Positions 1 to 64,000 of a stretch of 64,000 nt of DNA are shown piece by piece. Source of the stretch: Patescibacteria group bacterium (GTDB lineage Bacteria > Patescibacteriota > Microgenomatia > UBA1406 > GWC2-37-13); the NCBI GenBank assembly GCA_025057905.1, contig JANWUX010000002.1:1-64000 (forward strand). Direction: 5' to 3'. A program made the position numbers and the translations under genes. The notes beneath the pieces are model-generated. The model ran no database searches and had not been told where the DNA came from. It saw nothing but the letters and a program-made list of their open reading frames with translations. Position 1 is the first letter of the stretch; each line of letters opens with the position of its first letter.

Positions 1-245
1 AAAAGTCCAAGTCACCACATAGGCATACCTTCCTGAAACAGCGATTGATAATCCATTATCCTCCCCACTACTTAACGTCACTCCCCCCACTCGAGTAGGA
101 GAGGCAGGATTTGAGACATCAACAACAACCACTCTTGCTGGAGAAGTCCAAGTCACCACATAGGCATACCTTCCTGAAACAGCGATTGAGTATACATTAT
201 CCTCCCCACTACTTAACGTCACTGCCCCAACTCTTTGAATAGGAG
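1..245 (-). repeat. Tandem 141-bp (47-codon) coding repeat
   Basis: The same sequence begins at 4 and again at 145, a period of 141 bp that keeps frame. Each copy encodes a unit with GRYAYVVTWT and a following VDVSNPASP-type segment, resembling LVIVD repeats. The two copies are almost identical at DNA level over roughly 90 bp. The array continues beyond the left edge, so the copy number is unknown. Confidence 0.85.
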
Positions 246-2259
246 AAGAAGAGGAGATTAAGTTTCTAACATTGCCTACAATATCTAATCTTTCTTGAGG
301 ATTATTTGTCCCGATGCCAACATCTCCATTATTTCTTAGTGTTAAAAGATGAGTTCCTGAGTTAAAATTTCCTGAGTAAAGTCTTAATCCTCTTGTTCCT
401 CCTTCATCATTAACAGCCCAGTAAAAGTTATTTGAAGCAGTTGAATTAGTTCCCATTGATAAAACAACGTTGGTACTACCCCCAAGGTGAAGATCACCAC
501 CATCGCCAAGAGGGGAACTGGTGCCGATGCCAACATTTCCACTGTCTTGAGCAAGAATCGCTCCGGCAGTGATTCTTAGAGAATATCCACCAAAGTTGGT
601 TGTTCCAGCTGGATCAAGGCCATAATTTACATTACTTTGATCGGTTATAAAATCAACTCTAGCTTCTCCAGCAACATGAAGCCTGGCTTGAGGTGTATTT
701 GTTCCAATCCCAAGCCGGTTATTAGTATTATCCCAAAACAAGTTAGCATTATTTTGCGACAAAGTTCCTCCAGTACCAGCAAAGATAACTGAACCGGGAG
801 TAAATGAAGGTAGAGTCAAGGTATTGGTATTGACAGTATTGCCAAAGATATTATTCCACCTTAAAGAAGAAGAACCAAGATCAAAGGTATTGTTAGTATT
901 TGGTCCAACATTGCCATCGATCTGAAGACGGAAAGAGGAGGGATTATTAGTACCAATACCAATGTTGCCATTATTGGTAATGATCATACGATTGAAACTA
1001 TCGCTTTCACCACCAGTTCTAAACTTTAACACACCAGATTGGGATGCCTGAAAAGTGATATCTCCGCTTCCAGCTGATTGGATAATCATTCCTCTGGCGC
1101 TTGACAACACAAAATCAGCTGAAGTAAAGGTCGATCTGACACCAGGAGTCAGGGCGGCAATTATCAGATTACCGTCTTGATTGATATAGGGAATGGTTGA
1201 AGTGTTTATCCCAGGCGGAAGCCCCTGTAAAGTTTCTGCATTAATAGCATAACCAACGTTAGCTATTTGTTGACGAGGAGTCATTTCCGGATCACTGGCG
1301 ACAGTGATTCCTAGATAAACATTCGGATTTTCTGTAAACACTGAGTTAGGAATCTCGTTACCACAGACCTGCTGAGGTGGAGTCGGTGAGTAGCCAACAC
1401 CGCCAATTAAAACATTAAAGATTCCGTCTTGATCTGGAGTGATCGAACAGGCACCAGCTGTATAAATAGCAGTTCCGCCATTTGGAACATTGTAAAGCCT
1501 AAAGGTTATATTAGTGGCGGTCGTGATAGGATTTCCAAGACTATCAGTTAATCTGCCTTGAAATGATAGAATTCTACCTCCCCGGACATTTGGCTGCAAA
1601 GGATAAGCAAGAGTTCTCTCTGATCGTCTAAATAACTGCTCATAAAATCTTATCGTTAAAGCTGAAAGAAGAATGACAATGATAATAAAACCAAGATATT
1701 TTTCAACCGGAAACTCAAAAAAGGATGACTGTCTTTGAGTAAGAGATGATAAGTCCTTTGAGTAGGTGAAGATTTTATTTTTAAATTTTGAGACGAGGTT
1801 ATTAAGCTTTGCTTCTATTTTTTTTGGAAGTGAATAATCTTTATCATAAATAGATTTGTTTTTTTCTTTCTCAATCCTTTTAAGAAAATCATTGAGATTG
1901 GCAATGTTAGGAACTTTCTTTGCTGGATTTTCTTTTAGAAGGTTTTGAGAGATACAAAAAGAACAGAATTTTCTAATCGCTGAAAGCCGCCGATTAATTG
2001 TCTTGTGGGGAATATTTCTTTTTGCTAGATAGAAGAGATAATCTTCAATAACTTTTTTATTAAGGAAAAGACTGAAATTTAAAAGAGTATCTTTATGGCT
2101 TTTTTTTTCCTTTTCAAGAACAAAAATATTAAGCCAGCCAAAAAAATGACGAATATCCGAGAGATAATTTTTTAAAGTGAGAGGAGAAAGATTTTCCGCA
2201 AGGAGAAAATTTTTAAATTGAGGCTCAAGATTATAAAAATTATACCTCGATTGATCCAT
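1..2259 (-). CDS. SAM-like integrase domain fused to membrane anchor and extracellular repeats (partial)
   Basis: The frame is open from the ATG at 2259 to the window edge (753 codons), so the C-terminus is missing. Residues about 10-115 match the SAM-like core-binding domain of phage integrase/Xer recombinases (LSPLTLKNYLSDIRHF; HKTINRRLSAIRKFC), but no catalytic recombinase domain follows. A linker leads to a single membrane helix near residues 185-205 (YLGFIIIVILLSALTIRFY). Then comes a CPR-type domain (ILSFQGRLTDSLGNPIT), at least four tail-fibre-like GIGTxxP motifs, and near the window edge repeats resembling LVIVD/beta-propeller repeats. I infer a surface protein with a cytoplasmic DNA- or protein-binding head. 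A plain XerC annotation would be wrong because the catalytic Arg/His/Tyr domain is absent. Confidence 0.8.
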   Translation of the reverse strand, partial: MDQSRYNFYNLEPQFKNFLLAENLSPLTLKNYLSDIRHFFGWLNIFVLEKEKKSHKDTLLNFSLFLNKKVIEDYLFYLAKRNIPHKTINRRLSAIRKFCSFCISQNLLKENPAKKVPNIANLNDFLKRIEKEKNKSIYDKDYSLPKKIEAKLNNLVSKFKNKIFTYSKDLSSLTQRQSSFFEFPVEKYLGFIIIVILLSALTIRFYEQLFRRSERTLAYPLQPNVRGGRILSFQGRLTDSLGNPITTATNITFRLYNVPNGGTAIYTAGACSITPDQDGIFNVLIGGVGYSPTPPQQVCGNEIPNSVFTENPNVYLGITVASDPEMTPRQQIANVGYAINAETLQGLPPGINTSTIPYINQDGNLIIAALTPGVRSTFTSADFVLSSARGMIIQSAGSGDITFQASQSGVLKFRTGGESDSFNRMIITNNGNIGIGTNNPSSFRLQIDGNVGPNTNNTFDLGSSSLRWNNIFGNTVNTNTLTLPSFTPGSVIFAGTGGTLSQNNANLFWDNTNNRLGIGTNTPQARLHVAGEARVDFITDQSNVNYGLDPAGTTNFGGYSLRITAGAILAQDSGNVGIGTSSPLGDGGDLHLGGSTNVVLSMGTNSTASNNFYWAVNDEGGTRGLRLYSGNFNSGTHLLTLRNNGDVGIGTNNPQERLDIVGNVRNLISSSSPIQRVGAVTLSSGEDNVYSIAVSGRYAYVVTWTSPARVVVVDVSNPASPTRVGGVTLSSGEDNGLSIAVSGRYAYVVTWTF

Positions 2260-2827
2260 GAAAACATCTTATTATAGGAAATATTTCAATGTCAAGAGGG
2301 AGTTTAGTTAGGATTTGATATATTTGAATAGGAGAAAAAAACTAAACCTATAGAAAAATTTAATTAAATTTAATATATTTCCCGATTACATTTTTTGGCT
2401 TTATAAATATATCTTAATTAATCAATAATCTTATAGTATTAAATTTTTTTTGATGATCATTTTGTTTCAATTTCAATTGTTTGTTTTAGAAAAAAAATTA
2501 AGTAAAGACCAAAAACTCCTTAATTTAACTCTTAGAGTGAACTTCAATATTTTTATTCTTTTTTCTTTGAATTACCATCTCCAAATTTTTTTCTGAAAAA
2601 TCTTTATTTCCGTTTGGTTTGATCTGAAATTAGAATTTTTTTTCAGAAATTATTTATCAAATATTTTTTTTGTCTGCTAAATTTTATTTTTTTTTATAAA
2701 GGATTTTTTTGATGACCTATTCCTAATCTTTTTTTTGAGGTTATCTTTTTTTTATGCGTATTCTTCTTAAAGAAAATTTGATTAGAAAATTTGATTTTCG
2801 ATTTTCATTTCTTTTATCATTTAATTA
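2260..2827. other. Intergenic, very T-rich
   Basis: About 570 bp between divergently transcribed genes. The plus strand is full of T-runs and I found no open frame with protein-like character and no tRNA. It should hold promoters for both flanking genes, but no box is clear enough to name. Confidence 0.5.
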
Positions 2828-3241
2828 ATGAAAAAAAAGCTCATTTTTCTTGTCTTTTTTTTAACTTTTTTGATCTTAATGGTCTTATTCATAGGGCTTT
2901 ATGAGGTGAGATTTTTAAATACTAAGGCGTCATTGAGAATTTCCTCTTTTTCTCAAGACAACTCCTATCTCTTTACCACTCCTATCCAGGCGAAAGCTGA
3001 CGGCAAAGAAAAAATCAGGTTGACGGTTTTTATTCTTGATGAAAGAGGCCTGGGGGTGATGGGTAAAAAAGTGAGAATTATGCCTCATCAAGCCATGTTT
3101 ATTGAAGAGATTCAGGGTCTAACGGATAATTTTGGTAAAAGCTATTTCGATATCAGCGCCACTCAGCCAGGCGAGTACTTTCTGAGGATCTTTGTTGACG
3201 AGGTTGAGTTGAAGCAAAAGGCTCGTTTGAGTTTCTACTGA
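2828..3241 (+). CDS. Membrane-anchored single Ig-like (Big_1-type) domain protein
   Basis: The 137-residue protein begins with MKKK and a strong hydrophobic helix (about 5-25) that serves as signal anchor. The rest resembles an invasin/Big_1 bacterial Ig-like fold: ADGKEKIRLTVFILDERG, GLTDNFGKSYFDISAT, PGEYFLRIFVDEV. This is the usual 'extra D added for linear protein' pattern of a sandwich domain. It probably sits on the outer face of the membrane. It ends immediately before the convergent neighbour at 3242. The family call rests on pattern only; the function is unknown. Confidence 0.6.
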   Translation: MKKKLIFLVFFLTFLILMVLFIGLYEVRFLNTKASLRISSFSQDNSYLFTTPIQAKADGKEKIRLTVFILDERGLGVMGKKVRIMPHQAMFIEEIQGLTDNFGKSYFDISATQPGEYFLRIFVDEVELKQKARLSFY

Positions 3242-4192
3242 CTAAGTTTCTCTTCTTAGAGCGGGTAGGTTTCTTTGATACAAAACAATTGATCTTTCTT
3301 TGTAAATTACCAGAGAAGTCTGACGATCAGTCAGATCATGAAATATTTTTATGAAATAAAGAATAAGAAGGATTGACTCAATCAAGACTAAAAACTCGAT
3401 AATCCTAAGTTTGATAATCTCCCAGAAAAATTTTAAAAACTTGACAATCACCACCCAGACTGGCTCAATTCTTAAGCTAAGAACAATACTATTTGGCGAG
3501 TGTCTTTCCTGATAGATAACTTGGGTAAAAACCCGATAAGTTTCTGATATTGATGAAGGTAAAGTGACAGAAAAATTCCCTTTCTCATCAGAAACGATCG
3601 TAATTCTAGGTAGAGAGAAAGCCGTGATGTCCTTTATAAGATTAAGATTTAATTTTCTTGAAAAAAATGAGGATAATTTTTCGTCAGTAAAAAAAGAGAG
3701 ATTAATTTCGGAATTAGGAACGGTCTGTCCGGTAAGAATAACTTTGTCGCCGATGAAATAGTTTTTTTTATCGAAAGAGATAGTTGGCGGAAGAATCACT
3801 GGCCCGATCGTAACATTGTATTGGGTAGGAAAGGAAGGAAGGCAAACTGGGGCGCTAATCCGACCAAATTGATCTTTAGCGCTGAGACATGCTTCTCGAG
3901 GAGAGAGGGGAGAAAAGCGGTTTTTGAACTCAAAATAGCCTTTTTCGTCAGCAACAGTTTTGTCAGCGATCCCTTGGCCTAAAAAGCTCACCTCAGCAAA
4001 AGGAGAAGTGTAGCCAAAAAGATTAAAAAAAAAATCGCCAATGAAGGCTGAGTTAGTGACACCAAAGTTTTGCTGGTAAATGCCGGCAACTTTATCAGCT
4101 TCAGTCTCCAGTGACAAGTAAAGAAAAATAATTTGAAAAGGGAGGAGAAAAACCAGAAGTAAAACTCCCCAAGCAGCTAATTTTTTTATCAT
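3242..4192 (-). CDS. Membrane protein with extracellular beta-sandwich domains
   Basis: The 316-residue protein has an N-terminal helix (about 5-27), an extracellular part, and a second long hydrophobic stretch around 245-285 with a short cytoplasmic tail. The middle carries segments typical of carboxypeptidase-regulatory-like and Ig-like domains (TVADEKGYFEFKNRF; GDKVILTGQTVPNSEINLSF; SDEKGNFSVTLPSSI). It is the last gene of a three-gene minus-strand run (6742 to 3242, gaps 10 and 26 bp), so it likely works with the DUF916-like and secreted proteins upstream. No enzyme motif is visible. Confidence 0.6.
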   Translation of the reverse strand: MIKKLAAWGVLLLVFLLPFQIIFLYLSLETEADKVAGIYQQNFGVTNSAFIGDFFFNLFGYTSPFAEVSFLGQGIADKTVADEKGYFEFKNRFSPLSPREACLSAKDQFGRISAPVCLPSFPTQYNVTIGPVILPPTISFDKKNYFIGDKVILTGQTVPNSEINLSFFTDEKLSSFFSRKLNLNLIKDITAFSLPRITIVSDEKGNFSVTLPSSISETYRVFTQVIYQERHSPNSIVLSLRIEPVWVVIVKFLKFFWEIIKLRIIEFLVLIESILLILYFIKIFHDLTDRQTSLVIYKERSIVLYQRNLPALRRET

Positions 4193-4218
4193 CAGGAAGT
4201 TTTAAATAGCTTTTTTCC

Positions 4219-5244
4219 TTACTCGTTTCTTTTTCTTAGCTCTCTTTTGAGTCTTTCTATCTCTTCTTTTTCTTTTCTTAGCTCTTCTTCTAGAGTCAAA
4301 TTCTTTCTAATGAGATTTTTATAAAAGTTATGAACAAAGATAGTTATGATTGTTAAGGTGAGTAAGATTAAGAGAGCAATTCGCCAAGGAAAGATCCAGA
4401 CTTCTGTTGACGATTCAAGGGTTTTGCCGCCGGTGCCGTAGGAGGCGACCAAGTTAAGCCGGTATTTGCCAATCATCCACTTTTGACCTAACTCATATTC
4501 ATAGTTTCTTATCATATCAGGAAAAATATTCTCTTCTTTTAGTCTTGCACTGCCAATCTCTCGATTAAATAAGTCTTTTAAAGTGATAATCCCTTTTGGC
4601 GCAACATGATAGTTGCTTCGATTGAGAATTTGAGTTTCGACTTTTATTGGACCATACTCTTGAAATCTTGGGGCAAAAAAGCGAGAAACCATGGCCTGCT
4701 CAAATATTGGTCCTTTAACTTTGATGTAAATTAACGAGGCGATTCTTGAAGAGGTGCCGGAGCCGACTTCGCTATTTTGCGTTTGATTAGGCTGAAAACG
4801 TGGTTGGTATTCAAAAAAAATGGCGACATATCTGCCACCAGGTCGAGCGGAAAGAGGTACGTTTAGCTCGGCTTGGAGACTGACTTTGTTGTTTTTTGGC
4901 AATGTTGCCCGATCGTACATCAATTTAAACCAGGAAGCAGCCGCAAATCTAGGATTGGCTTCTTCTGTTCGTTCAATCAGTCTTGGAGTTCCTTGGCTAT
5001 CCTCAATGACAAAATCAACTACTCTGAAAAAACCAGAGATCGGTTCGTTTGATTGATTAAAAAAATTGACATTTAGATACTTCTTTTCTCCAGGACTGAC
5101 CTCAATTTCTTGGCGAGATGGGATAACTACCAGTGGTAACTCCGACTGTCCTTTTATTTCTTTGACAAAGATAAAAAGAATAAGTATGAATATAAATATT
5201 GTAGAGGATAAAACTAACTTTGTTCTTGTTTGGTTTTCTATCAT
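4219..5244 (-). CDS. DUF916-like membrane-anchored surface protein
   Basis: The 341-residue protein has an N-terminal signal helix (about 9-27), then an extracellular region beginning IPSRQEIEVSPGEKKYLNV, a start typical of DUF916/WxL-associated proteins. It contains ARPGGRYVAIFFEY and RIASLIYIKVKGPI, a second sandwich, a membrane helix near 288-312 and a highly charged cytoplasmic coiled-coil tail (LEEELRKEKEEIERLKREL). In Firmicutes, DUF916 proteins are encoded beside WxL surface proteins. Here the partner would be the secreted protein ending 10 bp upstream. A paralogous arrangement occurs at 9962-11703. Confidence 0.6.
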   Translation of the reverse strand: MIENQTRTKLVLSSTIFIFILILFIFVKEIKGQSELPLVVIPSRQEIEVSPGEKKYLNVNFFNQSNEPISGFFRVVDFVIEDSQGTPRLIERTEEANPRFAAASWFKLMYDRATLPKNNKVSLQAELNVPLSARPGGRYVAIFFEYQPRFQPNQTQNSEVGSGTSSRIASLIYIKVKGPIFEQAMVSRFFAPRFQEYGPIKVETQILNRSNYHVAPKGIITLKDLFNREIGSARLKEENIFPDMIRNYEYELGQKWMIGKYRLNLVASYGTGGKTLESSTEVWIFPWRIALLILLTLTIITIFVHNFYKNLIRKNLTLEEELRKEKEEIERLKRELRKRNE

Positions 5245-5254
5245 TTTTCAGTGC

Positions 5255-6742
5255 TTAAAATTTAGCCGAAGCGGTGTATTTAATGACATTGAAGTAATAA
5301 CCCGCAGGCTGAGTTGCTGAGACGTTAAGTCGATAACAAACATACACCTGAGCCGAGGCAACTGGTCCGTTAGCTGACATGATTATCTCTTTAGGTTCAT
5401 TTGCTTCTTGATCGGGAAATTGTTTTGTTGAGAAAGTTCTGCCTGATTCATTGAAGACGAATGAAGCGTTTGTTCCTGAAATATTGGCTAAGGAAAAACC
5501 TAAACCATATTTAGAGGTATTTGTCCATTCATCGGAGGTAGTGGTGCAGTTAGTATTGCAAGTGGTATCTTGAATACACTGATTAGCTTCGCCTGCATTT
5601 GCCCCAGTGCAGGTGATGCCGTTTCTTCCCATTTGATCATTCTCTTCGACGGTGACAGTGTATCCCGAACTAGCATTAGTTGAGACGGTTACCGTCTGAG
5701 CCGCTTCTTGAAAAGCACCAAAATTTGTTATTAAGCCCCAAGGGACGGAGGTGGCAGTAGTGGTCACGTCAGTTGTTTGACCGCAGGCAGTAGTGTTAGT
5801 GTTTACTCCAGCAACAGTGAGTGTTAAGGTTTCTTCGACAGTAGCCGATACTAAAACACCCTCGATAACTGCCACTTTTATATCGGCCTGATCAATGATA
5901 TTATCCGATCCATCTCGTGTTTGGACGTTGATTGTGTAGATATCAGCAACACCTTGGGTATGGCCAGTGAGAATTGGAGCTGGGTTTATTAGTTTTTTGT
6001 TATTGTCCCCGATGGTTATGGTAATTGTTGAAGACGGTCCACAGCTGTTAGTCGTTCGATCAATCCTTATGGTGTGATCAGTGGTTGCGGTTCCTGGGGT
6101 GACAGCGGCGATGGTCCAGTTATTGGCGCAGCCAGTGGAAGAGATGCTAACATTTGATGCGGCCAATCCGTTTAGATCAAAACCATTGGAAGCAATTGAA
6201 TTGTTAGTATCTGGAAAACCATCATTAGTTTTTCCAGCAATATTCACGGCTGGAATTGTAATAAGAATGTCACCATTAGCAGGAATCGCATTGACGGTGG
6301 TAAAAGTTAAAGTATGAGTGGCTGACTGAGAGGCGATGATAAGATCATTAGAACCTAAGGGATTAGTGCCTAAAGGAGGAGAGAAATTGAAGGTGGTTGA
6401 GTTAATAATGTTGGCGACGGTGTAAGTCTTTTGCTCATAACAACCATCTAAATTAGGTCCAGCAAAACAAACAACATCATTTGGAAAGAGATGGTTGGTG
6501 TTATTATCGGGATTGCCGGAAGAATCAATAGTTACCACAGAAGAGTTTGCCGCTCCAGTGTCAACACCGGCCCGATATGACAATCTTGAGTTTGAGAGGG
6601 TAATGGAAGCATTGAGCAAAGTAGCTGAGTCTATCCTTGACCATTTTAATGGTAGCGTGAACAAGTAATGATAAAAAAGAATGGTAAAGATTATTAAAAA
6701 AGAAATAAGCTTTCTCAATTTCCTTTCTCTTACATATACCAT
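5255..6742 (-). CDS. Secreted surface protein, partner of DUF916-like protein
   Basis: I chose the start at 6742 (MVYVRERKLRK, basic, then a hydrophobic helix); an ATG seven codons upstream is possible. After the signal anchor the roughly 495-residue protein is Thr/Asn/Ser-rich with many short beta strands and several Cys. Its last 190 residues share their layout with the protein at 10957-11703: a Cys-containing loop, W(T/S)(N/S)TS-YG-G(F/Y), an F-P-D motif, and a final PAG-Y-(F/T) strand ending in aromatic Phe. It may be an S-layer-like or WxL-like subunit. It begins a three-gene run with DUF916-like and membrane proteins. Confidence 0.6.
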   Translation of the reverse strand: MVYVRERKLRKLISFLIIFTILFYHYLFTLPLKWSRIDSATLLNASITLSNSRLSYRAGVDTGAANSSVVTIDSSGNPDNNTNHLFPNDVVCFAGPNLDGCYEQKTYTVANIINSTTFNFSPPLGTNPLGSNDLIIASQSATHTLTFTTVNAIPANGDILITIPAVNIAGKTNDGFPDTNNSIASNGFDLNGLAASNVSISSTGCANNWTIAAVTPGTATTDHTIRIDRTTNSCGPSSTITITIGDNNKKLINPAPILTGHTQGVADIYTINVQTRDGSDNIIDQADIKVAVIEGVLVSATVEETLTLTVAGVNTNTTACGQTTDVTTTATSVPWGLITNFGAFQEAAQTVTVSTNASSGYTVTVEENDQMGRNGITCTGANAGEANQCIQDTTCNTNCTTTSDEWTNTSKYGLGFSLANISGTNASFVFNESGRTFSTKQFPDQEANEPKEIIMSANGPVASAQVYVCYRLNVSATQPAGYYFNVIKYTASAKF

Positions 6743-6854
6743 AAATACATAAAATGCATACAATAAAAATATGAATCATTTCTAAAAAAAAGTCAAGTAA
6801 TCCTTTTAGAAAACTCTCTTGACATTTGATTTCAGATTTGCTAATTTTGTCTCA

Positions 6855-7592
6855 ATGGTAAAAGAGACACGAACGAAAATTCTTCTGATTAATTTTTTAA
6901 TTTCAGACGTTGATTTTGATTGGGTAAACTTTGATTATCGAATCGAAAAAATTTTTGATTTATCAATTAATCAAAAAACTAAGGGAATAATCGCTGGTCT
7001 GATTAAAGAAGGTCTTATCGAAAAAAAACCGGACGATGAAAGCCGTTATCGGTTAACAGAAAAAGGCTTCAAAGAATTGTGTTTTGAATTTCCTTTTTTT
7101 AGATTTATGAAAGAAACTTGGGATGGCCGCTGGCGAGTGATTTCTTATGAGATACCCGAGTCAAAAAGAGAAATTCGTGATCGACTAAGACGGGAGATGC
7201 AAGGTTGGGGTCTTGGTCCTTGGCATCGATCTTTTTGGCTAACTCCTCATCCAGTAATTGAAAAACTTAGAGATTTAGTTTCACAAAAAGAAGAAGAAAA
7301 GTATGTTCAGGCTTTTGAGGCCGATCATGCTTTTGGTAATCGAGATATTTTGATTGAGAAAGTTTGGAAAAAAGCTGAGCTTGATCAAAAATATCGTCAA
7401 TTATTCCGAAAATGGCACGATGTCCTCTCGGCTGAAGGAGACAAAATAGAAAAATTTAAAAGCATAATCGAAAGTTATCTTCTTCTTCTTAGAGAGGATC
7501 CAGGACTACCAAAAGAACTGATTGGCGAGTCATGGATTGGATTTGAGGGTTGGAATATATTTAAAGAGATAAAAGGTATTCTTCTTGGCTAG
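6855..7592 (+). CDS. PaaX-like transcriptional regulator
   Basis: I chose the ATG at 6855 (MVKETRTKILLINFL); another ATG lies 12 codons upstream. The N-terminal third is a winged helix (IIAGLIKEGLIEKKPDDESRYRLTEKG). The central part carries the PaaX signature (WRVISYEIPESKREIRDRLR, then GWGLGPWHRSFWLTP), a ferredoxin-like region related to Cas2. PaaX proteins bind DNA and, in well-studied bacteria, repress phenylacetate genes. No such pathway is visible here, so the target is unknown. The stop overlaps the tail of the convergent comEC remnant by 3 bp. Confidence 0.75.
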   Translation: MVKETRTKILLINFLISDVDFDWVNFDYRIEKIFDLSINQKTKGIIAGLIKEGLIEKKPDDESRYRLTEKGFKELCFEFPFFRFMKETWDGRWRVISYEIPESKREIRDRLRREMQGWGLGPWHRSFWLTPHPVIEKLRDLVSQKEEEKYVQAFEADHAFGNRDILIEKVWKKAELDQKYRQLFRKWHDVLSAEGDKIEKFKSIIESYLLLLREDPGLPKELIGESWIGFEGWNIFKEIKGILLG

Positions 7593-9232
7593 TTTAGGGA
7601 AAAAGCAATTTCACCATCAAGATCAGTTCTTATAATTTTCACCTTCAAGGCTTGAAGAAGATCAATAATCTCTTGGCTTGGGTGGTCATAGGGATTTTTT
7701 TACCGACACTTATCACTGCAATCTCTGGTTTGATAACTGAAAGTTGAGTTTTAGTGATTGAATTCTTTGAGCCATGATAAGGTATTTTAATGACTTTTAT
7801 TCTCCCTCTTCTTAAATCAGGATCGTTGATTATTTTGTTAATAATTTTAGAATTGGTATCGCCGGTGAAAAGAGCGCGAAAATTCTTGTCCTGGAAAATA
7901 AATATTTATGAATACTCGTTTTCGCTGGTGGAAAAAAATTTTCTTTTGGCTAAAGAATGAGAAAATAAATCTCGTCGGTGATTTTTACTTTTTGTTTTTT
8001 GTAAGAATAGGCAATTAAAACCTTCTTTTCTTTTAGATTTTTTTAATAGTTGTCAAAATTATGTTTGTGAAATTGAGTCTTTACGGTAATGAATTTTGAA
8101 ATTTTAAAACGTTCGTTAATAAAATAAAAACCTTGATAGCGATCTTTGTTTGGATGAGACAAAAAAATCAGTTAGATTTGTTTGTCCCAGAAAGGCATAT
8201 GTCGGCCAAGACAGGAAAGCACTCTCCTGTCTGGTTCAGCATCAATTAAGACATTAACTTTGTTTCTGACTCTGATATAGGTAGCATCTCCTTGACCAAC
8301 ATCGCAAAAGACAATCTTTGTTCTATTGTCCAGATTGAATAGAAGAAAGTAACCAAAGAAAGAAACGACTGAGAATGCTAATCCAAAAATGACCTTCTTC
8401 TTCGTGAGTTGAAAATCAATCATTAATTAAATTTGAAAAAAGCGCCAGGAAGAGCTGATAATTTGTCGATAATTAAAACTATGTAGCTTAAGATTAGATA
8501 AGACAACCATGCGAAGGGAAGGCCAAGAAAATAATTTATCTTTCCCAGAAAAATCATCAGAAATCCAAAAATCATCAATGGCGGAATCAAAAAAGCGACC
8601 AAAAGGTTTGACAAGGGAGAGATTAGAGAAACTTCTCTAAAATAGAAAAAAATTATCGGACACGTAAAAAGCTGAGCGACAAGTGAAGTTCTGAATTCTG
8701 ATTTCAATTGTCTTAGAATCATCAAAATTCTATTTTTTGTTTTCTTTACTTTTGAGGTTCCAAAAAGAATTATCTATAAGATAGCAGCTTAAGAGAGTTG
8801 AAAAGAGATTGATCTAAACCACTTTGGATAGAGAAGAAGACTAAAGACAAAAGACAACAAAAAGGCATATAGAGGGTAACTTTTTCTGCCAGTTTGAATT
8901 GAAACGAGCGTTAAAATTTCTATAAAACCTGCTCTTAGTATTGGGGCTTTAATACCTACAAAAAAGATAAAAATAATAATTACTAGAATCGTTATCAGTA
9001 TTGATAATTGTTTGCTAAAAAACCGAGTCGATGAAGCAACGAAAGAAGAAAGAATGGTGATGTTTGTTCCTGAAAGAACCACCAAATGAAGAAGGACAGC
9101 AATTTTTAGTTTTTCATGAAGTTCGCGAGTTGTTTTCAAGTTTATTCCAAATAGTATTCCGTTCATCAGCGATAAGTGAGGCTCGGGTGGGTAGTTATTA
9201 ACTACGTTCGTAAATACCTCAGTCGAGATCAC
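7589..9232 (-). pseudogene. comEC: comEC remnant (DNA-uptake channel), multiply disrupted
   Basis: Reading the minus strand from a GTG at 9232 gives the ComEC competence membrane domain (LLHLVVLSGTNITIL), continued in another frame at 8725-8423 (SEFRTSLVAQLFTCPIIFFY). In a third frame, 8423-8172, the start of the metallo-beta-lactamase domain appears (VFCDVGQGDATYIR). An in-frame TAA at 8172-8174 interrupts it just before LIFLSHPNKDRYQG, where the usual D-x-D-H-type metal site is eroded. The C-terminal end (IKVIKIPYHGSKNS ... DGEIAFSLN) is found in further frames down to a TAG at 7589. At least four disruptions make a functional product implausible. It overlaps comEA, as in a normal comEA-comEC operon. 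Confidence 0.85.
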
Positions 9233-9869
9233 AGAGAGAGAAGATCTTTAGTTTTCTGATAAGTGGCTTTGTTGATAACTCTTTTTTCAAGTAACTCCTC
9301 AATTCTATTGTATGGGCGGTTTTTGATGATCTTCACGGCGGTTTTTTGCCAATTCCTGGTAATGACTTGAGTTCGCCAGCGGAGGCAGTGTTAATGTTGA
9401 TTAGGTTCGCTTCATCCTCTTAAGGACTTTCCGGATAGGTGCTTTCAGCGTTTGAGAAATAAATTTGCAATGATTTTGGCATTTCGGTAAATAAGCCCAT
9501 TTGGGTCTCTGTTATTGAGGGGATATAAATTTTCTCTTGGTCAACCAGAATCCGTGCCAAGTTAAAGTTTCGATAAAAAATCTTTGTTAGCGTCATTTGA
9601 CAAGTCACCAGCCTTATCAATAGCCTCTTTTAACCGAGCTCCAGCTTTCATTTGGTAAAGATTGGGCTTGTTGACACTACCAGAAACATCAACAAAAATG
9701 ATCTTCTTTTCTTTAGGTTCTTCTTCAGTGAGAATTATCTCATTATCTTGAGGACTATCTTTGTTGCTTGAAAGGATAATTAGCGAAGTTACAAAAAAAG
9801 ATGCAGCAATCAGTAAAAGAAAAATCTCAAAGAGATATTTTTTGCAAATCTAGAAAGACTTTCTTTCAT
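9229..9869 (-). pseudogene. comEA: comEA remnant (DNA receptor: SLBB + helix-hairpin-helix)
   Basis: The ATG at 9869 opens a membrane-anchor segment that hits a TGA at 9810-9812 after a frameshift in a T-run. The adjacent frame continues the helix and gives IIFVDVSGSVNKPNLYQMKAG, an SLBB domain. A second frameshift near 9570 moves to NLARILVDQEKIYIPS. An in-frame TAA lies at 9420-9422, before NININTASAGELKSLPG, the HhH motif. A further frameshift in the T-run 9342-9347 precedes TAVKIIKNRPYNRIEELLEK. All domains of ComEA are recognisable in order, so this was once a complete gene and is now clearly inactive. Confidence 0.87.
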
Positions 9870-9961
9870 AACATCTTTTTAAAAAAAACTCACTTTCTTG
9901 TCGATTGATTATAAACAACAAATTTCAAACTAAGGAGTGATGAGCGAAGGAGAGAAGAAAG

Positions 9962-10945
9962 TTATAAACTTTCTTGTTGTTTTAATTTCTTTATAATAAC
10001 GGCAGTCACAATTGCTCCAGCCAAAATTAAGAGAGTTAGTCTGAAAGGAAAGGCAAAAAAACTAGTGTTAGCAAACAGTTTTGGCGAATTTTCTCCGAAG
10101 GAGATCTCGGCGGAGAGATTGACTTTTCCAAAAAGGAAATCAGAAAGAATGAGTGAAGTTGCTTGTTTATTGTTTGTTTGTTTTTGACCTGGGAGAGAAG
10201 AACTACTACTGGCCTCGACTATTCGTTGAGATTGAGAGAGAATGTTTTTGGGAATTATCTGATATCTAAGCTCGCCAAAGAAATTTTTAAGGATAATTTC
10301 ACCTTCAGGCTTGATTAAGTTTCGGCCCCGGTTTTCGACAATTAAAACGATCGGGACTTTTTCAAAACTGTCGAATAGATTAATTTTCTGACCAAAAAGT
10401 CTCATTTTTGAAATTACCTCAAATAATACAATTCGAGGCTTGATCTCAATGACTCCAGTTTCGGTAACTGAGATTAAAATATTGGAACCAAGTGTCACTC
10501 TAGCAATTGAGGCGGTGGATCCGGTAAGATTGGAAGGTGGGATCGTTTCGGCAATAAGAGTATAGTAGTAATCACCTTCTTCGATTTTTTCCGGAACTCT
10601 TATCTTTAAAAGCAGTTGCTGACTGGCGCCACTTTTTAAAAAAAAAGGCTGATTTAGAGCCACATCAGCATTATCAAGGCTAAATCTAATCGGACCTTCA
10701 AGCTCATTCTTCAGACGGAGGTTACCGAGATTATCTTTTGGCTCGAAACTGGTAACTTTGGCAACAAGATAAGTTGGATCGCCAAAATTTTTTATCTCAT
10801 AGGCGATCATAAGAGATTTTCCGGGTTTTATAATCGTTTCAACAATCGGTGGGGAGATTGAGAGAGAAATTTGCTGAGAGTGGATTTTTTCAGGACAGAA
10901 GGTTACTAAAAAGAAGAGAAAAAGATAGAAAAGAAACTTTTTCAT
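9962..10945 (-). CDS. DUF916-like membrane-anchored surface protein (second copy of cassette)
   Basis: The 327-residue protein starts with a signal peptide (KKFLFYLFLFFLVTFC) and a typical DUF916-like opening (ISLSISPPIVETIIKPGKSL). It continues with beta-rich segments (RVPEKIEEGDYYYTLIAET; SIARVTLGSNILISV). Near the end are a Ser-rich patch (EASSSSSLPG), a membrane helix (about 297-318) and a short KKLKQQ tail. It lies 11 bp after the secreted protein gene at 10957-11703, repeating the gene pair at 4219-6742. I infer a wall- or membrane-bound partner that holds the secreted protein. Confidence 0.62.
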   Translation of the reverse strand: MKKFLFYLFLFFLVTFCPEKIHSQQISLSISPPIVETIIKPGKSLMIAYEIKNFGDPTYLVAKVTSFEPKDNLGNLRLKNELEGPIRFSLDNADVALNQPFFLKSGASQQLLLKIRVPEKIEEGDYYYTLIAETIPPSNLTGSTASIARVTLGSNILISVTETGVIEIKPRIVLFEVISKMRLFGQKINLFDSFEKVPIVLIVENRGRNLIKPEGEIILKNFFGELRYQIIPKNILSQSQRIVEASSSSSLPGQKQTNNKQATSLILSDFLFGKVNLSAEISFGENSPKLFANTSFFAFPFRLTLLILAGAIVTAVIIKKLKQQESL

Positions 10946-10956
10946 TGACTTGGGGG

Positions 10957-11703
10957 CTAAAAGGAGGGAGTGGCGATAAAATTTATGATTGTTTGATAAC
11001 TACCGGCTGGTTGAATTGAGGAGACATTAACTTTCAAAGTCATTGTTGCTTGTCTATTTCGGCCGACATTCGTCGAGGACATAACAACTGCTGGATTTTC
11101 CCCATTGCTTAGATCAGGAAAGGGTCTAAACTTTAATGGTGAGTCAAAGTCAGATGGAATATCTTGACCTGACATGTTGTAGCCAAAGCCATAGGCTGAA
11201 GTTGAGGACCAGAGCTTGGCGACTGACTCAGTGCAGGTTTCACTGCCACCATCACAGCTAGTGTCAGGTATGATGGTATTAAACGGCGTTTTCAAAGGGT
11301 GAATTTCCGCTGTCATCACTTGATACTCACCTGAAGCCCCAAAGCTTACAGTTAAAGTTAAACTCGCAGTGACTGGCGTGTTTGGGACAAGAGTACCAAA
11401 GTTTATGTTGGTGGACGAGATTGAAAATTTAAAGGGAATCACTGACTTCAGGTACTGAAAGCCAGCCTTAACAATGTAACCAGCGGAAGAAAACTCGCTA
11501 GCAGACACCTGACCGAGAGTATCAGAAAGCCGGTAGTTGCTTGAGGATTTTTCACCAGCAGCAATGGAGGTGTTTGCAGATTCGATTCTAAACATTGATG
11601 ATTCCATTGTCACGGCCGTCAAGTTTTCAATAAGCGAGATAGCAAGAATCGAAAAAAAGACAAACGTAATATTAAGAAAAATTAGTCTTTTCATATTTTT
11701 CAA
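10957..11703 (-). CDS. Secreted surface protein, partner of DUF916-like protein
   Basis: The 248-residue protein has a signal helix followed by the motif SSSNYRLSDTLGQVSASEFSS ... GF, which is widespread at the N-terminus of exported CPR proteins. The C-terminal domain (PVTASLTLTVSFGASGEYQV ... PAGSYQTIINFIATPSF) resembles the end of the 5255-6742 protein, including a Cys-x8-Cys-like loop and an F-P-D motif. Its start overlaps the upstream membrane-protein gene by 32 bp, so the set is probably co-transcribed. It has no catalytic motifs; a structural surface role is likely. Confidence 0.6.
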   Translation of the reverse strand: MKNMKRLIFLNITFVFFSILAISLIENLTAVTMESSMFRIESANTSIAAGEKSSSNYRLSDTLGQVSASEFSSAGYIVKAGFQYLKSVIPFKFSISSTNINFGTLVPNTPVTASLTLTVSFGASGEYQVMTAEIHPLKTPFNTIIPDTSCDGGSETCTESVAKLWSSTSAYGFGYNMSGQDIPSDFDSPLKFRPFPDLSNGENPAVVMSSTNVGRNRQATMTLKVNVSSIQPAGSYQTIINFIATPSF

Positions 11704-12313
11704 TCAATTTCTCGATTCGAAAAACCGAATGTTTAATTATTTGAAGCTCTTGATCACCAAGAAAGTTCTCGATGGCAGTTTTTATATTTTTAAGATGATT
11801 TTTAATCAAAAGGTTAAGAAAGAAAAATTGATCTTTTTTTAGGGTTTGATTTTTAATCCTTAATCTCTGATTTTCTTCATATTCTTTACCTAAAAACAGA
11901 CTGAAAGGAGTAATAAATGCCAAAGAAATAATTGGTAGAAGACTAACAAAATCCTGACCTTCGGGCAAGGATAAAACAAAAAAACCAATTAGAGTTAGGG
12001 CAACAACCATAGAAATAACTGGCTCAAGAAGCAAGGAGAGAGAAAAAATTAAAAAGTAGACTAAAAAGAAAAAAGGTGACTGAGTATAGTTGGTAGAAGC
12101 GATAATGCTAATCACGACAAAAGTAAAGACAACTGAGTCAAGAAGTCTCTTTTTATTCTCATCTTTAAGAATTTTTTTTCTGAGAAGATAAAAGACAATA
12201 AAGATGACTCCCAGAAGCTGAGGTTCGTAATTGACTAGAAAAGTCTTGGGAAGAAGAAAACCAACAACAATAGCGATGATTAAAATAACTGAGTGAACGA
12301 TTTCTTTTGTCAT
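11672..12313 (-). CDS. Polytopic membrane protein with C-terminal coiled coil
   Basis: The 213-residue protein has about six hydrophobic helices in its first 145 residues. A charged helical segment follows (EYEENQRLRIKNQTLKKDQ ... FRIEKLIEKYEK). The layout resembles the sensor part of membrane histidine kinases, but no HATPase domain follows: the coding frame ends and the next gene encodes a surface protein. It could be a kinase-less sensor or a scaffold. It is the first gene of the minus-strand surface cassette and is divergent from secE. Confidence 0.5.
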   Translation of the reverse strand: MTKEIVHSVILIIAIVVGFLLPKTFLVNYEPQLLGVIFIVFYLLRKKILKDENKKRLLDSVVFTFVVISIIASTNYTQSPFFFLVYFLIFSLSLLLEPVISMVVALTLIGFFVLSLPEGQDFVSLLPIISLAFITPFSLFLGKEYEENQRLRIKNQTLKKDQFFFLNLLIKNHLKNIKTAIENFLGDQELQIIKHSVFRIEKLIEKYEKTNFS

Positions 12314-12386
12314 AGATGTGTTATAATCTCATTAAGAGAATGGGTTTTAAATTCATTATATCAAGCAAAAAACCTCTCTAAGGAAA

Positions 12387-12590
12387 ATGTCAAGAAAAAT
12401 CATCTTTGGAAAGACAGAGGTTTTTGTCAATATTTTTGATGAGTTAAAAAAAGTTGACTGGCCAGATCGAAAAAAAACTCTTCGGCTAACTCTTGTTGTC
12501 ATCGCTATTTCCTTGATTATTGGTCTTTATATAGGTATAATTGATGTCATCTTAGCTAAAGGATTAGAACTTATTACCAATCTAAAATAA
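12387..12590 (+). CDS. secE: Preprotein translocase subunit SecE
   Basis: A 67-residue single-helix protein with the conserved cytoplasmic amphipathic segment (FDELKKVDWPDRKKTLRLT), followed by one membrane helix (LVVIAISLIIGLYIGIIDVI). SecE stabilises SecY in the Sec translocon. The short single-helix form is the norm outside Enterobacteria. It lies 8 bp ahead of nusG, the standard order secE-nusG-rplK-rplA. A TATAAT box at 12322-12327 about 60 bp upstream could serve the operon, though no good -35 is visible. Confidence 0.93.
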   Translation: MSRKIIFGKTEVFVNIFDELKKVDWPDRKKTLRLTLVVIAISLIIGLYIGIIDVILAKGLELITNLK

Positions 12591-12598
12591 TCAGCTCA

Positions 12599-13189
12599 AT
12601 GAATCAATCAAAAATAGCTGAAGAACAAAAAGAGATTTCTAAGGTTTTGCCAAAAGAGGAAAAAAAAGTCCGGTGGTATGTCATTCATACCCAAACAGGT
12701 CATGAACAAAAGGTTAAGCAGGCCTTGGAACAGCGATTAAGGTCTTTGGGAGTCGAGGACAAGATTTTTGAGATTGTCATTCCAACACGAGAGATTGTCA
12801 CGGTAAAAAAAGGAAAAAAAGTTAAGACAAAAGAAAGAATTTTTCCTGGCTATCTTTTGGTCAAAATGATTCTCGACGATGATTCCTGGCTTGTGGTGAG
12901 GACTACCAATGGCGTCACCGGTTTTGTCGGTGCTGGTCTTAAGCCAACACCAATTTCTGAGAAAGAAGTTGAGGCAATTCTTAAGTTTGTTGAACAAGAA
13001 GAGCGCAGGTTTAAAACAAAGTTCTCTGTCGGGGAGGCAGTCAAGATCATCAGTGGACCTTTTGCTGACTTTCTGGGAACGATTGACTCAATTGATGAAG
13101 AGAGGGGAAAGGTTAAGGTTCTTGTTTCAATTTTTGATCGGGAAACTCCAATTGAGCTTGATTTTCTTCAGATTCAAAAACTTAATTAG
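12599..13189 (+). CDS. nusG: Transcription termination/antitermination protein NusG
   Basis: The 196-residue protein has an NGN domain (RWYVIHTQTGHEQKVKQAL; FPGYLLVKMILDD; VRTTNGVTGFVG) and a C-terminal KOW domain (SVGEAVKIISGPFADFLGTI). It carries a roughly 22-residue charged N-terminal lead. NusG binds RNA polymerase, increases processivity and couples to ribosome or Rho. It lies between secE and rplK with short gaps (8 and 21 bp), so it is surely in the same transcript. Confidence 0.95.
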   Translation: MNQSKIAEEQKEISKVLPKEEKKVRWYVIHTQTGHEQKVKQALEQRLRSLGVEDKIFEIVIPTREIVTVKKGKKVKTKERIFPGYLLVKMILDDDSWLVVRTTNGVTGFVGAGLKPTPISEKEVEAILKFVEQEERRFKTKFSVGEAVKIISGPFADFLGTIDSIDEERGKVKVLVSIFDRETPIELDFLQIQKLN

Positions 13190-13210
13190 AAAATTTACCC
13201 CCGACCCACG

Positions 13211-13636
13211 ATGGCAAAGAAGATAAAAACTATCATAAAGCTAAACCTGCCCGCCGGTGAGGCGACTCCAGCTCCACCTGTTGGTCCAGCTCTTGGCCAA
13301 CATGGCGTTCCAATTATGGAGTTTATCAGGGAATACAACGCCAGAACCGCGAAGTTAAAAGGTCAGATCATTCCAGCGGTTATCACTGTGTATGAAGACC
13401 GAACCTTTACCTTTATTACCAAGCTTCCGCCGGTTTCGGCAATGATTTTAAAGAAACTTGGTTTGGCAAAGGGCTCAGGCAAACCCAACACAGAAAAAGT
13501 AGGTAAGCTGACAAAGGCCCAGATAGAGGAGATTGCTAAGGAAAAAATACCAGATCTTAACACTCAAGATTTGAAGGCAGCTAAAAAAATCGTTGTTGGT
13601 ACTGCTAAAAGCATGGGAGTTGAGATTGAAGGTTAA
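13211..13636 (+). CDS. rplK: 50S ribosomal protein L11
   Basis: A 141-residue protein of normal length with the L11 signature: the N-terminal domain ([31 protein letters not shown]) and the C-terminal rRNA-binding domain ([30 protein letters not shown]). L11 binds 23S rRNA at the GTPase-associated centre. Its stop codon is followed after 4 bp by rplA. Confidence 0.96.
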
Positions 13637-13640
13637 GGTT

Positions 13641-14423
13641 ATGGGCAAAATAAGAACCAAAATCATTGGTCTTGAAGAAATTGAGGAAAACCAAAAGCAA
13701 GCTCAGAAAGAAAAAAAAGTCTCTAAAAAAAAGAATCTGCAGACAGAGCAAAAATCGCAAGAGGAAAAAAAGATTGAATCTTCTGGGGGAAAAAAATTAA
13801 CCTCAAAGGAAAAAGAGAAATCCTCCTTGAAACTCAAGCCACAAGCAAGAGGAAAACGTTATCAGGAAAACAAAAAAATGATTGAGAAAGGCAGAATCTA
13901 CTCAGTCTCTGAGGCAGTAAGTTTGCTGAAACAATTCAAAAAGGCCACCTTTGATGAGTCAGTTGAGATTCATCTTTCGGTTGATCAAGCCGGTCTTAAA
14001 GGTGTGGTCGAGTTGCCTTATTCAACCGGCAAGAAACTAAGAGTTAAGATTGTCAATGACCAAGTGATAACCGAAATTGAAAAGGGAAAGCTTGATTTTG
14101 ATGTTCTGGTTTCCCATCCTTCATATATGCCTCGCCTTGTCAAATTGGCTAAGATTTTGGGACCAAGAGGCTTAATGCCTAATCCCAAAGCTGGCACTAT
14201 TTCAGAAAATCCTGAAGAGACGGCAAAAAAATTTTTATCCGGCGCTCTTCGTTGGAAAACCGAGCCAAAGTTTCCGTTGATTCATCAGATGCTGGGAAAG
14301 ATCTCAATGACTGAGGAGCAATTAGTGGCAAACATTAACAAATTTATAGACTCGGTCGCCAGAAAACATATCAAAAAAGCCTTCCTAAAAACAACGATGA
14401 GTCCAAGTATTCGCATTATCTGA
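13641..14423 (+). CDS. rplA: 50S ribosomal protein L1 with N-terminal extension
   Basis: I chose the start at 13641 (MGKIRTKIIGLEE), 4 bp after rplK; an upstream ATG at 13593 overlaps rplK and is less likely. About 75 Lys/Glu/Gln-rich residues precede the usual L1 start (ARGKRYQENKKMIEKGRIYS), giving 260 residues against about 230 in E. coli. The body has normal L1 features (FDESVEIHLSVD; LGPRGLMPNPKAGTI). L1 forms the ribosomal stalk at the E site and often autoregulates its operon. rplJ and rplL, which usually follow, are not adjacent here. Confidence 0.93.
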   Translation: MGKIRTKIIGLEEIEENQKQAQKEKKVSKKKNLQTEQKSQEEKKIESSGGKKLTSKEKEKSSLKLKPQARGKRYQENKKMIEKGRIYSVSEAVSLLKQFKKATFDESVEIHLSVDQAGLKGVVELPYSTGKKLRVKIVNDQVITEIEKGKLDFDVLVSHPSYMPRLVKLAKILGPRGLMPNPKAGTISENPEETAKKFLSGALRWKTEPKFPLIHQMLGKISMTEEQLVANINKFIDSVARKHIKKAFLKTTMSPSIRII

Positions 14424-14469
14424 ATTTTCTTAGAGTTATTTCTCCACTTCTTACTTTAGAATTAAGTTA

Positions 14470-14976
14470 ATGGACAGATTAAAGTTCCTGGTCTTTAAGA
14501 CTTCGGATTTTTGGTTTTATCTTTCCAAGCCTCAGCGAGACCTTATCAATGAAGGTATTTATCTAATGAACGAAGTAATTAAGGATTGCGCTTATCACTT
14601 TCATGATTACTCTTTTTTAGTTTTTCCTTTTTCTAAAGCCTTTGAGGGGTTTTTAAAGCAATTGTTTAAGGATGCCAAGTTTATATCTCACCTTGATTAT
14701 ATATCTGATCATCTTCGCTTAGGTAAATTAATGTCGCCAAACTTAGTTACCAAGCTTGGTGAGAGGTCTCTTTACAAAAAAATGACAGACAGACTAGGAG
14801 ATAAGATTGCCAATCAAGTTTGGGAGTGTTGGAGGGTTGGTCGAAATCAAGTTTTTCATTACTATCCTCATAATCTAAAAGCACTGACTTTTTCTCAAGC
14901 TCAAAAAATTGTCGACCAGATTCTTAAGACGATGGAGCTTTTGTTTAGTAGGCTTTACTCTGATTTAAAAAAATAA
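14470..14976 (+). CDS. HEPN-like helical protein, possibly RnlA-DBD related
   Basis: A 168-residue, largely alpha-helical protein with aromatic-rich helices. One segment (LVFPFSKAFEGFLKQLFKD) resembles the start of a HEPN/RnlA-DBD fold. A later GRNQVFHYY contains R-x4-H, the spacing of the HEPN RNase active site. HEPN proteins are often toxin or antiviral RNases, but no antitoxin or nucleotidyltransferase partner is adjacent (rplA before, convergent acs after). The family call is tentative; a non-catalytic regulatory role is equally possible. Confidence 0.45.
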   Translation: MDRLKFLVFKTSDFWFYLSKPQRDLINEGIYLMNEVIKDCAYHFHDYSFLVFPFSKAFEGFLKQLFKDAKFISHLDYISDHLRLGKLMSPNLVTKLGERSLYKKMTDRLGDKIANQVWECWRVGRNQVFHYYPHNLKALTFSQAQKIVDQILKTMELLFSRLYSDLKK

Positions 14977-16866
14977 CTAGTCCTCAAGAGTGGAGATATC
15001 GCCGACCGGTAACTGGAGTTCTTGAGCTTTAAGAACTCGACGCATGATTTTTCCCGAGCGGGTCTTTGGCAACTTTTCGACAAACTCAATTTCATCAATT
15101 GAGGCAATTGGACCAATGAACATACGAACGTTAAGATTTAATTCTTTCTTAAGGTCCTCGGATGGTTGAATGGCTTTTTTGAGGATAATAAAAGCCTTTA
15201 TCGATTCGCCTTTAACAGGATGAGGTTTACCGATCACTGCTGCTTCGGCGACTTTTTGGTTGGCGACAAGAGCTGATTCGATCTCAGCTGAGCCAAGCCG
15301 ATGGCCAGAGACCTTGATGACGTCATCATTTCGGCCGATAATCCAAAAGTAGCCATCATCATCGATCTTGGCTGAGTCACCGGTAAAGTAGAGAAATTTT
15401 TTTGTCTTCTTTTTTATTTTTTCAAAGTATGTTTCTCGGTATTTTTGAGGATTTTGCCAAAGATCAAGAAGCATCGCCGGCCAAGGCGTCTTTAGGACAA
15501 GGTAACCCTCTTTGTTTTTCCCGACAGATTGACCATTTTCGTCAACAACGTCAGCGACAACACCAAAGAAGGGTTTAAAACAACTTCCTGGTTTTAGAGG
15601 GACGCACGGAAGAGGAGTGATGATATGCATTCCTGTCTCTGTCTGCCACCAGGTGTCCATAATCGGAAGATTGCTCTCCCGTCCGATGTTTTTATAAAAC
15701 CAGAGCCAGGCTGAGGGATTAATTGGCTCACCGACTGAGCCGAGGATTCTCAAGGAGGAGAGATCGTACTTTGAGGGGGTGTCCTCGCCATATCTTATCA
15801 GCGCCCGAATAGCTGTTGGAGTTGTGTAAAAGATCGTTGGTCTGAATTTTTCAATCACTTCCCACCATCGGCCCGGATGAGGGTAGTCAGGAACTGATTC
15901 ATAAATAAGGGTGGTTATCCCATTTAAAAGTGGTCCGTAGGTCATGTATGAGTGACCAGTGATCCAGCCGGGATCAGCAGTTGAAAACAAGATATCATTT
16001 TCTTTTAAATCGAAGACAAGTTTTGAGGTTAGGTAAACGCCAACCATGTAACCACCATGGCTGTGGACAACTCCTTTTGGTTTGCCGGTGGTTCCGGAGG
16101 TGTAAAGGATAAACAGGGGATCGTTGGCATTCATAATCTGAGTTGAGCAAAGAGTATCCTGTTTTGAGAGTAACTCGGTCCACTGATAAAAATTGATTTT
16201 TGAAAAAATGTCTTCAGGTATTTTCACCCTCTCGCTGATTCGGTTGACGATGATGACACTTTCGACGCTAGGACAGTCTTTGATTGCTTGAAGAGTTTTT
16301 TCCAGGCTGTTGATGATCTTGTTTTTGTAAGGATAAGAATTTGCCGTGATGATAACTTTTGCTTGCGCATCCTCAATTCTTGTTTTCAGAGCCTCAAATG
16401 AGAATCCCGAATAAACAACTGAGTGAATTGCACCAATTTTTGCGCAAGCGAGCATCGAGATAATTTGTTCCGGAATTTTGGGTAGATAAATTGTCACCCG
16501 ATCGCCTTTCTTGACTCCAAGCGATCTTAATGCGTTGGCTAATTGGCAAACTTCACGATTGAGCTGTTCGTAAGTGTATTTTTTTACTTCAAGATCCTGT
16601 CCCACCCATAGAAGTGCTAATTGATTCTTTCTGTCATTTTTTAGCCAGCGGTCAAGGCAGTTATAAACAATGTTTGTCTCCCCATCGACAAACCAGCGGG
16701 CGTAGGGGTACTGCCAATGAAGAACCTGCTTCCATGGCTTGAACCATGAAAGTTCTTTGGCAGCATCCGCCCAGAACTCTTCAGGATGGGTTATTGAGTA
16801 TTTGTATACCTCTTCGTAGTTTTTTATATGAGCTCTCTTGACGACTTCCGGCTTTGGGAAGAACAT
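14977..16866 (-). CDS. acs: Acetyl-CoA synthetase (AMP-forming)
   Basis: The 629-residue protein has all ANL-superfamily marks: the P-loop-like YTSGTTGKPKGVVHSHGG, the aromatic motif DTWWQTETGMH, the hinge region FTGDSAKIDDDGYFWIIGR and the C-terminal catalytic-lysine motif KTRSGKIMRR (the lysine whose acetylation controls Acs). It makes acetyl-CoA from acetate, ATP and CoA through acetyl-AMP. It stands alone, convergent with the gene at 14470 and divergent from tkt. A TAAAAT box 7 bp ahead of the start suggests an almost leaderless mRNA. Confidence 0.95.
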   Translation of the reverse strand: MFFPKPEVVKRAHIKNYEEVYKYSITHPEEFWADAAKELSWFKPWKQVLHWQYPYARWFVDGETNIVYNCLDRWLKNDRKNQLALLWVGQDLEVKKYTYEQLNREVCQLANALRSLGVKKGDRVTIYLPKIPEQIISMLACAKIGAIHSVVYSGFSFEALKTRIEDAQAKVIITANSYPYKNKIINSLEKTLQAIKDCPSVESVIIVNRISERVKIPEDIFSKINFYQWTELLSKQDTLCSTQIMNANDPLFILYTSGTTGKPKGVVHSHGGYMVGVYLTSKLVFDLKENDILFSTADPGWITGHSYMTYGPLLNGITTLIYESVPDYPHPGRWWEVIEKFRPTIFYTTPTAIRALIRYGEDTPSKYDLSSLRILGSVGEPINPSAWLWFYKNIGRESNLPIMDTWWQTETGMHIITPLPCVPLKPGSCFKPFFGVVADVVDENGQSVGKNKEGYLVLKTPWPAMLLDLWQNPQKYRETYFEKIKKKTKKFLYFTGDSAKIDDDGYFWIIGRNDDVIKVSGHRLGSAEIESALVANQKVAEAAVIGKPHPVKGESIKAFIILKKAIQPSEDLKKELNLNVRMFIGPIASIDEIEFVEKLPKTRSGKIMRRVLKAQELQLPVGDISTLED

Positions 16867-16985
16867 ATAGAGTATTTTAGAGATAAATTTTTTATTAGTA
16901 AATAGCTATCTAAAGAGAGCTTAGATTAACAATCAATTTAGCATTCTATTTAAGGTTTTCTAAATCTAAATTTTTAAACTTTGAC

Positions 16986-16991
16986 TATAAT
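16986..16991 (+). promoter_or_regulatory. -10 box of tkt, near-leaderless
   Basis: A perfect TATAAT lies 6 nt before the tkt ATG. With the usual 5-8 nt to the start site, transcription would begin at or next to the A of ATG. No Shine-Dalgarno sequence is present and the -35 is weak. Confidence 0.55.
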
Positions 16992-16997
16992 AAAATT

Positions 16998-18956
16998 ATG
17001 GATAAGGAAAATCAAGAAAAACTGAAAAAAATTGCCAAACTTCTTCGTTATTACATTCTTCTTTCAACAACCGAAGCCGGCAGTGGTCACCCGACTTCCT
17101 CTCTTTCTTCAGTTGAGCTTTTGGCGACACTTTTTTTTGCTGGCTTTTTTCGCCAAGATCTTAAAAATCCAAAAGCTCTCTACAACGACCGCTTCATTCT
17201 TTCAAAGGGTCATGCCAGTCCGCTCTTGTACAGTCTTTATACCGTGGCTGGAGTTTTTACTAAAGAGGCGCTTTTAACCCTGAGGAAATTTGGTTCGATC
17301 TTTGAAGGCCATCCTTCACCGAAGTTTCCTTATGCTGAGGTTGCCACCGGTAGTTTAGGTCAGGGTCTTTCGATTGGACTAGGGATGGCTTTGGGGATTA
17401 AACTTAGATTTTTTGGTCACTACCGGCCAGTAAGCCATTTTTTCTCAACCCAACCTGAGCCACTGCCCTTTGTGTTTGTTCTTCTCGGTGACAGTGAGCT
17501 GGCTGAAGGACAGGTCTGGGAGGCAATCTCTCTTGGGGGTCATTATCAAATTGACAATCTTGTCGCCATCGTTGATGTCAGTCGTCTCGGTCAAACAGCA
17601 GAGACGATGGTTGGCTGGAACCTGTCTAATTATCAAAAAAAGTTTGAGGCTTTTAACTGGCAAGTTTATTCAGTAAGAGATGGCCATGACATTGAGGAGA
17701 TTTATAATGTTTATCATCGCTTAATCAAGGAAAATCAGCCATGGCCAAAGGTGGTTCTGGCAAAAACGATAAAGGGTAAAGGAATCAGTTTTCTCGAGGA
17801 TAAGGAAGGCTGGCACGGCAAGGTTTTAACTGAAACTCAACTAAAAGAGACAATTAAGCAGCTGGGCGACGTTGATTTTAAGATTAAGGGAGTCATCCAA
17901 CAGCCAAAAAAAATCCTCATTGAGGCAGGGAATAAGGTTGATGAAAAAACGGTTTTGGTGATAAAAAAACTTCAGAAGCTCGCCTCGACAAGCCAGTCTC
18001 CATCTTCCAAAGAAAAAAATCCAGTGGCTACCCGAGAGGCTTTCGGTCAAAGTTTAGTTGATTTGGGATTGACCGACAAAGATATTGTTGTTTTGGATGC
18101 CGAGACAGCCAACTCAACTTATGAAGATCTTTTTGCTCGAAGATTTCCTAACCGATTCATTGAGGTTTTTATTGCTGAGCAAAATATGGTTTCGATTGGG
18201 GTTGGACTGGCCTGTCTTGGGTTTAAGGTTTTTTTATCGAGTTTTTCTGCTTTCTTAACCCGGGCTTTTGATCAGATCCGCATGGCTCAGTACTCAAACG
18301 CTCATATTAAAATTGCCGGCTCTCACGCGGGCGTCTCCATTGGCTATGATGGTCCGTCTCAGATGGGGCTGGAAGATTTAGCCATGTTTAGCTCGATTTT
18401 GACCAGCACAATTCTCTATCCAGCCGATAAAGTTTCGTCCGCCAAACTTACCTCAATGGCCAATAAACTGCCAGGCATTGTCTATCTTCGACTGACGCGC
18501 GAAAAAACGCCAGTAATCTATTCCGAAGAGGAAGAATTTCCTATTCCTGGGCTAAAAATTCATTCTCGTGAAAATTCTAATTTTCCGAACGGAAAAAAAA
18601 TTCTTGTAATTGCCGCCGGGATTACTTTGAGTGAAGCCCTAAAAGCTCAGAGAAATCTAATTGGCAAGAATATCAATCTTGTCGTGGTTGATCTTTATTG
18701 TCCTAAGCCTCTTGATCGAAATCTACTTAAGAATCTCATAAAAACCTACCCAAAAATCATTGTTGTTGAAGACCATTATCCTGAGGGTGGGATCGGATCA
18801 CTAGTCTCAAAATTTATCCTGGAAGAAAATCTTTCTGTTGATCATTTTATTCATTTGGCCTGCCGAAAGATTCCCACTTCAGGCTTGCCACAAGAACTTT
18901 TAGCCTATGAGGAGATTGATCATCAGGCAATCACAAGAGCCGCCTTGGCTATTTAG
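16998..18956 (+). CDS. tkt: Transketolase
   Basis: The 652-residue protein is full length. The N-terminal thiamine-diphosphate domain carries GSGHPTSSLSSVELLATLFF, LSKGHASPLLYSLY and the cofactor motif GDSELAEGQVWEA ending near IVDVSR. The middle pyrimidine domain has EAFGQSLVDLG and FIEVFIAEQNMVSIGVGLA, containing the catalytic Glu. The C-terminal domain has IVVEDHYPEGGIGS. It moves two-carbon units between sugar phosphates in the non-oxidative pentose phosphate pathway, often the only pentose route in CPR bacteria. It stands 55 bp ahead of tyrS and may be co-transcribed with it. Confidence 0.95.
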   Translation: MDKENQEKLKKIAKLLRYYILLSTTEAGSGHPTSSLSSVELLATLFFAGFFRQDLKNPKALYNDRFILSKGHASPLLYSLYTVAGVFTKEALLTLRKFGSIFEGHPSPKFPYAEVATGSLGQGLSIGLGMALGIKLRFFGHYRPVSHFFSTQPEPLPFVFVLLGDSELAEGQVWEAISLGGHYQIDNLVAIVDVSRLGQTAETMVGWNLSNYQKKFEAFNWQVYSVRDGHDIEEIYNVYHRLIKENQPWPKVVLAKTIKGKGISFLEDKEGWHGKVLTETQLKETIKQLGDVDFKIKGVIQQPKKILIEAGNKVDEKTVLVIKKLQKLASTSQSPSSKEKNPVATREAFGQSLVDLGLTDKDIVVLDAETANSTYEDLFARRFPNRFIEVFIAEQNMVSIGVGLACLGFKVFLSSFSAFLTRAFDQIRMAQYSNAHIKIAGSHAGVSIGYDGPSQMGLEDLAMFSSILTSTILYPADKVSSAKLTSMANKLPGIVYLRLTREKTPVIYSEEEEFPIPGLKIHSRENSNFPNGKKILVIAAGITLSEALKAQRNLIGKNINLVVVDLYCPKPLDRNLLKNLIKTYPKIIVVEDHYPEGGIGSLVSKFILEENLSVDHFIHLACRKIPTSGLPQELLAYEEIDHQAITRAALAI

Positions 18957-19011
18957 GTTAGTTTTTTTCCACTAGCACTATTTTTTTAGTAATTTTTTTT
19001 AATACACCCTT

Positions 19012-20121
19012 ATGATCCTAGCTGAAAGGCTAGCTTTGATAAAACAAGTCGGCGAGGAGATTGTTACTGAAGAGGAGCTGACCAAATTGCTGGCAACTAA
19101 AGAGGAAATTATCGCCTACGATGGTTTTGAGCCTTCAGGCCAAATTCACATTGCACAAGGGTTGCTGAGAGCCATTAATATCAATAAGATGATCAAAGCT
19201 GGGATTAAGTTTAAGATCTTGATCGCCGACTGGCACGCTATGGCAAACAACAAGCTAGGCGGGGACCTTGAAAAAATTCAGCTGGTTGGCCGCTATTTTA
19301 TTGACGTCTGGAAGGCTTGTGGGATCGATTTATCTAAGGTCGAGTTTGTCTGGGCTTCTAATCTTGTCAAAGAGCCAAAGTATTGGGAGCTTGTCATTAG
19401 AGTTGGCCGGTCCAATGCTCTTCGCCGGTTTATTCGCACCGCCGAGATTATGGGCCGGGAACAAAGCTTAGATAAACTTACCGGGGCAATGATTATTTAT
19501 TCCTGTATGCAGACGGCTGACATCTTTTATCTAGGAGCAAGAATCTGTCAACTGGGGATGGATCAGCGAAAGATCAATATGCTTGCCAGAGAGATTGGTC
19601 CCAGCTTGGGTTTTTGGAAGCCGGTGGTTGTCTCTCATCATATGTTGATGGGACTAAAAGGTGTTCAGATATCAAAAGAGACACTAACCAAAGAAGAAAA
19701 AATGAGAAGAATTAATCAGTTAAAAATGTCCAAATCTCATCCCGAAAGCGCCATTTTTATGACCGACACCTATGAGGAAATAAAAGCCAAGATTAACAAA
19801 GCCTTTTGTCCTGAGGGAGTGGTCGAAGGAAATCCAATCTTAGAGTATTACCGCTACCTAATTTTTGAAAGTCTTGAAAAACTAAAATTGACAAAACTCA
19901 AGATTTGCCGGTCACTCAAATTTGGTGGTGATCTTTATTTTAGTTCATATGAAGAACTTGAAAAAAATTTTGTCAACAAAGATGTTCATCCTCTTGATCT
20001 CAAAGAAAACTTAGTTGACTATCTCGATCGACTCCTTCAGCCGGTGAGAGACTTTTTTAGGACCAACGCCGAAGCTAGAAATAATTTTGAAAGAGTCAGA
20101 AAATTTCAGGTAACTAGATGA
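19012..20121 (+). CDS. tyrS: Tyrosyl-tRNA synthetase, archaeal/eukaryotic type
   Basis: A 369-residue class I synthetase. The sequence follows archaeal TyrRS rather than bacterial: AYDGFEPSGQIHIAQG (HIGH-like motif at 46-49), LIADWHAMANNKLGG, GMDQRKINMLAREI, AFCPEGVVEGNPILEYY and KFGGDLYFSSYEELE. KMSKS is intact (LKMSKSHPES, near residue 240). It lacks the C-terminal S4 RNA-binding domain of bacterial TyrRS. It charges tRNA-Tyr. Archaeal and bacterial enzymes read different first base pairs in the tRNA acceptor, so the cognate tRNA would be informative; it is not in this window. Confidence 0.92.
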   Translation: MILAERLALIKQVGEEIVTEEELTKLLATKEEIIAYDGFEPSGQIHIAQGLLRAININKMIKAGIKFKILIADWHAMANNKLGGDLEKIQLVGRYFIDVWKACGIDLSKVEFVWASNLVKEPKYWELVIRVGRSNALRRFIRTAEIMGREQSLDKLTGAMIIYSCMQTADIFYLGARICQLGMDQRKINMLAREIGPSLGFWKPVVVSHHMLMGLKGVQISKETLTKEEKMRRINQLKMSKSHPESAIFMTDTYEEIKAKINKAFCPEGVVEGNPILEYYRYLIFESLEKLKLTKLKICRSLKFGGDLYFSSYEELEKNFVNKDVHPLDLKENLVDYLDRLLQPVRDFFRTNAEARNNFERVRKFQVTR

Positions 20122-20317
20122 TTAGCTAACAATATGTCTTTTAGTAAATCTTCACAATCAAGTGCCCAAGATTTAAATTTCAAATAACTTTTGGTCTTTC
20201 TCCTGTAACAGAACTATCTAAAATCGAAAATTTCTTAAAAAGAAGAAAAATTGTTTTTTTGATTGTTTTGTTGAAGGGTTAAGAGTTCTAAAAATTCGAA
20301 GGAGAAACTAGATCTTA

Positions 20318-20800
20318 TTAATTTTTTCTTAATAGAGGGTCACATTCAAACTTTATTTTGGTATAAAAATTACCTTCTGGGTCTCTTTCTACTGAAAATA
20401 TAATTGAATCATTTTCCGGACCTCCTCCTACATTACCAATTTCATAGCCCTTTTTACCATCTGGCTTAAAGAAGCCTCCTTCGGTGTCGAAAGTAATTGT
20501 TCCTTTAATTTTATCAAAAGAGATATCTTTTCCTTCTAATGAGATTTTTACCTTTTCAGAGGGTTTTTCTTTATTTGTTGCATTTTCTTTATTTGTTGCA
20601 TTTGGTTCTTCATCTTCGACTGCTAAAATAATTTCCTTTCCGCACTTATTTCCACTCAATTCCATAGCCAAATCAGGATGTTCGTGAGAGCATGTTGCTA
20701 ACCTTGAGCCAAGGAAGACCGCTGCAACAATCAGTGCTAAATTTCTGAGGTTTTGCTTACTATATGATAGTGTTCTTTCAATGATCATTATTTCTTTCAT
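20318..20800 (-). CDS. Hypothetical exported or lipoprotein-like protein
   Basis: A 160-residue protein with a basic N-terminus and one hydrophobic helix (ALIVAAVFLGSRLATC); the Cys after LAT is a poor lipobox. A near-perfect 6-residue repeat (NATNKE twice) sits in a low-complexity linker around 65-80. The C-terminal part (GKDISFDKIKGTITFDTEGG ... DSIIFSVERDPEGNFYTKI) looks like a small beta domain. It stands alone between tyrS and murI. I do not recognise the family; either of two in-frame Met codons (1 or 5) could start it. Confidence 0.45.
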   Translation of the reverse strand: MKEIMIIERTLSYSKQNLRNLALIVAAVFLGSRLATCSHEHPDLAMELSGNKCGKEIILAVEDEEPNATNKENATNKEKPSEKVKISLEGKDISFDKIKGTITFDTEGGFFKPDGKKGYEIGNVGGGPENDSIIFSVERDPEGNFYTKIKFECDPLLRKN

Positions 20801-20921
20801 TCATCATTATACCACAGGTAACAAATTTTTTCAATCTTTATGATTCATTTTTCCAATGAAAGTTTTTCAGTTTTGACCACAACTAGTGGAGTATGATGTA
20901 AAATTTTTTTCTCTTTTTCTT

Positions 20922-21740
20922 ATGAATATCGGTGTCTTTGACTCGGGTCTGGGTGGTTTGATTGTTTTTAAGGAGATCATAAGTTATCTTCCGCAGTACA
21001 GCTACATCTATCTAGGAGACAACGCTAGAGTTCCTTATGGAAGCCGTTCGCCGGAGAGAATTTATCAGTTTACTCTTCAGGCGGTTGAGTTTTTGTTCAA
21101 GAAAAATTGTCAGCTTATTGTTTTGGCTTGCAACACTGCCTCGGCGATTGCTCTGGAAAAAATTCAAAGAGACTACTTACCCAAGAAATACCCTGATCGT
21201 CAGGTTCTTGGTCTGATCTTGCCAACGATTGAGTTTCTTGATCTGAATCCATCTGATGATTATATCGGGATAATTGGCACTAGAGCGACAATTAACTCAA
21301 AAATTTACCAGAAAAAAATAAAAGAAATAAATCCAAGAGCCAAAATCATAGCTAAAGCAACACCCCTTCTGGTGCCTTTTATCGAAGAGGGAGAAATAAA
21401 CTCCCGAGCTTTTCGAGCTCTTCTTGAAGATTATCTGAAAGATTTTTCAAAGAAAAAGATTAGTAAACTAATCCTTGCCTGCACCCACTATGGCTCGGTG
21501 GAGAAGCAAATCGAGGTGGTTTTAGGAAGTAAGGTTGAGGTGATTAGTCAGGGAAAGATAGTGGCTCAAAAACTCAGTCAGTACCTAGAAAATCACCCAG
21601 AAATAGAAAAAAAACTCACCAAAACCTCAAGTTCAAAAATTTACCTGACTGACAAGCCGGCATCCCACTACTTTAGTCTGTTTTTCAAAACTTTCAAAAA
21701 GGCTGATTTGGATCATGAAAAAAAGAATAAAAAGCATTGA
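20922..21740 (+). CDS. murI: Glutamate racemase
   Basis: I chose the ATG at 20922 because the protein then begins MNIGVFDSGLGGL, the family start; an ATG at 20886 adds 12 unlike residues. The 272-residue enzyme has both catalytic cysteines (VLACNTASAIAL and LACTHYGSVE) and the conserved YLGDNARVPYG. It converts L- to D-glutamate for peptidoglycan, so the organism makes a murein wall, in agreement with sortase and MreB. It has its own spacer on both sides. Confidence 0.94.
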   Translation: MNIGVFDSGLGGLIVFKEIISYLPQYSYIYLGDNARVPYGSRSPERIYQFTLQAVEFLFKKNCQLIVLACNTASAIALEKIQRDYLPKKYPDRQVLGLILPTIEFLDLNPSDDYIGIIGTRATINSKIYQKKIKEINPRAKIIAKATPLLVPFIEEGEINSRAFRALLEDYLKDFSKKKISKLILACTHYGSVEKQIEVVLGSKVEVISQGKIVAQKLSQYLENHPEIEKKLTKTSSSKIYLTDKPASHYFSLFFKTFKKADLDHEKKNKKH

Positions 21741-22028
21741 TTTTCTTTTTTTAGCTTAAGATTGTGTTGAATTGTTGTTTAAAAAGTTGCAGAGAGAATT
21801 TTTGATGGTTAGTCTTGATTATTTGTTTGAGTTGTTTTATGATAATTTTAATTATCAATTTTTTTCTTAACTTCTAGGAAAATCTGTAAGGGTTGAATTT
21901 CTCAGACAACTATCCGTTTGTGGTATTTTGTTATTTATTTATCTTTCGAATTAAAAATCTAAACTTCTTCAGTTGTTTGAGTTTTTCTTGATTAACCAAA
22001 ACAAACTTTCAAAAGGAGGTGATCACAG
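21741..22028 (+). promoter_or_regulatory. Long leader with exceptionally strong ribosome-binding site
   Basis: This 288-bp spacer has no gene. It ends in AAAGGAGGTGATC at 22012-22024, complementary to the whole anti-Shine-Dalgarno end of 16S rRNA, ideally spaced before the ATG at 22029. I saw no comparable site before the other genes I checked. A long leader plus strong RBS fits post-transcriptional (for example cold-shock-like) control of the RNA-binding protein, which is inference. Confidence 0.6.
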
Positions 22029-22319
22029 ATGACTAAAAAACTTTATGTCGGCAATCTTTTGTATGAAATTAACGACGAAGAATTAAAGAGTTATTTCTCC
22101 CAAGCCGGAAAAGTAATCTCAGCGACAGTGATTCGCTATCGGGATACCGGTAGGTCAAAGGGCTTTGGCTTTGTCGAGATGGAGACCGAAGAAGAGGCAA
22201 GAAGAGCTATTGAAACTTTGAACGGCCAAGATTTTCGAGGTAGAAAAGTTTTTGTTTCCCAAGCCAGGCCCCAAAAGAGAGAAGTTGTTAATCCAAAAAA
22301 TAAGTCAGATAGGCTTTAA
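22029..22319 (+). CDS. RRM-domain RNA-binding protein
   Basis: The 96-residue protein is a single RNA recognition motif: RNP2 (KLYVGNLLYE) and RNP1 (RSKGFGFVEM), with the normal spacing, plus AIETLNGQDFRGRKVFVSQA and a short basic tail. Bacterial stand-alone RRM proteins resemble cyanobacterial Rbp and plant glycine-rich proteins, which act as RNA chaperones in the cold. The very strong ribosome-binding site suggests high expression. Confidence 0.92.
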   Translation: MTKKLYVGNLLYEINDEELKSYFSQAGKVISATVIRYRDTGRSKGFGFVEMETEEEARRAIETLNGQDFRGRKVFVSQARPQKREVVNPKNKSDRL

Positions 22320-22409
22320 GATAAGAAATCATTAAGAGAGAAGTTTTCTAGAAAGTAAAACCCTCAAAATTTAGGGGAGATTATTTTTATGATATATTTA
22401 GATTGATTA

Positions 22410-23360
22410 ATGGAAATTTTATTGCTGCTTGCAAGATCAATAGTTTATGTCTTTTGTTTTTTTGTTTTGTGGTTCAGTGCCGGCAAAATCGTTGAGGTTA
22501 TTGAAAAAATCGCCAAGAAGATTGGTTTTTCTTCCTTTACTTTGTCTTTTTTTGTCTTAGGGATTCTTACCTCGATACCGGAGTTTTCCGTCGGTATCAA
22601 TTCTCTTATTAAAAGAACACCCGATATTTTTGTCGGTAACTTGATCGGAGCATCTTTTTTTCTGTTTACCCTTGTGATTCCGATTTTAGCGGTCTTTGGC
22701 GGCAAGGTAAAAATGGTCCATGAATTAAATTACAAGGATATGATCTTTGCTTTGTTAGTGGTCTTAGCCCCAATTTTTCTAATCGCAGATAATGTTTTAA
22801 CCAGAACCGAAGGCGTCTTCTTGATCATTATTTATTTAATCCTTTTTTACTTTATTGAGAGAAAAAAAAGTCTTCAGTTATCTTTTCGAGATCTCAGTCT
22901 TCACCGTGTTGGTCGGTTCGCTGAGGTGGTTTTTGAGCTTTTGGTCAATCTGGCAATAATCTTTGTTGCCAGCAGTTTTATCGTCAATCAAACGATTGAG
23001 TATGGCCGAATTCTCAAGATTCCTCTCTTTATTATTTCAATTGTTATTTTGGCCATCGGGACGAATCTTCCTGAGATTAGTTTGGCAATTCGATCAGTTT
23101 TCTTGAGCAAAAAAGAGGTGGCTTTGGGTGATTATCTCGGTTCGGCAGCTGCTAACACTTTAATCTTTGGTCTCTTAGTTCTTATTAATGGCGCCAGGAT
23201 TTACATTGGAAACTACTCTCTAAAAATCCTTTTACTCAATCTTTTTGGCCTTGGTATTTTCTATTTTTTCTCCCAATCAAGGAAGGAAATCTCAAGAAAA
23301 GAGGGTCAGATTTTAATGTCAATTGCTTTCTTGTTTATTTTGGTGGAACTTTTATTTTAA
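22410..23360 (+). CDS. CaCA-family sodium/calcium exchanger-like protein
   Basis: The 316-residue protein has about ten membrane helices and two alpha-repeats: GILTSIPEFSVGINSL in the first half and LAIGTNLPEISLAIRSV in the second, where the Pro-Glu residues bind the cation. The second repeat is followed by ALGDYLGSAAANTLIFG, the usual helix-start motif. It probably exports Ca2+ in exchange for Na+ or H+. Together with the P-type ATPase at 36.5 kb it suggests active calcium extrusion. Confidence 0.85.
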   Translation: MEILLLLARSIVYVFCFFVLWFSAGKIVEVIEKIAKKIGFSSFTLSFFVLGILTSIPEFSVGINSLIKRTPDIFVGNLIGASFFLFTLVIPILAVFGGKVKMVHELNYKDMIFALLVVLAPIFLIADNVLTRTEGVFLIIIYLILFYFIERKKSLQLSFRDLSLHRVGRFAEVVFELLVNLAIIFVASSFIVNQTIEYGRILKIPLFIISIVILAIGTNLPEISLAIRSVFLSKKEVALGDYLGSAAANTLIFGLLVLINGARIYIGNYSLKILLLNLFGLGIFYFFSQSRKEISRKEGQILMSIAFLFILVELLF

Positions 23361-23813
23361 TTAAGCTAAAAGACAGCGGAGAAAAGCAAAGAGAACTGGC
23401 GAGGATTTTATTTGAAAATTAAAAAAAAGGCTTCACAATAACTATTTTTAAAATAGAGAAAGAATATTTAAAATTACTCTTTTACTTAAGAATTTTCAAA
23501 AATTCTAAAACTAAGAGGAAGAAAAATCTCGTCAGAAATTTTTAACATTGATCAACTTTTGGGGTTTGCCAGTTTTGGGATTTAGAAATTGATTTTTTTA
23601 TTACAGCTCTGAGCAAAGATCGTTTGATTTATTTGTTAGGAATTTTGTTAAAAGACGGCAAAAATTCATTTCAAAAAAAGGCTAAAGAAACAAGACACAA
23701 CTTGACAAAACTTTCGTTTTTAAATCATTCTAAAGAGCACAAAATCAAAAAGGTTAGAAAAAATTTTTCAATCTTATCATCAGAAATTTAAGCTCAAAAA
23801 TACTCTTCATTAC
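23361..23813. other. Intergenic, no convincing gene
   Basis: About 450 bp of AT-rich spacer. One plus-strand frame stays open for roughly 78 codons to a TAA at 23789-23791 but has no start codon and unremarkable composition. It may be a remnant or chance. Confidence 0.4.
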
Positions 23814-23842
23814 TTGTAATTAACTTTAACCGCCAATATAAT
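23814..23842 (+). promoter_or_regulatory. leuS promoter
   Basis: TTGTAA (23814-23819), a 17-bp spacer and TATAAT (23837-23842) lie 10 nt before the leuS ATG. The predicted 5' untranslated region would be only a few nucleotides and there is no Shine-Dalgarno site. Confidence 0.6.
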
Positions 23843-23852
23843 CTTTTCTAAG

Positions 23853-26450
23853 ATGAAAAAGTACCAGCCGGAAGTTTTCGAAGAAAAGTGGTTAGATTGG
23901 TGGGAAAAGGAAGAAGTCTACAAAACTTCGCCGTTAGCATCTGAGCCTGAAAGGAAAAAACAATATGTTTTGTCGATGTTCCCTTATCCTTCTGGTGCAG
24001 GTCTTCATGTTGGCCATGTCCGCATCTATACCGGTACCGATGTTTTAGCTCGATTTTTCAGAATGAGTGGCAACTTGGTTCTTCATCCAATGGGCTGGGA
24101 TGCTTTTGGCCTACCAGCAGAAAACGCCGCCATTAAAGCTAAAAAAAATCCTCTCGAGATGGTTCCAGAGAACATTGCCAACTTCAAGCGCCAGATGAAA
24201 CGACTCGGATTTTCCTATGACTGGGATAAAGAATTTACAACTACCGAACCCAAGTACTATCGCTGGACTCAATGGCTTTTTATCCAGTTTTTCAAAATGG
24301 GTCTTCTTTACAAAAATGAGGTACCGGTTTACTACTGTCCTTCTTGTAAAACTGGTTTGGCCGAGGAAGAGGTTTTGCCGGACGGCACTCATGAACGATG
24401 TCAGCAACCAATCACCCGAAAAACTCTACCTCAGTGGCTTTTTCGGATCACCAGTTATGCTGACAGACTGTTAGAGGATCTTAAAGAGCTCGATTGGCCT
24501 GAAGGGATTATTGAGATGCAAAAAAACTGGATTGGCAAGAGTGTGGGAGCTGAGGTTAACTTCCCACTAAAAAAAATACCTGGCGTGAGATTTTCCTATA
24601 AATTTGTTAAAGTCTTTACCACAAGAGTCGATACTCTCTTTGGTGTCACCGCTCTAGTCGTGGCACCAGAGCATTGGTTGATCGAAGATATCGAACATCA
24701 ACAAGTAAAGTTGCCAAAGGAGAAATTCGCTGAGATAAAAGATTATGTCGAAAAGGCAAAAAGAAAACTTGATCTGACAAGAACTGATCTTGAGAAGGAA
24801 AAGACTGGCGTTGACACAACCCTCAAAGCTATTCATCCGTTAACAAACGAGGAAATACCCATCTGGGTGGCTGATTATGTTATCGGCTGGTATGGGGAGG
24901 GGGCGGTGATGGTTGTTCCGGCTCATGATGAGAGAGATTTCGAGTTTGCCAGGAAGTATCGTCTACCAATCAGAAAAGTAATCGCTAATCCTGAAGCTAA
25001 AGATGGGGAATTGAGTCAAGCTTTGACCAAGTTTGGGGTGCTGGTCAACTCCGGTGAGTTTTCTGGCTTGACTTCGAAGGAGGCAATTGAGAAGATAACA
25101 GAAAAATTACAAACGTTAAATCTCGGCCGTAAAAAAACCACTTACAAACTTCGGGACTGGATCTTTTCTCGACAGAGATATTGGGGCGAACCAATTCCAA
25201 TGGTTTTTTGTCAAAACTGTGCCAGGAAGAAAATTACTTATTGGGATATTCAAAGAGAAAAAAAGAGTTTTCAATTTGAGAATGAAGAATTGTCGAATTT
25301 ATACGGTTGGTTTCCTGTATCAGAGTCAGATTTGCCGTTGAAACTACCTTACATTTCTTCATATGAGCCGGCGGAGACAGGTGAGTCGCCTCTTTCTAGG
25401 ATTAAGGAGTTTCTTGAGGCAAGTTGTCCAAACTGTGGCAAACCAGCAAAAAGAGAGACTGACACGATGCCTAACTGGGCTGGTTCATGTTGGTATTTCT
25501 TAGCTTTTCCTTTTTGGTCAAAGAAAGACCAAAGCAAGAGTCAAGAGGTGACCTCGAAAGAGGCGTGGAAGGCGATGATGAACCACTATCAAAGTTGGTT
25601 GCCGGTTGATTGGTACTTGGGCGGAGCAGAACACGCGGTTCTTCATCTCCTGTACTCGCGTTTCTGGGTTAAGGCATTGTCTGATCTTGGACTTCTGACT
25701 TTTAGAGAGCCTTTTGTGAGGCTTCGCCATGTTGGTATGGTCTTGGCGGAAGACCATCGAAAAATGAGCAAGAGCTTTGGTAACGTTATCAACCCAGATG
25801 ATGTAATCAAGGAGTATGGCGCGGATGCCCTTAGATTGTACGAGATGTTTATGGCACCTTTTTCTTCTGAGATCGCCTGGTCAACCAAAGCCCTTCAAGG
25901 ATGCTATCGTTTCTTAAAAAGAGTCTGGGAGCTTTATAACAGGGTGAATTGGGATCAAGTTGCTAAAAACTCCAAGGAAAACTTAAAATTAGTCGCCAAG
26001 CTAAACCGAACTTTAAAAAAAGTCACCGAGGATATTCCTCAAATTAAGTTTAACACGGCCGTTGCCTCAATGATGGAGTTTTTAAATGAGTACGAAAAAA
26101 ATCCACAAGGCTTATCAAAGGCCAGAGCCAAAAAATTTTTGCAGATTCTTGCTCCTTTTGCTCCTTTTCTGACTGAAGAGATTTGGCGTGGGATTTTCAA
26201 GGAAAAAAAATCAATTCATCTGTCCCAATGGCCAGAGTTTGAGACGGTGACAGAGGAGGAGATCGAGATTCCGGTCCAAGTTAATGGGAAATTCAGAGCA
26301 ACGATAAAGATTCATCTATCAAAGATAAAGAATCTTAATGAAATCAAAAGAGAATCGCTAAAGATCGAAAAGATAAAGAGATACTTAAAAGGAAAGGAAT
26401 ATGAGGTAATTTATATTGAAGGAAAAGTGATAAATTTTGTTCACCAATAA
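23853..26450 (+). CDS. leuS: Leucyl-tRNA synthetase
   Basis: The 865-residue class I synthetase is full length and of bacterial type. The HIGH-equivalent is HVGH in SGAGLHVGHVRIYTGTD and KMSKS is intact (HRKMSKSFGNVINPDD). The CP1 editing domain is present (TTRVDTLFGVTALVVAPEH; GEGAVMVVPAHDERDFEFA), with paired cysteines in zinc-like knobs (CPSCKTGLAEEE; CQNCARKK; CPNCGKPAKRETDTMPNWA). The C-terminal tRNA-binding part ends in VNFVHQ-like sequence. It charges tRNA-Leu; two tRNA-Leu genes occur in this window. Confidence 0.97.
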   Translation: MKKYQPEVFEEKWLDWWEKEEVYKTSPLASEPERKKQYVLSMFPYPSGAGLHVGHVRIYTGTDVLARFFRMSGNLVLHPMGWDAFGLPAENAAIKAKKNPLEMVPENIANFKRQMKRLGFSYDWDKEFTTTEPKYYRWTQWLFIQFFKMGLLYKNEVPVYYCPSCKTGLAEEEVLPDGTHERCQQPITRKTLPQWLFRITSYADRLLEDLKELDWPEGIIEMQKNWIGKSVGAEVNFPLKKIPGVRFSYKFVKVFTTRVDTLFGVTALVVAPEHWLIEDIEHQQVKLPKEKFAEIKDYVEKAKRKLDLTRTDLEKEKTGVDTTLKAIHPLTNEEIPIWVADYVIGWYGEGAVMVVPAHDERDFEFARKYRLPIRKVIANPEAKDGELSQALTKFGVLVNSGEFSGLTSKEAIEKITEKLQTLNLGRKKTTYKLRDWIFSRQRYWGEPIPMVFCQNCARKKITYWDIQREKKSFQFENEELSNLYGWFPVSESDLPLKLPYISSYEPAETGESPLSRIKEFLEASCPNCGKPAKRETDTMPNWAGSCWYFLAFPFWSKKDQSKSQEVTSKEAWKAMMNHYQSWLPVDWYLGGAEHAVLHLLYSRFWVKALSDLGLLTFREPFVRLRHVGMVLAEDHRKMSKSFGNVINPDDVIKEYGADALRLYEMFMAPFSSEIAWSTKALQGCYRFLKRVWELYNRVNWDQVAKNSKENLKLVAKLNRTLKKVTEDIPQIKFNTAVASMMEFLNEYEKNPQGLSKARAKKFLQILAPFAPFLTEEIWRGIFKEKKSIHLSQWPEFETVTEEEIEIPVQVNGKFRATIKIHLSKIKNLNEIKRESLKIEKIKRYLKGKEYEVIYIEGKVINFVHQ

Positions 26451-26875
26451 ATCTTAGTCTTTCAAAAAAAACTGGAGTATACCTTTGTAGATTTTTTGGT
26501 AGAAGTGTTAATGTTCTTTTGCTAGCGGTTGTTTCATGTAATTTCTGGCAGAGAAGAAAATACTGGTGACGGGTAAATAATAATTATCATTATTATCATG
26601 ATTTTGATTGGGTGTATTTCTCTCTACGCTCATGATTGTTAAATATATCAAATTTTGTATTTTTTTTCAATTTCTGTTTTTCTAAAGTTTTTTTATTGAA
26701 TTAGTAATTTTTTCTTTCATTTGAACACTTAACTTCTTCGTTCTGTCTTTTGGCTCGTTTGACAGTTTTAAAATTAAGGAGAATAAAAGGGTGAGTGGTT
26801 GAGAATATATTTTATGAAGACTTCCCAATCTTTTTTATTTACTACTTTATTAATTATGTCTCAATTAATTATGTC
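26451..26875. other. Intergenic, nothing recognised
   Basis: About 425 bp between convergent leuS and a small membrane protein gene. It contains short ATTATTATC-type low complexity (26578-26600) and a repeated TTAATTATGTCTCA at 26853-26876, but no gene or clear terminator. Confidence 0.4.
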
Positions 26876-27070
26876 TCACTTTTTGATTAAGTTGACAATA
26901 GCAGTGATGATGATGCTAATCAGTATCGAAGAGACAACCGGGAAGTAAAAAGTAAATTTTTCTCTTTGAATTAATATATCTCCCGGAAGCACCGGCCACC
27001 GAAAGCCAAGATTAACAATAATACCAAAGAAAATTAACAGCAAACCTGCTAAAAATAACCAATTACTCAT
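26876..27070 (-). CDS. DUF2905-like small membrane protein
   Basis: I chose the ATG at 27070 (MSNWLFLAGLLLIFFGI); an earlier Met would add 15 polar residues not typical of the family. The 64-residue protein has two hydrophobic helices separated by the DUF2905 signature (LPGDILIQREKFTFYFP). The family is widespread in bacteria and of unknown function. It stands alone in an AT-rich region. Confidence 0.75.
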   Translation of the reverse strand: MSNWLFLAGLLLIFFGIIVNLGFRWPVLPGDILIQREKFTFYFPVVSSILISIIITAIVNLIKK

Positions 27071-28309
27071 GTTAGCTGATGATTTTCTTATTATAGCTAA
27101 GAAAAGATCACGCAAATTTTACTTCTTTCGCAACAAGTCGAGATTTTTTTTATTCAAGATTTTTATCTCCCAAAGTTAACGCTTGATCGAAAAATATTCT
27201 TTGTTCTGATTTATTTGGTTTCTTATACTAAAGAAGTTTAAAATTTTGATTTAACTTTGTTAATTTTTTAAAATTATTTCGCTTAGAATGATCTCAAAAA
27301 ATACCAAGTTTATCACCAACGAGAAAAACCAAATAATATTGCTATAATTTATTATTACTGGATAATACAAATTTAACTTTTATTTTCATTTTTATTAATT
27401 CCTTAAATAAAGAAGAAAGTAAATTTGACATATTCTTTGGACAACTACGAATTTAAGTGCCAGACAAGGATTTATATCTATGAGTGATGAAGTAAAAAAA
27501 AGTATAAAAAAAAGAGTTAAATGAATTAAAAGCTAATATAGAATTATTAAAGAAATCTTCTTTTTTCAAAAATTATCCTTATAAAAAGAAAACTCGATTG
27601 AAAATAGAAAAACTAAATTTTTATTTTTATATTGGAAACCCGAAGGTGGTTGGAAAAAAATAGCTATCCTTACTGGGTTTAGTCAATCTTTATTAAATAA
27701 CATATACAGCTATCTTTCTTCGATAACTCATTCAGAAAAAGTTTGTGCAAAATTTTTTGATAATTTTAAAACCAAATAAATACCGGTTAATCTTTATAGA
27801 TTTATTTTTACATACCTCAAATATTTTTACAGCTCATTTAATTAATGATTATCAAAAAATTTTTAAACAAGCATCAACGAACATTGAAAAAAATAAGGAA
27901 TTAAAAAAATTGAAATAAACACACAAATTGGAAAAAGATTTTTTTAAAAAATAGCTGATTTACAAAATTTAAAAATTAAATGGAGTATTTAAAAGATATT
28001 TAAAAAATACATTTATAAACAATCAACCCTTTAAGGTAGGAAAAATTAAAATTTAAAAAAGAAAAAACAGATTCTGAAACAACTTCAAGACGATAAAAAA
28101 AATTAAAAATTATCCAGTGGTTGTCAGAATAATCCTGCTGATTAATAGAACAAAAACAAATTTTCTCTTTAAGAAATTAAAATTGACAAATTTTAAATAT
28201 TATAGAAGCTTAGAGTATATTAAATATTAAAAAAAAATTAATAAGAATTTGAAAATTATGTTGACAGTAAGTAGGTTTTTAATTTTTGACTTTAAATAAT
28301 ATTTTAATT
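27071..28309. other. AT-rich accessory stretch with one gene remnant
   Basis: About 1.2 kb without an intact gene. It is extremely A/T-rich with many short low-complexity runs. The only protein-like material is the remnant at 27480-27918. Confidence 0.5.
27480..27918 (+). pseudogene. Remnant of an unknown gene
   Basis: An ATG at 27480 opens MSDEVKKSIKK but stops after 14 codons. The next frames carry KELNELKANIELLKKSSFF, then GGWKKIAILTGFSQSLLNNI ... HSEKVCAKFFDNFKTK, then IFTAHLINDYQKIFKQAS up to a TAA near 27918. The pieces are protein-like and in order but need at least three frame changes. I do not recognise the family. Confidence 0.5.
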
Positions 28310-28828
28310 TTACCTAAATCTCCAATTATTCTCAAAATCTTTCGCTAATGGAGTCCAAATAGGATAGTGATTTTCGTTTTCATCAAGTCCTATCCTAAAA
28401 TTTCTGATATTAATTTTTTCGTCTTTTTCTTTTAATCCACCTTTTTTATAAAATACATTTTCAAGCCAGTACTGGTGTTGAATGTGAACATATCTAGCAA
28501 CGATCTTGCTTGGAACAATAAAAAATCTGAATTTATTTTTTCTTTTTTCTATATTAACGAAGCAATAGTACAAATCTTTATCAACAATCGACTCATGCTT
28601 CTTTGTCATTATCCAAGCCAGACAGTAACCAAATGTTTTTGATTTTATTGGTTTTGTGGCAAAGCTTGTTTTTACTTCAATTTTGAATAATTTTTTTGAT
28701 TTTGAATCAGATACAAGAATATCAACATTTTTAGTATTTCCCGAGGTGAGATTGGCATCATAACCATGAAGAATTAATTGAGATAAAACAGCAAATTCTC
28801 CGGCTAGTGAGATCTGGTTCTTTTCCAT
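28310..28828 (-). CDS. PD-(D/E)XK nuclease-fold protein
   Basis: The 172-residue protein shows the restriction-endonuclease-like core: an N-terminal helix with Glu (GEFAVLSQLILHGYDANL), GNTKNVDILV carrying the acidic residue, and FKIEVKTS supplying the E-x-K motif. This matches the 'PD(D/E)XK endonuclease' group used by restriction, repair and mobile-element proteins. No methyltransferase or partner lies beside it. Surrounding AT-rich remnants suggest an accessory, perhaps acquired, region. Activity is inferred. Confidence 0.65.
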   Translation of the reverse strand: MEKNQISLAGEFAVLSQLILHGYDANLTSGNTKNVDILVSDSKSKKLFKIEVKTSFATKPIKSKTFGYCLAWIMTKKHESIVDKDLYYCFVNIEKRKNKFRFFIVPSKIVARYVHIQHQYWLENVFYKKGGLKEKDEKINIRNFRIGLDENENHYPIWTPLAKDFENNWRFR

Positions 28829-29651
28829 AAATCTAGTTTTATTTTAGAAGAAGAATCAGGAATAGGTTAAAGAATTTTAAGAGATTATTATTATTGAACC
28901 ATAATATACTTTATTAATCAAAGGGGTAAAAAATTCTTACTGATCTTAGCTTTGATCGATTAAAAAAGTTAAGTAGATTTTATTTTAACAATCCTGGCTG
29001 AATATCAGATATCATCCCAAAAAGAATTCCATCAATTTCAAAGGAATTGAAAATAAAATTAACGACGTAAAGAGGAAGATAATTAAGAGAGGAATGAATA
29101 AATCAATAAAAATTGAAGGTCAAAAATTTAAAAATTAAAAATTCAAAATCAAATTTTGAAACTAATAAAAATCAAAATTAAAATTTTCAGAAGTTCGCCA
29201 GTCTGTCAAAACCAATAAAAAAGATCTGAAACAGGTCTGAGTGACAATTTTAAGTCTGGGATAACAATGTTCATTTTTGAAATACTTTTCTTTCTTTAAA
29301 ACTTAAAAAGTGAGCCGGAATGAGTTAAAAAAACAAAAATTTTAATCTTTTTTTCAAAAAGTTTTGATTTAATTTTTGAACCTTATATCAATTGACATAC
29401 TTTATCAAGAGAGCTTACATGGATAAAGTCAACTTCTCAGTAACCGGATCTTTGAAAAATATTCTTGGCTTAGGAGATTTTAAAAATAAAGTTAAAAAAA
29501 GTTTAATACGCTGAGCAAACTATAAAATGATAAAAATTCGCTAACAACCTTTTTCCTTGTTTTGTTTTATTTTTTTAGATTTTATCCTTTCTCAATCGTT
29601 TCTCAATCGATAAGTTTTTTTTAGAAGGATAAAAAAAACTGAGTTGATTTT
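28829..29651. other. AT-rich spacer, no gene recognised
   Basis: About 820 bp rich in AAATT-type low complexity (for example 29118-29190). I read all frames and saw no protein-like segment longer than about 20 residues, no tRNA and no repeat array. Confidence 0.45.
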
Positions 29652-29960
29652 TTATTTTTTTTCTTTATCTTGAGATTGAGATTTTTGAGATCTAATAGCT
29701 TTCAAATAATCTTCTTCAAATGGATGACCCTGACCATCAATGTTTCTTCTGTACCAGATTTTATCTACATCTTCACCTAGCTTATTTCTATATGTTAAAT
29801 TTCCAAAATCCATGTGGGCATCAATATCAAATGGAACACCAGTGATTTCTTGTCTAAATAACGGATCTAACCATTTATCTCCATAAAGTTTGAAACCTTC
29901 TTCGTCACTCATTGGATTTACTTTCCTGTTTTTGTTAGGAGAGGTTTCTTGAATGGTCAT
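29652..29960 (-). CDS. Hypothetical small soluble protein
   Basis: A 102-residue polar protein (LYGDKWLDPLFRQEITGVPF; DAHMDFGNLTYRNKLGEDVD; WYRRNIDGQGHPFEEDYLKA) with a charged low-complexity tail (SQKSQSQDKEKK). It has no signal peptide or membrane segment. The conserved-looking Trp/Asp/His pattern suggests a real folded protein, but I do not recognise a family. It ends about 50 bp before tRNA-Leu in transcription terms and may be independent. Confidence 0.5.
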   Translation of the reverse strand: MTIQETSPNKNRKVNPMSDEEGFKLYGDKWLDPLFRQEITGVPFDIDAHMDFGNLTYRNKLGEDVDKIWYRRNIDGQGHPFEEDYLKAIRSQKSQSQDKEKK

Positions 29961-30014
29961 TCTTCTTTAATATAATAAAAAAATTTTCAGTTTCAACTTT
30001 AGCTTCTAGTCTAG

Positions 30015-30100
30015 TGGCGCGGGTGGGAGTCGAACCCACACGGGCTTTTCAACCCACGGGTTTTTGAGACCCGCCTGTCTGCCAATTCCAGCACCGCGCC
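30015..30100 (-). tRNA. tRNA-Leu (CAA)
   Basis: A cloverleaf of 86 nt with GGCGCGG/CCGCGCC acceptor, long variable arm, and anticodon loop CTCAAAA giving CAA (codon UUG). The CCA end is not encoded. Confidence 0.93.
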
Positions 30101-30151
30101 AGAAAGGTCCCTAAAGGTTTTTGATATATTATAAACCGTCAATAATAAGCC

Positions 30152-31477
30152 CTAAATTAAGGACAAAATAAACTCTCTCTCTTCAATCAACTTAATAGAT
30201 TCTTCTGTTGATAAAAACCAGATTTTTTTATTTTTGAGAACTCCCACTGCTTGGAAATTGGTTCTGGCTTCAAGAGAAGTTAGGCAGGTGGTGTTTAGTC
30301 TGTGAGAGTTTTTTTTCGTGTAGAAAACAAGTTTGCCATGCCAGGGTTGAACCCGGGAGGTTGTTTCTCGAATAAGAGAAAAGCCCAAATGATCGCCCGG
30401 TTTGGGATTAATAGACACCCGAAAGGCATATGGGCTGATAAATTTCTCGGGGAAAATTTTTGCCTTACGATCGGCCAGAACACCGATGTTATGAATAATT
30501 GCTTTTTTGAAGGAATAAACAACAATCTCTTTTCTTAGTTTTTCCCACTTTGGGTCAGATAGTTTCTGTTCAAATTTTTTCATTATTTCCATATAAACCT
30601 CAATTGGCTCAAGGCCAAGTTCTCTGGAAAAGTAGGTAATCTGATGATAAGGAAGAGAGTTTCTAATAGATCGCCAAAGCGGGACAAAGTTATTTTCAGC
30701 ATTTTCTTGGTCAACTATCGGATCAGCATCAACGAGGCTTTTTTCCGTTTTTTTGATATCTTCAAGATCTAAGAATCGGTAGAGTTTTTCATACTTTTTT
30801 TTAGCTTCTTCAATCATCATTTTTCTTAGAGTTTTCTTTTTTTCTGGTATGAATAGTTCTAGAAAGTCTTCATAGTCAATAATTTTTAGATGGGTGAGTT
30901 TTTTTTCTTTGATTAGGTTTTGAAGTTTTTTCTGATAGGATAATAAGTAAGGCAAACATAGATCAAAGGCCTCAAGAAATCTTTTTCCTTCAGAGAGAAT
31001 AATAAACTGGCAACCGAAAGGATAAAAATGACCGACTACTCGACAGTAGGTGTTTAGGTTATAAAAAGAAATAATTTCAGCAAGATCAAGTTCTGATTCA
31101 TTGGCCGCCTCGGTTTTAAGATAACAGATATTTTTTCGAGTGAACATAAGGCCGACAAAAAATATCGGCCTTCTCTCTCTGAAGGAATTAATGACTTTTT
31201 CAAGAACTTGATTGTAGCTAGGTCCCTTTATTTTTTGTTTCCTGAAGGGGTAGTGATAAATTGCCAGGGCAGTAGCTTCATTATAATTAAGGTTCTTTTT
31301 CTTGATCTTTTCAATGAATCTCTCAGAAAGTTGGTTAAAAGACTTTAAAATTGTCGTCTCTAAATAACTTAGAGATTCTTGATTGAGAGAATCGTTCTTT
31401 TTAATTAGGTTTAGATACTCTTTCGGGTTAACTTTTTTAAGGAGGAGATCGAATTTATTTTCATAATGTTTTTTCAC
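30152..31477 (-). CDS. Isonitrile synthase-like (PvcA/DIT1 family) protein
   Basis: The 441-residue protein follows the order of the pyoverdine/dityrosine biosynthesis (PvcA, IsnA, DIT1) family. There is a strand with RRPIFFVGLMFTRKN at 102-116 (family: FPxKSPN, here diverged), then LDLAEIISFYNLN, then YPFGCQFIILSEGKRF at 152-167 (family: SDGRVF). Late in the protein comes FRVSINPKPG with PWHGKLVF at 378-386 (family: IRLSIHP ... PWHGV). Family enzymes turn the amine of Tyr or Trp into an isonitrile using ribulose-5-phosphate, or make related formyl products. No partner oxygenase is adjacent. The call is tentative because key motifs are drifted. Confidence 0.5.
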   Translation of the reverse strand: MKKHYENKFDLLLKKVNPKEYLNLIKKNDSLNQESLSYLETTILKSFNQLSERFIEKIKKKNLNYNEATALAIYHYPFRKQKIKGPSYNQVLEKVINSFRERRPIFFVGLMFTRKNICYLKTEAANESELDLAEIISFYNLNTYCRVVGHFYPFGCQFIILSEGKRFLEAFDLCLPYLLSYQKKLQNLIKEKKLTHLKIIDYEDFLELFIPEKKKTLRKMMIEEAKKKYEKLYRFLDLEDIKKTEKSLVDADPIVDQENAENNFVPLWRSIRNSLPYHQITYFSRELGLEPIEVYMEIMKKFEQKLSDPKWEKLRKEIVVYSFKKAIIHNIGVLADRKAKIFPEKFISPYAFRVSINPKPGDHLGFSLIRETTSRVQPWHGKLVFYTKKNSHRLNTTCLTSLEARTNFQAVGVLKNKKIWFLSTEESIKLIEEREFILSLI

Positions 31478-31583
31478 AAGAAATTAGTTTACCAAAAAAG
31501 GTATTGCTTAAAATTGATTTGTGGTAGTTGTTGATTTTTTTTCATTTTTTTCACTTATAATTAATATAACTTCATTTAAATTT

Positions 31584-31656
31584 GCGCGCATAGCTCAGTT
31601 GGTAGAGCGCTTCGTTGACATCGAAGAGGTCTATGGTTCGAGTCCATATGCGCGCA
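31584..31656 (+). tRNA. tRNA-Val (GAC)
   Basis: A 73-nt cloverleaf with GCGCGCA/TGCGCGC acceptor and anticodon loop TTGACAT, giving GAC (codons GUC/GUU). CCA is not encoded. A TATAAC box lies 13 nt upstream (31565-31570). pheS begins 13 nt after the tRNA, so a joint transcript is likely. Confidence 0.94.
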
Positions 31657-31669
31657 CAGATTCTCCTTT

Positions 31670-32704
31670 ATGATTAAAGAATTAGAGCAGTGGCACTATC
31701 AAGAAGAGATTGACTCAATAAAAACTCCACAAGAGTGGGAAGTTGTCAATGTCTCTCTTCTTGGAAGAAGAGGTAAGCTCAATCAACTATTTCAAAAACT
31801 CAAGGACTTGCCTGAGAAAGAACGAAAGCAAGCTGGTCAAAGATTAAATCAAATAAAAAGAGAGATCATTAATCTTCTTGAGGCGAAAAAAAAAGAGATT
31901 GATGAGAGAAAAAAGTCTATCTTCGTTGACCCAACTCTTCCGGGCAGAAAATACCCACAAGGAACTCTTCATCCGTTAACTTATGTTATTGAAGAGATTG
32001 TTTCGATTTTTTCTTCTTTAGGATTTATTAGAGTTTCCTATCCGGAAGTCGAGTGGGAGTATTTTTCTTTTGAGGCACTCAATATGCCTAAAGGTCATCC
32101 GGCCCGGGATGATTTTGAAACTTTTTTTATTGACTTTCCGGAGGACAAAAATTACGGCCGGATGCTTTTGTCACCTCATACCTCCTCAGGCCAGAACCGG
32201 GAGATGAAACGAGTCAAGCCGCCGATCAGGATGATCAATATCGCCAAAACCTACCGACCAAACTGGGATGCCACCCACACGCCAATGTTTCATCAGTTTG
32301 AAGGCTTGTGTATCGACAGAAATATCAACGTCACTCATCTAAAGGGGACAATCGATTACTTTGTCAAACGGTTTTTTGGGGACAAGAGGACGATTCGGCT
32401 TCGGCCAGCTCATTTTCGGTTCACTGAGCCATCTTTTGAGATCGATGTTTCATGTGGAGTTTGCCAAGGACAAGAAAGCCAGAGAGAAAAATGTCGAGTC
32501 TGCAAGTCTGGTTGGCTTGAATTGGCCGGCGCCGGAATGGTTCACCCGAATGTCTTGCGGGCTGGTGGTATTAATCCTCATGAATACTCAGGTTGGGCTT
32601 TTGGATTTGGCCCCGAGCGATGCATGATGATGAGAGAGGAGATGAAGATCGAAGACATTAGGATTTTGTATAGCGGTGATGTCCGATTTTTAGAGAGATT
32701 TTAA
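31670..32704 (+). CDS. pheS: Phenylalanyl-tRNA synthetase alpha subunit
   Basis: The 344-residue protein has an N-terminal coiled-coil tRNA-binding arm (LLGRRGKLNQLFQKLKDLPE). The class II catalytic core follows: HPLTYVIEEIVSIFSSLGF, HTSSGQNREMKRVKPPIRMI, TYRPNWDATHTPMFHQFEGL, RLRPAHFRFTEPSFEIDVSC and motif 3 GFGPERCMMM. It pairs with PheT, encoded 6 bp downstream, as an alpha2beta2 enzyme. Four cysteines (CGVCQGQESQREKCRVC) may bind zinc; this small insertion is seen in some bacterial PheS. Confidence 0.95.
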   Translation: MIKELEQWHYQEEIDSIKTPQEWEVVNVSLLGRRGKLNQLFQKLKDLPEKERKQAGQRLNQIKREIINLLEAKKKEIDERKKSIFVDPTLPGRKYPQGTLHPLTYVIEEIVSIFSSLGFIRVSYPEVEWEYFSFEALNMPKGHPARDDFETFFIDFPEDKNYGRMLLSPHTSSGQNREMKRVKPPIRMINIAKTYRPNWDATHTPMFHQFEGLCIDRNINVTHLKGTIDYFVKRFFGDKRTIRLRPAHFRFTEPSFEIDVSCGVCQGQESQREKCRVCKSGWLELAGAGMVHPNVLRAGGINPHEYSGWAFGFGPERCMMMREEMKIEDIRILYSGDVRFLERF

Positions 32705-32710
32705 AAAGCA

Positions 32711-34702
32711 ATGAACATAAAAATTACTTACAACTGGCTTCTGGATTTTCTTGAGACAAAAGCTTCGCCGGCGGAGTTGCAAAAGTATTTGTCCTTGTCT
32801 GGACCATCGATTGAAAGAGTTGAAAAAGTTGAAGATGACTATGTTTTTGATGTCGAGATTATCTCAAATCGAGTTGACACTGCCTCGGTTTTTGGAATAG
32901 CTCAAGAGGCAACCGCAATTTTGCCAAGATACGGAATTAGAGCCAGATTAAAAATTAATCCGTTTGAAAAGTTTAGGTTTGAAAAGATAAAAAACAAATT
33001 CAACGAACATTTAAAGATATCAGTTGAGGTAGATCAAAAGCTTTGCTCCCGCTTTACCGCTTTAATTTTTGACAATTTAACCTTAGGTCGTTCTCCTGAC
33101 TTTATCCAGAAAAGACTTAAGGCTTCAGGAATAAAAGTTATCAACAACATCGTCGATATTTCCAACTACCTGATGTTAACCTTGGGCCAGCCGGTTCATA
33201 TGTTTGATTTTGACAAGATTTTCGATCAAAAAATGATCTTGCGGGGGTCAAAAAAAGGGGAAAAGATAAAAATTCTCGACGGCCGGCTTGCTAATCTGCC
33301 GGAAGGAAGTATTGTGATTGAAGATGGAGAGGGAGAGTTAACAGATTTGTGCGGAATTATGGGGGGGGCAAAGTCAGCTATAAGTCATCAAACAAAAAGA
33401 GTCATTCTCTTTGTTCAAACCTACAAAAAAGAGCTAATTCGAAAAACCACAATGGCCACAGGTGTAAGAACTCTGGCAGCTACCTACTTTGAAAAAGGGA
33501 TTGATGAGGAGCGGGTCGAACCAACAATTGTTTACGGGGCAGAGCTGCTTGAAAAATATGCGAATGCCAAAATCGCTTCGAATTTAATCGATATCTATCC
33601 AAATCCCTATCAAGGAAAAAAAATTCGGGCTCCATACTCTATCTTCGAAAAAGTCATCGGCGAAAAAATTGATAAGTCAACAATAAACGAAATCTTAACA
33701 AGTCTTGGATTTAAGCTTCAGGAGAAAGGAGAGGCATTTGAGGTTGTCGTTCCCTCGTACCGAAAAGATGACATTTCAATTCCCGAAGACTTAGTGGAAG
33801 AAGTCGCCAGAATTTGGGGCTATGACAGAATCGGTGTTAATCTTCCTCCTCCAGCGATAGTTAATCAGCCAAGAGAGTTTGAGGAACTTTTTAGATTTTC
33901 AATTAAGACAAAATACTTTTTGAAGCATCTTGGCCTAGATGAAGTAATCAATTATTCAATGATTTCCAAGACTATGATTAAACAGTGGCAATTGGACGAG
34001 AAAAGACACTTGCGATTGTCAAACACCATCTCAAAAGAAATCGAGTATCTGCGTTTGACGTTGCTGGCTTCGCTCTATAAAAACATCTTTGAAAATACCG
34101 GCAGACGGGAGATTTTAAAATTCTTTGAACTGGCAAAGGTTTATTATCGAAAAAAAAACGAGCTTCCGGAAGAGAGATACAAGCTAGCTTTGGCCGTCAA
34201 CACTGATTACTTTGATCTTAAAGGAATAATAGAGATGCTTTTGTCTGAGTTTAACCTCAATGAGGTTGAGTTTGAAAGAGGAATCTCTGATCAATTTTAT
34301 TGCAATTTTTTTAATCCTGAAGTTTCCGCAACTGGTTTTATAAAAAATCAAGAAGCTTTTTATCTAGGCCAATCGAAGATAAATGAGCGTGTTTTTTTTG
34401 CCGAGATTGATTTTGAAACTCTTGTGAAGTACTCAAGACTTCTCAAGACCTATATTCCGCTTAATCCTTACTCAGTAATAAAGCTTGATTTAAGGGTTAG
34501 ACTAGACATAAATAAATCTTTTTCCAAGATCAAGAAAAAAATTTTCTCAATGTCAAACTTAATCCAAAGAATTGAGGTCATTGACCAGTATCAGGATAAA
34601 ATTACTCTTAGATTTTATTTCAACGATCCAGAACGAAACTTAACAGAAGAAAGAGCTAAAGAAGATTTGACAAAGATTGAAAAAATTATTTATGATTTGT
34701 AG
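32711..34702 (+). CDS. pheT: Phenylalanyl-tRNA synthetase beta subunit, short form
   Basis: The 663-residue protein is about 130 shorter than E. coli PheT. The first residues (ITYNWLLDFLETKASPAELQ) lead directly to the B3/4 domain (VEIISNRVDTASVFGIAQEA), so the EMAP/OB tRNA-binding domain is missing. The B3/4 editing part (KVINNIVDISNYLMLTLGQP), the B5 domain (VVPSYRKDDISIPEDLVEEV), the catalytic-like core (LRLTLLASLYKNIFEN) and the C-terminal anticodon-binding FDX-ACB domain (VIKLDLRVRLDINKSFSKI) are present. Short PheT proteins occur in several reduced bacteria. Confidence 0.93.
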   Translation: MNIKITYNWLLDFLETKASPAELQKYLSLSGPSIERVEKVEDDYVFDVEIISNRVDTASVFGIAQEATAILPRYGIRARLKINPFEKFRFEKIKNKFNEHLKISVEVDQKLCSRFTALIFDNLTLGRSPDFIQKRLKASGIKVINNIVDISNYLMLTLGQPVHMFDFDKIFDQKMILRGSKKGEKIKILDGRLANLPEGSIVIEDGEGELTDLCGIMGGAKSAISHQTKRVILFVQTYKKELIRKTTMATGVRTLAATYFEKGIDEERVEPTIVYGAELLEKYANAKIASNLIDIYPNPYQGKKIRAPYSIFEKVIGEKIDKSTINEILTSLGFKLQEKGEAFEVVVPSYRKDDISIPEDLVEEVARIWGYDRIGVNLPPPAIVNQPREFEELFRFSIKTKYFLKHLGLDEVINYSMISKTMIKQWQLDEKRHLRLSNTISKEIEYLRLTLLASLYKNIFENTGRREILKFFELAKVYYRKKNELPEERYKLALAVNTDYFDLKGIIEMLLSEFNLNEVEFERGISDQFYCNFFNPEVSATGFIKNQEAFYLGQSKINERVFFAEIDFETLVKYSRLLKTYIPLNPYSVIKLDLRVRLDINKSFSKIKKKIFSMSNLIQRIEVIDQYQDKITLRFYFNDPERNLTEERAKEDLTKIEKIIYDL

Positions 34703-34742
34703 AAATTAAAACTTTTGTAATTTTCTTTTTTTCATAAACAAT

Positions 34743-36209
34743 ATGAGTTTTAATGAGTTCCATGCCGGTATCGATAGATTAAGTATTATAAAAGGCATAG
34801 AAGCAGGAGATATAAGAAATTCGCCTTCAGTAGTTTTTTTTAAGATAGGCCAACAAGAGAAGGATTTTCCTTATGTTTTGATTTATGACCCTAAAATTAA
34901 AGATATTAAAGTCTATTCACCAGCAGAAAGACAAATTTTAGGAAATAAACCCTTCTCTGTACTAATTGAACAAGATGACACATTGACTTTCGCTTTTAAG
35001 GGTGATATTAGATTTTCTAAATTTGCTGAAAAAATAGAAATCGGAGAAATCGAAGCTAGTTACTACCTAAAAGATAGTTGTCTTTTGGTTGATGAAGGTA
35101 AAAGTGGAAAAATCATCACTATACAAGTTTCCAGCTCTGTCCTAACTCTCGATACGGAAAACGGAACTTTGAAAGATGAATCAGGTCGTGTTTTAAAATC
35201 TTTTACAAAAGATTTCAGAAAACTTCCTCAATCTTTTGAAATTTTAACTCTTGGAAGGGAAGAATTAAAGGGAGGAACGGATAAAACGGATCAATATATC
35301 TCTAGGTCACATCTCTCAATAATTCACTATCAAGCTGAAAATCCTACAAATGATAGGCAGAGTTCATTCTTGATCTTAGATCATTCAACTAATGGAACCC
35401 GAATCACCCTTGAAAGAAAAAGACAAGGAATTGTTAATAATGATCAAGAAAGAGAAAATTCACCATCTTCTGATCATCCTGTTCATGTGCGCCATGCTTC
35501 TCATCGTCAACAACAAATAAAGGGAGATCAAAACTCTTTTGGAGGTGATTATTATCTTACCGGTAAACAGTTTCTGTCTTCTAAAATTCTTAGTGAAAAA
35601 GAAATAAATGATATTTTTGGTTTTCAACAGCTCTTTCCTATATATCAAGAGCTTCGTCGTAGCGCGCAAAATCTTCTTTCAAAAGGTGGCAATCCAGTTG
35701 TCTTGATGGATACAGTAACAAACGTTTTAACTTCTGACGGAAAAGAATTCGGAAATTCTCAACAAACAAAAAAATACGCATTCCTTTTTTTGTTAAATTA
35801 TTATGAAGCAATAAAAGAAGGGTGTGATCCAGAAGAAGCTTGCAAGTTAGCGTATGGTCGAACAAATAGAAAAGGCGTCTTTGCGACTTTTAATTTTAGC
35901 CTGATACTCCAAGACCGCCAAGACGGAGAAGATCTTCTTATAACGTTGTTTGTCGGCAATACGAGAACATATGTATTTGGAGGAGAAAACATAAAAATAC
36001 AATTTGGAAATCTAGAAGTTAAAGCAGGCGGCACGCCCGTTGTCTGTCAATATGAAAAACCTTTTTGTAGAAAAATGGGATTATCTGGGTCCGATAAAGT
36101 TTTCGTTGCAACTGATGGAGTTATGCGGATAAACCCTAATAATCCCAAAGAATCTATTATAATCAAAAGTGATGATGCCTTGCTTATCGAATTAAAAAAA
36201 ACAAACTAG
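34743..36209 (+). CDS. FHA domain fused to PP2C-like phosphatase domain
   Basis: The 488-residue protein has a variable N-terminus and then a clear FHA domain at about 160-230 (FEILTLGRE, ISRSHLSIIHY, LDHSTNGTRI), which binds phosphothreonine. Residues about 265-485 resemble a PP2C/SpoIIE phosphatase (ATFNFSLILQ ... LFVGNTRTYVFG; SDKVFVATDGVMRINP). The acidic metal-binding residues expected near the start of PP2C (DGMGGH) are not clearly seen, so activity is uncertain. It suggests Ser/Thr phospho-signalling. It follows pheT by about 40 bp and precedes tRNA-Lys on the opposite strand. Confidence 0.65.
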   Translation: MSFNEFHAGIDRLSIIKGIEAGDIRNSPSVVFFKIGQQEKDFPYVLIYDPKIKDIKVYSPAERQILGNKPFSVLIEQDDTLTFAFKGDIRFSKFAEKIEIGEIEASYYLKDSCLLVDEGKSGKIITIQVSSSVLTLDTENGTLKDESGRVLKSFTKDFRKLPQSFEILTLGREELKGGTDKTDQYISRSHLSIIHYQAENPTNDRQSSFLILDHSTNGTRITLERKRQGIVNNDQERENSPSSDHPVHVRHASHRQQQIKGDQNSFGGDYYLTGKQFLSSKILSEKEINDIFGFQQLFPIYQELRRSAQNLLSKGGNPVVLMDTVTNVLTSDGKEFGNSQQTKKYAFLFLLNYYEAIKEGCDPEEACKLAYGRTNRKGVFATFNFSLILQDRQDGEDLLITLFVGNTRTYVFGGENIKIQFGNLEVKAGGTPVVCQYEKPFCRKMGLSGSDKVFVATDGVMRINPNNPKESIIIKSDDALLIELKKTN

Positions 36210-36256
36210 CCAATAGATAGATCTATTCCTTGAAGTTCTTCAAAAAAGTCATTCTG

Positions 36257-36329
36257 TGAGCCACCGGAGACTCGAACTCCGAACCTACGCCTTAAGAGGG
36301 CGCTGCTCTACCTGTTGAGCTAGTGGCCC
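36257..36329 (-). tRNA. tRNA-Lys (CTT)
   Basis: A 73-nt cloverleaf with GGGCCAC/GTGGCTC acceptor (one G-U pair) and anticodon loop CTCTTAA, giving CTT (codon AAG). CCA is not encoded. Confidence 0.93.
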
Positions 36330-36466
36330 TGTTTCTCTAAAGTTTTTTTAATAAAATTTCATTTTTCTGTTGATCAGTTTCGTTAAAATTTTATCACAGA
36401 TTTTTCATTAACTCCAAGAATATCAAGATTTTTGTTTTTTGAGCTGGAAGAATTAAATAATTTAAA

Positions 36467-38992
36467 TCAAATCTTCAAGAACTCTTTCACCCCTCTTATT
36501 CCCAAAAGAATCAAGCTTGAAAAACCAATTAATATAAAGAAGATCTCCCAGTTTAATGATTCTACTTTAAATGCTTGCTGGAGCAGGGGTAGATTGAGAA
36601 TAAACGGTTGGACTAAAAATGGGAATAAAAAAGCTAAAAGAAAGATTGGCCGAAGAAGTAATTTGTAGTTTGAGGCAATATGGCGATGAGAAAGGAATAG
36701 ATCGACAAGGATAAACTGCTGGATAAAGATTATTGCTGAAAAAATGCCGGTCGTGCTATTTTCTATAAAAATCGAAAAGGTGGCCAGAACCATCGTGAAA
36801 AAACCGACGGCAAAAACATAATGAAAATCAACTCGGTCTAAAATGGTTAAAGTTTTTCTTGGTGGTTTTTCGAGTATTTTTTTGTCATCTGGAGCAAAGG
36901 CAAGGGAAATCGCTGGCAAACCGTCGGTGGCGACGTTGATGTACAAAAGCTGAAGGGGACTGGGTATAGGCAAGTTTAGTGGAAGAGCAAAGAGAATATA
37001 GATCACCTCACCGACATTGCAAGAGAGAAGATATTTGATGGCGTTTTTTATGTGAATGAAGATATTTCTTCCCTGCTCGATGGCAGCTACCAAGGTTGCA
37101 AAGTTATCGTCAGTGATGATGATGTGGGCCGTGTCTTTAGCAACATCAGTTCCGGTTTTCCCCATAGCAACACCAACCTCTGCTTGCTTTAAGGCCAGAG
37201 CGTCGTTAACGCCATCGCCGGTGACAGCGACCACCTCACCCAGTTTTTGATATAACTTGACAATCCGATGTTTGTCCTCGGGATAGGTTCGAGCAAAAAT
37301 TTTTACTTTGGGAAGAATCTTCAAAAGTTCATCGTCGCTTGTCTCTCGGAGAATTTTTCCTGTCAGGATAAGCTCGCCTTTTTTAATAATTCCTGTTTCA
37401 ACCCCAACAGCTTCGGCTGTTAGTTCGTTGTCACCAGTTATCATCACCACTTTTATCCCAGCGTTTTGAGCTTTTTTAACGGCCTCTTTTACCTCAGGTC
37501 TGACTGGATCAGCGATGCCGACAAAACCAAGGAAGATGTGATCTTCCTCTAAAGACTCATCATCGCTGTTAGTTTTGTAAGAAAAGGCGATCATCCTTAG
37601 GCCTTTTTGGGCAAATTGTTCAAACTCCTGAGCTATTTCACTTTTTTTTGCGGGGGTAAGCTTTTTTATTTCATTGCCTATTTGGTAGAACTGGCATATC
37701 TCTAAGATTGACTCGGGCGCTCCTTTGGAAAAAATGTAAACCTCGGCTGAAGGTAAATCGTTATCTTTTTTTCTGACTTTGACGGTCATTCGCTTGGTTT
37801 TTGAAGAAAAGGGGATTTCTTTTTCGATTAACCAGTTTTTTCTTTCCTCTTCATAAAACATTCTGTTCTGGTGAGCCATAATCAACAAAGCGCCCTCAGT
37901 GGTATCACCGATAATTTCAAAATCTTCTTTTTCTTCGATTTTTTTTATTAAAGAAGCTGTTGAACAGAGAGCGCTGTTTTGCAAAATTAGCCTAAAAGGA
38001 TGATTAGTTAAAGAAGGTGGGGAAGAGATATCGTATTCCTTATCATCGACCCAGATTTTTTTTACTCTCATCTGATTAGTCGTTAGCGTGCCGGTTTTAT
38101 CCGTGGCAATTAGGGTGAGAGACCCCATAGTTTCGATAGCGCTTAGTTTTCTGACTATTGCCTTTTTCTTGGCCATTCGCTCCACGCCAATAGCGAGAAT
38201 AATTGTCATTACAGCTGGCAGACCCTCAGGAACGGCGGCAACTGCTAGGGAGATAGCAAAGAGAAAACTTTCCATCAGGCTCTTATCCTTGATAAACGAA
38301 AGTCCGAAAACCAAGATTGAGGCAATAATTCCAATTAGACCGACTTGCTTGGTGAAGGCCTCAAGTTTTTCCTGAAGGGGAGTTTTGACCTCTTTAATTG
38401 TCTGGAGGGTTTTGGCGATTTGACCAAACTTAGTTGCTGAGCCGGTGCTGATGACCTTGACATAGCCTCGGCCACGAGAGATTATTGTTCCAGCAAAGAT
38501 TTTGTCGGAAGTTGCCTTCGGTACTGGAAGAGACTCTCCAGTAAGAGCCGCCTCATTAACCTCAAGATTAATTCCATCAATCAACTTGCCGTCAGCAGGA
38601 ATTTTTGACCCTTCTTCAAGATAGATGATATCCTTGGGAACGAGATAGCGGCTGTCGATCTCTTGTTCTTTGCCGTCTCTGATGACTCTAATTAATGTTT
38701 GAGTTAGTTTTTGAAGCGATTGAAGGGATTTTTCGGCTCGATATTCTTGATAAAGACCAAAAAAGGCATTGAGGATAATTATTGCTAGAATAAAGACACC
38801 GTCCAAAGTCTCTCCGACAACAAATGAGACAATTGATGCTGCCAGAAGAAGAAGGACAAGAAAGTTGTTAAATTGAGACAGGAAAGCCTTAATAATTGTA
38901 AATCTTTTTTCTTCTTTTATCTCATTTGGGCCATAGATCTTTAATTGCCGGCTAGCTTCTTCACTAGTCAAACCCCAGATCTTTTCTTCCAT
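36467..38992 (-). CDS. P-type calcium-transporting ATPase
   Basis: I chose the start at 38992 (MEEKIWGLTSEEASRQL), the usual family start; two upstream Met codons are possible. The 841-residue protein has the actuator motif ALTGESLPV, the phosphorylation site ATDKTGTLTTNQMRV, nucleotide-binding and hinge motifs (VMITGDNELTAEA; VAVTGDGVNDALALKQAEVG) and the transmembrane PEGLPAVMTIILAIG motif typical of SERCA/PMCA-type Ca2+ pumps. About ten membrane helices are present. It probably exports Ca2+ at the expense of ATP. Confidence 0.93.
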   Translation of the reverse strand: MEEKIWGLTSEEASRQLKIYGPNEIKEEKRFTIIKAFLSQFNNFLVLLLLAASIVSFVVGETLDGVFILAIIILNAFFGLYQEYRAEKSLQSLQKLTQTLIRVIRDGKEQEIDSRYLVPKDIIYLEEGSKIPADGKLIDGINLEVNEAALTGESLPVPKATSDKIFAGTIISRGRGYVKVISTGSATKFGQIAKTLQTIKEVKTPLQEKLEAFTKQVGLIGIIASILVFGLSFIKDKSLMESFLFAISLAVAAVPEGLPAVMTIILAIGVERMAKKKAIVRKLSAIETMGSLTLIATDKTGTLTTNQMRVKKIWVDDKEYDISSPPSLTNHPFRLILQNSALCSTASLIKKIEEKEDFEIIGDTTEGALLIMAHQNRMFYEEERKNWLIEKEIPFSSKTKRMTVKVRKKDNDLPSAEVYIFSKGAPESILEICQFYQIGNEIKKLTPAKKSEIAQEFEQFAQKGLRMIAFSYKTNSDDESLEEDHIFLGFVGIADPVRPEVKEAVKKAQNAGIKVVMITGDNELTAEAVGVETGIIKKGELILTGKILRETSDDELLKILPKVKIFARTYPEDKHRIVKLYQKLGEVVAVTGDGVNDALALKQAEVGVAMGKTGTDVAKDTAHIIITDDNFATLVAAIEQGRNIFIHIKNAIKYLLSCNVGEVIYILFALPLNLPIPSPLQLLYINVATDGLPAISLAFAPDDKKILEKPPRKTLTILDRVDFHYVFAVGFFTMVLATFSIFIENSTTGIFSAIIFIQQFILVDLFLSHRHIASNYKLLLRPIFLLAFLFPFLVQPFILNLPLLQQAFKVESLNWEIFFILIGFSSLILLGIRGVKEFLKI

Positions 38993-39124
38993 AGGAATCA
39001 TTCTAGTAGATGAACAGATACCAGTAAACACCAATACCTACTTGAAATCAAAAAAAAGCAAGGCGATAGTCATTTAAAATTTAAGATATTAGCCAAGGGC
39101 CAAGTTTATCAGATTTTTATCTCG

Positions 39125-40228
39125 ATGACCATTAATCAATCGCAAATTTTTATTGATCCAAGTCAGTTATTAGAAGCAAATCATCTGGATGGTTTTCTCG
39201 TTACTAATTTCTACAATATTCTCTATCTGACGGGCTTTAAAGGAAGCTCATCTGAAGAGAGAGACGCCTGGGTTTTGGTAACGAAAGAGGAATTTTTTCT
39301 TTTTACTGACAAACGCTATCAAGGTAAGGTAAGAAAAAATAACCAGAGTCTTAAGGTGATAATTTTTGAAGAAGGGAAAGGCATTGTTGACTATCTCGAC
39401 CAATTCTCAAAAGAAAAGAAAATCAAACGAGTTGGTTTTGAAGCAGAAGATCTTCGTTTTCTTGAGTATCAAAAATTGAGCTCTTCATCAATTTTTGATC
39501 TAGTGCCTTTTTCTAATTTGATAAAGAAGCATCGAGCAAAAAAGACCCTCAAGGAGATTGAAAAAATCAACCAGGCATCGCTTTTTGCCGATAAATGTCT
39601 TGATGAAATCAAAAAAATCCTTAAAGTTGGTATTACCGAAAGAGAGATTGTCTACAAAATCGAAAGTTGGTTAAAGAAAAGAGGTCTGGAAGTCGGTTTT
39701 TTCCCGATTGTGGCTGTTGACGAACACTCGGCCATTCCTCATTACGATCCTCGGGAGTCAGAGGGAGTAATTAGAAAAAACTCGGTTTTGCTCATTGACT
39801 TTGGTGTCAAATATCAGAATTATAATTGCGACATCACCCGGATCTTTTTCATTGATCCTGATTCAGAAAAAATTAATGTTTATCAAAAATTAATAAAAAT
39901 TTACGAACGATTGATTAACTTTTTTTCTTCATCAAAGCCAAAAACTTATAAAGAAGTAGGCATATACAGTCGAAAATTATTTGAAACGGAAAAGTTGCCG
40001 CAAATGCCACACTCTCTTGGTCATGGAGTTGGTCTTGAAATTCATGAATACCCGAAAGTCTCTTTCTTATCCGAGGACAAAATTGAGGATTGTCAAGTGT
40101 TTACAATCGAGCCTGGTGTTTATTTTCAAGGGAAGTGGGGAATGAGAGTCGAGGATACGGTCGTTTTTGAGGAAAAAATTAAATTTTTAACCAAATTTCC
40201 AAAAAACTTGGTATTGAATCTCGATTGA
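39125..40228 (+). CDS. M24 family aminopeptidase P (Xaa-Pro peptidase)
   Basis: The 367-residue protein has a creatinase-like N-terminal domain (DGFLVTNFYNILYLTGFKGS) and the pita-bread metallopeptidase fold. The metal ligands are in order: VLLIDFGVKYQNYNCDITRI (two Asp), HSLGHGVGLEIHEYP (His), FTIEPGVYF (Glu) and MRVEDTVVF (Glu). HYDPRE is also the family form. It removes N-terminal residues before proline. It is divergent from the ATPase gene and convergent with the cation transporter. Confidence 0.92.
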   Translation: MTINQSQIFIDPSQLLEANHLDGFLVTNFYNILYLTGFKGSSSEERDAWVLVTKEEFFLFTDKRYQGKVRKNNQSLKVIIFEEGKGIVDYLDQFSKEKKIKRVGFEAEDLRFLEYQKLSSSSIFDLVPFSNLIKKHRAKKTLKEIEKINQASLFADKCLDEIKKILKVGITEREIVYKIESWLKKRGLEVGFFPIVAVDEHSAIPHYDPRESEGVIRKNSVLLIDFGVKYQNYNCDITRIFFIDPDSEKINVYQKLIKIYERLINFFSSSKPKTYKEVGIYSRKLFETEKLPQMPHSLGHGVGLEIHEYPKVSFLSEDKIEDCQVFTIEPGVYFQGKWGMRVEDTVVFEEKIKFLTKFPKNLVLNLD

Positions 40229-40236
40229 AAAAACTA

Positions 40237-41118
40237 TCAATCATCAAATGACTTCTTGTCACTAATTGGCTCGAGATGACTTTCGATCTCGATGTTGGCA
40301 ATTTTCTTTTTGATCTCATTTTCGATTTTATAAACCAGATCGTGAGCTTTTTTAACTGACCAGTGATTAGGAAAGAGAATATGGAAGTTCAAAAATTTTT
40401 TTTGAGCGGACTGGCGAGATCGCAGAGAGTGAAAATTAATTCCAAATTTTTCATATTTCTTTAAGATCTCTTCAATCACTATCAGTTCTCTCTTTTCTAA
40501 CGACTCATCAAGAAAACCCGAAATTGATCTTTTCATCAGATTGAGACTGGTGGTCAAGATATTTGCTCCAATCAAAATTGCCATCAGTGGATCAAGGATT
40601 AAGATTTTGGTTATCTCAACCAGAATGACACCAACAATTACACTAACTGAGGAATAAACATCAGTTAACAGATGTTTGCCGTCGGCCTCGAGGCTGATTG
40701 ATTGATACTTCTTTCCGGCCGAGACTAGGGTTCTTCCGACATAAAGATTAATCAAGAGAGAAACAAGAGAGATTGACAAACCAAAAAAGACATTCTCGAG
40801 AGGTTTTGGATTGATTATTCTTTCGAGTGCAGATACAAAGATCACAGCCGAGGCGCTCAGGATCAAAATACCTTCAAAAAGACTAGAGAAGTACTCGGCT
40901 TTGCTGTGGCCGTAAGGGTGTTTTTGGTCAGGTGGTTTCTCGGCAAGTTTTAGCATAAAAAAGGCAAAGAGAGAGCCACTTAAATTGATAAACGACTCAA
41001 TCGCGTCAGAAAGTAAGCCGACTGACTGGCTTATCAAGAAGGCGCTAAATTTAAGGGTGATAACTAAAATTGAAGCAATGATAGATAGATAAGTGTAGAC
41101 GACGAGAGATTTTTTCAT
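40237..41118 (-). CDS. Cation diffusion facilitator (CDF) family transporter
   Basis: The 293-residue protein has about five to six membrane helices. The first metal-site helix contains LSDAIESFINLSGSLFAFFM, followed by the HPYGHSKAEYFSSL family motif. Further helices carry LEADGKHLLTDVYSSVSVIV, with paired Asp/His-type ligands. The C-terminal cytoplasmic domain (LRSRQSAQKKFLNFHILFP; EIESHLEP) is complete. CDF pumps export Zn2+, Mn2+ or Fe2+ against protons. It lies 12 bp after tRNA-His in transcription order and could be co-transcribed. Confidence 0.9.
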   Translation of the reverse strand: MKKSLVVYTYLSIIASILVITLKFSAFLISQSVGLLSDAIESFINLSGSLFAFFMLKLAEKPPDQKHPYGHSKAEYFSSLFEGILILSASAVIFVSALERIINPKPLENVFFGLSISLVSLLINLYVGRTLVSAGKKYQSISLEADGKHLLTDVYSSVSVIVGVILVEITKILILDPLMAILIGANILTTSLNLMKRSISGFLDESLEKRELIVIEEILKKYEKFGINFHSLRSRQSAQKKFLNFHILFPNHWSVKKAHDLVYKIENEIKKKIANIEIESHLEPISDKKSFDD

Positions 41119-41130
41119 TCAGTAAGCAGG

Positions 41131-41204
41131 GGTGATCGACGGGACTCGAACCCGCAACATACAGCTCCACAGGCTGTCGCTCTACCAATTGAGCTACGAT
41201 CACC
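41131..41204 (-). tRNA. tRNA-His (GTG)
   Basis: A 74-nt cloverleaf including the encoded extra G(-1) paired with C73, acceptor GTGATCG/CGATCAC, and anticodon loop CTGTGGA giving GTG. CCA is not encoded. Confidence 0.94.
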
Positions 41205-41242
41205 ATTTTAAAAAGATCCTCTTTTTTTTGGGATTTTTAGGC

Positions 41243-41248
41243 TATAAT
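41243..41248 (+). promoter_or_regulatory. Probable -10 box of broken gene
   Basis: TATAAT within GGCTATAATATTATAG, 20 bp ahead of the ATG at 41269. The -35 is not clear. Confidence 0.45.
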
Positions 41249-41268
41249 ATTATAGCAAGGCCGATTCT

Positions 41269-42497
41269 ATGTCTAGAGTTGAGAATATTGTAAATGAAGG
41301 CCTTTATCATACAGAAAGGTCTTTTACGTTGGCGCTTTTAGGCTTATTAAGACAGTTTTCTCCAGAGCCAAGTTAGATTCCTCAAGGAGTTAATAGACAA
41401 GTAGCATCTGGCTTAATTGGTAAACTAGTTGCTGTCCCTGTTGGACTCGAAAGAAAAAAAGGGTTGATAAGATTAATTGACTTATATCAAGCACCGAGAA
41501 ATAAACGTGCACTAGAAGCAGTAAAAAGATATAATCTGCCGTATCTTCTAATACAATCAAATCCAGCTTATGGGAATATCAGAGGCGGAGGTGTTCAGAT
41601 TTTTGCTAATGATAAAGATAATGAAGTACAAATTGTTTTATTTTAGGTTTTGGGAGACCAAAACCGGATGAAATGGCAGTTTTATCTAACGCAAATGCAA
41701 AAAGAAAAGACATCCGCACAGGGATTGACACTCGAGAGGTCACTCTGGTAGATCTAGTTAATGTTATATCAGACCATATCCGTACATTGACAAATCTTAG
41801 AATTTCACCAAATCATCTTAAAAAAGGTCTCATCATGGTAACTAACAACGATTTTTCTTGGAAAAAGAGACTTGAGGATATGTCTTATAGAGAAGAAATT
41901 ACTACTTACTTACATTTCTATCCGGAGGTCATCATTTATGTCCTATCTCAGATATGCAGTTTTGACGACAAGGATGCATGGATTTCATTTCAAAATGAAA
42001 TATTAAATGGGAAAATAGAGACATCGACTGATTTAAAGAAATTATTAATCTCTGTTGGAAATAAAGGTGGAGTTCAACTGACAGGGGGTCTTTCACTAGC
42101 TTTTAAATCTTTCGAAAGTTCATTTAATTTGGGCTATCGATCTTCAAGTGAATATACCGGTGATTATAATGAAAACATTGGCTTGCTTATTTCATTGATT
42201 GGATTAGGATTTATAAATAAAATTGTCAGAGGGATTTTGGATAAAATAGATCCCCAAATGGGAAAACTCGCCGATGAGATTATTGAGACAGGAAAACTTT
42301 CGATTCATGCCCAAATCGAGGTCGCCAAAACGAGAAACAAAATATATGCAGAATTAATAAAAGGAATTAAAGGACAATCCGGAAAGGGTGAATCCACGGA
42401 ATTACTTCGACCACTAATTGATGAATTAGTACAACAAATACGGGACAATTATCTTTCAGGACGAGTTAGTGCGAAAAACCTGCCTCCAAAGAATTAA
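41269..42497 (+). pseudogene. Interrupted gene of unknown function
   Basis: The ATG at 41269 opens MSRVENIVNEGLYHTERSF, then an in-frame TAG at 41374-41376 cuts it after 35 codons. The same frame continues (IPQGVNRQVASGLIGKL ... GGGVQIFANDKDNEVQIV) to a TAG at 41644, where a one-base shift leads to GFGRPKPDEMAVLSNANAK and an intact 274-codon frame from 41673. That C-terminal part is mostly helical (LADEIIETGKLSIHAQIEVAK) with a Gly-rich centre. I do not recognise the family. The C-terminal part might still be made alone. Confidence 0.6.
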
Positions 42498-42563
42498 AAT
42501 GATAGTTTTTTTAGACTTTTATTACAAAAATTAAAATTATTCAAAGAGAATTTATAACATCAA

Positions 42564-43865
42564 TTACTCTATAATTTTAGAAACTAATCGATCAATTTTT
42601 ATCCTCTCAATTTTTACCCTAACTATCTCTCCGGGAAGTAGTTCTCTTTGACAAGTAACAAGACTTGGTAGTTGATTATCTAGGAGGCCTTCGAAATAAT
42701 TGTCAATTTTCTTGTTTAAAACCAAAAGAGTTGATTCTCTGCCTAGGTTTTTTTCAAGAAACAGGAGATATTTCTTCTCCGATAGGTTTCTTAAGATTCG
42801 AGAGCGAATTTTCTTTGTTTTTTCGTCTGGTTCTTTTATTTTTCTCGATAAAAAGAAGGCGGCCGTGTTTTTTCTTTTGGAAAAACGAAAAACATGAAAT
42901 CGGCAAAATGGGGATTTTTCTAAAAAATTGTATGTTTCTTCAAATTCTTTCTCTGTCTCTCCGAGAAAGCCAACAATCACATCAGTGGCCAAAAAAAGGT
43001 AGGGATTTATTTTTTTCAAGCTAATAAGTTTTTCTAAGATCTCTTGAGATTGGTAATCGCGCTTCATTAAGTGAAGAATGGTATAAGAGCCAGACTGAAT
43101 GGGAATATGGAAGAAGTTAACAAGCCGATTGTCTGTTAAAATTTTTTGATAAAAATTGATAAATTGATCAGTAATTGACCACGGGTGAATCGAGCCAAAA
43201 CTTAGACGGGGGATAGAGGTTTGGCTGAGGATTTTGTCGATTAGGTCAATTAGATTTTCTCTTGTTTCATGGCCAAATGCTTCGGTATTAATAGCCGTCA
43301 GAATCACCTCAGAGATTTTTTCTTGATCATTTATTTTTTTTATTGAGCTTAAAATCTCATCAATTCTGGCTGATTTAGGTAAACCTCGAAGATAGGGAAC
43401 AATGCAGAAAGAACAAAATCGATGACAGCCATCTTGAATCTTAATCATTAATCTTTTTGAAGCCAAAAATTTGCTAAGGATTTTTTGGTCTTGTGGTCTA
43501 CCAGAAAGATTATTTTTTCCTTCTAGATTAAGTTTTCTTTTGATGATCTCAACTAAAAACTCCTTGCTTGGGTTGTCGATGATTAGATCAACAGGCAAGT
43601 GCTGGTAGAGGTTGTTTTTTAGCCAGTATGTGGCCGAACAGCCAGTGATGACAATTTTTGTTTGGGGTAGTTTTTTTTTGATCTGGTAGATGAAATTTCT
43701 GGTTTCACGTTCAGCTTTGTGAGTAACCGCGCAGGTGTTGATGATGTAAAGATCTGGATTTTCCTTATCAAAAACAAATCCTTGACTAATTAACTCGCGA
43801 TCAAGCGCTTCTTTTTCTGCCTCATTGACCCGGCAGCCAAAAGAATAAGAGTAAAATTTTTTCAT
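42564..43865 (-). CDS. mtaB: MtaB-like tRNA methylthiotransferase (radical SAM)
   Basis: The 433-residue protein has an N-terminal UPF0004 domain with three Fe-S cysteines (FGCRVNEAEKEAL; IINTCAVTHKAE; ITGCSATYW). The radical SAM motif follows: IKIQDGCHRFCSFCIVPYLR, C-x3-C-x2-C near 147-154. A TRAM-like C-terminus (GRESTLLVLNKK ... PGEIVRVKIER) is shortened. GCRVNEAE and NTCAVT fit MtaB, which adds methylthio to t6A37 in tRNAs reading ANN codons, better than MiaB, which modifies i6A. It stands alone, divergent from tRNA-Val. Confidence 0.87.
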   Translation of the reverse strand: MKKFYSYSFGCRVNEAEKEALDRELISQGFVFDKENPDLYIINTCAVTHKAERETRNFIYQIKKKLPQTKIVITGCSATYWLKNNLYQHLPVDLIIDNPSKEFLVEIIKRKLNLEGKNNLSGRPQDQKILSKFLASKRLMIKIQDGCHRFCSFCIVPYLRGLPKSARIDEILSSIKKINDQEKISEVILTAINTEAFGHETRENLIDLIDKILSQTSIPRLSFGSIHPWSITDQFINFYQKILTDNRLVNFFHIPIQSGSYTILHLMKRDYQSQEILEKLISLKKINPYLFLATDVIVGFLGETEKEFEETYNFLEKSPFCRFHVFRFSKRKNTAAFFLSRKIKEPDEKTKKIRSRILRNLSEKKYLLFLEKNLGRESTLLVLNKKIDNYFEGLLDNQLPSLVTCQRELLPGEIVRVKIERIKIDRLVSKIIE

Positions 43866-43971
43866 TTTTATTCTCTGACAGAAGTTTTGAAAAGAGTTAA
43901 TTATCTTGGTGGGGTCTTGTTATAATAATTTTAGCAAATAATCTTCGGTCCCTTTTTGGTGTCAAACCAAT

Positions 43972-44044
43972 GACTGCTTAGCTCAATTGGCAGAGCGCTT
44001 CGCTTACATCGAAGAGGTTGGTGGTTCGAGTCCACCAGCAGTCA
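43972..44044 (+). tRNA. tRNA-Val (TAC)
   Basis: A 73-nt cloverleaf with GACTGCT/AGCAGTC acceptor and anticodon loop CTTACAT, giving TAC (codons GUA/GUG). CCA is not encoded. A perfect TATAAT lies at 43921-43926. The mscS-like gene begins 7 nt later. Confidence 0.94.
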
Positions 44045-44051
44045 CCTGAAG

Positions 44052-44582
44052 ATGAATCCGATCCTTTATCAGCTACCCTCATTATCAACTTTGACTGAAA
44101 AAATATTTTTTTCATTGGTTTATTTTCTTTTTGGTTATCTGATCGTGAACATTCTGACGAGACTTCTTAACAATCTTATTTTCAAGATAAAACGGATTAA
44201 CAATAGAAAATTATTAAAAAAAACTCAGACGCTGAAGCCGTTTATTGACAGTATCATCTCAGCAGTTATTTACTTTGGAGTGATCATCTATGTTCTTTCC
44301 CTCTGGAATATCAACTTGACCCCTTTCCTCACGGGCGCCGGGATTGTTGGTTTGGCTTTTTCATTTGGGGCTCAGTCACTTATTAAAGACTTAATCAGTG
44401 GTTTTTTTATCATTTTTGATGATCAATTTGAAGTAGGAGACTATGTCAGAATTGGCTCATATGAGGGAAAAGTCACAAAAATCACTCTTCGCCAGATTGT
44501 CTTGAGGGATAGAGAAGATAACACAATTATTATTCCAAATTCTCAAATAAATGGTCTGGTTAAGATAAAAAAAACTGATTAA
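44052..44582 (+). CDS. Small-conductance mechanosensitive channel (MscS-like), short
   Basis: The 176-residue protein has two to three membrane helices and the pore-lining third helix with its small-residue pattern (FLTGAGIVGLAFSFGAQSLI). The MscS beta domain follows (DDQFEVGDYVRIGSYEGKVT; RDREDNTIIIPNSQINGLV). It ends soon after the beta domain, lacking the large C-terminal vestibule of E. coli MscS. It probably releases solutes on hypo-osmotic shock. It begins 7 nt after tRNA-Val, without room for its own promoter. Confidence 0.88.
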   Translation: MNPILYQLPSLSTLTEKIFFSLVYFLFGYLIVNILTRLLNNLIFKIKRINNRKLLKKTQTLKPFIDSIISAVIYFGVIIYVLSLWNINLTPFLTGAGIVGLAFSFGAQSLIKDLISGFFIIFDDQFEVGDYVRIGSYEGKVTKITLRQIVLRDREDNTIIIPNSQINGLVKIKKTD

Positions 44583-44604
44583 ATTTAGAGGAGAGGGAAT
44601 GTTT

Positions 44605-45471
44605 TTAGTAAAGAGAAATTGAATCTTTTTCGCCTCTGCTAAAATCACCGATGTTACCTGGATCTTTCATGTTACTGTAATCAATTGGAACAGCCATTGC
44701 CAATTCATTATCAACCAAAACTCCGACAAAAAAAGGTTCTCTTATAACCAGTAGTTCAGGCAAAGATTTTATAGCCGATAATGCCGCGGCGGCTTTTGCT
44801 TGACCTCCAACTTCGTTCATCCTAAGAGATAAATAACCTTCTGCTTGTTGTATCTGATAACCTTTAATTATTAAACCGTTAAGCTCGGATATTACTCCTT
44901 TCCATTGAAAGTCGATCATTGGAAAGACAACGCCTAAATAAGAATGGCTAATATCTTCACCTTTTAATATTAATTCTTTAAATCTATTGTATAAATTATC
45001 AGCCCTTTTATTGTTGCTGTCCAATAAAACAAAAGAAACTCCTTCTTCTTTTGTTGGCAAAAAAATAAGCTTATCGCCTTCTTCACCACTTCTGAAAATT
45101 TTTATTTCTTCAGGACATTCGTTGTTTGCGCCTATCATAGAAACGCCAGGAACAATTTGGTCATTATTAAGCCTTATTCTTGTTATCTTTCCTTGGACTT
45201 TCCATCGAGCAATAGCGGCAAACACCGAGGCTGAGTAAATTGCATCAGGGCTTCCTTGAATCTCAATCTCTATGGGGATACCCTTTTCTCTTAGAAAAGA
45301 AATTACACTTTCTGGATCACCAATGCTAGCTTTGGATTCTAAAAGATCGGCAAAATTGTTTTCTGGTTTTTTTCCTTGCGAAAAAAAACTCTTGAATTGT
45401 TGATAAATATTTGAGGGTATTTCATTTTGATAATCTTTAATATTCAAACGTAATAATTCAAATACTTTCAA
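44605..45471 (-). CDS. Serpin-like protein, possibly N-terminally truncated
   Basis: The start is a TTG at 45471 (288 codons). The C-terminal 120 residues follow the serpin pattern: GVSFVLLDSNNKRADNLYNR, LGVVFPMIDFQWKGVI, hinge NEVGGQAKAAAA at 219-230 (family NEEGTEAAAAT), a reactive-loop-length segment, then REPFFVGVLVDNELAMAVP (family RPFLFFIRD). The N-terminal half is short and divergent (typical serpins have 350-400 residues). The same frame is open further upstream to an ATG at 45585 but is broken by TAA at 45538-45540, so a longer gene may have been cut. Serpins trap proteases irreversibly. Confidence 0.5.
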   Translation of the reverse strand: MKVFELLRLNIKDYQNEIPSNIYQQFKSFFSQGKKPENNFADLLESKASIGDPESVISFLREKGIPIEIEIQGSPDAIYSASVFAAIARWKVQGKITRIRLNNDQIVPGVSMIGANNECPEEIKIFRSGEEGDKLIFLPTKEEGVSFVLLDSNNKRADNLYNRFKELILKGEDISHSYLGVVFPMIDFQWKGVISELNGLIIKGYQIQQAEGYLSLRMNEVGGQAKAAAALSAIKSLPELLVIREPFFVGVLVDNELAMAVPIDYSNMKDPGNIGDFSRGEKDSISLY

Positions 45472-45695
45472 TAAGGAACTAACAATGACAGGGAGAGCAC
45501 AATCTGAAAGTCCAAATTTTGAAGGTTCAGAGGGACTTTATGGATGTTGACCAGAATGACCAAATGTATTTTTAATTATTTCCATTCATGACAATTGTTC
45601 CAGAAAATTTATCTTTTTGATGGAAAATTACTCGATCTCTCTAATGCTAATTTTTATCGAATAAAAGTTCATTGTCAAGTGTTAAAATTTTATCA

Positions 45696-46964
45696 ATGGT
45701 ATTTGAAGAACATCAGCTAAATAACGGTTTGAAGATTTTATTCATAAAAACCGGCTCACCATCGATAACGTCAGTTCTTCTTGTTGGTGCGGGCAGTCGG
45801 TATGAAAAAAAAGAAAACAACGGCATTGCCCATTTTTTTGAGCACATGGTTTTTAAAGGAAGTAAGAGATATCCAAGCTCTTTTATTATCTCTTCAACAA
45901 TTGAGGGTTTAGGAGCAGTCTTTAATGCCTTTACCACCAAAGATCACACTGGCTACTGGATTAAATCAACTCCTGATCATTTTGAAGCGGTCGTTGATGT
46001 TTTGTCGGATATGATTCTTAACCCTCTTCTAGCCCAAGAAGAGATTGAAAGAGAAAAGGGGGTAATAATTGAAGAGATTAATATGTATGAAGATATACCT
46101 CAGCGAAAAGTTGGCGAGATTTTTGAGGAACTTCTTTATGAAGACAATCCTTTGGGTTTTAACATTGCTGGCAGGAAAGAAACTATTGCTTCTTTTCGAA
46201 GAGAAAATTTTATTGATTACCTGAATCAGTTTTATCATCCCGAAAACTCAATTTTTGTTGTTGCTGGTAATTTAGAGTTATCAAAAAAGAAAAAATATCT
46301 GAAGTTGATCGAAGAAAAATTTGGTCTTTGGGCTAAAGGGGGGGAAATTGAGAGTCTCGAAAGGGTAATTGAAAATCAGAAAAAACCTCAAACTTTGATA
46401 AGAACGAAAAAGACGGAACAAACACATTTCTGTCTTGGTTATCGGACTTTCTCTTTTTTTGATGAAAGACGATTCGCTCTTTCGATTTTGTCAGCCATTC
46501 TTGGTGGAGGGATGTCTTCACGGCTTTTTATTGAGTTAAGAGAGAAGCGAGGTCTTTGTTATTATGTCTCTACCGACCGTGAGCATTATTCTGACACCGG
46601 CAATATTGTCACTCAAGCAGGTATTTCTACAGAAGAAAAAAAAGTTCGAGAATCAATAAAAATTATCCTTGACGAGCACGAAAAAATTAAAGAAAAGATC
46701 GATCTAGAAGAACTCAATCGGGTAAAAGAGATGATTAAAGGCAGGTTTATTCTCTCTCTTGAGGACACGAACAATACCGCCATGATCTTTGGGGTCGCTA
46801 AGCTTCTTAGAAAGAAAATTGATACTCCTGAAGAAATCATTAGAAAAATTGAGGCGGTGACGATTGAAGAGGTAAAAAAACTTGCTCAAGAACTGTTTGT
46901 GCCTCAAAAATTGAATCTGGTGTTAATTGGACCTTTTGATGAGAAAACAGTTTTCCTGGACTAA
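45696..46964 (+). CDS. M16 family zinc peptidase
   Basis: I chose the ATG at 45696 (MVFEEHQLNNGLKILFI); a TTG eight codons upstream is possible. The 422-residue protein has the inverted zinc motif HFFEH at 46-50 and the downstream Glu (GVIIEEINMYEDIPQRKVGE). It also has the C-terminal half (SAILGGGMSSRLFIELREKRGLCYYV) of pitrilysin and mitochondrial processing-peptidase-like proteins. Such enzymes degrade peptides in two-domain halves. It sits 12 bp ahead of the prepilin peptidase gene, so probably in the same transcript. Confidence 0.92.
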   Translation: MVFEEHQLNNGLKILFIKTGSPSITSVLLVGAGSRYEKKENNGIAHFFEHMVFKGSKRYPSSFIISSTIEGLGAVFNAFTTKDHTGYWIKSTPDHFEAVVDVLSDMILNPLLAQEEIEREKGVIIEEINMYEDIPQRKVGEIFEELLYEDNPLGFNIAGRKETIASFRRENFIDYLNQFYHPENSIFVVAGNLELSKKKKYLKLIEEKFGLWAKGGEIESLERVIENQKKPQTLIRTKKTEQTHFCLGYRTFSFFDERRFALSILSAILGGGMSSRLFIELREKRGLCYYVSTDREHYSDTGNIVTQAGISTEEKKVRESIKIILDEHEKIKEKIDLEELNRVKEMIKGRFILSLEDTNNTAMIFGVAKLLRKKIDTPEEIIRKIEAVTIEEVKKLAQELFVPQKLNLVLIGPFDEKTVFLD

Positions 46965-46976
46965 CGGTCATAACTG

Positions 46977-47807
46977 ATGACTGAGACTTTTCCTTTCTTT
47001 GTTCATGGTTTTTTTTACTTTGCCCTTGGTGTCTCGGTCGGATCGCTCTTGAATGTTGTTATTGATCGATCAGTAAGAAATGAGAGTCTTTTTGGTCGAA
47101 GCTATTGTGATCATTGTCGAAAGGTTCTTTCTTGGTTTGAGCTTGTTCCGATCTTCTCGTTTCTTTTTCTTAAAGGAAAAAGTCGCTGTTGCCAAAAAAA
47201 ACTAAGTTTTCAGTATCTAATCGTCGAGACGGTAACTGGCTTAGCTTTTGTCTTCATTTATTTTTGGGCAAAGAGCTTAGTCCAGATGCTAGTTTTGTTT
47301 GGGTTAGTCAGTTTGTTGATCGTCATCTTTGTCGGCGATCTTAAATATCAAGCTCTTTCGGATTATGTGATCTTTAGCTTTTTTGCCTTTTCCTTCAGTT
47401 ATCGATTCTATCTTTTTTTTTCTGAGTTCTGGGAAAGAGAGCTAAATCTTTCGGCTGATTTTTTTCTTAGATTTCTGGCTGAAGTTAGTCTTTATTTTCT
47501 TGATGGTTTAATTGTTTGTTTGCCGATTTTTCTGATTTATTTCCTTTCCAAAGAAAGAGCGATGGGTCAGGGCGATGTTTATCTTTCTTTTGCTATTGGT
47601 CTTCTTTTTGGGTGGCGTTCTGGTTTGATTGCTTTGTACCTGGCTGTTGTTTTTGGGGGCCTGGTTGGCTTGATTCTGATGCTTACTGGCAGAGCCAGGT
47701 TGAAGACCAAGATTGCTTTCGGCCCTTTTCTTGTCTTTGGCAGTTTTGTCATGCTTTTTTTTCAGGAGAAAGTTTATGATTTTTTTAAGGGAATTTATCA
47801 GTTTTAA
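46977..47807 (+). CDS. Type IV prepilin peptidase
   Basis: The 276-residue protein has the N-methylation part with two cysteine pairs (YCDHCRKVLSWFELVPIFSF; KSRCCQKKLSFQYLIVE). The second pair is CC rather than the usual C-x2-C. The peptidase Asp motifs GDLKYQALSDYVIF and MGQGDVYLSFAIG are intact, with about eight membrane helices. It cuts and methylates type IV pilins, so the cell makes pili or pseudopili. No pilin gene is in this window. It is followed after 8 bp by the kinase gene. Confidence 0.9.
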   Translation: MTETFPFFVHGFFYFALGVSVGSLLNVVIDRSVRNESLFGRSYCDHCRKVLSWFELVPIFSFLFLKGKSRCCQKKLSFQYLIVETVTGLAFVFIYFWAKSLVQMLVLFGLVSLLIVIFVGDLKYQALSDYVIFSFFAFSFSYRFYLFFSEFWERELNLSADFFLRFLAEVSLYFLDGLIVCLPIFLIYFLSKERAMGQGDVYLSFAIGLLFGWRSGLIALYLAVVFGGLVGLILMLTGRARLKTKIAFGPFLVFGSFVMLFFQEKVYDFFKGIYQF

Positions 47808-47815
47808 ATTGAGGG

Positions 47816-48409
47816 GTGATCATCGGTTTAGTCGGCCCAATTGCCTCAGGAAAAGGAACGGTCGTTGAATATTTAGTTAAAAAATACAGCTTTATCGGTT
47901 TTTCTTTATCTTTGATTGTTCATCAAGAGGCTAAAAAAAGAGGAATTTTGTCACCTGACAGAGAAACTCTTCAAAACCTTGGCAATGAACTTCGTCGACA
48001 TTTCGGTGAGTCAGTCCTGATGAAGAGGTTAATTGAAAAAATAAGAAAAGATGATTTTGATCTTTCAAAGAACCACTATGTAATTGAGGGGATTAGAAAC
48101 CAAGATGAAGTGATGGTTCTAAAGTCTTTCCCTCAATCTATAGTTGTTGGAATAAGAGCGAAGAGAGAGTTAAGATTTCAGCGTCTTATTAACCGAAACA
48201 AACCCTGGGACCCAAAGACCTATAGAAAATTTCTTAAAATTGACCGGCGTGATTTAGGAATTGGTGAACCGTTTTTTGGCCAAAATGTTAAGAGATGTTT
48301 ATTGCTGGCTGATTTTTTCTTAACAAACAACCAAAATAAGGACAGATTCTTTGAAAAAGTTGATAAATTAATGGCGAATCTGATTAAGAAATTTTCTTGC
48401 CGTACATAA
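47816..48409 (+). CDS. P-loop kinase (dephospho-CoA/nucleoside monophosphate-kinase-like)
   Basis: The start is a GTG (MIIGLVGPIASGKGTVVEYL), which gives Walker A near residues 7-14. A lid-like segment (RFQRLINRNKPWDPKTYRKF) and adenine-side residues follow. The 197-residue protein resembles archaeal/CPR AAA-type dephospho-CoA kinase or cytidylate-kinase-like proteins; the exact substrate cannot be read. The 3' end overlaps the convergent ndk gene by 26 bp. Confidence 0.7.
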   Translation: MIIGLVGPIASGKGTVVEYLVKKYSFIGFSLSLIVHQEAKKRGILSPDRETLQNLGNELRRHFGESVLMKRLIEKIRKDDFDLSKNHYVIEGIRNQDEVMVLKSFPQSIVVGIRAKRELRFQRLINRNKPWDPKTYRKFLKIDRRDLGIGEPFFGQNVKRCLLLADFFLTNNQNKDRFFEKVDKLMANLIKKFSCRT

Positions 48410-48980
48410 ATCTTTCGTCTGCCCGTTCGTAATCAAAAAGCTCATTTTGACTGAACCAAAGGTTTATTTCCTTCTTTGCCTCTTCAGGCGTTTCTGAAGC
48501 ATGAATAACGTTTCTTAAGGGCCGGTTTTGTTCGTTTGCTAAATCAATACTGTCGTGAGAAAAATCTCCTCTAATGGTTCCTGCCAAAGCAAGAGCCGGG
48601 ATTGTTTCTCCACAAAGTTTTCTTACTGTCTCAACGCAATCATAGCCTTCCAAAACCATAAGAAAGATTGGTGATTCTTGAAGGTAGTTTATGAGCCAGC
48701 CTTTGATGATTTTTCCAATCTCGACAGGATCATCGATTTTAAAAATTTTTTTAGCATCAAGACCTTTTTTGGCATAATTAGTCAATGTCCGCTGGCCAAC
48801 TTTTCTAAACCAAGCCTCGGTTTCTGGATAATGAGCAATTATTTTTTCTTTTGAGGCAAAAATGAATTTTAGGCCAACGATCTTAAGCCCAACTTGTTCG
48901 AAGCGGGAGACGATCTTACCGATCAAACCTCGCTGAACACCATCTGGTTTAATAAAGATTAACGTCCTTTGTTTATTCAT
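48384..48980 (-). CDS. ndk: Nucleoside diphosphate kinase, long form
   Basis: The 198-residue protein has a normal NDK start (TLIFIKPDGVQRGLIGKI), GTIRGDF, and the active site RNVIHASET with His160. It carries a roughly 35-residue insertion after HYPETEAWF and a shorter one before the active site, making it longer than canonical 135-150-residue NDKs. It moves gamma-phosphate between NTPs. It is the last gene of the tmk-ndk-ndk set and 4 bp from its paralogue; the insertions are shared with that copy. Confidence 0.9.
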   Translation of the reverse strand: MNKQRTLIFIKPDGVQRGLIGKIVSRFEQVGLKIVGLKFIFASKEKIIAHYPETEAWFRKVGQRTLTNYAKKGLDAKKIFKIDDPVEIGKIIKGWLINYLQESPIFLMVLEGYDCVETVRKLCGETIPALALAGTIRGDFSHDSIDLANEQNRPLRNVIHASETPEEAKKEINLWFSQNELFDYERADERFMYGKKIS

Positions 48981-48984
48981 AGAC

Positions 48985-49569
48985 TCATCTCAAGTAAAGC
49001 TCATCAGTCTCGCGGGGGTAGTCTTTAAGATCTTCGTTCGGGAACCAGTAATTAATCTCTCTTTCGGCCTCATCTCTAGAACCTGAGGTATGAATAAAGG
49101 TTTTTACGACTCGGTTAAGAGAAAAAGACAAAGTTGACGAATCGAAAGAATAACTGGCATGAAGGGTTCCTGGTGAAGCCAGCAAGGGAATGGTCTGACC
49201 TCGAAGTTTTCGGGCGATCTGAACTGCTTCTGGTCCGCTCCAGACCATAACGACAATTGGACCCTCCTGCCAGTAAGCTAGGAGTCTTTTATAGATTAGT
49301 TGACCAAGTGTCTCCGGATCATCGGTTCCCAGGGTTTTTTTGGCATCAACTCCTGACTGGTTAAAGGAGGCGATGGTTTTTTGACCCATTTCTTTGAGCC
49401 AATCACTTGTTCCTGGATAATGACGCTCGATAACCTGTTTGTCTGGCTTAACCATTTTTGCTGCCAGAAGCTTTAGGCCGACGTTCTCGAAGGTCTCGAT
49501 TATTCTCCCAACCAATCCTCGTTTAACAGCATCAGGCTTGATGATAATCAGAGTTTTTTCAATCATCAA
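48985..49569 (-). CDS. NDK-like paralogue with altered active site
   Basis: The 194-residue protein aligns with its neighbour along its length, including the insertions. His160 is kept (KTFIHTSGS) and Lys11 too (IIKPDAVKRGL). Two normally invariant neighbours have changed: Arg137 is His (GTLHASY for GTIRGDF) and Asn157 is Thr. It may have low or different activity, or act as a partner of the other copy. Its start overlaps the tmk stop by 4 bp (ATGA). Confidence 0.8.
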   Translation of the reverse strand: MMIEKTLIIIKPDAVKRGLVGRIIETFENVGLKLLAAKMVKPDKQVIERHYPGTSDWLKEMGQKTIASFNQSGVDAKKTLGTDDPETLGQLIYKRLLAYWQEGPIVVMVWSGPEAVQIARKLRGQTIPLLASPGTLHASYSFDSSTLSFSLNRVVKTFIHTSGSRDEAEREINYWFPNEDLKDYPRETDELYLR

Positions 49570-50189
49570 GTTTTCATTTCTCTTAAATTATTTAAGAGTT
49601 TATTATAAACCTCTTCAGCCACCTTTTCAATAGCCTGACGGCCATTAATTACAAGCCAACGGGTCCAGATTTGATTGTTGATTAAGAATTGATATTGGGA
49701 GAAAGTCTTTTCCATCAACTTGAAGTCAGTCTCTTGGCGATTTTTTTGTTTTTTTTCCCCGAGTTTTCTCCGAAAGGCAGTTTGAGGATCAACTTCAAGA
49801 AAAAAAATCAGATCGGGGACCTCGACTTTTAGATTTTTAGCGTATTCTAAAGCCCAATCAAGATTAATGCCAGAAAGGGTTTGGTAACAAAGAGTGGTCG
49901 TAAAATACCGATCGGCGATAACCACTCCTTGAGCTCTTTTTTCTCTTATGAGGGGGGCATCAAGAACGAATTGGATGGTAAAGAGAAGGTACTGTTGTTC
50001 CACAGTCAGCTGACGATTTTCATAGAGAAACTCTTTGATTAACTTTCCGGTATTTCTCTCATAGTCAGGATACTTGAGAAGAGTAATTTTATCTTCTGAA
50101 AAAACTGACCGAGTAATAAGGTTTTGAAAAAGAATTTTCGCTTGAGTTTCACAACCAGCTCCATCAATTCCTTCAATGACGATAAACAT
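49566..50189 (-). CDS. tmk: Thymidylate kinase with atypical P-loop
   Basis: I chose the ATG at 50189 (MFIVIEGIDGAG); an upstream Met would overlap tRNA-Arg. The 207-residue protein has the Tmk layout (LLKYPDYERNTGKLIKEFL; ADRYFTTTLCYQTLSG; DLIFFLEVDPQTAFRR). The P-loop reads EGIDGAGCETQ, so the normal Lys-Ser (or Lys-Thr) of GxGKST is Cys13-Glu14. The DR(Y/S) motif is intact. It makes dTDP from dTMP. It starts the tmk-ndk-ndk run. Confidence 0.88.
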   Translation of the reverse strand: MFIVIEGIDGAGCETQAKILFQNLITRSVFSEDKITLLKYPDYERNTGKLIKEFLYENRQLTVEQQYLLFTIQFVLDAPLIREKRAQGVVIADRYFTTTLCYQTLSGINLDWALEYAKNLKVEVPDLIFFLEVDPQTAFRRKLGEKKQKNRQETDFKLMEKTFSQYQFLINNQIWTRWLVINGRQAIEKVAEEVYNKLLNNLREMKT

Positions 50190-50273
50190 ATCAAAATTAT
50201 AGTTTAAACCTGGCAAAAGAATAAAAAAAATGTATCTTTGGCAAAATGGTGGTTTGATAGAATATATTAACCT

Positions 50274-50346
50274 GTTCCCATAGCTCAATTGGATAGAGCA
50301 GACCCGTCCTAAGGGTAAGATGAAGGTTCAAGTCCTTCTGGGGACA
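50274..50346 (+). tRNA. tRNA-Arg (CCT)
   Basis: A 73-nt cloverleaf with GTTCCCA/TGGGGAC acceptor and anticodon loop GTCCTAA, giving CCT (codon AGG). Position 32 is G, an unusual base there, and the anticodon stem top pair 27-43 is G-A. CCA is not encoded. The sortase gene follows 8 nt later. Confidence 0.88.
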
Positions 50347-50354
50347 CTTGATTC

Positions 50355-51104
50355 ATGACAAGTCAGACCAAGCTTTCGAGGAAGAAGTCATTCACCTCTC
50401 AACTTCACCATCTCACCACAAGTGAATATATTCGAATTCTTCTTTTGAGAACAGTCGGCAACTTTCTTCTTCTTTCATCAATATTCGTCATTGCCAGAAC
50501 TTTTTTTCCAGTAGTGAGAGAAGAGGCAAGGTATTTTTTTAACCGACAAATTCTAAACAAAAAATATGAGGTTCACAGTGTAATAAAACTAGAAACGCCA
50601 AAAACAGTAAAAAAAGGATTACTTTCTCAGGTTTTCAACCTTGATCCGGTTGAGATTCTCATTCCTGTTGATCCTGATTTTAGCATTGTGATCCCCAAAA
50701 TTGCTGCTAATGCTCACGTTTTGCCCAATGTCAATCCTGCAGAAGAGAGAGTTTACCTTGAAGCTCTTAATCGGGGAGTGGCTCACGCGGCCGGAACGGC
50801 TTTTCCAGGTGAAAGTGGTCATATTTTTCTCTTTGCTCATTCAACAAACTATTTTTGGAACGTTTCGGTTTATAATGCCATCTTTTATCTTTTGTACAAA
50901 CTTGAGAGAGATGATGAGGTGAACATTTTCTATAAGGGTCAGCGATATGTTTATCGAGTTATCGGGAAGGAAGTTGTTGATCCGTCAGAGGTTCAGTATC
51001 TAACGCGAAAAACTAATCGAGAGTTTTTGACGCTTCAGACCTGTTGGCCACCGGGAACAACTTTTAAGCGATTGCTCGTCTTTGCGGTCAGAGTTATCGA
51101 GTAA
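50355..51104 (+). CDS. Sortase
   Basis: The 249-residue protein has one N-terminal membrane helix (VGNFLLLSSIFVIARTFF) and a sortase barrel. The catalytic His lies in FLFAHSTNYFW, the Cys in LTLQTCWPPGTT and the Arg in FKRLLVFAVRVI. SIVIPKIAANAHVLPNV is the family entry strand. It is of class D/E type and would link secreted proteins to the wall or to each other. It starts 8 nt after tRNA-Arg. Its substrates are unknown; the surface proteins at the left end are candidates only by proximity of theme. Confidence 0.9.
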   Translation: MTSQTKLSRKKSFTSQLHHLTTSEYIRILLLRTVGNFLLLSSIFVIARTFFPVVREEARYFFNRQILNKKYEVHSVIKLETPKTVKKGLLSQVFNLDPVEILIPVDPDFSIVIPKIAANAHVLPNVNPAEERVYLEALNRGVAHAAGTAFPGESGHIFLFAHSTNYFWNVSVYNAIFYLLYKLERDDEVNIFYKGQRYVYRVIGKEVVDPSEVQYLTRKTNREFLTLQTCWPPGTTFKRLLVFAVRVIE

Positions 51105-51109
51105 CAATC

Positions 51110-52264
51110 CTATCGAATACCAACCAAGTACAAGTCAGGATATGGATTAGCCTTGGGATTGAGATTGGCAAGAATGATAATTTTTCCGTCAGCCGTTGAC
51201 ATGAAAAAGTTTTTCTCCAAAGGCCCAGAGTAGACAATCCGTTTATTTTTATTATCATAATCAACGATCGTGATTTTATTGTCTTCATTTATCACCAGGT
51301 GTCTTGAGTCAAAATACCATAGAGTATCTTCTTTATCCAGTGGAGAAGCTTTGCCGATGAGATAGTTTTTGTCTTCCTTTTTGTCATAAACATACAAGTG
51401 GTTCTTCTTTAACGTTCTCGTTTCTGGGGTCTGGTTGGCAAAGATAAGGGGTGGATTTATGATCACTGGCAGATTGACGTCGATTAGTGACTCATAAAGA
51501 ACTTTATTGTCATTTGGGGAGAAAGAGATAATTCTGAAAGACTCGCTGGCAATCTTAAAAAATTCCTTGGGGTAAGTTTCTAAAATTTTCCTCAGGTTAG
51601 TCATTTTCTTTTCTTTCCAAGCAGAGATGAGATTTTCTTTTGAGTTTGAACTAGAGACTAAAGTTGGAGATTGATCTTCGTCTTCCAAAGATAACAGATA
51701 GTCACCAACTAAAACTTGCTTCAAATCTGGGGAGATATGGACATCGACTTTTTCCCAATTAATTCTTTCGGGAAAGGCTTCGGCTCTGGCAATTATTTTT
51801 AAAGGAGAAAAAAAAGCCAAGACATTTTTTGGTAGCTCAAAAAGATAGACCCCCGAGTTGGCAAAAATCATGATTCGGTTATTGTCGTCAAGAGGTAAAG
51901 CACGAATAATTCCAAGATTTGTTAAAGGAGACAAGGAAGGATTTAGAGGAAAGAGAGTTGCTTCGATATTAACAACAAGCTCACCTTTTAGAATTACCTC
52001 CTTACTCCAGTTAGTGTAGCCATCTTTATTCAACTCAACAAGGTAGCGTCCTGGGGTTAGGTTTAGATTCATATCTGTTAAACCTTTGAACTCACCATTG
52101 AGATAGATTTTGGCATTTTTTGGGAAACTAGAAAGAGTGATGATACCGGTTGAGACTAGGGACCTGTCATCCAAATTGAAACGGTATCCTCGAGCGTAAA
52201 GGATAACTATAGCTAATACTCCTATAAATATAACAAAAAATATCAGCTTAGTTAACAGATTCAT
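51110..52264 (-). CDS. PEGA-domain membrane-anchored protein
   Basis: The 384-residue protein has an N-terminal membrane helix (IFFVIFIGVLAIVILYARGY) and a PEGA domain at about 40-100 (SFPKNAKIYLNGEFKGLTD; LTPGRYLVELNKDGYTNW). About 280 residues of repeated short beta strands follow, probably a WD40/propeller-like fold (ISPDLKQVLVGDYLLSLED; FSPNDNKVLYESLI; TADGKIIILANLNPKA). It ends 6 bp from the convergent sortase gene and is divergent from mreB. I infer a cell-surface structural role. Confidence 0.75.
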   Translation of the reverse strand: MNLLTKLIFFVIFIGVLAIVILYARGYRFNLDDRSLVSTGIITLSSFPKNAKIYLNGEFKGLTDMNLNLTPGRYLVELNKDGYTNWSKEVILKGELVVNIEATLFPLNPSLSPLTNLGIIRALPLDDNNRIMIFANSGVYLFELPKNVLAFFSPLKIIARAEAFPERINWEKVDVHISPDLKQVLVGDYLLSLEDEDQSPTLVSSSNSKENLISAWKEKKMTNLRKILETYPKEFFKIASESFRIISFSPNDNKVLYESLIDVNLPVIINPPLIFANQTPETRTLKKNHLYVYDKKEDKNYLIGKASPLDKEDTLWYFDSRHLVINEDNKITIVDYDNKNKRIVYSGPLEKNFFMSTADGKIIILANLNPKANPYPDLYLVGIR

Positions 52265-52302
52265 AAAGGATTTTTGGGTTAATATTATACAATAGGGTAT
52301 TT

Positions 52303-53328
52303 ATGTTTTTTCAAAAGAAAGTTGGCATTGATCTTGGAACCGCAAACACACTGGTCTACGTGAAAGGACAAGGAATTGTTCTCAATGAACCAACAATCGT
52401 TGCTTATTCGATTGAAAGTTATGGTTATCGTCAGTCGGCAAAAAAAATTTTAGCTGTCGGTGAAGAAGCCAAAGAGATGCTTGGCCGAACTCCAGGGTCA
52501 ATTATTGTCTCAAGACCGATGCGTGAGGGCGTGATTGCTGATTACACGACGACATTGGCGATGATAAGCTACTTCTTAAGAAAATCCTTGAGAGGAAAAA
52601 TTTTTTGGCCAGAGATCGTTATTTCAATTCCCGGAGGGGCATCGCAGGTTGAGAAAAGAGCGGTTGTCTCTGCTTGTAAGCAAGCTGGGGCTTCAAATGT
52701 TTATTTGATTGAGGAACCGTTAGCAGCGGCGATTGGAGCAAAAATCCCAATCTCTCAGCCATCTGGTCATATGATCGTTAATATCGGCGGGGGAACAACT
52801 GAGATCGCTATTATCTCTCTCGGCCAGCTAGTTGTTTACAAAACGGTCAGAGTGGCGGGGAATAAGTTTGATGAGGCGATAATGCAGATACTAAGAAAAA
52901 AAAACAGTCTAATTATTGGAGAAAGAACGGCTGAAGAAATAAAAATAAAGGTTGGTAATGCTCTAATCGAAGAGTCAAGGCCAGTTAGAAAAATTGAGAT
53001 AAAAGGAAGAGATTTTTATTCTGGTTTGCCCGAGACCTTTGAGGTAGATGAAAAAATAATCAATGAAGCTTTGGCTAAACCTCTCAAATTAATCCTTGAG
53101 GGGATAAGGGAAGTTCTCAGTCAGGCGCCACCCGAACTGGCAGCAGATATTGTTGATAAAGGTATTGTCCTTTCAGGGGGGAGTTCTCTTCTGACTAATA
53201 TTGATCGTTTTTTTACCCATTATCTTGGTTTGCCTGCTTTTGTTGTTGAAGAACCATTGCTGTGTGTCATCAGAGGGATCGGGCTGGCGATTGAGAATCT
53301 GAATCAATTTAAAGAGGCTATCAGATAG
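52303..53328 (+). CDS. mreB: Rod shape-determining protein MreB
   Basis: The 341-residue actin-fold protein begins KVGIDLGTANTLVYVKGQG. It has phosphate loop 2 (MIVNIGGGTTEIAIISLGQL), the connecting motif (GEEAKEMLGRTPGSIIV) and the adenosine motif (IVLSGGSSLLTNIDRFF). MreB filaments organise wall synthesis in rods. mreC, mreD and mrdB do not follow. A TATACA box lies 11 nt before the start, again giving a very short leader. Confidence 0.95.
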   Translation: MFFQKKVGIDLGTANTLVYVKGQGIVLNEPTIVAYSIESYGYRQSAKKILAVGEEAKEMLGRTPGSIIVSRPMREGVIADYTTTLAMISYFLRKSLRGKIFWPEIVISIPGGASQVEKRAVVSACKQAGASNVYLIEEPLAAAIGAKIPISQPSGHMIVNIGGGTTEIAIISLGQLVVYKTVRVAGNKFDEAIMQILRKKNSLIIGERTAEEIKIKVGNALIEESRPVRKIEIKGRDFYSGLPETFEVDEKIINEALAKPLKLILEGIREVLSQAPPELAADIVDKGIVLSGGSSLLTNIDRFFTHYLGLPAFVVEEPLLCVIRGIGLAIENLNQFKEAIR

Positions 53329-53558
53329 CTTATAGTCTAAAAAAACTCTGAAGAATTACAATAATTAAGATCTGGTTAGAGAGAGTTTTAAGATAACTTA
53401 AAAAAAATATAGCAAATTTTATAGTTAAATTACCGACAATGGCTTCAAAAATAAATATTTATTATCATAAAAACAAAAAAAATTATAAAAAAATTGAACA
53501 GAGATGTTTATTTTTACCAATGAATTTTTAAAAAAATATTTCTTATAGTATAAAAAAA

Positions 53559-54317
53559 ATGAAATTTAATAAAATTCTTTTTGATGTCCCAAAGGAATGT
53601 CTTTCTAAAAAAAATATCCTAGAGAAAATTATAAAGTTCATTGAAAAACCAGCTGGTTGTTTACACATAGTCTCTCTCAACCCCGAGATTGCAATCATTG
53701 CTGAAGAGTTTCCTTATTTTAAAAGAGCCATTTCTGAAGCGCCGATCAAGATTATTGATGGTTTCGGAATTGTTATGGCAAGAAAAATTCTTGGACTAGG
53801 TGGCGGGGAAAGAGTTCCGGGAGTCGATTTGATGGAAGATTTAATCAAAATTGCCTCAAAAATGAGCTTAAGAGTGATGTTAATAGGAGGAAAACCGGGT
53901 TTAGCAGACAAACTTTCTAATTGCTACCAAAAGCAGCATCCTCAGGCAAAGTTTGTTGGGATCGAGGGAGTAACCAATATTAAAGAAGAGTCAGGTAAAA
54001 GATTGAAAAGAGAGGAAAAGAAAATTTTTGAAATAGTTTCTGATTTCAAGCCTCAAATTGTTTTTGTTGCCTTTGGTTCACCTTATCAGGAAATTTGGCT
54101 TTACCGCAATCGAAAAAAGTTTGACAAAATGGTCGCAATGGGAGTGGGTGGTGCTTTTGATTTTTTAGCTGGAGAAGTTCCTCGAGCACCTAGATTTATG
54201 AGAAAGTTAGGTTTGGAGTGGTTGTTTCGTTTGATCACTCAACCCTGGCGCTGGCGGCGCCAACTAAGATTGATTAAGTTTTTATGTCAGGTCATAAAAT
54301 TAAAACTAAACCTATGA
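53559..54317 (+). CDS. WecG/TagA/CpsF family glycosyltransferase
   Basis: The 252-residue protein has the family core: LHIVSLNPEIAIIAEEFPYF, IKIIDGFGIVMARKILG, RVPGVDLMEDLIKIA, RVMLIGGKPGLADKLSN, IVFVAFGSPYQEIWLYRNR and GVGGAFDFLAGEVPRAPRFM. GT26 enzymes transfer ManNAc or related sugars onto lipid-linked intermediates for teichoic acid or surface polysaccharide. It stands alone; a 230-bp AT-rich spacer separates it from mreB. Confidence 0.9.
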   Translation: MKFNKILFDVPKECLSKKNILEKIIKFIEKPAGCLHIVSLNPEIAIIAEEFPYFKRAISEAPIKIIDGFGIVMARKILGLGGGERVPGVDLMEDLIKIASKMSLRVMLIGGKPGLADKLSNCYQKQHPQAKFVGIEGVTNIKEESGKRLKREEKKIFEIVSDFKPQIVFVAFGSPYQEIWLYRNRKKFDKMVAMGVGGAFDFLAGEVPRAPRFMRKLGLEWLFRLITQPWRWRRQLRLIKFLCQVIKLKLNL

Positions 54318-54384
54318 TAAGAAAATTTTTCACGGACGTTAATATTTAATTCATACCAAGGAAATTCTTTTGATTTTAATCTTT

Positions 54385-55332
54385 ATGTCTCTAAAAACTC
54401 ATCTCTCGGTACTCGAATCAGTAGTTGAAGTTATGGAATATTTTCTTTTCTTTGATTATCCGCCTTCACTTGAAGAGATATTTGTTTTTTTAAGAATTAA
54501 AACAACCAGAGAGGTACTGACTAAGCAATTAAAGGTTCTTCTCAGAGAAGGAGTCGTCCAAAAGATAAAATCTCGGAATGAATCTTTCTTTAGATATACC
54601 CTAGGTGAGTATAGTACCCAAGACAATCATTTGTCAGCCAATCTGAGAGAAAAAATCAATCTTCTTGAAAAGCGAAAGATTATTTCTGAGAGAAAAATTT
54701 CTAATTGGCGCTTTCGTTTTTTTCTCAAATTTCTCTCTTTCTTTCCTCAAATTAAGCTGGTAGGTCTGTCTGGTTCTTTGGCAATGGGAAATGGGAAGGA
54801 AGAGGACGATATTGATCTTTTTGTTATTACGGCAAGAAAAAGACTGTTTACGGGTCGATTTATCATGATCGCCTTCGCCAAACTTTTGGGAATTCATCGG
54901 TCTAGAGGGCTAATCGGTTCAGCCAAGGACAAGGTTTGTCTAAACTTGTTTTTTGATGAAAACTATCTTCAAATTCCTGCCTTCAAACAAACCATATATG
55001 TCGGCCATGAGGTGCTTCAGATGAAGTCTTTGATAAGTAAAAACGGCATTTATGAAAGATTTTTGATCGAAAATGACTGGCTTTTTTCTCTTTTTCCAAA
55101 TGCCAGAGAAAGACTTGGAAAACCAACAAAAAAAAACAATTCTGCCTCAGTGGTTAAGAATAAAAATCTTATCGTGGCTTTCTTCACTTGGTTGGGGGAT
55201 AAAATTGAAGCTGGGCTAAAGAAAGTTCAGTTGTTTTTGATTAACCGTCACAAAACCTTCGAGATAATCACTGAGGGCCAGCTCTGGTTTTATCCGGATG
55301 ATTTTGAAAAGAAGATTAGTTTTCTTTTGTAA
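54385..55332 (+). CDS. Nucleotidyltransferase-fold protein with winged-helix start
   Basis: I chose the ATG at 54385 (MSLKTHLSVLESVVEV). The first 80 residues look like a winged helix (SLEEIFVFLRIKTTREVLTK). The central part has the pol-beta superfamily motif GLSGSLAMGNGKEEDDIDLFVIT, with paired Asp for metals. The roughly 315-residue protein is of a type frequent in CPR genomes. The nucleotide and acceptor are unknown. It overlaps the convergent gene at 55316 by 17 bp. Confidence 0.7.
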   Translation: MSLKTHLSVLESVVEVMEYFLFFDYPPSLEEIFVFLRIKTTREVLTKQLKVLLREGVVQKIKSRNESFFRYTLGEYSTQDNHLSANLREKINLLEKRKIISERKISNWRFRFFLKFLSFFPQIKLVGLSGSLAMGNGKEEDDIDLFVITARKRLFTGRFIMIAFAKLLGIHRSRGLIGSAKDKVCLNLFFDENYLQIPAFKQTIYVGHEVLQMKSLISKNGIYERFLIENDWLFSLFPNARERLGKPTKKNNSASVVKNKNLIVAFFTWLGDKIEAGLKKVQLFLINRHKTFEIITEGQLWFYPDDFEKKISFLL

Positions 55333-55594
55333 AGCAAAATCCGATGCCGGCCGCTTCCATTTGATCCATAATGGACTCGGCCCTTCGTTGGTCAACTCTC
55401 AGTTCCTTTGCAAGCTTAATACTGGAAATTTCTCCGTATTTGTCAATGACTTCGACGGCCTTAGGAAAAAGAGGGTCTCTTTCCACTTTATCCTCAGAGG
55501 GGTTTTTTTCTTTTAAGGTTACTATTTCTAAACTTCGAAGGCGATTTTCTATTTCATCAAGCTTTTTTAGAATTATCTTTAAATTTTGATCCAT
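55316..55594 (-). CDS. Free-standing FtsK gamma-like winged helix
   Basis: The 92-residue protein has an N-terminal coiled coil (ILKKLDEIENRLRSLEIVTL), then DPLFPKAVEVIDKYGEISSI and RRAESIMDQMEAAGIGF. The second part fits the FtsK gamma domain (family: RAARLMDQMEEAGIVG), the module that reads KOPS DNA sequences and activates XerD. The motor part of FtsK is absent. It could recruit Xer recombinase or DNA to another protein through its coiled coil. Confidence 0.68.
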   Translation of the reverse strand: MDQNLKIILKKLDEIENRLRSLEIVTLKEKNPSEDKVERDPLFPKAVEVIDKYGEISSIKLAKELRVDQRRAESIMDQMEAAGIGFCFTKEN

Positions 55595-55659
55595 ATGAAT
55601 ATTATAAAACTAATTGTCACAAAAGTCAAAATAAAATCAAATTGATATAATTAAAATAA

Positions 55660-55744
55660 GCCGGAGTGTTGAAACTGGTAGACAAGCATGGTTCAGAACC
55701 ATGTGTCCGAAAAGGACGTGAGAGTTCGAGTCTCTCCTCCGGCA
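55660..55744 (+). tRNA. tRNA-Leu (CAG)
   Basis: An 85-nt cloverleaf with GCCGGAG/CTCCGGC acceptor, a long variable arm, and anticodon loop TTCAGAA giving CAG. CCA is not encoded; a T-run follows directly (55746-55754), which may end transcription. Confidence 0.94.
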
Positions 55745-56231
55745 CTTTTTTTTGGGAAACATTATCAAAAATATTCTCTCGAAAAAAAAGGAAGACAATC
55801 CTGACTCGCGACGTCAGAAAAGATGACCTAGAGAAACCGGTAGGATACATGAATAGACTTTCAAAAAAAGATATTTTTGTTACCTTTTTCGTAGAAAGAA
55901 TCACCAAAGAGTAGGAAGAAAGAATCCTAACTGATTTGCTTTGGCAATTAAAAAACGGGAAAAGGTTGACTTGGTCTCTCTGCATGAAACAAATTAATTG
56001 GCCTCACAAACGTCAGCTGAGCACTTGAATCTTGAAAAAGGCAAAGGCACGTGGCAACACTTGGGATTTCGGTGGTCAAGGATTACAAGAGTTGAGGGCA
56101 TTGGTTTTGAACTTTGTCAAACGGCGATCCTTGAAGCTAAAAAAAGAATCGCTGGATTAGGTACATCGATTAAATTAAAATGATCCTGTATCTTGATAAG
56201 ATTAATCTTAACTGAGAAAATAAGCTCTAGA
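55745..56231. other. Spacer between two tRNAs with remnant-like frames
   Basis: About 490 bp. Short plus-strand segments look protein-like (RKDDLEKPVGYMNRLSKKDI to 55912; then LTDLLWQLKNGKRLTWSLC; then LEKGKGTWQHLGFRWSRITR to 56183) but are in shifting frames. I take them as remnants of a lost gene and cannot name it. Confidence 0.4.
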
Positions 56232-56319
56232 GGAGGAGTCGCCTAGTGGTCGATGGCAGCGGTTTGCTAAACCGCGACCCCTAAACCGGGTCACGTGGGT
56301 TCGAATCCCACCTCCTCCG
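56232..56319 (+). tRNA. tRNA-Ser (GCT)
   Basis: An 88-nt cloverleaf with GGAGGAG/CTCCTCC acceptor, a long variable arm, and anticodon loop TTGCTAA giving GCT (codons AGC/AGU). The discriminator is G; CCA is not encoded. Confidence 0.94.
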
Positions 56320-56496
56320 CAGATTACAAAAGGAGATTTTGGCTCTAGTTTACAGAGCAACTTTCAAGTTAATTACCCTAAAAACTGCTAATTAATAAAA
56401 AGTTTGAGGTTACAGCATTTGAGTCTTTTTTGACATTACAACTTAGCAATTTCTGAATATCATCGTCAATATGACCTTGATAATTTTGTTTTGCTA

Positions 56497-57832
56497 GTGT
56501 TCGTAATTGTCTTCCTTATGGGCCAGAAGCAGGAAGAGTCTATATTCTACTCAGTGACGCAGTTGCCGATCAGCCGGCTTCTTTCTTTACTTTTCACGAT
56601 TTAACGGCTATTCTAATGGTTTATGAAAAGTTAGCTTATGAAAAGTTAAAGAAGAAAGGAAATTATCAACCTTATCCCTACTATGGAAGAATCAAAGTTC
56701 AGTATTGGCAGGAGAGACTGACTCTAAGAGCCATTTGTTTCCTTCTTGTTAGAATTTTTCTTAAATCCGAAAAAAACTTAGATGACTTTTTACAGCAAAT
56801 TACCAAACGTTTTTCTGAGGCATATGATTCCGACTTTCAGAATACTAGTCGTGGCTCACCGGGAATAAAATTCCTGGAGTTGTTTCTTCGGATAAATTTA
56901 TTAGCTTCGTAGTCAGAGATGAAGAAAAAAAGGCAAGCATTGCTTACAAGAGGGATTGATAAATCAAGAATTATTCTCTCAATCAATCTTGCCCAGGAAA
57001 AGAGTTTGATACATGATTACAAAAGAAAATACTACTTAAAAAGGTTTTAGTGAAATATTTATACTCAATATAACCAAATAAATTAATTAAGTGATACTTT
57101 TTTTTATGAAGTTTATCATTGTATCAATTTTAGGATAGAACAAGGAGAATTCTCTCGGGAAAAAATTTCTTATCTTTATAGTGACACTTTTGTAATCCAT
57201 GAAATTTCTCCTTAGTCAGAAATCCCAGTAGGAAGATGTGATTTCTTTTTGGGGACTCTGATTTTTTTGTCGTTGTTAATCAAGAAAAATTTAAAGGTTT
57301 TTTTAAGAGTTGGATGAAATCTATCGAGCAATCGACAAAGAAAAATCTGAGAGTCATTGATAAACCAAACTTTGATCTTGATATGGAATTTTCCTTAGAT
57401 CGTATCCTCTCAATCTAGGATTTGATAAGAGATATTCTTTTTCAAAAGGTGATCTAAATATTAGAGATCAAAAAAGGATTATCATTGTTTCTACAAAAAA
57501 GAGGTTAACTCAGATGAGATTTTCACTAATGGTCTTACAATGTGTTTAAAGATTTGAATTCTATCGAAATTATATTTTGAGAGAGAGGAATCAAAGGTGT
57601 TTATGTCGATGGTTATGTCGTTTCGAATCCGAAAGAACAAGGAGATATCTTATCCGAAGCTCATAGTTTCCTTTTTTTAAGTCAAGATAGACAAGGCTTT
57701 ATTTATGACCCTAGCAATCCATACTTCTATCAGGGTAATTTCTTTCCCCGTTTTTTTAGAATAGCAGAAGATTTCATTGAGAAAATTTCAACCGTAAGAA
57801 GACCAGTTCTCTTGAAAGGGCAAGATATTTAA
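56497..57832 (+). pseudogene. Degraded unknown gene, perhaps transglutaminase-like at its end
   Basis: An open segment from about 56497 to 56912 (PYGPEAGRVYILLSDAVAD; RFSEAYDSDFQNTSRGSPGI) is followed by several frame changes and stops. Later segments include FGDSDFFVVVNQEKFKGFFK and, from about 57580, IKGVYVDGYVVSNPKEQGDI, SEAHSFLFLSQDRQGFIYDP and NPYFYQGNFFPRFFRIAED, ending at a TAA at 57830-57832. The His-x ... Asp-Pro-Ser-Asn-Pro pattern in the last segment resembles transglutaminase-like cysteine proteases, weakly. The original product is unknown. Confidence 0.5.
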
Positions 57833-58943
57833 AACCATGAGATTGCAGTCTACTTCGGGATAAGTAGTGGTGTATTCTTTAATGAGTGACAGCTAATTGG
57901 TTAAACAAAAGTATTTTACTTAATAAAAGAGACTCTTCATCTCTATATAAATTAACCGACTGAAGTGTTTGAAATCAAAAAAATTCTCTGGGTTGGCTTG
58001 AAGCATTTTCTATAAGGAATTTATAAGACGCTTTTTTGTTCTTTAAATCTTGCTTGTGTCAAGAGACCTGGTTGGTATTTTTACACCTGAAAATCAAGTC
58101 CAAAAGAAAAATTTTATCAGTGAATTTTTTTGTTTTTTAAAAGTATCAAAATACTCTCATTTAAAATTGACGTTTGATAATTTTTTCTTAAGTAAGACTA
58201 AGACAATGGGTATTGTTTAGGACAAAGAAAAGTTATTATAATCTCTTTCTTGGTTAAAATAATCTTGAAATCTAAACTAATTTGAATTTGAATTGTTAAG
58301 ACTTTTCAAGCTGATCTTTTTAAGACAAGATCAAAAATTTCAAATGACACAACACTTCTGCCTTTTGAGTGTGTCGATGACTTTGAAGAATGATAAACCT
58401 GCATTTGAAGGGTTTCTTTTCTTAAAAAATCAAAAAAGCAATTTAGTTTAGCCACGGTGTGTAAAACTTTTTAGAAATTCACTTGACTTAATTGAGTGAG
58501 AAGATTTTAAGATTCTTGCTTTTCTTTAAAGATCTTTTTTAGATCCAAGCTTATTATCAAAAAAAGGAGTTGATAGTTGTTTGTAAGAGGTGATTTCTTG
58601 ATTTTTTATTGAAGATTAAAGATAGCCTTAACAGAAGATTGCAGTCAATCAGTGCAGTTTCGGGAAGCTTATTTGTTGATTAGAGGAAAAATAGCTGGAC
58701 ATCATCGAAAAAGGAGAAATTTTTTGCGTTGGTAAAATTTATGACCTTAGAATTAAAAAACTGCCCAGAATTTTTACGAACAAGCAAAATCAATTACAGT
58801 TATGGTCTAAATTAAATCCAAACTAGTCGCCTGACTGGAGTTGTTAAAAAAGTAAAAGTAAAAAGCAAGAGAGCCAAGTAAGTAGCTATAAAAATGAATA
58901 TGATGGAATTAGTGAGATATTAAACCGTTCTATTAGGGTAATT
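57833..58943. other. Degraded AT-rich stretch, no intact gene
   Basis: About 1.1 kb without a usable frame. Some plus-strand pieces are protein-like (FEGFLFLKNQKSNLV near 58400; DIIEKGEIFCVGKIYDLRI near 58700), so it probably continues the gene decay of the preceding region. I saw no repeats or integrase. Confidence 0.45.
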
Positions 58944-59495
58944 TCACGACCGAATCTTTTCTATCTCCCAAAATCTAAAACCAATCTGTTGAAGCTTTTT
59001 TTTGACCTTGAATTGGTTGTTGTTGAAATCTTTCATTAGTGCTTGATAAGTTTCTCTTAGGTCGTAAGGAAAGACCACCCAAGCATCTATCTTTTTGACG
59101 AAGAAGTCGGGGACATGCTTGGTTTTTGGTTTTACATAAGGACAGGCGGTGAAAATTTTCTTTGGATTTTTTTTCTGAAGATAATCAACCGCTCTCTGAA
59201 AGGTTTTGCCGGTGTCAGAAATTTCATCGACTACCAGTAACATCTGTCTTTGCCAGTTAAAGTTACTGATCTCAATAATTTTAGGTTCTTTTAGTTGCTT
59301 TAAATCGGTATACGAAGAAATTGAAATATTAGAAATTGGCAAATCTAAAAAGTCAGAGAGAATTCTCGCGGCCACTAAACCACCTCTTGAGATAGCGATA
59401 ATTCTATCGAGAGATATTTTGCTTTCAATTATCCTCTCTCCCAAAATCAAGGAATCTCGATAGAACTGTCTCCAGGAAATCTTTTTAAATCTCAT
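58944..59495 (-). CDS. Phosphoribosyltransferase (xanthine/hypoxanthine type)
   Basis: The 183-residue protein has SRGGLVAARILSDFLDLPI and the PRPP-binding motif QMLLVVDEISDTGKTFQRAV. These fit the type I phosphoribosyltransferase fold, most like Gpt/archaeal purine PRTases; WVVFPYDLRETYQ is also typical. It would salvage xanthine, guanine or hypoxanthine to nucleotides using PRPP. The substrate is inferred. It is divergent from the tRNA-Arg and tRNA-Trp pair. Confidence 0.82.
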   Translation of the reverse strand: MRFKKISWRQFYRDSLILGERIIESKISLDRIIAISRGGLVAARILSDFLDLPISNISISSYTDLKQLKEPKIIEISNFNWQRQMLLVVDEISDTGKTFQRAVDYLQKKNPKKIFTACPYVKPKTKHVPDFFVKKIDAWVVFPYDLRETYQALMKDFNNNQFKVKKKLQQIGFRFWEIEKIRS

Positions 59496-59579
59496 TCCTC
59501 TCTTGAAATTAAAATTATACTTACAAAATTTCCTAACCCGGTTTTTAAATTAGAGTTTTTAGTATAATTTTTTCACTTT

Positions 59580-59651
59580 GCTCCCATAGTTTAATGGATA
59601 AAATAGAGGTTTGCGGAACCTCTGATCGCCGTTCGAATCGGCGTGGGAGCG
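59580..59651 (+). tRNA. tRNA-Arg (GCG)
   Basis: A 72-nt cloverleaf with GCTCCCA/TGGGAGC acceptor and anticodon loop TTGCGGA, giving GCG (codons CGC and, by wobble, CGU). Most bacteria use ACG with inosine instead. The discriminator is G. CCA is not encoded. Confidence 0.9.
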
Positions 59652-59657
59652 CTAAGA

Positions 59658-59728
59658 GGGGACGTAGTTCAATGGCAGAATAGGGGTCTCCAAAACCCTT
59701 GATGGGGGTTCGATTCCCTCCGTCCCTG
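59658..59728 (+). tRNA. tRNA-Trp (CCA)
   Basis: A 71-nt cloverleaf with GGGGACG/CGTCCCT acceptor (first pair G-U) and anticodon loop CTCCAAA giving CCA. It follows tRNA-Arg by 6 nt and is probably co-transcribed. A GCTTTTT...AAAAAGC inverted repeat at about 59728-59751 may end transcription. Confidence 0.92.
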
Positions 59729-59853
59729 CTTTTTCTTTAATAAAAAAAGCTCAGGTAATTGTTTTGTTTTTAAAAATCTTATTAATGATCTTGCTCGAAA
59801 GTCTTGCTCTTAAGCTCTTAAAATTTTCTTTATGAAGTCCTTTTCTTGGTTAG

Positions 59854-60609
59854 CTATTTTTTCAGCTCCTCCGGAAAATCGGGGATGTTGGGTAGATTTA
59901 TTGGGGGCTGGTCTTCGGTTGACGAGTTTTTATCAACAAAAGAATCATTTTCTGGAGCTGGTTCTGAGATTGAAGAAGAGAGATCGGGGATTGAGTCTGA
60001 CTGATAAAATTCTTGTGAGACTGGTTCGTTTTGTTGAGGAAAACTTGATTCAGATGAGGATGCGGGTGAAGTTGGTGAGCTTGTAGCTGGCGAGGGCTGA
60101 GTACTCTCTTCAAGCTTTTCTAGAACTTCATTAATTTTAGATTTGAACTGATCTTCTTGAACGACTGAAGGTGAGGGATGATCGGAGTTGCTAGGGGGTG
60201 GTGATTGATCATTAAGTTGATTCTGAGGTAAAGATTGTTGAGTTTGGGGAGGAGGGGATGATAATGCGGGTGAGGTGGAGGAGGCTTCTTGACCAGAAAT
60301 CTGGTTGGCTAGGGGTGGCTGAGCAGCAGGAGAAGAGCCAGGAGTTTCTTGTGGAGAGACAGTAAATCCTAGAAATTCATCAAACTCTTCTTTTGTGAAT
60401 CCTTTAAATACTCGAATTGCCCCATCATCTTTCTCGATTCTGGTAACGGGTGTGCCGGCGAAATTGTTGGAAATAGCTAGCATCTCTGTTAGCCATTCTT
60501 TGTTGAGTTCAAGATTTTTTTCTTCGAAGGAAAGATTGCGAGCTTTGAGATATTCTTTCTCTTGTTGAGAAAATTTGCAGTCATTGACAGTATAAATGGT
60601 GATTTTCAT
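59854..60609 (-). CDS. Glutaredoxin-like domain with long Pro/Ser/Gln-rich tail
   Basis: Residues 1-82 match a glutaredoxin/thioredoxin fold: ITIYTVNDCKFSQQEKEYLK, with C-x2-S instead of C-x2-C, then AGTPVTRIEKDDG with the cis-Pro, and FKGFTKEEFDEFLG. A tail of about 165 residues follows, rich in Pro, Ser, Gln and acidic residues (EASSTSPALSSPPPQTQQSL; SESSFPQQNEPVSQEF). It is probably disordered. The single Cys would allow only a monothiol role. It is last in the minus-strand set. Confidence 0.75.
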   Translation of the reverse strand: MKITIYTVNDCKFSQQEKEYLKARNLSFEEKNLELNKEWLTEMLAISNNFAGTPVTRIEKDDGAIRVFKGFTKEEFDEFLGFTVSPQETPGSSPAAQPPLANQISGQEASSTSPALSSPPPQTQQSLPQNQLNDQSPPPSNSDHPSPSVVQEDQFKSKINEVLEKLEESTQPSPATSSPTSPASSSESSFPQQNEPVSQEFYQSDSIPDLSSSISEPAPENDSFVDKNSSTEDQPPINLPNIPDFPEELKK

Positions 60610-60662
60610 TGAATATTTTAAGAATAAAGAATTCTTTTTTTTTTGTCAACGATTAATTCTGT

Positions 60663-60962
60663 TTACTTGCTTCTTCTCGTCCTTTTTGTTTTCTGCCCTG
60701 AGTTTTTCTTGAAAGCATTTAGTTCTTTTAACTTCCACATAAACAGCGCCGCTTTTTTTCTTGCTTTTGCGTCGATGACGAATCTTAAAGCTTCTTCGAG
60801 AATAGGACGAGGGATTTTTTTAGCAAGTTTGATATACAGGCTTTTCTTTCTAGGTTCACCTAGTTTATCGGCTAAGTAGATTCCATAAGCTTGAAACTCG
60901 CGGGAGATATACTTGTCTTCAAGAGGATTAAAGTTTTTTAAAATGTCCTTAATTGACTTCAT
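60663..60962 (-). CDS. Conserved-looking small helical protein
   Basis: A 99-residue basic, helical protein (KDILKNFNPLEDKYISREFQ; KLAKKIPRPILEEALRFVID; ARKKAALFMWKLKELNAFKK) ending in a very basic tail (KTKRTRRSK) that could contact nucleic acid. No known domain is recognised. It lies in a minus-strand set after a 71-residue protein gene. Confidence 0.55.
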   Translation of the reverse strand: MKSIKDILKNFNPLEDKYISREFQAYGIYLADKLGEPRKKSLYIKLAKKIPRPILEEALRFVIDAKARKKAALFMWKLKELNAFKKNSGQKTKRTRRSK

Positions 60963-61005
60963 TTTTGATTTTATTTAATTTTACGCATTTTTCTTTTGGA
61001 AATTT

Positions 61006-61221
61006 CTAATATCGTAAGGATTTCTTCATTAACTCTTTAGTAATCATTACCATTCTTTCGATCGTAAGGTTCTTTTCGGCATGAGCCCGGCAAGCTCGAC
61101 GCATTTCTTGATGTTTTTTTCGACATTGATTAGATGTGCTCAGCTGTTTTGCGGAGATCTTAACTAATATCTTTTTTTGTTTATGATCAAGTTTCAGTTG
61201 ATCTAAGAATTCCGTCAGCAC
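61006..61221 (-). CDS. Hypothetical small helical protein
   Basis: A 71-residue charged helical protein (FLDQLKLDHKQKKILVKISA; QCRKKHQEMRRACRAHAEKN) with two Cys and several His. It starts 5 bp after the OtsA-like gene ends, so translation is probably coupled. The family is not recognised. Confidence 0.5.
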   Translation of the reverse strand: MLTEFLDQLKLDHKQKKILVKISAKQLSTSNQCRKKHQEMRRACRAHAEKNLTIERMVMITKELMKKSLRY

Positions 61222-61226
61222 TTTTT

Positions 61227-62684
61227 TTATTGAATGATGTTCTGGATGAAATTTATTCCCCAGTGATAGATGTTATTTTCCTTTAGAAATTTCTTCATTT
61301 GTTGATTGCGCTTGATTTTTTCCTCGGGCTTCATAGTGAGAGCGACATACAAAGCATCTGCTGTTCCTTCGATGTCATAGGGGTTGATAAGAAGACAAGA
61401 TTTCAAGTCTTTAGCAGCACCGGTGAATTTTGACAAAAGTAGCATTCCATGATCATCTTTTGTGCAAATGACATACTCTTTGGCAACTAAATTCATTCCA
61501 TCATCAAGAGCAGTCACCAAACAGACATTTGCTAATTGAAAGTAGGCAAGAATTTTCTCTCGAGGGAGTGTTTTGTTAATGAAATAAATTGGTTGCCAAT
61601 CAGCGGTTGAATATTTCCAGTTAATTTTCTCTACAAGATCAAAGATTTCTCGATTAAGGTTTTTGTAAGCACTGATGTGCATTCTTGAAGGGGCACCAAT
61701 TGATAGGTAAACAAATTTGCCCTGAAAATCTGAGTATTTTTCTAAAAACCGGTCGATTATTCTTAAGCGCTCAATTATTCCTTTAGTATAGTCAATTCGG
61801 TCGACGCCTATTGCTAGATACTGATAGTCAAAACCGAAATCGTGTTTGATAAGACCCTTGTCAATTTTTTTGTACTTTTCAAGGTGAGTTTTTATCTCTT
61901 GATAATCAATACCAGCAGGAAGATTTGCCAGTTTCGTTTCATGGTTTTGATACTCAACTAGTGGGGGCTCAGTATCAACGATCACACCTAATTCTTGTCT
62001 GGTGGCTTCAATAAAGTTATCGACGTGATAACCACGATGAAAACCAATAAAATCGCTGCCTAAAAGACCATCAAGAAGCTGTTTCTTCCAGGGGCAGATT
62101 CGGAAAATTTCGTAGGTTGGCCAAGGTATGTGCCAAAAGAAACCTATGATTAGATTTGGATTTTGATTTTTTAGAATGCGAGGCAGAAGGGCCAAATGAT
62201 AATCATTAATCCAGATAAAAGCTTCTTGATCTCTTAATTCTTCCATGATGGCTTGTGAAAATTTTTCGTTGACACTAATGTAATCTTGCCACCAAATGGC
62301 GTTAAAGATTGGTTTGACAAAAACTGCGTGGCAGAGTGGCCAGAGAGTTTGATTAGCAAAGCCATAGTACCAGCCATCGAGCTCTTTTTTTTTGAGAAAA
62401 ATTCGTTTCAAGACATAAGACTCCTCTCCCGGGGGAACTAAAATTCTCCCTTTCTCATCACAAGTGAGCGAATCAGCACTGCCACTGCCAATAGCTACCA
62501 TTAACCCTCCAATTTTTCTCAGAATCCCATCAAGGAGAATATGAGCTCCTCCTGCTGTTTTTTGAAGCTCAATTCCGCTCGGCGTTTTTATATGAATGTA
62601 GGGTTCTCTTTGAATAGCAACGACAATTTTTTTGTTTTTTAGATTTTTTCGAACAAATCTGATTAGTTCCTCAGCACTGATCAT
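61227..62684 (-). CDS. otsA: GT20 trehalose-6-phosphate synthase-like protein
   Basis: The 485-residue protein matches GT20: WINDYHLALLPRILKNQNPN, FFWHIPWPTYEIFRICPWKK, LLDGLLGSDFIGFHRGYHVD, LANLPAGIDYQEI, GVDRIDYTKGIIERLRIIDR and VTALDDGMNLVAKEYVICTK. These cover the acceptor and UDP-glucose sites. It joins UDP-glucose to glucose-6-phosphate or, alternatively, to glycerol-3-phosphate (glucosylglycerol-phosphate synthase); sequence alone does not decide. No phosphatase domain is fused and no otsB is seen nearby. It is 2 bp after the GT4 gene. Confidence 0.88.
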   Translation of the reverse strand: MISAEELIRFVRKNLKNKKIVVAIQREPYIHIKTPSGIELQKTAGGAHILLDGILRKIGGLMVAIGSGSADSLTCDEKGRILVPPGEESYVLKRIFLKKKELDGWYYGFANQTLWPLCHAVFVKPIFNAIWWQDYISVNEKFSQAIMEELRDQEAFIWINDYHLALLPRILKNQNPNLIIGFFWHIPWPTYEIFRICPWKKQLLDGLLGSDFIGFHRGYHVDNFIEATRQELGVIVDTEPPLVEYQNHETKLANLPAGIDYQEIKTHLEKYKKIDKGLIKHDFGFDYQYLAIGVDRIDYTKGIIERLRIIDRFLEKYSDFQGKFVYLSIGAPSRMHISAYKNLNREIFDLVEKINWKYSTADWQPIYFINKTLPREKILAYFQLANVCLVTALDDGMNLVAKEYVICTKDDHGMLLLSKFTGAAKDLKSCLLINPYDIEGTADALYVALTMKPEEKIKRNQQMKKFLKENNIYHWGINFIQNIIQ

Positions 62685-62686
62685 TC

Positions 62687-63757
62687 TTATTTTTTTGATT
62701 TGAGGATGTGATAAATTTTACAGTACTCGTCGACCATTCTGTCGGTGGTGAAGTGTTCTTCAATTCTTTTTCGACATTCTCGTCGATTTATATTCTGAAT
62801 GAGAGTCATTTTTTCGATTATTTCTTCGATGGAGTTGACGAGAAAACCTGAGTTACCATCAACTATAATTTCGGTAGCGGCGCCGTTCTTAAAGGCAATC
62901 ACTGGAGTGCCAGTTGCCATTGCTTCTGCCATGACAAGACCAAAGGGCTCATTCCACTTGATTGGGTTTAAAAACCCAAGAGCATTTCCATAGACCCTGT
63001 TTTTTTCTTCATCATTTAGTTCACCGATGTAGATGACTTGTTTATTATCTAAAAGAGGCTCGATTTCGTTTTTGTAATACTGAAAATTTTGATTATCAAG
63101 AGTGTCAATTGTGCCGGCAACAAGAAGTTTTACTCCAGCTCTCTTTGCCGCAATAATGGCTTCTTTTACTCCTTTATCAGGGTTAAACTTACCAAGCCAG
63201 AGGAAGTAATCACCGGTTGGATTGGGATTGAATTTATAGAGATTGATATCAACACCATTATAAACAGTCGCTAACCAATTTAGATTTTCTCCCCCTTTTC
63301 TTTGAGAGTTTGAAATAGAGACATAGTTTAAATCTTTATATTTCTGTAAGACTAAATGACGATCTTGGCGCCCATGTGAGAGAGGGTAAGGAAAATGAAG
63401 AGTAAAAACGACTTTCTCTTTGATAGGTCTTGCTAGAGGGAGAGAAATGTAATCACTTGATTTGTTAAGATGAACATGGATGATATCAAACTCTTCTTGG
63501 CGATCAAAGACACTCGTAATGTGCAAAAGAGGATACATTAAGTTGCTCCAGGGTATTTTGTCTTTGACTAAAGGCCGAGGATAAATTGAGACTAACTTTG
63601 CTGAGGTTTTTGAGGTCCCGGCAGAAAAAAGAGTTACCTCGTAGCCTCTCTTGACGAGGCCTTCTGTTAAATAATAAACCACTCTTTCTGTCCCACCATA
63701 TTTTTCTGGTGGGACATTCTCCCACAGTGGTGCTACTTGAGCAATTTTCAAACTCAT
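62687..63757 (-). CDS. GT4 family glycosyltransferase
   Basis: The 356-residue protein has a GT-B fold start (MSLKIAQVAPLWENVPPEKY, GGTERVVYYLTEGLVKRGYE), the middle FLWLGKFNPDKGVKEAIIAA, and the nucleotide-sugar motif EPFGLVMAEAMATGTPVIAF with the E-x7-E pair. It is close to a broad group of bacterial/archaeal GT4 enzymes that work on glycolipids, glycans or solutes. It heads the operon that continues with the OtsA-like synthase and may act on the same sugar pathway. Confidence 0.87.
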   Translation of the reverse strand: MSLKIAQVAPLWENVPPEKYGGTERVVYYLTEGLVKRGYEVTLFSAGTSKTSAKLVSIYPRPLVKDKIPWSNLMYPLLHITSVFDRQEEFDIIHVHLNKSSDYISLPLARPIKEKVVFTLHFPYPLSHGRQDRHLVLQKYKDLNYVSISNSQRKGGENLNWLATVYNGVDINLYKFNPNPTGDYFLWLGKFNPDKGVKEAIIAAKRAGVKLLVAGTIDTLDNQNFQYYKNEIEPLLDNKQVIYIGELNDEEKNRVYGNALGFLNPIKWNEPFGLVMAEAMATGTPVIAFKNGAATEIIVDGNSGFLVNSIEEIIEKMTLIQNINRRECRKRIEEHFTTDRMVDEYCKIYHILKSKK

Positions 63758-63874
63758 ATTTCTCTAGAGAAGGTTATATATTTTAACCAAAGTTATTTGG
63801 GGACTGCAAGGAATTTTGTCATCTCTATGATTGAAAATATGTGTCTAAAACTGAAATAATGCTTTCTAAATTTG

Positions 63875-64000
63875 TTATTCCGTGATAAGCCGGTTGCGAT
63901 GATGATTTTCTTTCACCAAACATTGGTATTTTAAATGTTCAATGTCCGGGTCTATTTTTCTCATGGATGAGTCTTCTTTTAGTGTGCTTAAGTCAGCGCT
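63875..64000 (-). CDS. Possible C-terminal end of an unknown gene (partial)
   Basis: A minus-strand frame is open from the right edge to a TAA at 63875-63877 (42 codons), ending IEHLKYQCLVKENHHRNRLI then TE. It is short and of low complexity evidence; another frame also gives a 32-codon piece here (MFGERKSSSQPAYHG). Which, if any, is real cannot be settled from this window. Confidence 0.25.
   Translation of the reverse strand, partial: SADLSTLKEDSSMRKIDPDIEHLKYQCLVKENHHRNRLITE

Follow-up and report, generated by a model that had tools for sequence, protein, structure and literature searches.

The closest described systems are PvcA of Pseudomonas aeruginosa and PIsnA, both of which are represented in the PDB, and yeast Dit1, a further member of the same family. 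According to one report, Dit1 does not act as an isocyanide synthase; PvcA cannot replace it, and its product is most likely N-formyl-tyrosine (PMC7345447). Other authors, in contrast, have proposed that Dit1 makes the isocyanide of tyrosine (PMC5974471). Here, we describe a divergent relative of these enzymes that is encoded in the genome of a Patescibacteria group bacterium.

The window, i.e. the whole stretch of 64,000 nucleotides that was analysed, contains on its minus strand an open frame of 441 codons that begins with GTG and has no internal stops (positions 30152 to 31477). The encoded 441-aa protein matches a single Pfam family, PF05141 (DIT1_PvcA), in two stretches and with a score about twice the curated cut-off (hmmscan, E 1.9e-14, 54.2 versus 26.4 bits), which bears out the first-pass annotation of an isonitrile-synthase-like (PvcA/DIT1) gene at this position. 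Among all PDB chains, phmmer found matches only to PvcA (3e59, 1.4e-8) and PIsnA (9dhm/9dh4, 1e-7); each match again consists of two stretches and takes in the C-terminal part from SINPKPG to PWHG. When the two-member clade of the window protein and its closest relative was compared by hhalign with five authentic-type synthases, which are plasmid-borne enzymes of Hymenobacter, Burkholderia, Streptomyces and Embleya and are termed authentic-type by sequence and annotation, both domains were covered (probability 98.1, E 9.9e-14). The NCBIfam equivalog for L-tyrosine isonitrile synthases (NF045653, TyIsonSynPvcA) gave 40.2 bits and thus remained far below its cut-off of 600. No second PF05141 gene is found in the host genome (782,674 bp in 10 contigs, 92% complete). 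It is well supported by profile, profile-profile and fold comparisons as well as by the invariant residues that the window protein is an intact, very divergent member of the DIT1/PvcA superfamily.

In an alignment of 26 members, three residues occur in all sequences, namely K115, which is the Lys of the FPxKSPN motif, and D131 and E134, which are the Asp and Glu of the PDxxE motif (31076..31087, minus strand). The FPxKSPN site had been described as drifted, and indeed its S, P and N are replaced in the counterpart FTRKN (residues 112-116; 31130..31144, minus strand), but the drift spares the invariant Lys. The other motifs lie where they had been placed, all on the minus strand: SEGKRF as counterpart of SDGxVF (residues 162-167; 30977..30994), SINPKPG as counterpart of SIHPQ (residues 355-361; 30395..30415), and the conserved C-terminal motif PWHG (residues 378-381; 30335..30346). 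Apart from S-P-N, the RFLxED motif, the RSxAW helix, the His of SIHPQ and the GxPSHY motif are altered, and none of FPxKSPN, RFLxED, RSxAW and GxPSHY is thus present in the full form that authentic-type enzymes have. A check of the catalytic residues, as had been suggested, gives a divided picture: the three invariant residues are kept, but only 22 of the 66 positions that are invariant across the five authentic-type enzymes are retained (33%), and because of this the superfamily is secure whereas the reaction has to be inferred. The closest relative, a protein of the Patescibacteria KatS3mg092 MAG from the same genus, is 46% identical overall and shares long identical blocks with the window protein, which indicate purifying constraint.

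The comparison of a predicted structure with PvcA, also suggested at first pass, turned out in favour of the family. An AlphaFold2 model for which the only input sequences were the window protein and its relative from KatS3mg092 is of low confidence (pLDDT 54, pTM 0.53), and PIsnA and PvcA chains make up all eight of its Foldseek matches to the PDB below 1e-3 (probability 1.00, E 7e-7 to 3e-4), with TM-scores that are low (0.29-0.32 by query length). A second model with the sister protein placed first reached a pLDDT of 41 and was too poor for use. A PvcA/PIsnA fold is thus predicted for the window protein, albeit from a low-confidence model.

What could such an enzyme do in this host? We consider it an evenly balanced proposition that the gene product is a soluble DIT1/PvcA-superfamily enzyme that acts on its own and places a one-carbon isonitrile (or formyl) group onto an aromatic amino acid. 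The invariant Lys, Asp and Glu would be part of the putative active site, the amino nitrogen of Tyr, Trp or Phe would be joined to a carbon of ribulose-5-phosphate, and the product would be an isonitrile-amino acid or its N-formyl equivalent. The host plausibly makes ribulose-5-phosphate, as judged from the genes for a transketolase of the pentose-phosphate route in the window (16998..18956, plus strand) and for rpe-like and rpiB(-like) enzymes elsewhere in the genome. The observation that no oxygenase or NRPS gene is adjacent holds and can be widened: neither a TauD-type Fe/2OG oxygenase nor a P450 is encoded anywhere in the 782,674-bp genome (92% complete), and scanning with regular expressions yielded no NRPS condensation-domain motif. 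The Fe/2OG oxygenase that might have been located elsewhere in the genome is hence not found in its TauD type, and the partners of pvc/isn-type clusters are missing here. With TauD, P450 and condensation motif lacking, the pathway would yield an isonitrile or formamide of an amino acid that skips the known tailoring steps; this compound may be the end product, or enzymes that do not belong to the known set may modify it. Isonitrile production by the window protein is plausible, but of the isonitrile-synthase reading it is the superfamily that stands on profile, fold and residues, whereas the product is put in question by the 40 of 600 bits, the 33% of retained positions, the missing tailoring oxygenase and the precedent of Dit1 (PMC7345447). 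If active, the enzyme would mean that a genome of <0.8 Mb has an unusually small pathway for making a reactive, metal-binding, antimicrobial group.

The same absence of an oxygenase partner is also what would be expected if the window protein were an enzyme of the Dit1 type, which with the same fold would formylate the amino nitrogen, so that an N-formyl-amino acid, and not an isonitrile, is formed for a structural or signalling molecule. M20 peptidases, a family that includes N-acyl-amino-acid amidohydrolases, are encoded near PvcA-like genes in two other CPR lineages: in one, the M20 gene directly follows the PvcA-like gene (L026:7212-9434), and in the other the PvcA-like gene is in an operon with HAD phosphatases, an ROK kinase and an M20 peptidase (L093:5502-10147). 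An M20 gene is absent beside the gene of the window, however, and the dispute about the Dit1 product described above weakens the precedent itself. We therefore regard a Dit1-type formylation as possible, though rather unlikely.

Of the genomes sampled from the class, 10 of 373 have a PF05141 match, and for the phylum this holds for 10 of 380, while the search for further CPR members in the class of genome G407 covered two genomes. PF05141 genes are rare yet recurrent in CPR, with about 3% of the sampled genomes and several old lineages. In the tree, the CPR members form several deep lineages, and the authentic-type enzymes group together apart from them (support 100/96). The window protein and its sister make up a clade of their own (100/100), whose branch is 2.06 changes per column long and lies outside the authentic-type clade, and on these grounds nothing suggests that the gene was recently acquired from a known isonitrile producer. 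Eight CPR members constitute a DWAE-type subfamily that has lost PWHG but keeps K-D-E. The extreme divergence of the window protein, together with a separate subfamily devoid of PWHG, could mean that the fold has been repurposed for another reaction or role, for example the binding of an amino acid or aminoacyl-tRNA, with neither ribulose-5-phosphate nor an isonitrile being involved. It would fit that the next-ranked, non-significant Foldseek matches are TyrRS and cyclodipeptide synthases, and that other CPR members adjoin TrpRS. Nevertheless, Lys, Asp and Glu are present in every member, and PWHG and SINPKPG of the window protein are much like those of authentic-type enzymes, which makes a repurposed fold unlikely. 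Among other CPR members, we also observed a MerR-type HTH domain that is fused to a PvcA-like domain and a further C-terminal domain (593 aa; L092:5726-10289, L091:745-2523); in L092, a gene for an O-methyltransferase protein follows the fusion, and site-specific recombinase genes flank it, so that this may be a mobile mini-cluster.

It is very improbable that the gene is a functionless, decaying lateral acquisition, since the full-length open frame, the native base composition and the identity of the catalytic blocks with those of a sister that is only 46% identical overall outweigh the fact that just two of the 20 genomes of the genus carry it (the host of the window and KatS3mg092) and its position beside a 3.5-kb AT-rich, ORF-poor stretch.

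The genomic position tells something about the origin of the gene. The usual order in the genus is TyrRS - (MurI) - RNP - CaCA antiporter - nadE - nadM-like - LeuRS, with nadE and nadM named by sequence inspection. In KatS3mg092, the PvcA-like gene and a gene for an FNR-like flavin reductase occupy the place of the nadE/nadM-like pair, and between them a broken C-terminal remnant of the nadM-like nucleotidyltransferase marks the insertion site (L002:9196-9504). The homologue (BPJE01000002, L002 7764-9146) resembles the window gene in its genus, in 46% identity over nearly the full length and in its antisense orientation in the TyrRS-LeuRS region. It differs in that it lies on the opposite side of leuS, beside the reductase and the remnant of the displaced nucleotidyltransferase gene, whereas the window gene lies past LeuRS in antisense orientation, with tRNA-Leu on one side and tRNA-Val/pheS on the other. 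A nadE/nadM-like pair of this type gave no tblastn match in the genome of the window. The gene was thus probably gained by the shared ancestor of these two congeneric hosts, within the TyrRS-LeuRS region, at a place that NAD-synthesis genes formerly occupied; a single insertion in that ancestor and a later local move make the most economical account that we can infer. Contamination or an assembly artefact is unlikely, because the composition is native (GC3 of 0.338 versus 0.349 +/- 0.059 for the genome) and the gene sits on a 304-kb contig with genus-conserved neighbour order.

Several other candidates were considered and rejected. Viral contigs have no related locus, and the window protein gave no PHROG match and no significant viral fold. 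PADLOC found no match to a defence system. A functional link to the nearby PheRS, LeuRS and TyrRS genes can be dismissed, as the order TyrRS-RNP-CaCA-LeuRS is ancestral in the genus, where it occurs without the gene. A regulatory RNA next to the gene was considered as well, but the RNAs found there are all tRNAs. The neighbouring 3.5-kb stretch (window:26500-30000) is the longest AT-rich, ORF-poor stretch seen in the genome (22-27% GC). Two ORFs were noted in it: one of 172 aa, which matches phage families of unknown function (phrog_29029), and an orphan of 102 aa.

In other CPR lineages, PvcA-like genes that share the superfamily and the invariant K-D-E with the window protein are linked to TrpRS in an operon-like manner (genomes G269, G324 and G046). 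In G269 and G324, the gene adjoins a TrpRS with an N-terminal YbaK-like editing domain (PF04073 + PF00579, TIGR00233; L024:5810-8418, L025:5387-7974), which is the only full TrpRS in either genome, and within the 50 genomes of that CPR family the PvcA-like gene and the fused-editing TrpRS occur in the same two genomes only. Such a coincidence would have a chance of 1 in 1225 if the events were independent, but it may represent one event. In G046, an apparent operon (L016:1673-5123) has two strongly diverged PvcA-like genes in tandem directly before the only TrpRS of the genome; a gene for a TrpR/YerC-like regulator lies upstream of them, and TyrRS is encoded divergently beside this operon. For these lineages, we hypothesize a Trp-derived product with editing-based self-protection, and the linkage leads to the concrete prediction that Trp is the substrate and that self-resistance is encoded along with the synthase. 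This lead is no evidence for the window gene, since the TrpRS of its host is unlinked (G000 C2:51839) and the TyrRS, at a distance of about 10 kb, is part of the ancestral order. A more general idea, which we regard as speculative and unlikely, is that CPR have an ancient isonitrile branch of their own, in which minimal, oxygenase-free enzymes would make isonitrile or formyl analogues of aromatic amino acids that the cells scavenge, and these analogues would act on neighbour or host cells, with some lineages protecting their own translation by the editing-domain TrpRS encoded beside the synthase.

How does the window protein relate to the described systems? With yeast Dit1, it shares the PF05141 family and the independence from an Fe/2OG oxygenase, but Dit1, compared here by its description, works with the P450 Dit2, whereas the genome of the window is free of P450s. 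From PvcA, the system differs by the missing PvcB-type oxygenase partner. At the protein level, the identity with authentic-type enzymes is only about 17% overall and SPN is lost, and compared with PvcA and PIsnA the N-terminus is longer and extra residues precede the C-terminal part. What the window protein has in common with PvcA (Pseudomonas aeruginosa, 3e59) and PIsnA (9dh4, 9dhm) is the PF05141 family, the predicted fold, the invariant K-D-E, the SI(H/N)P and PWHG motifs, and the two-domain extent.
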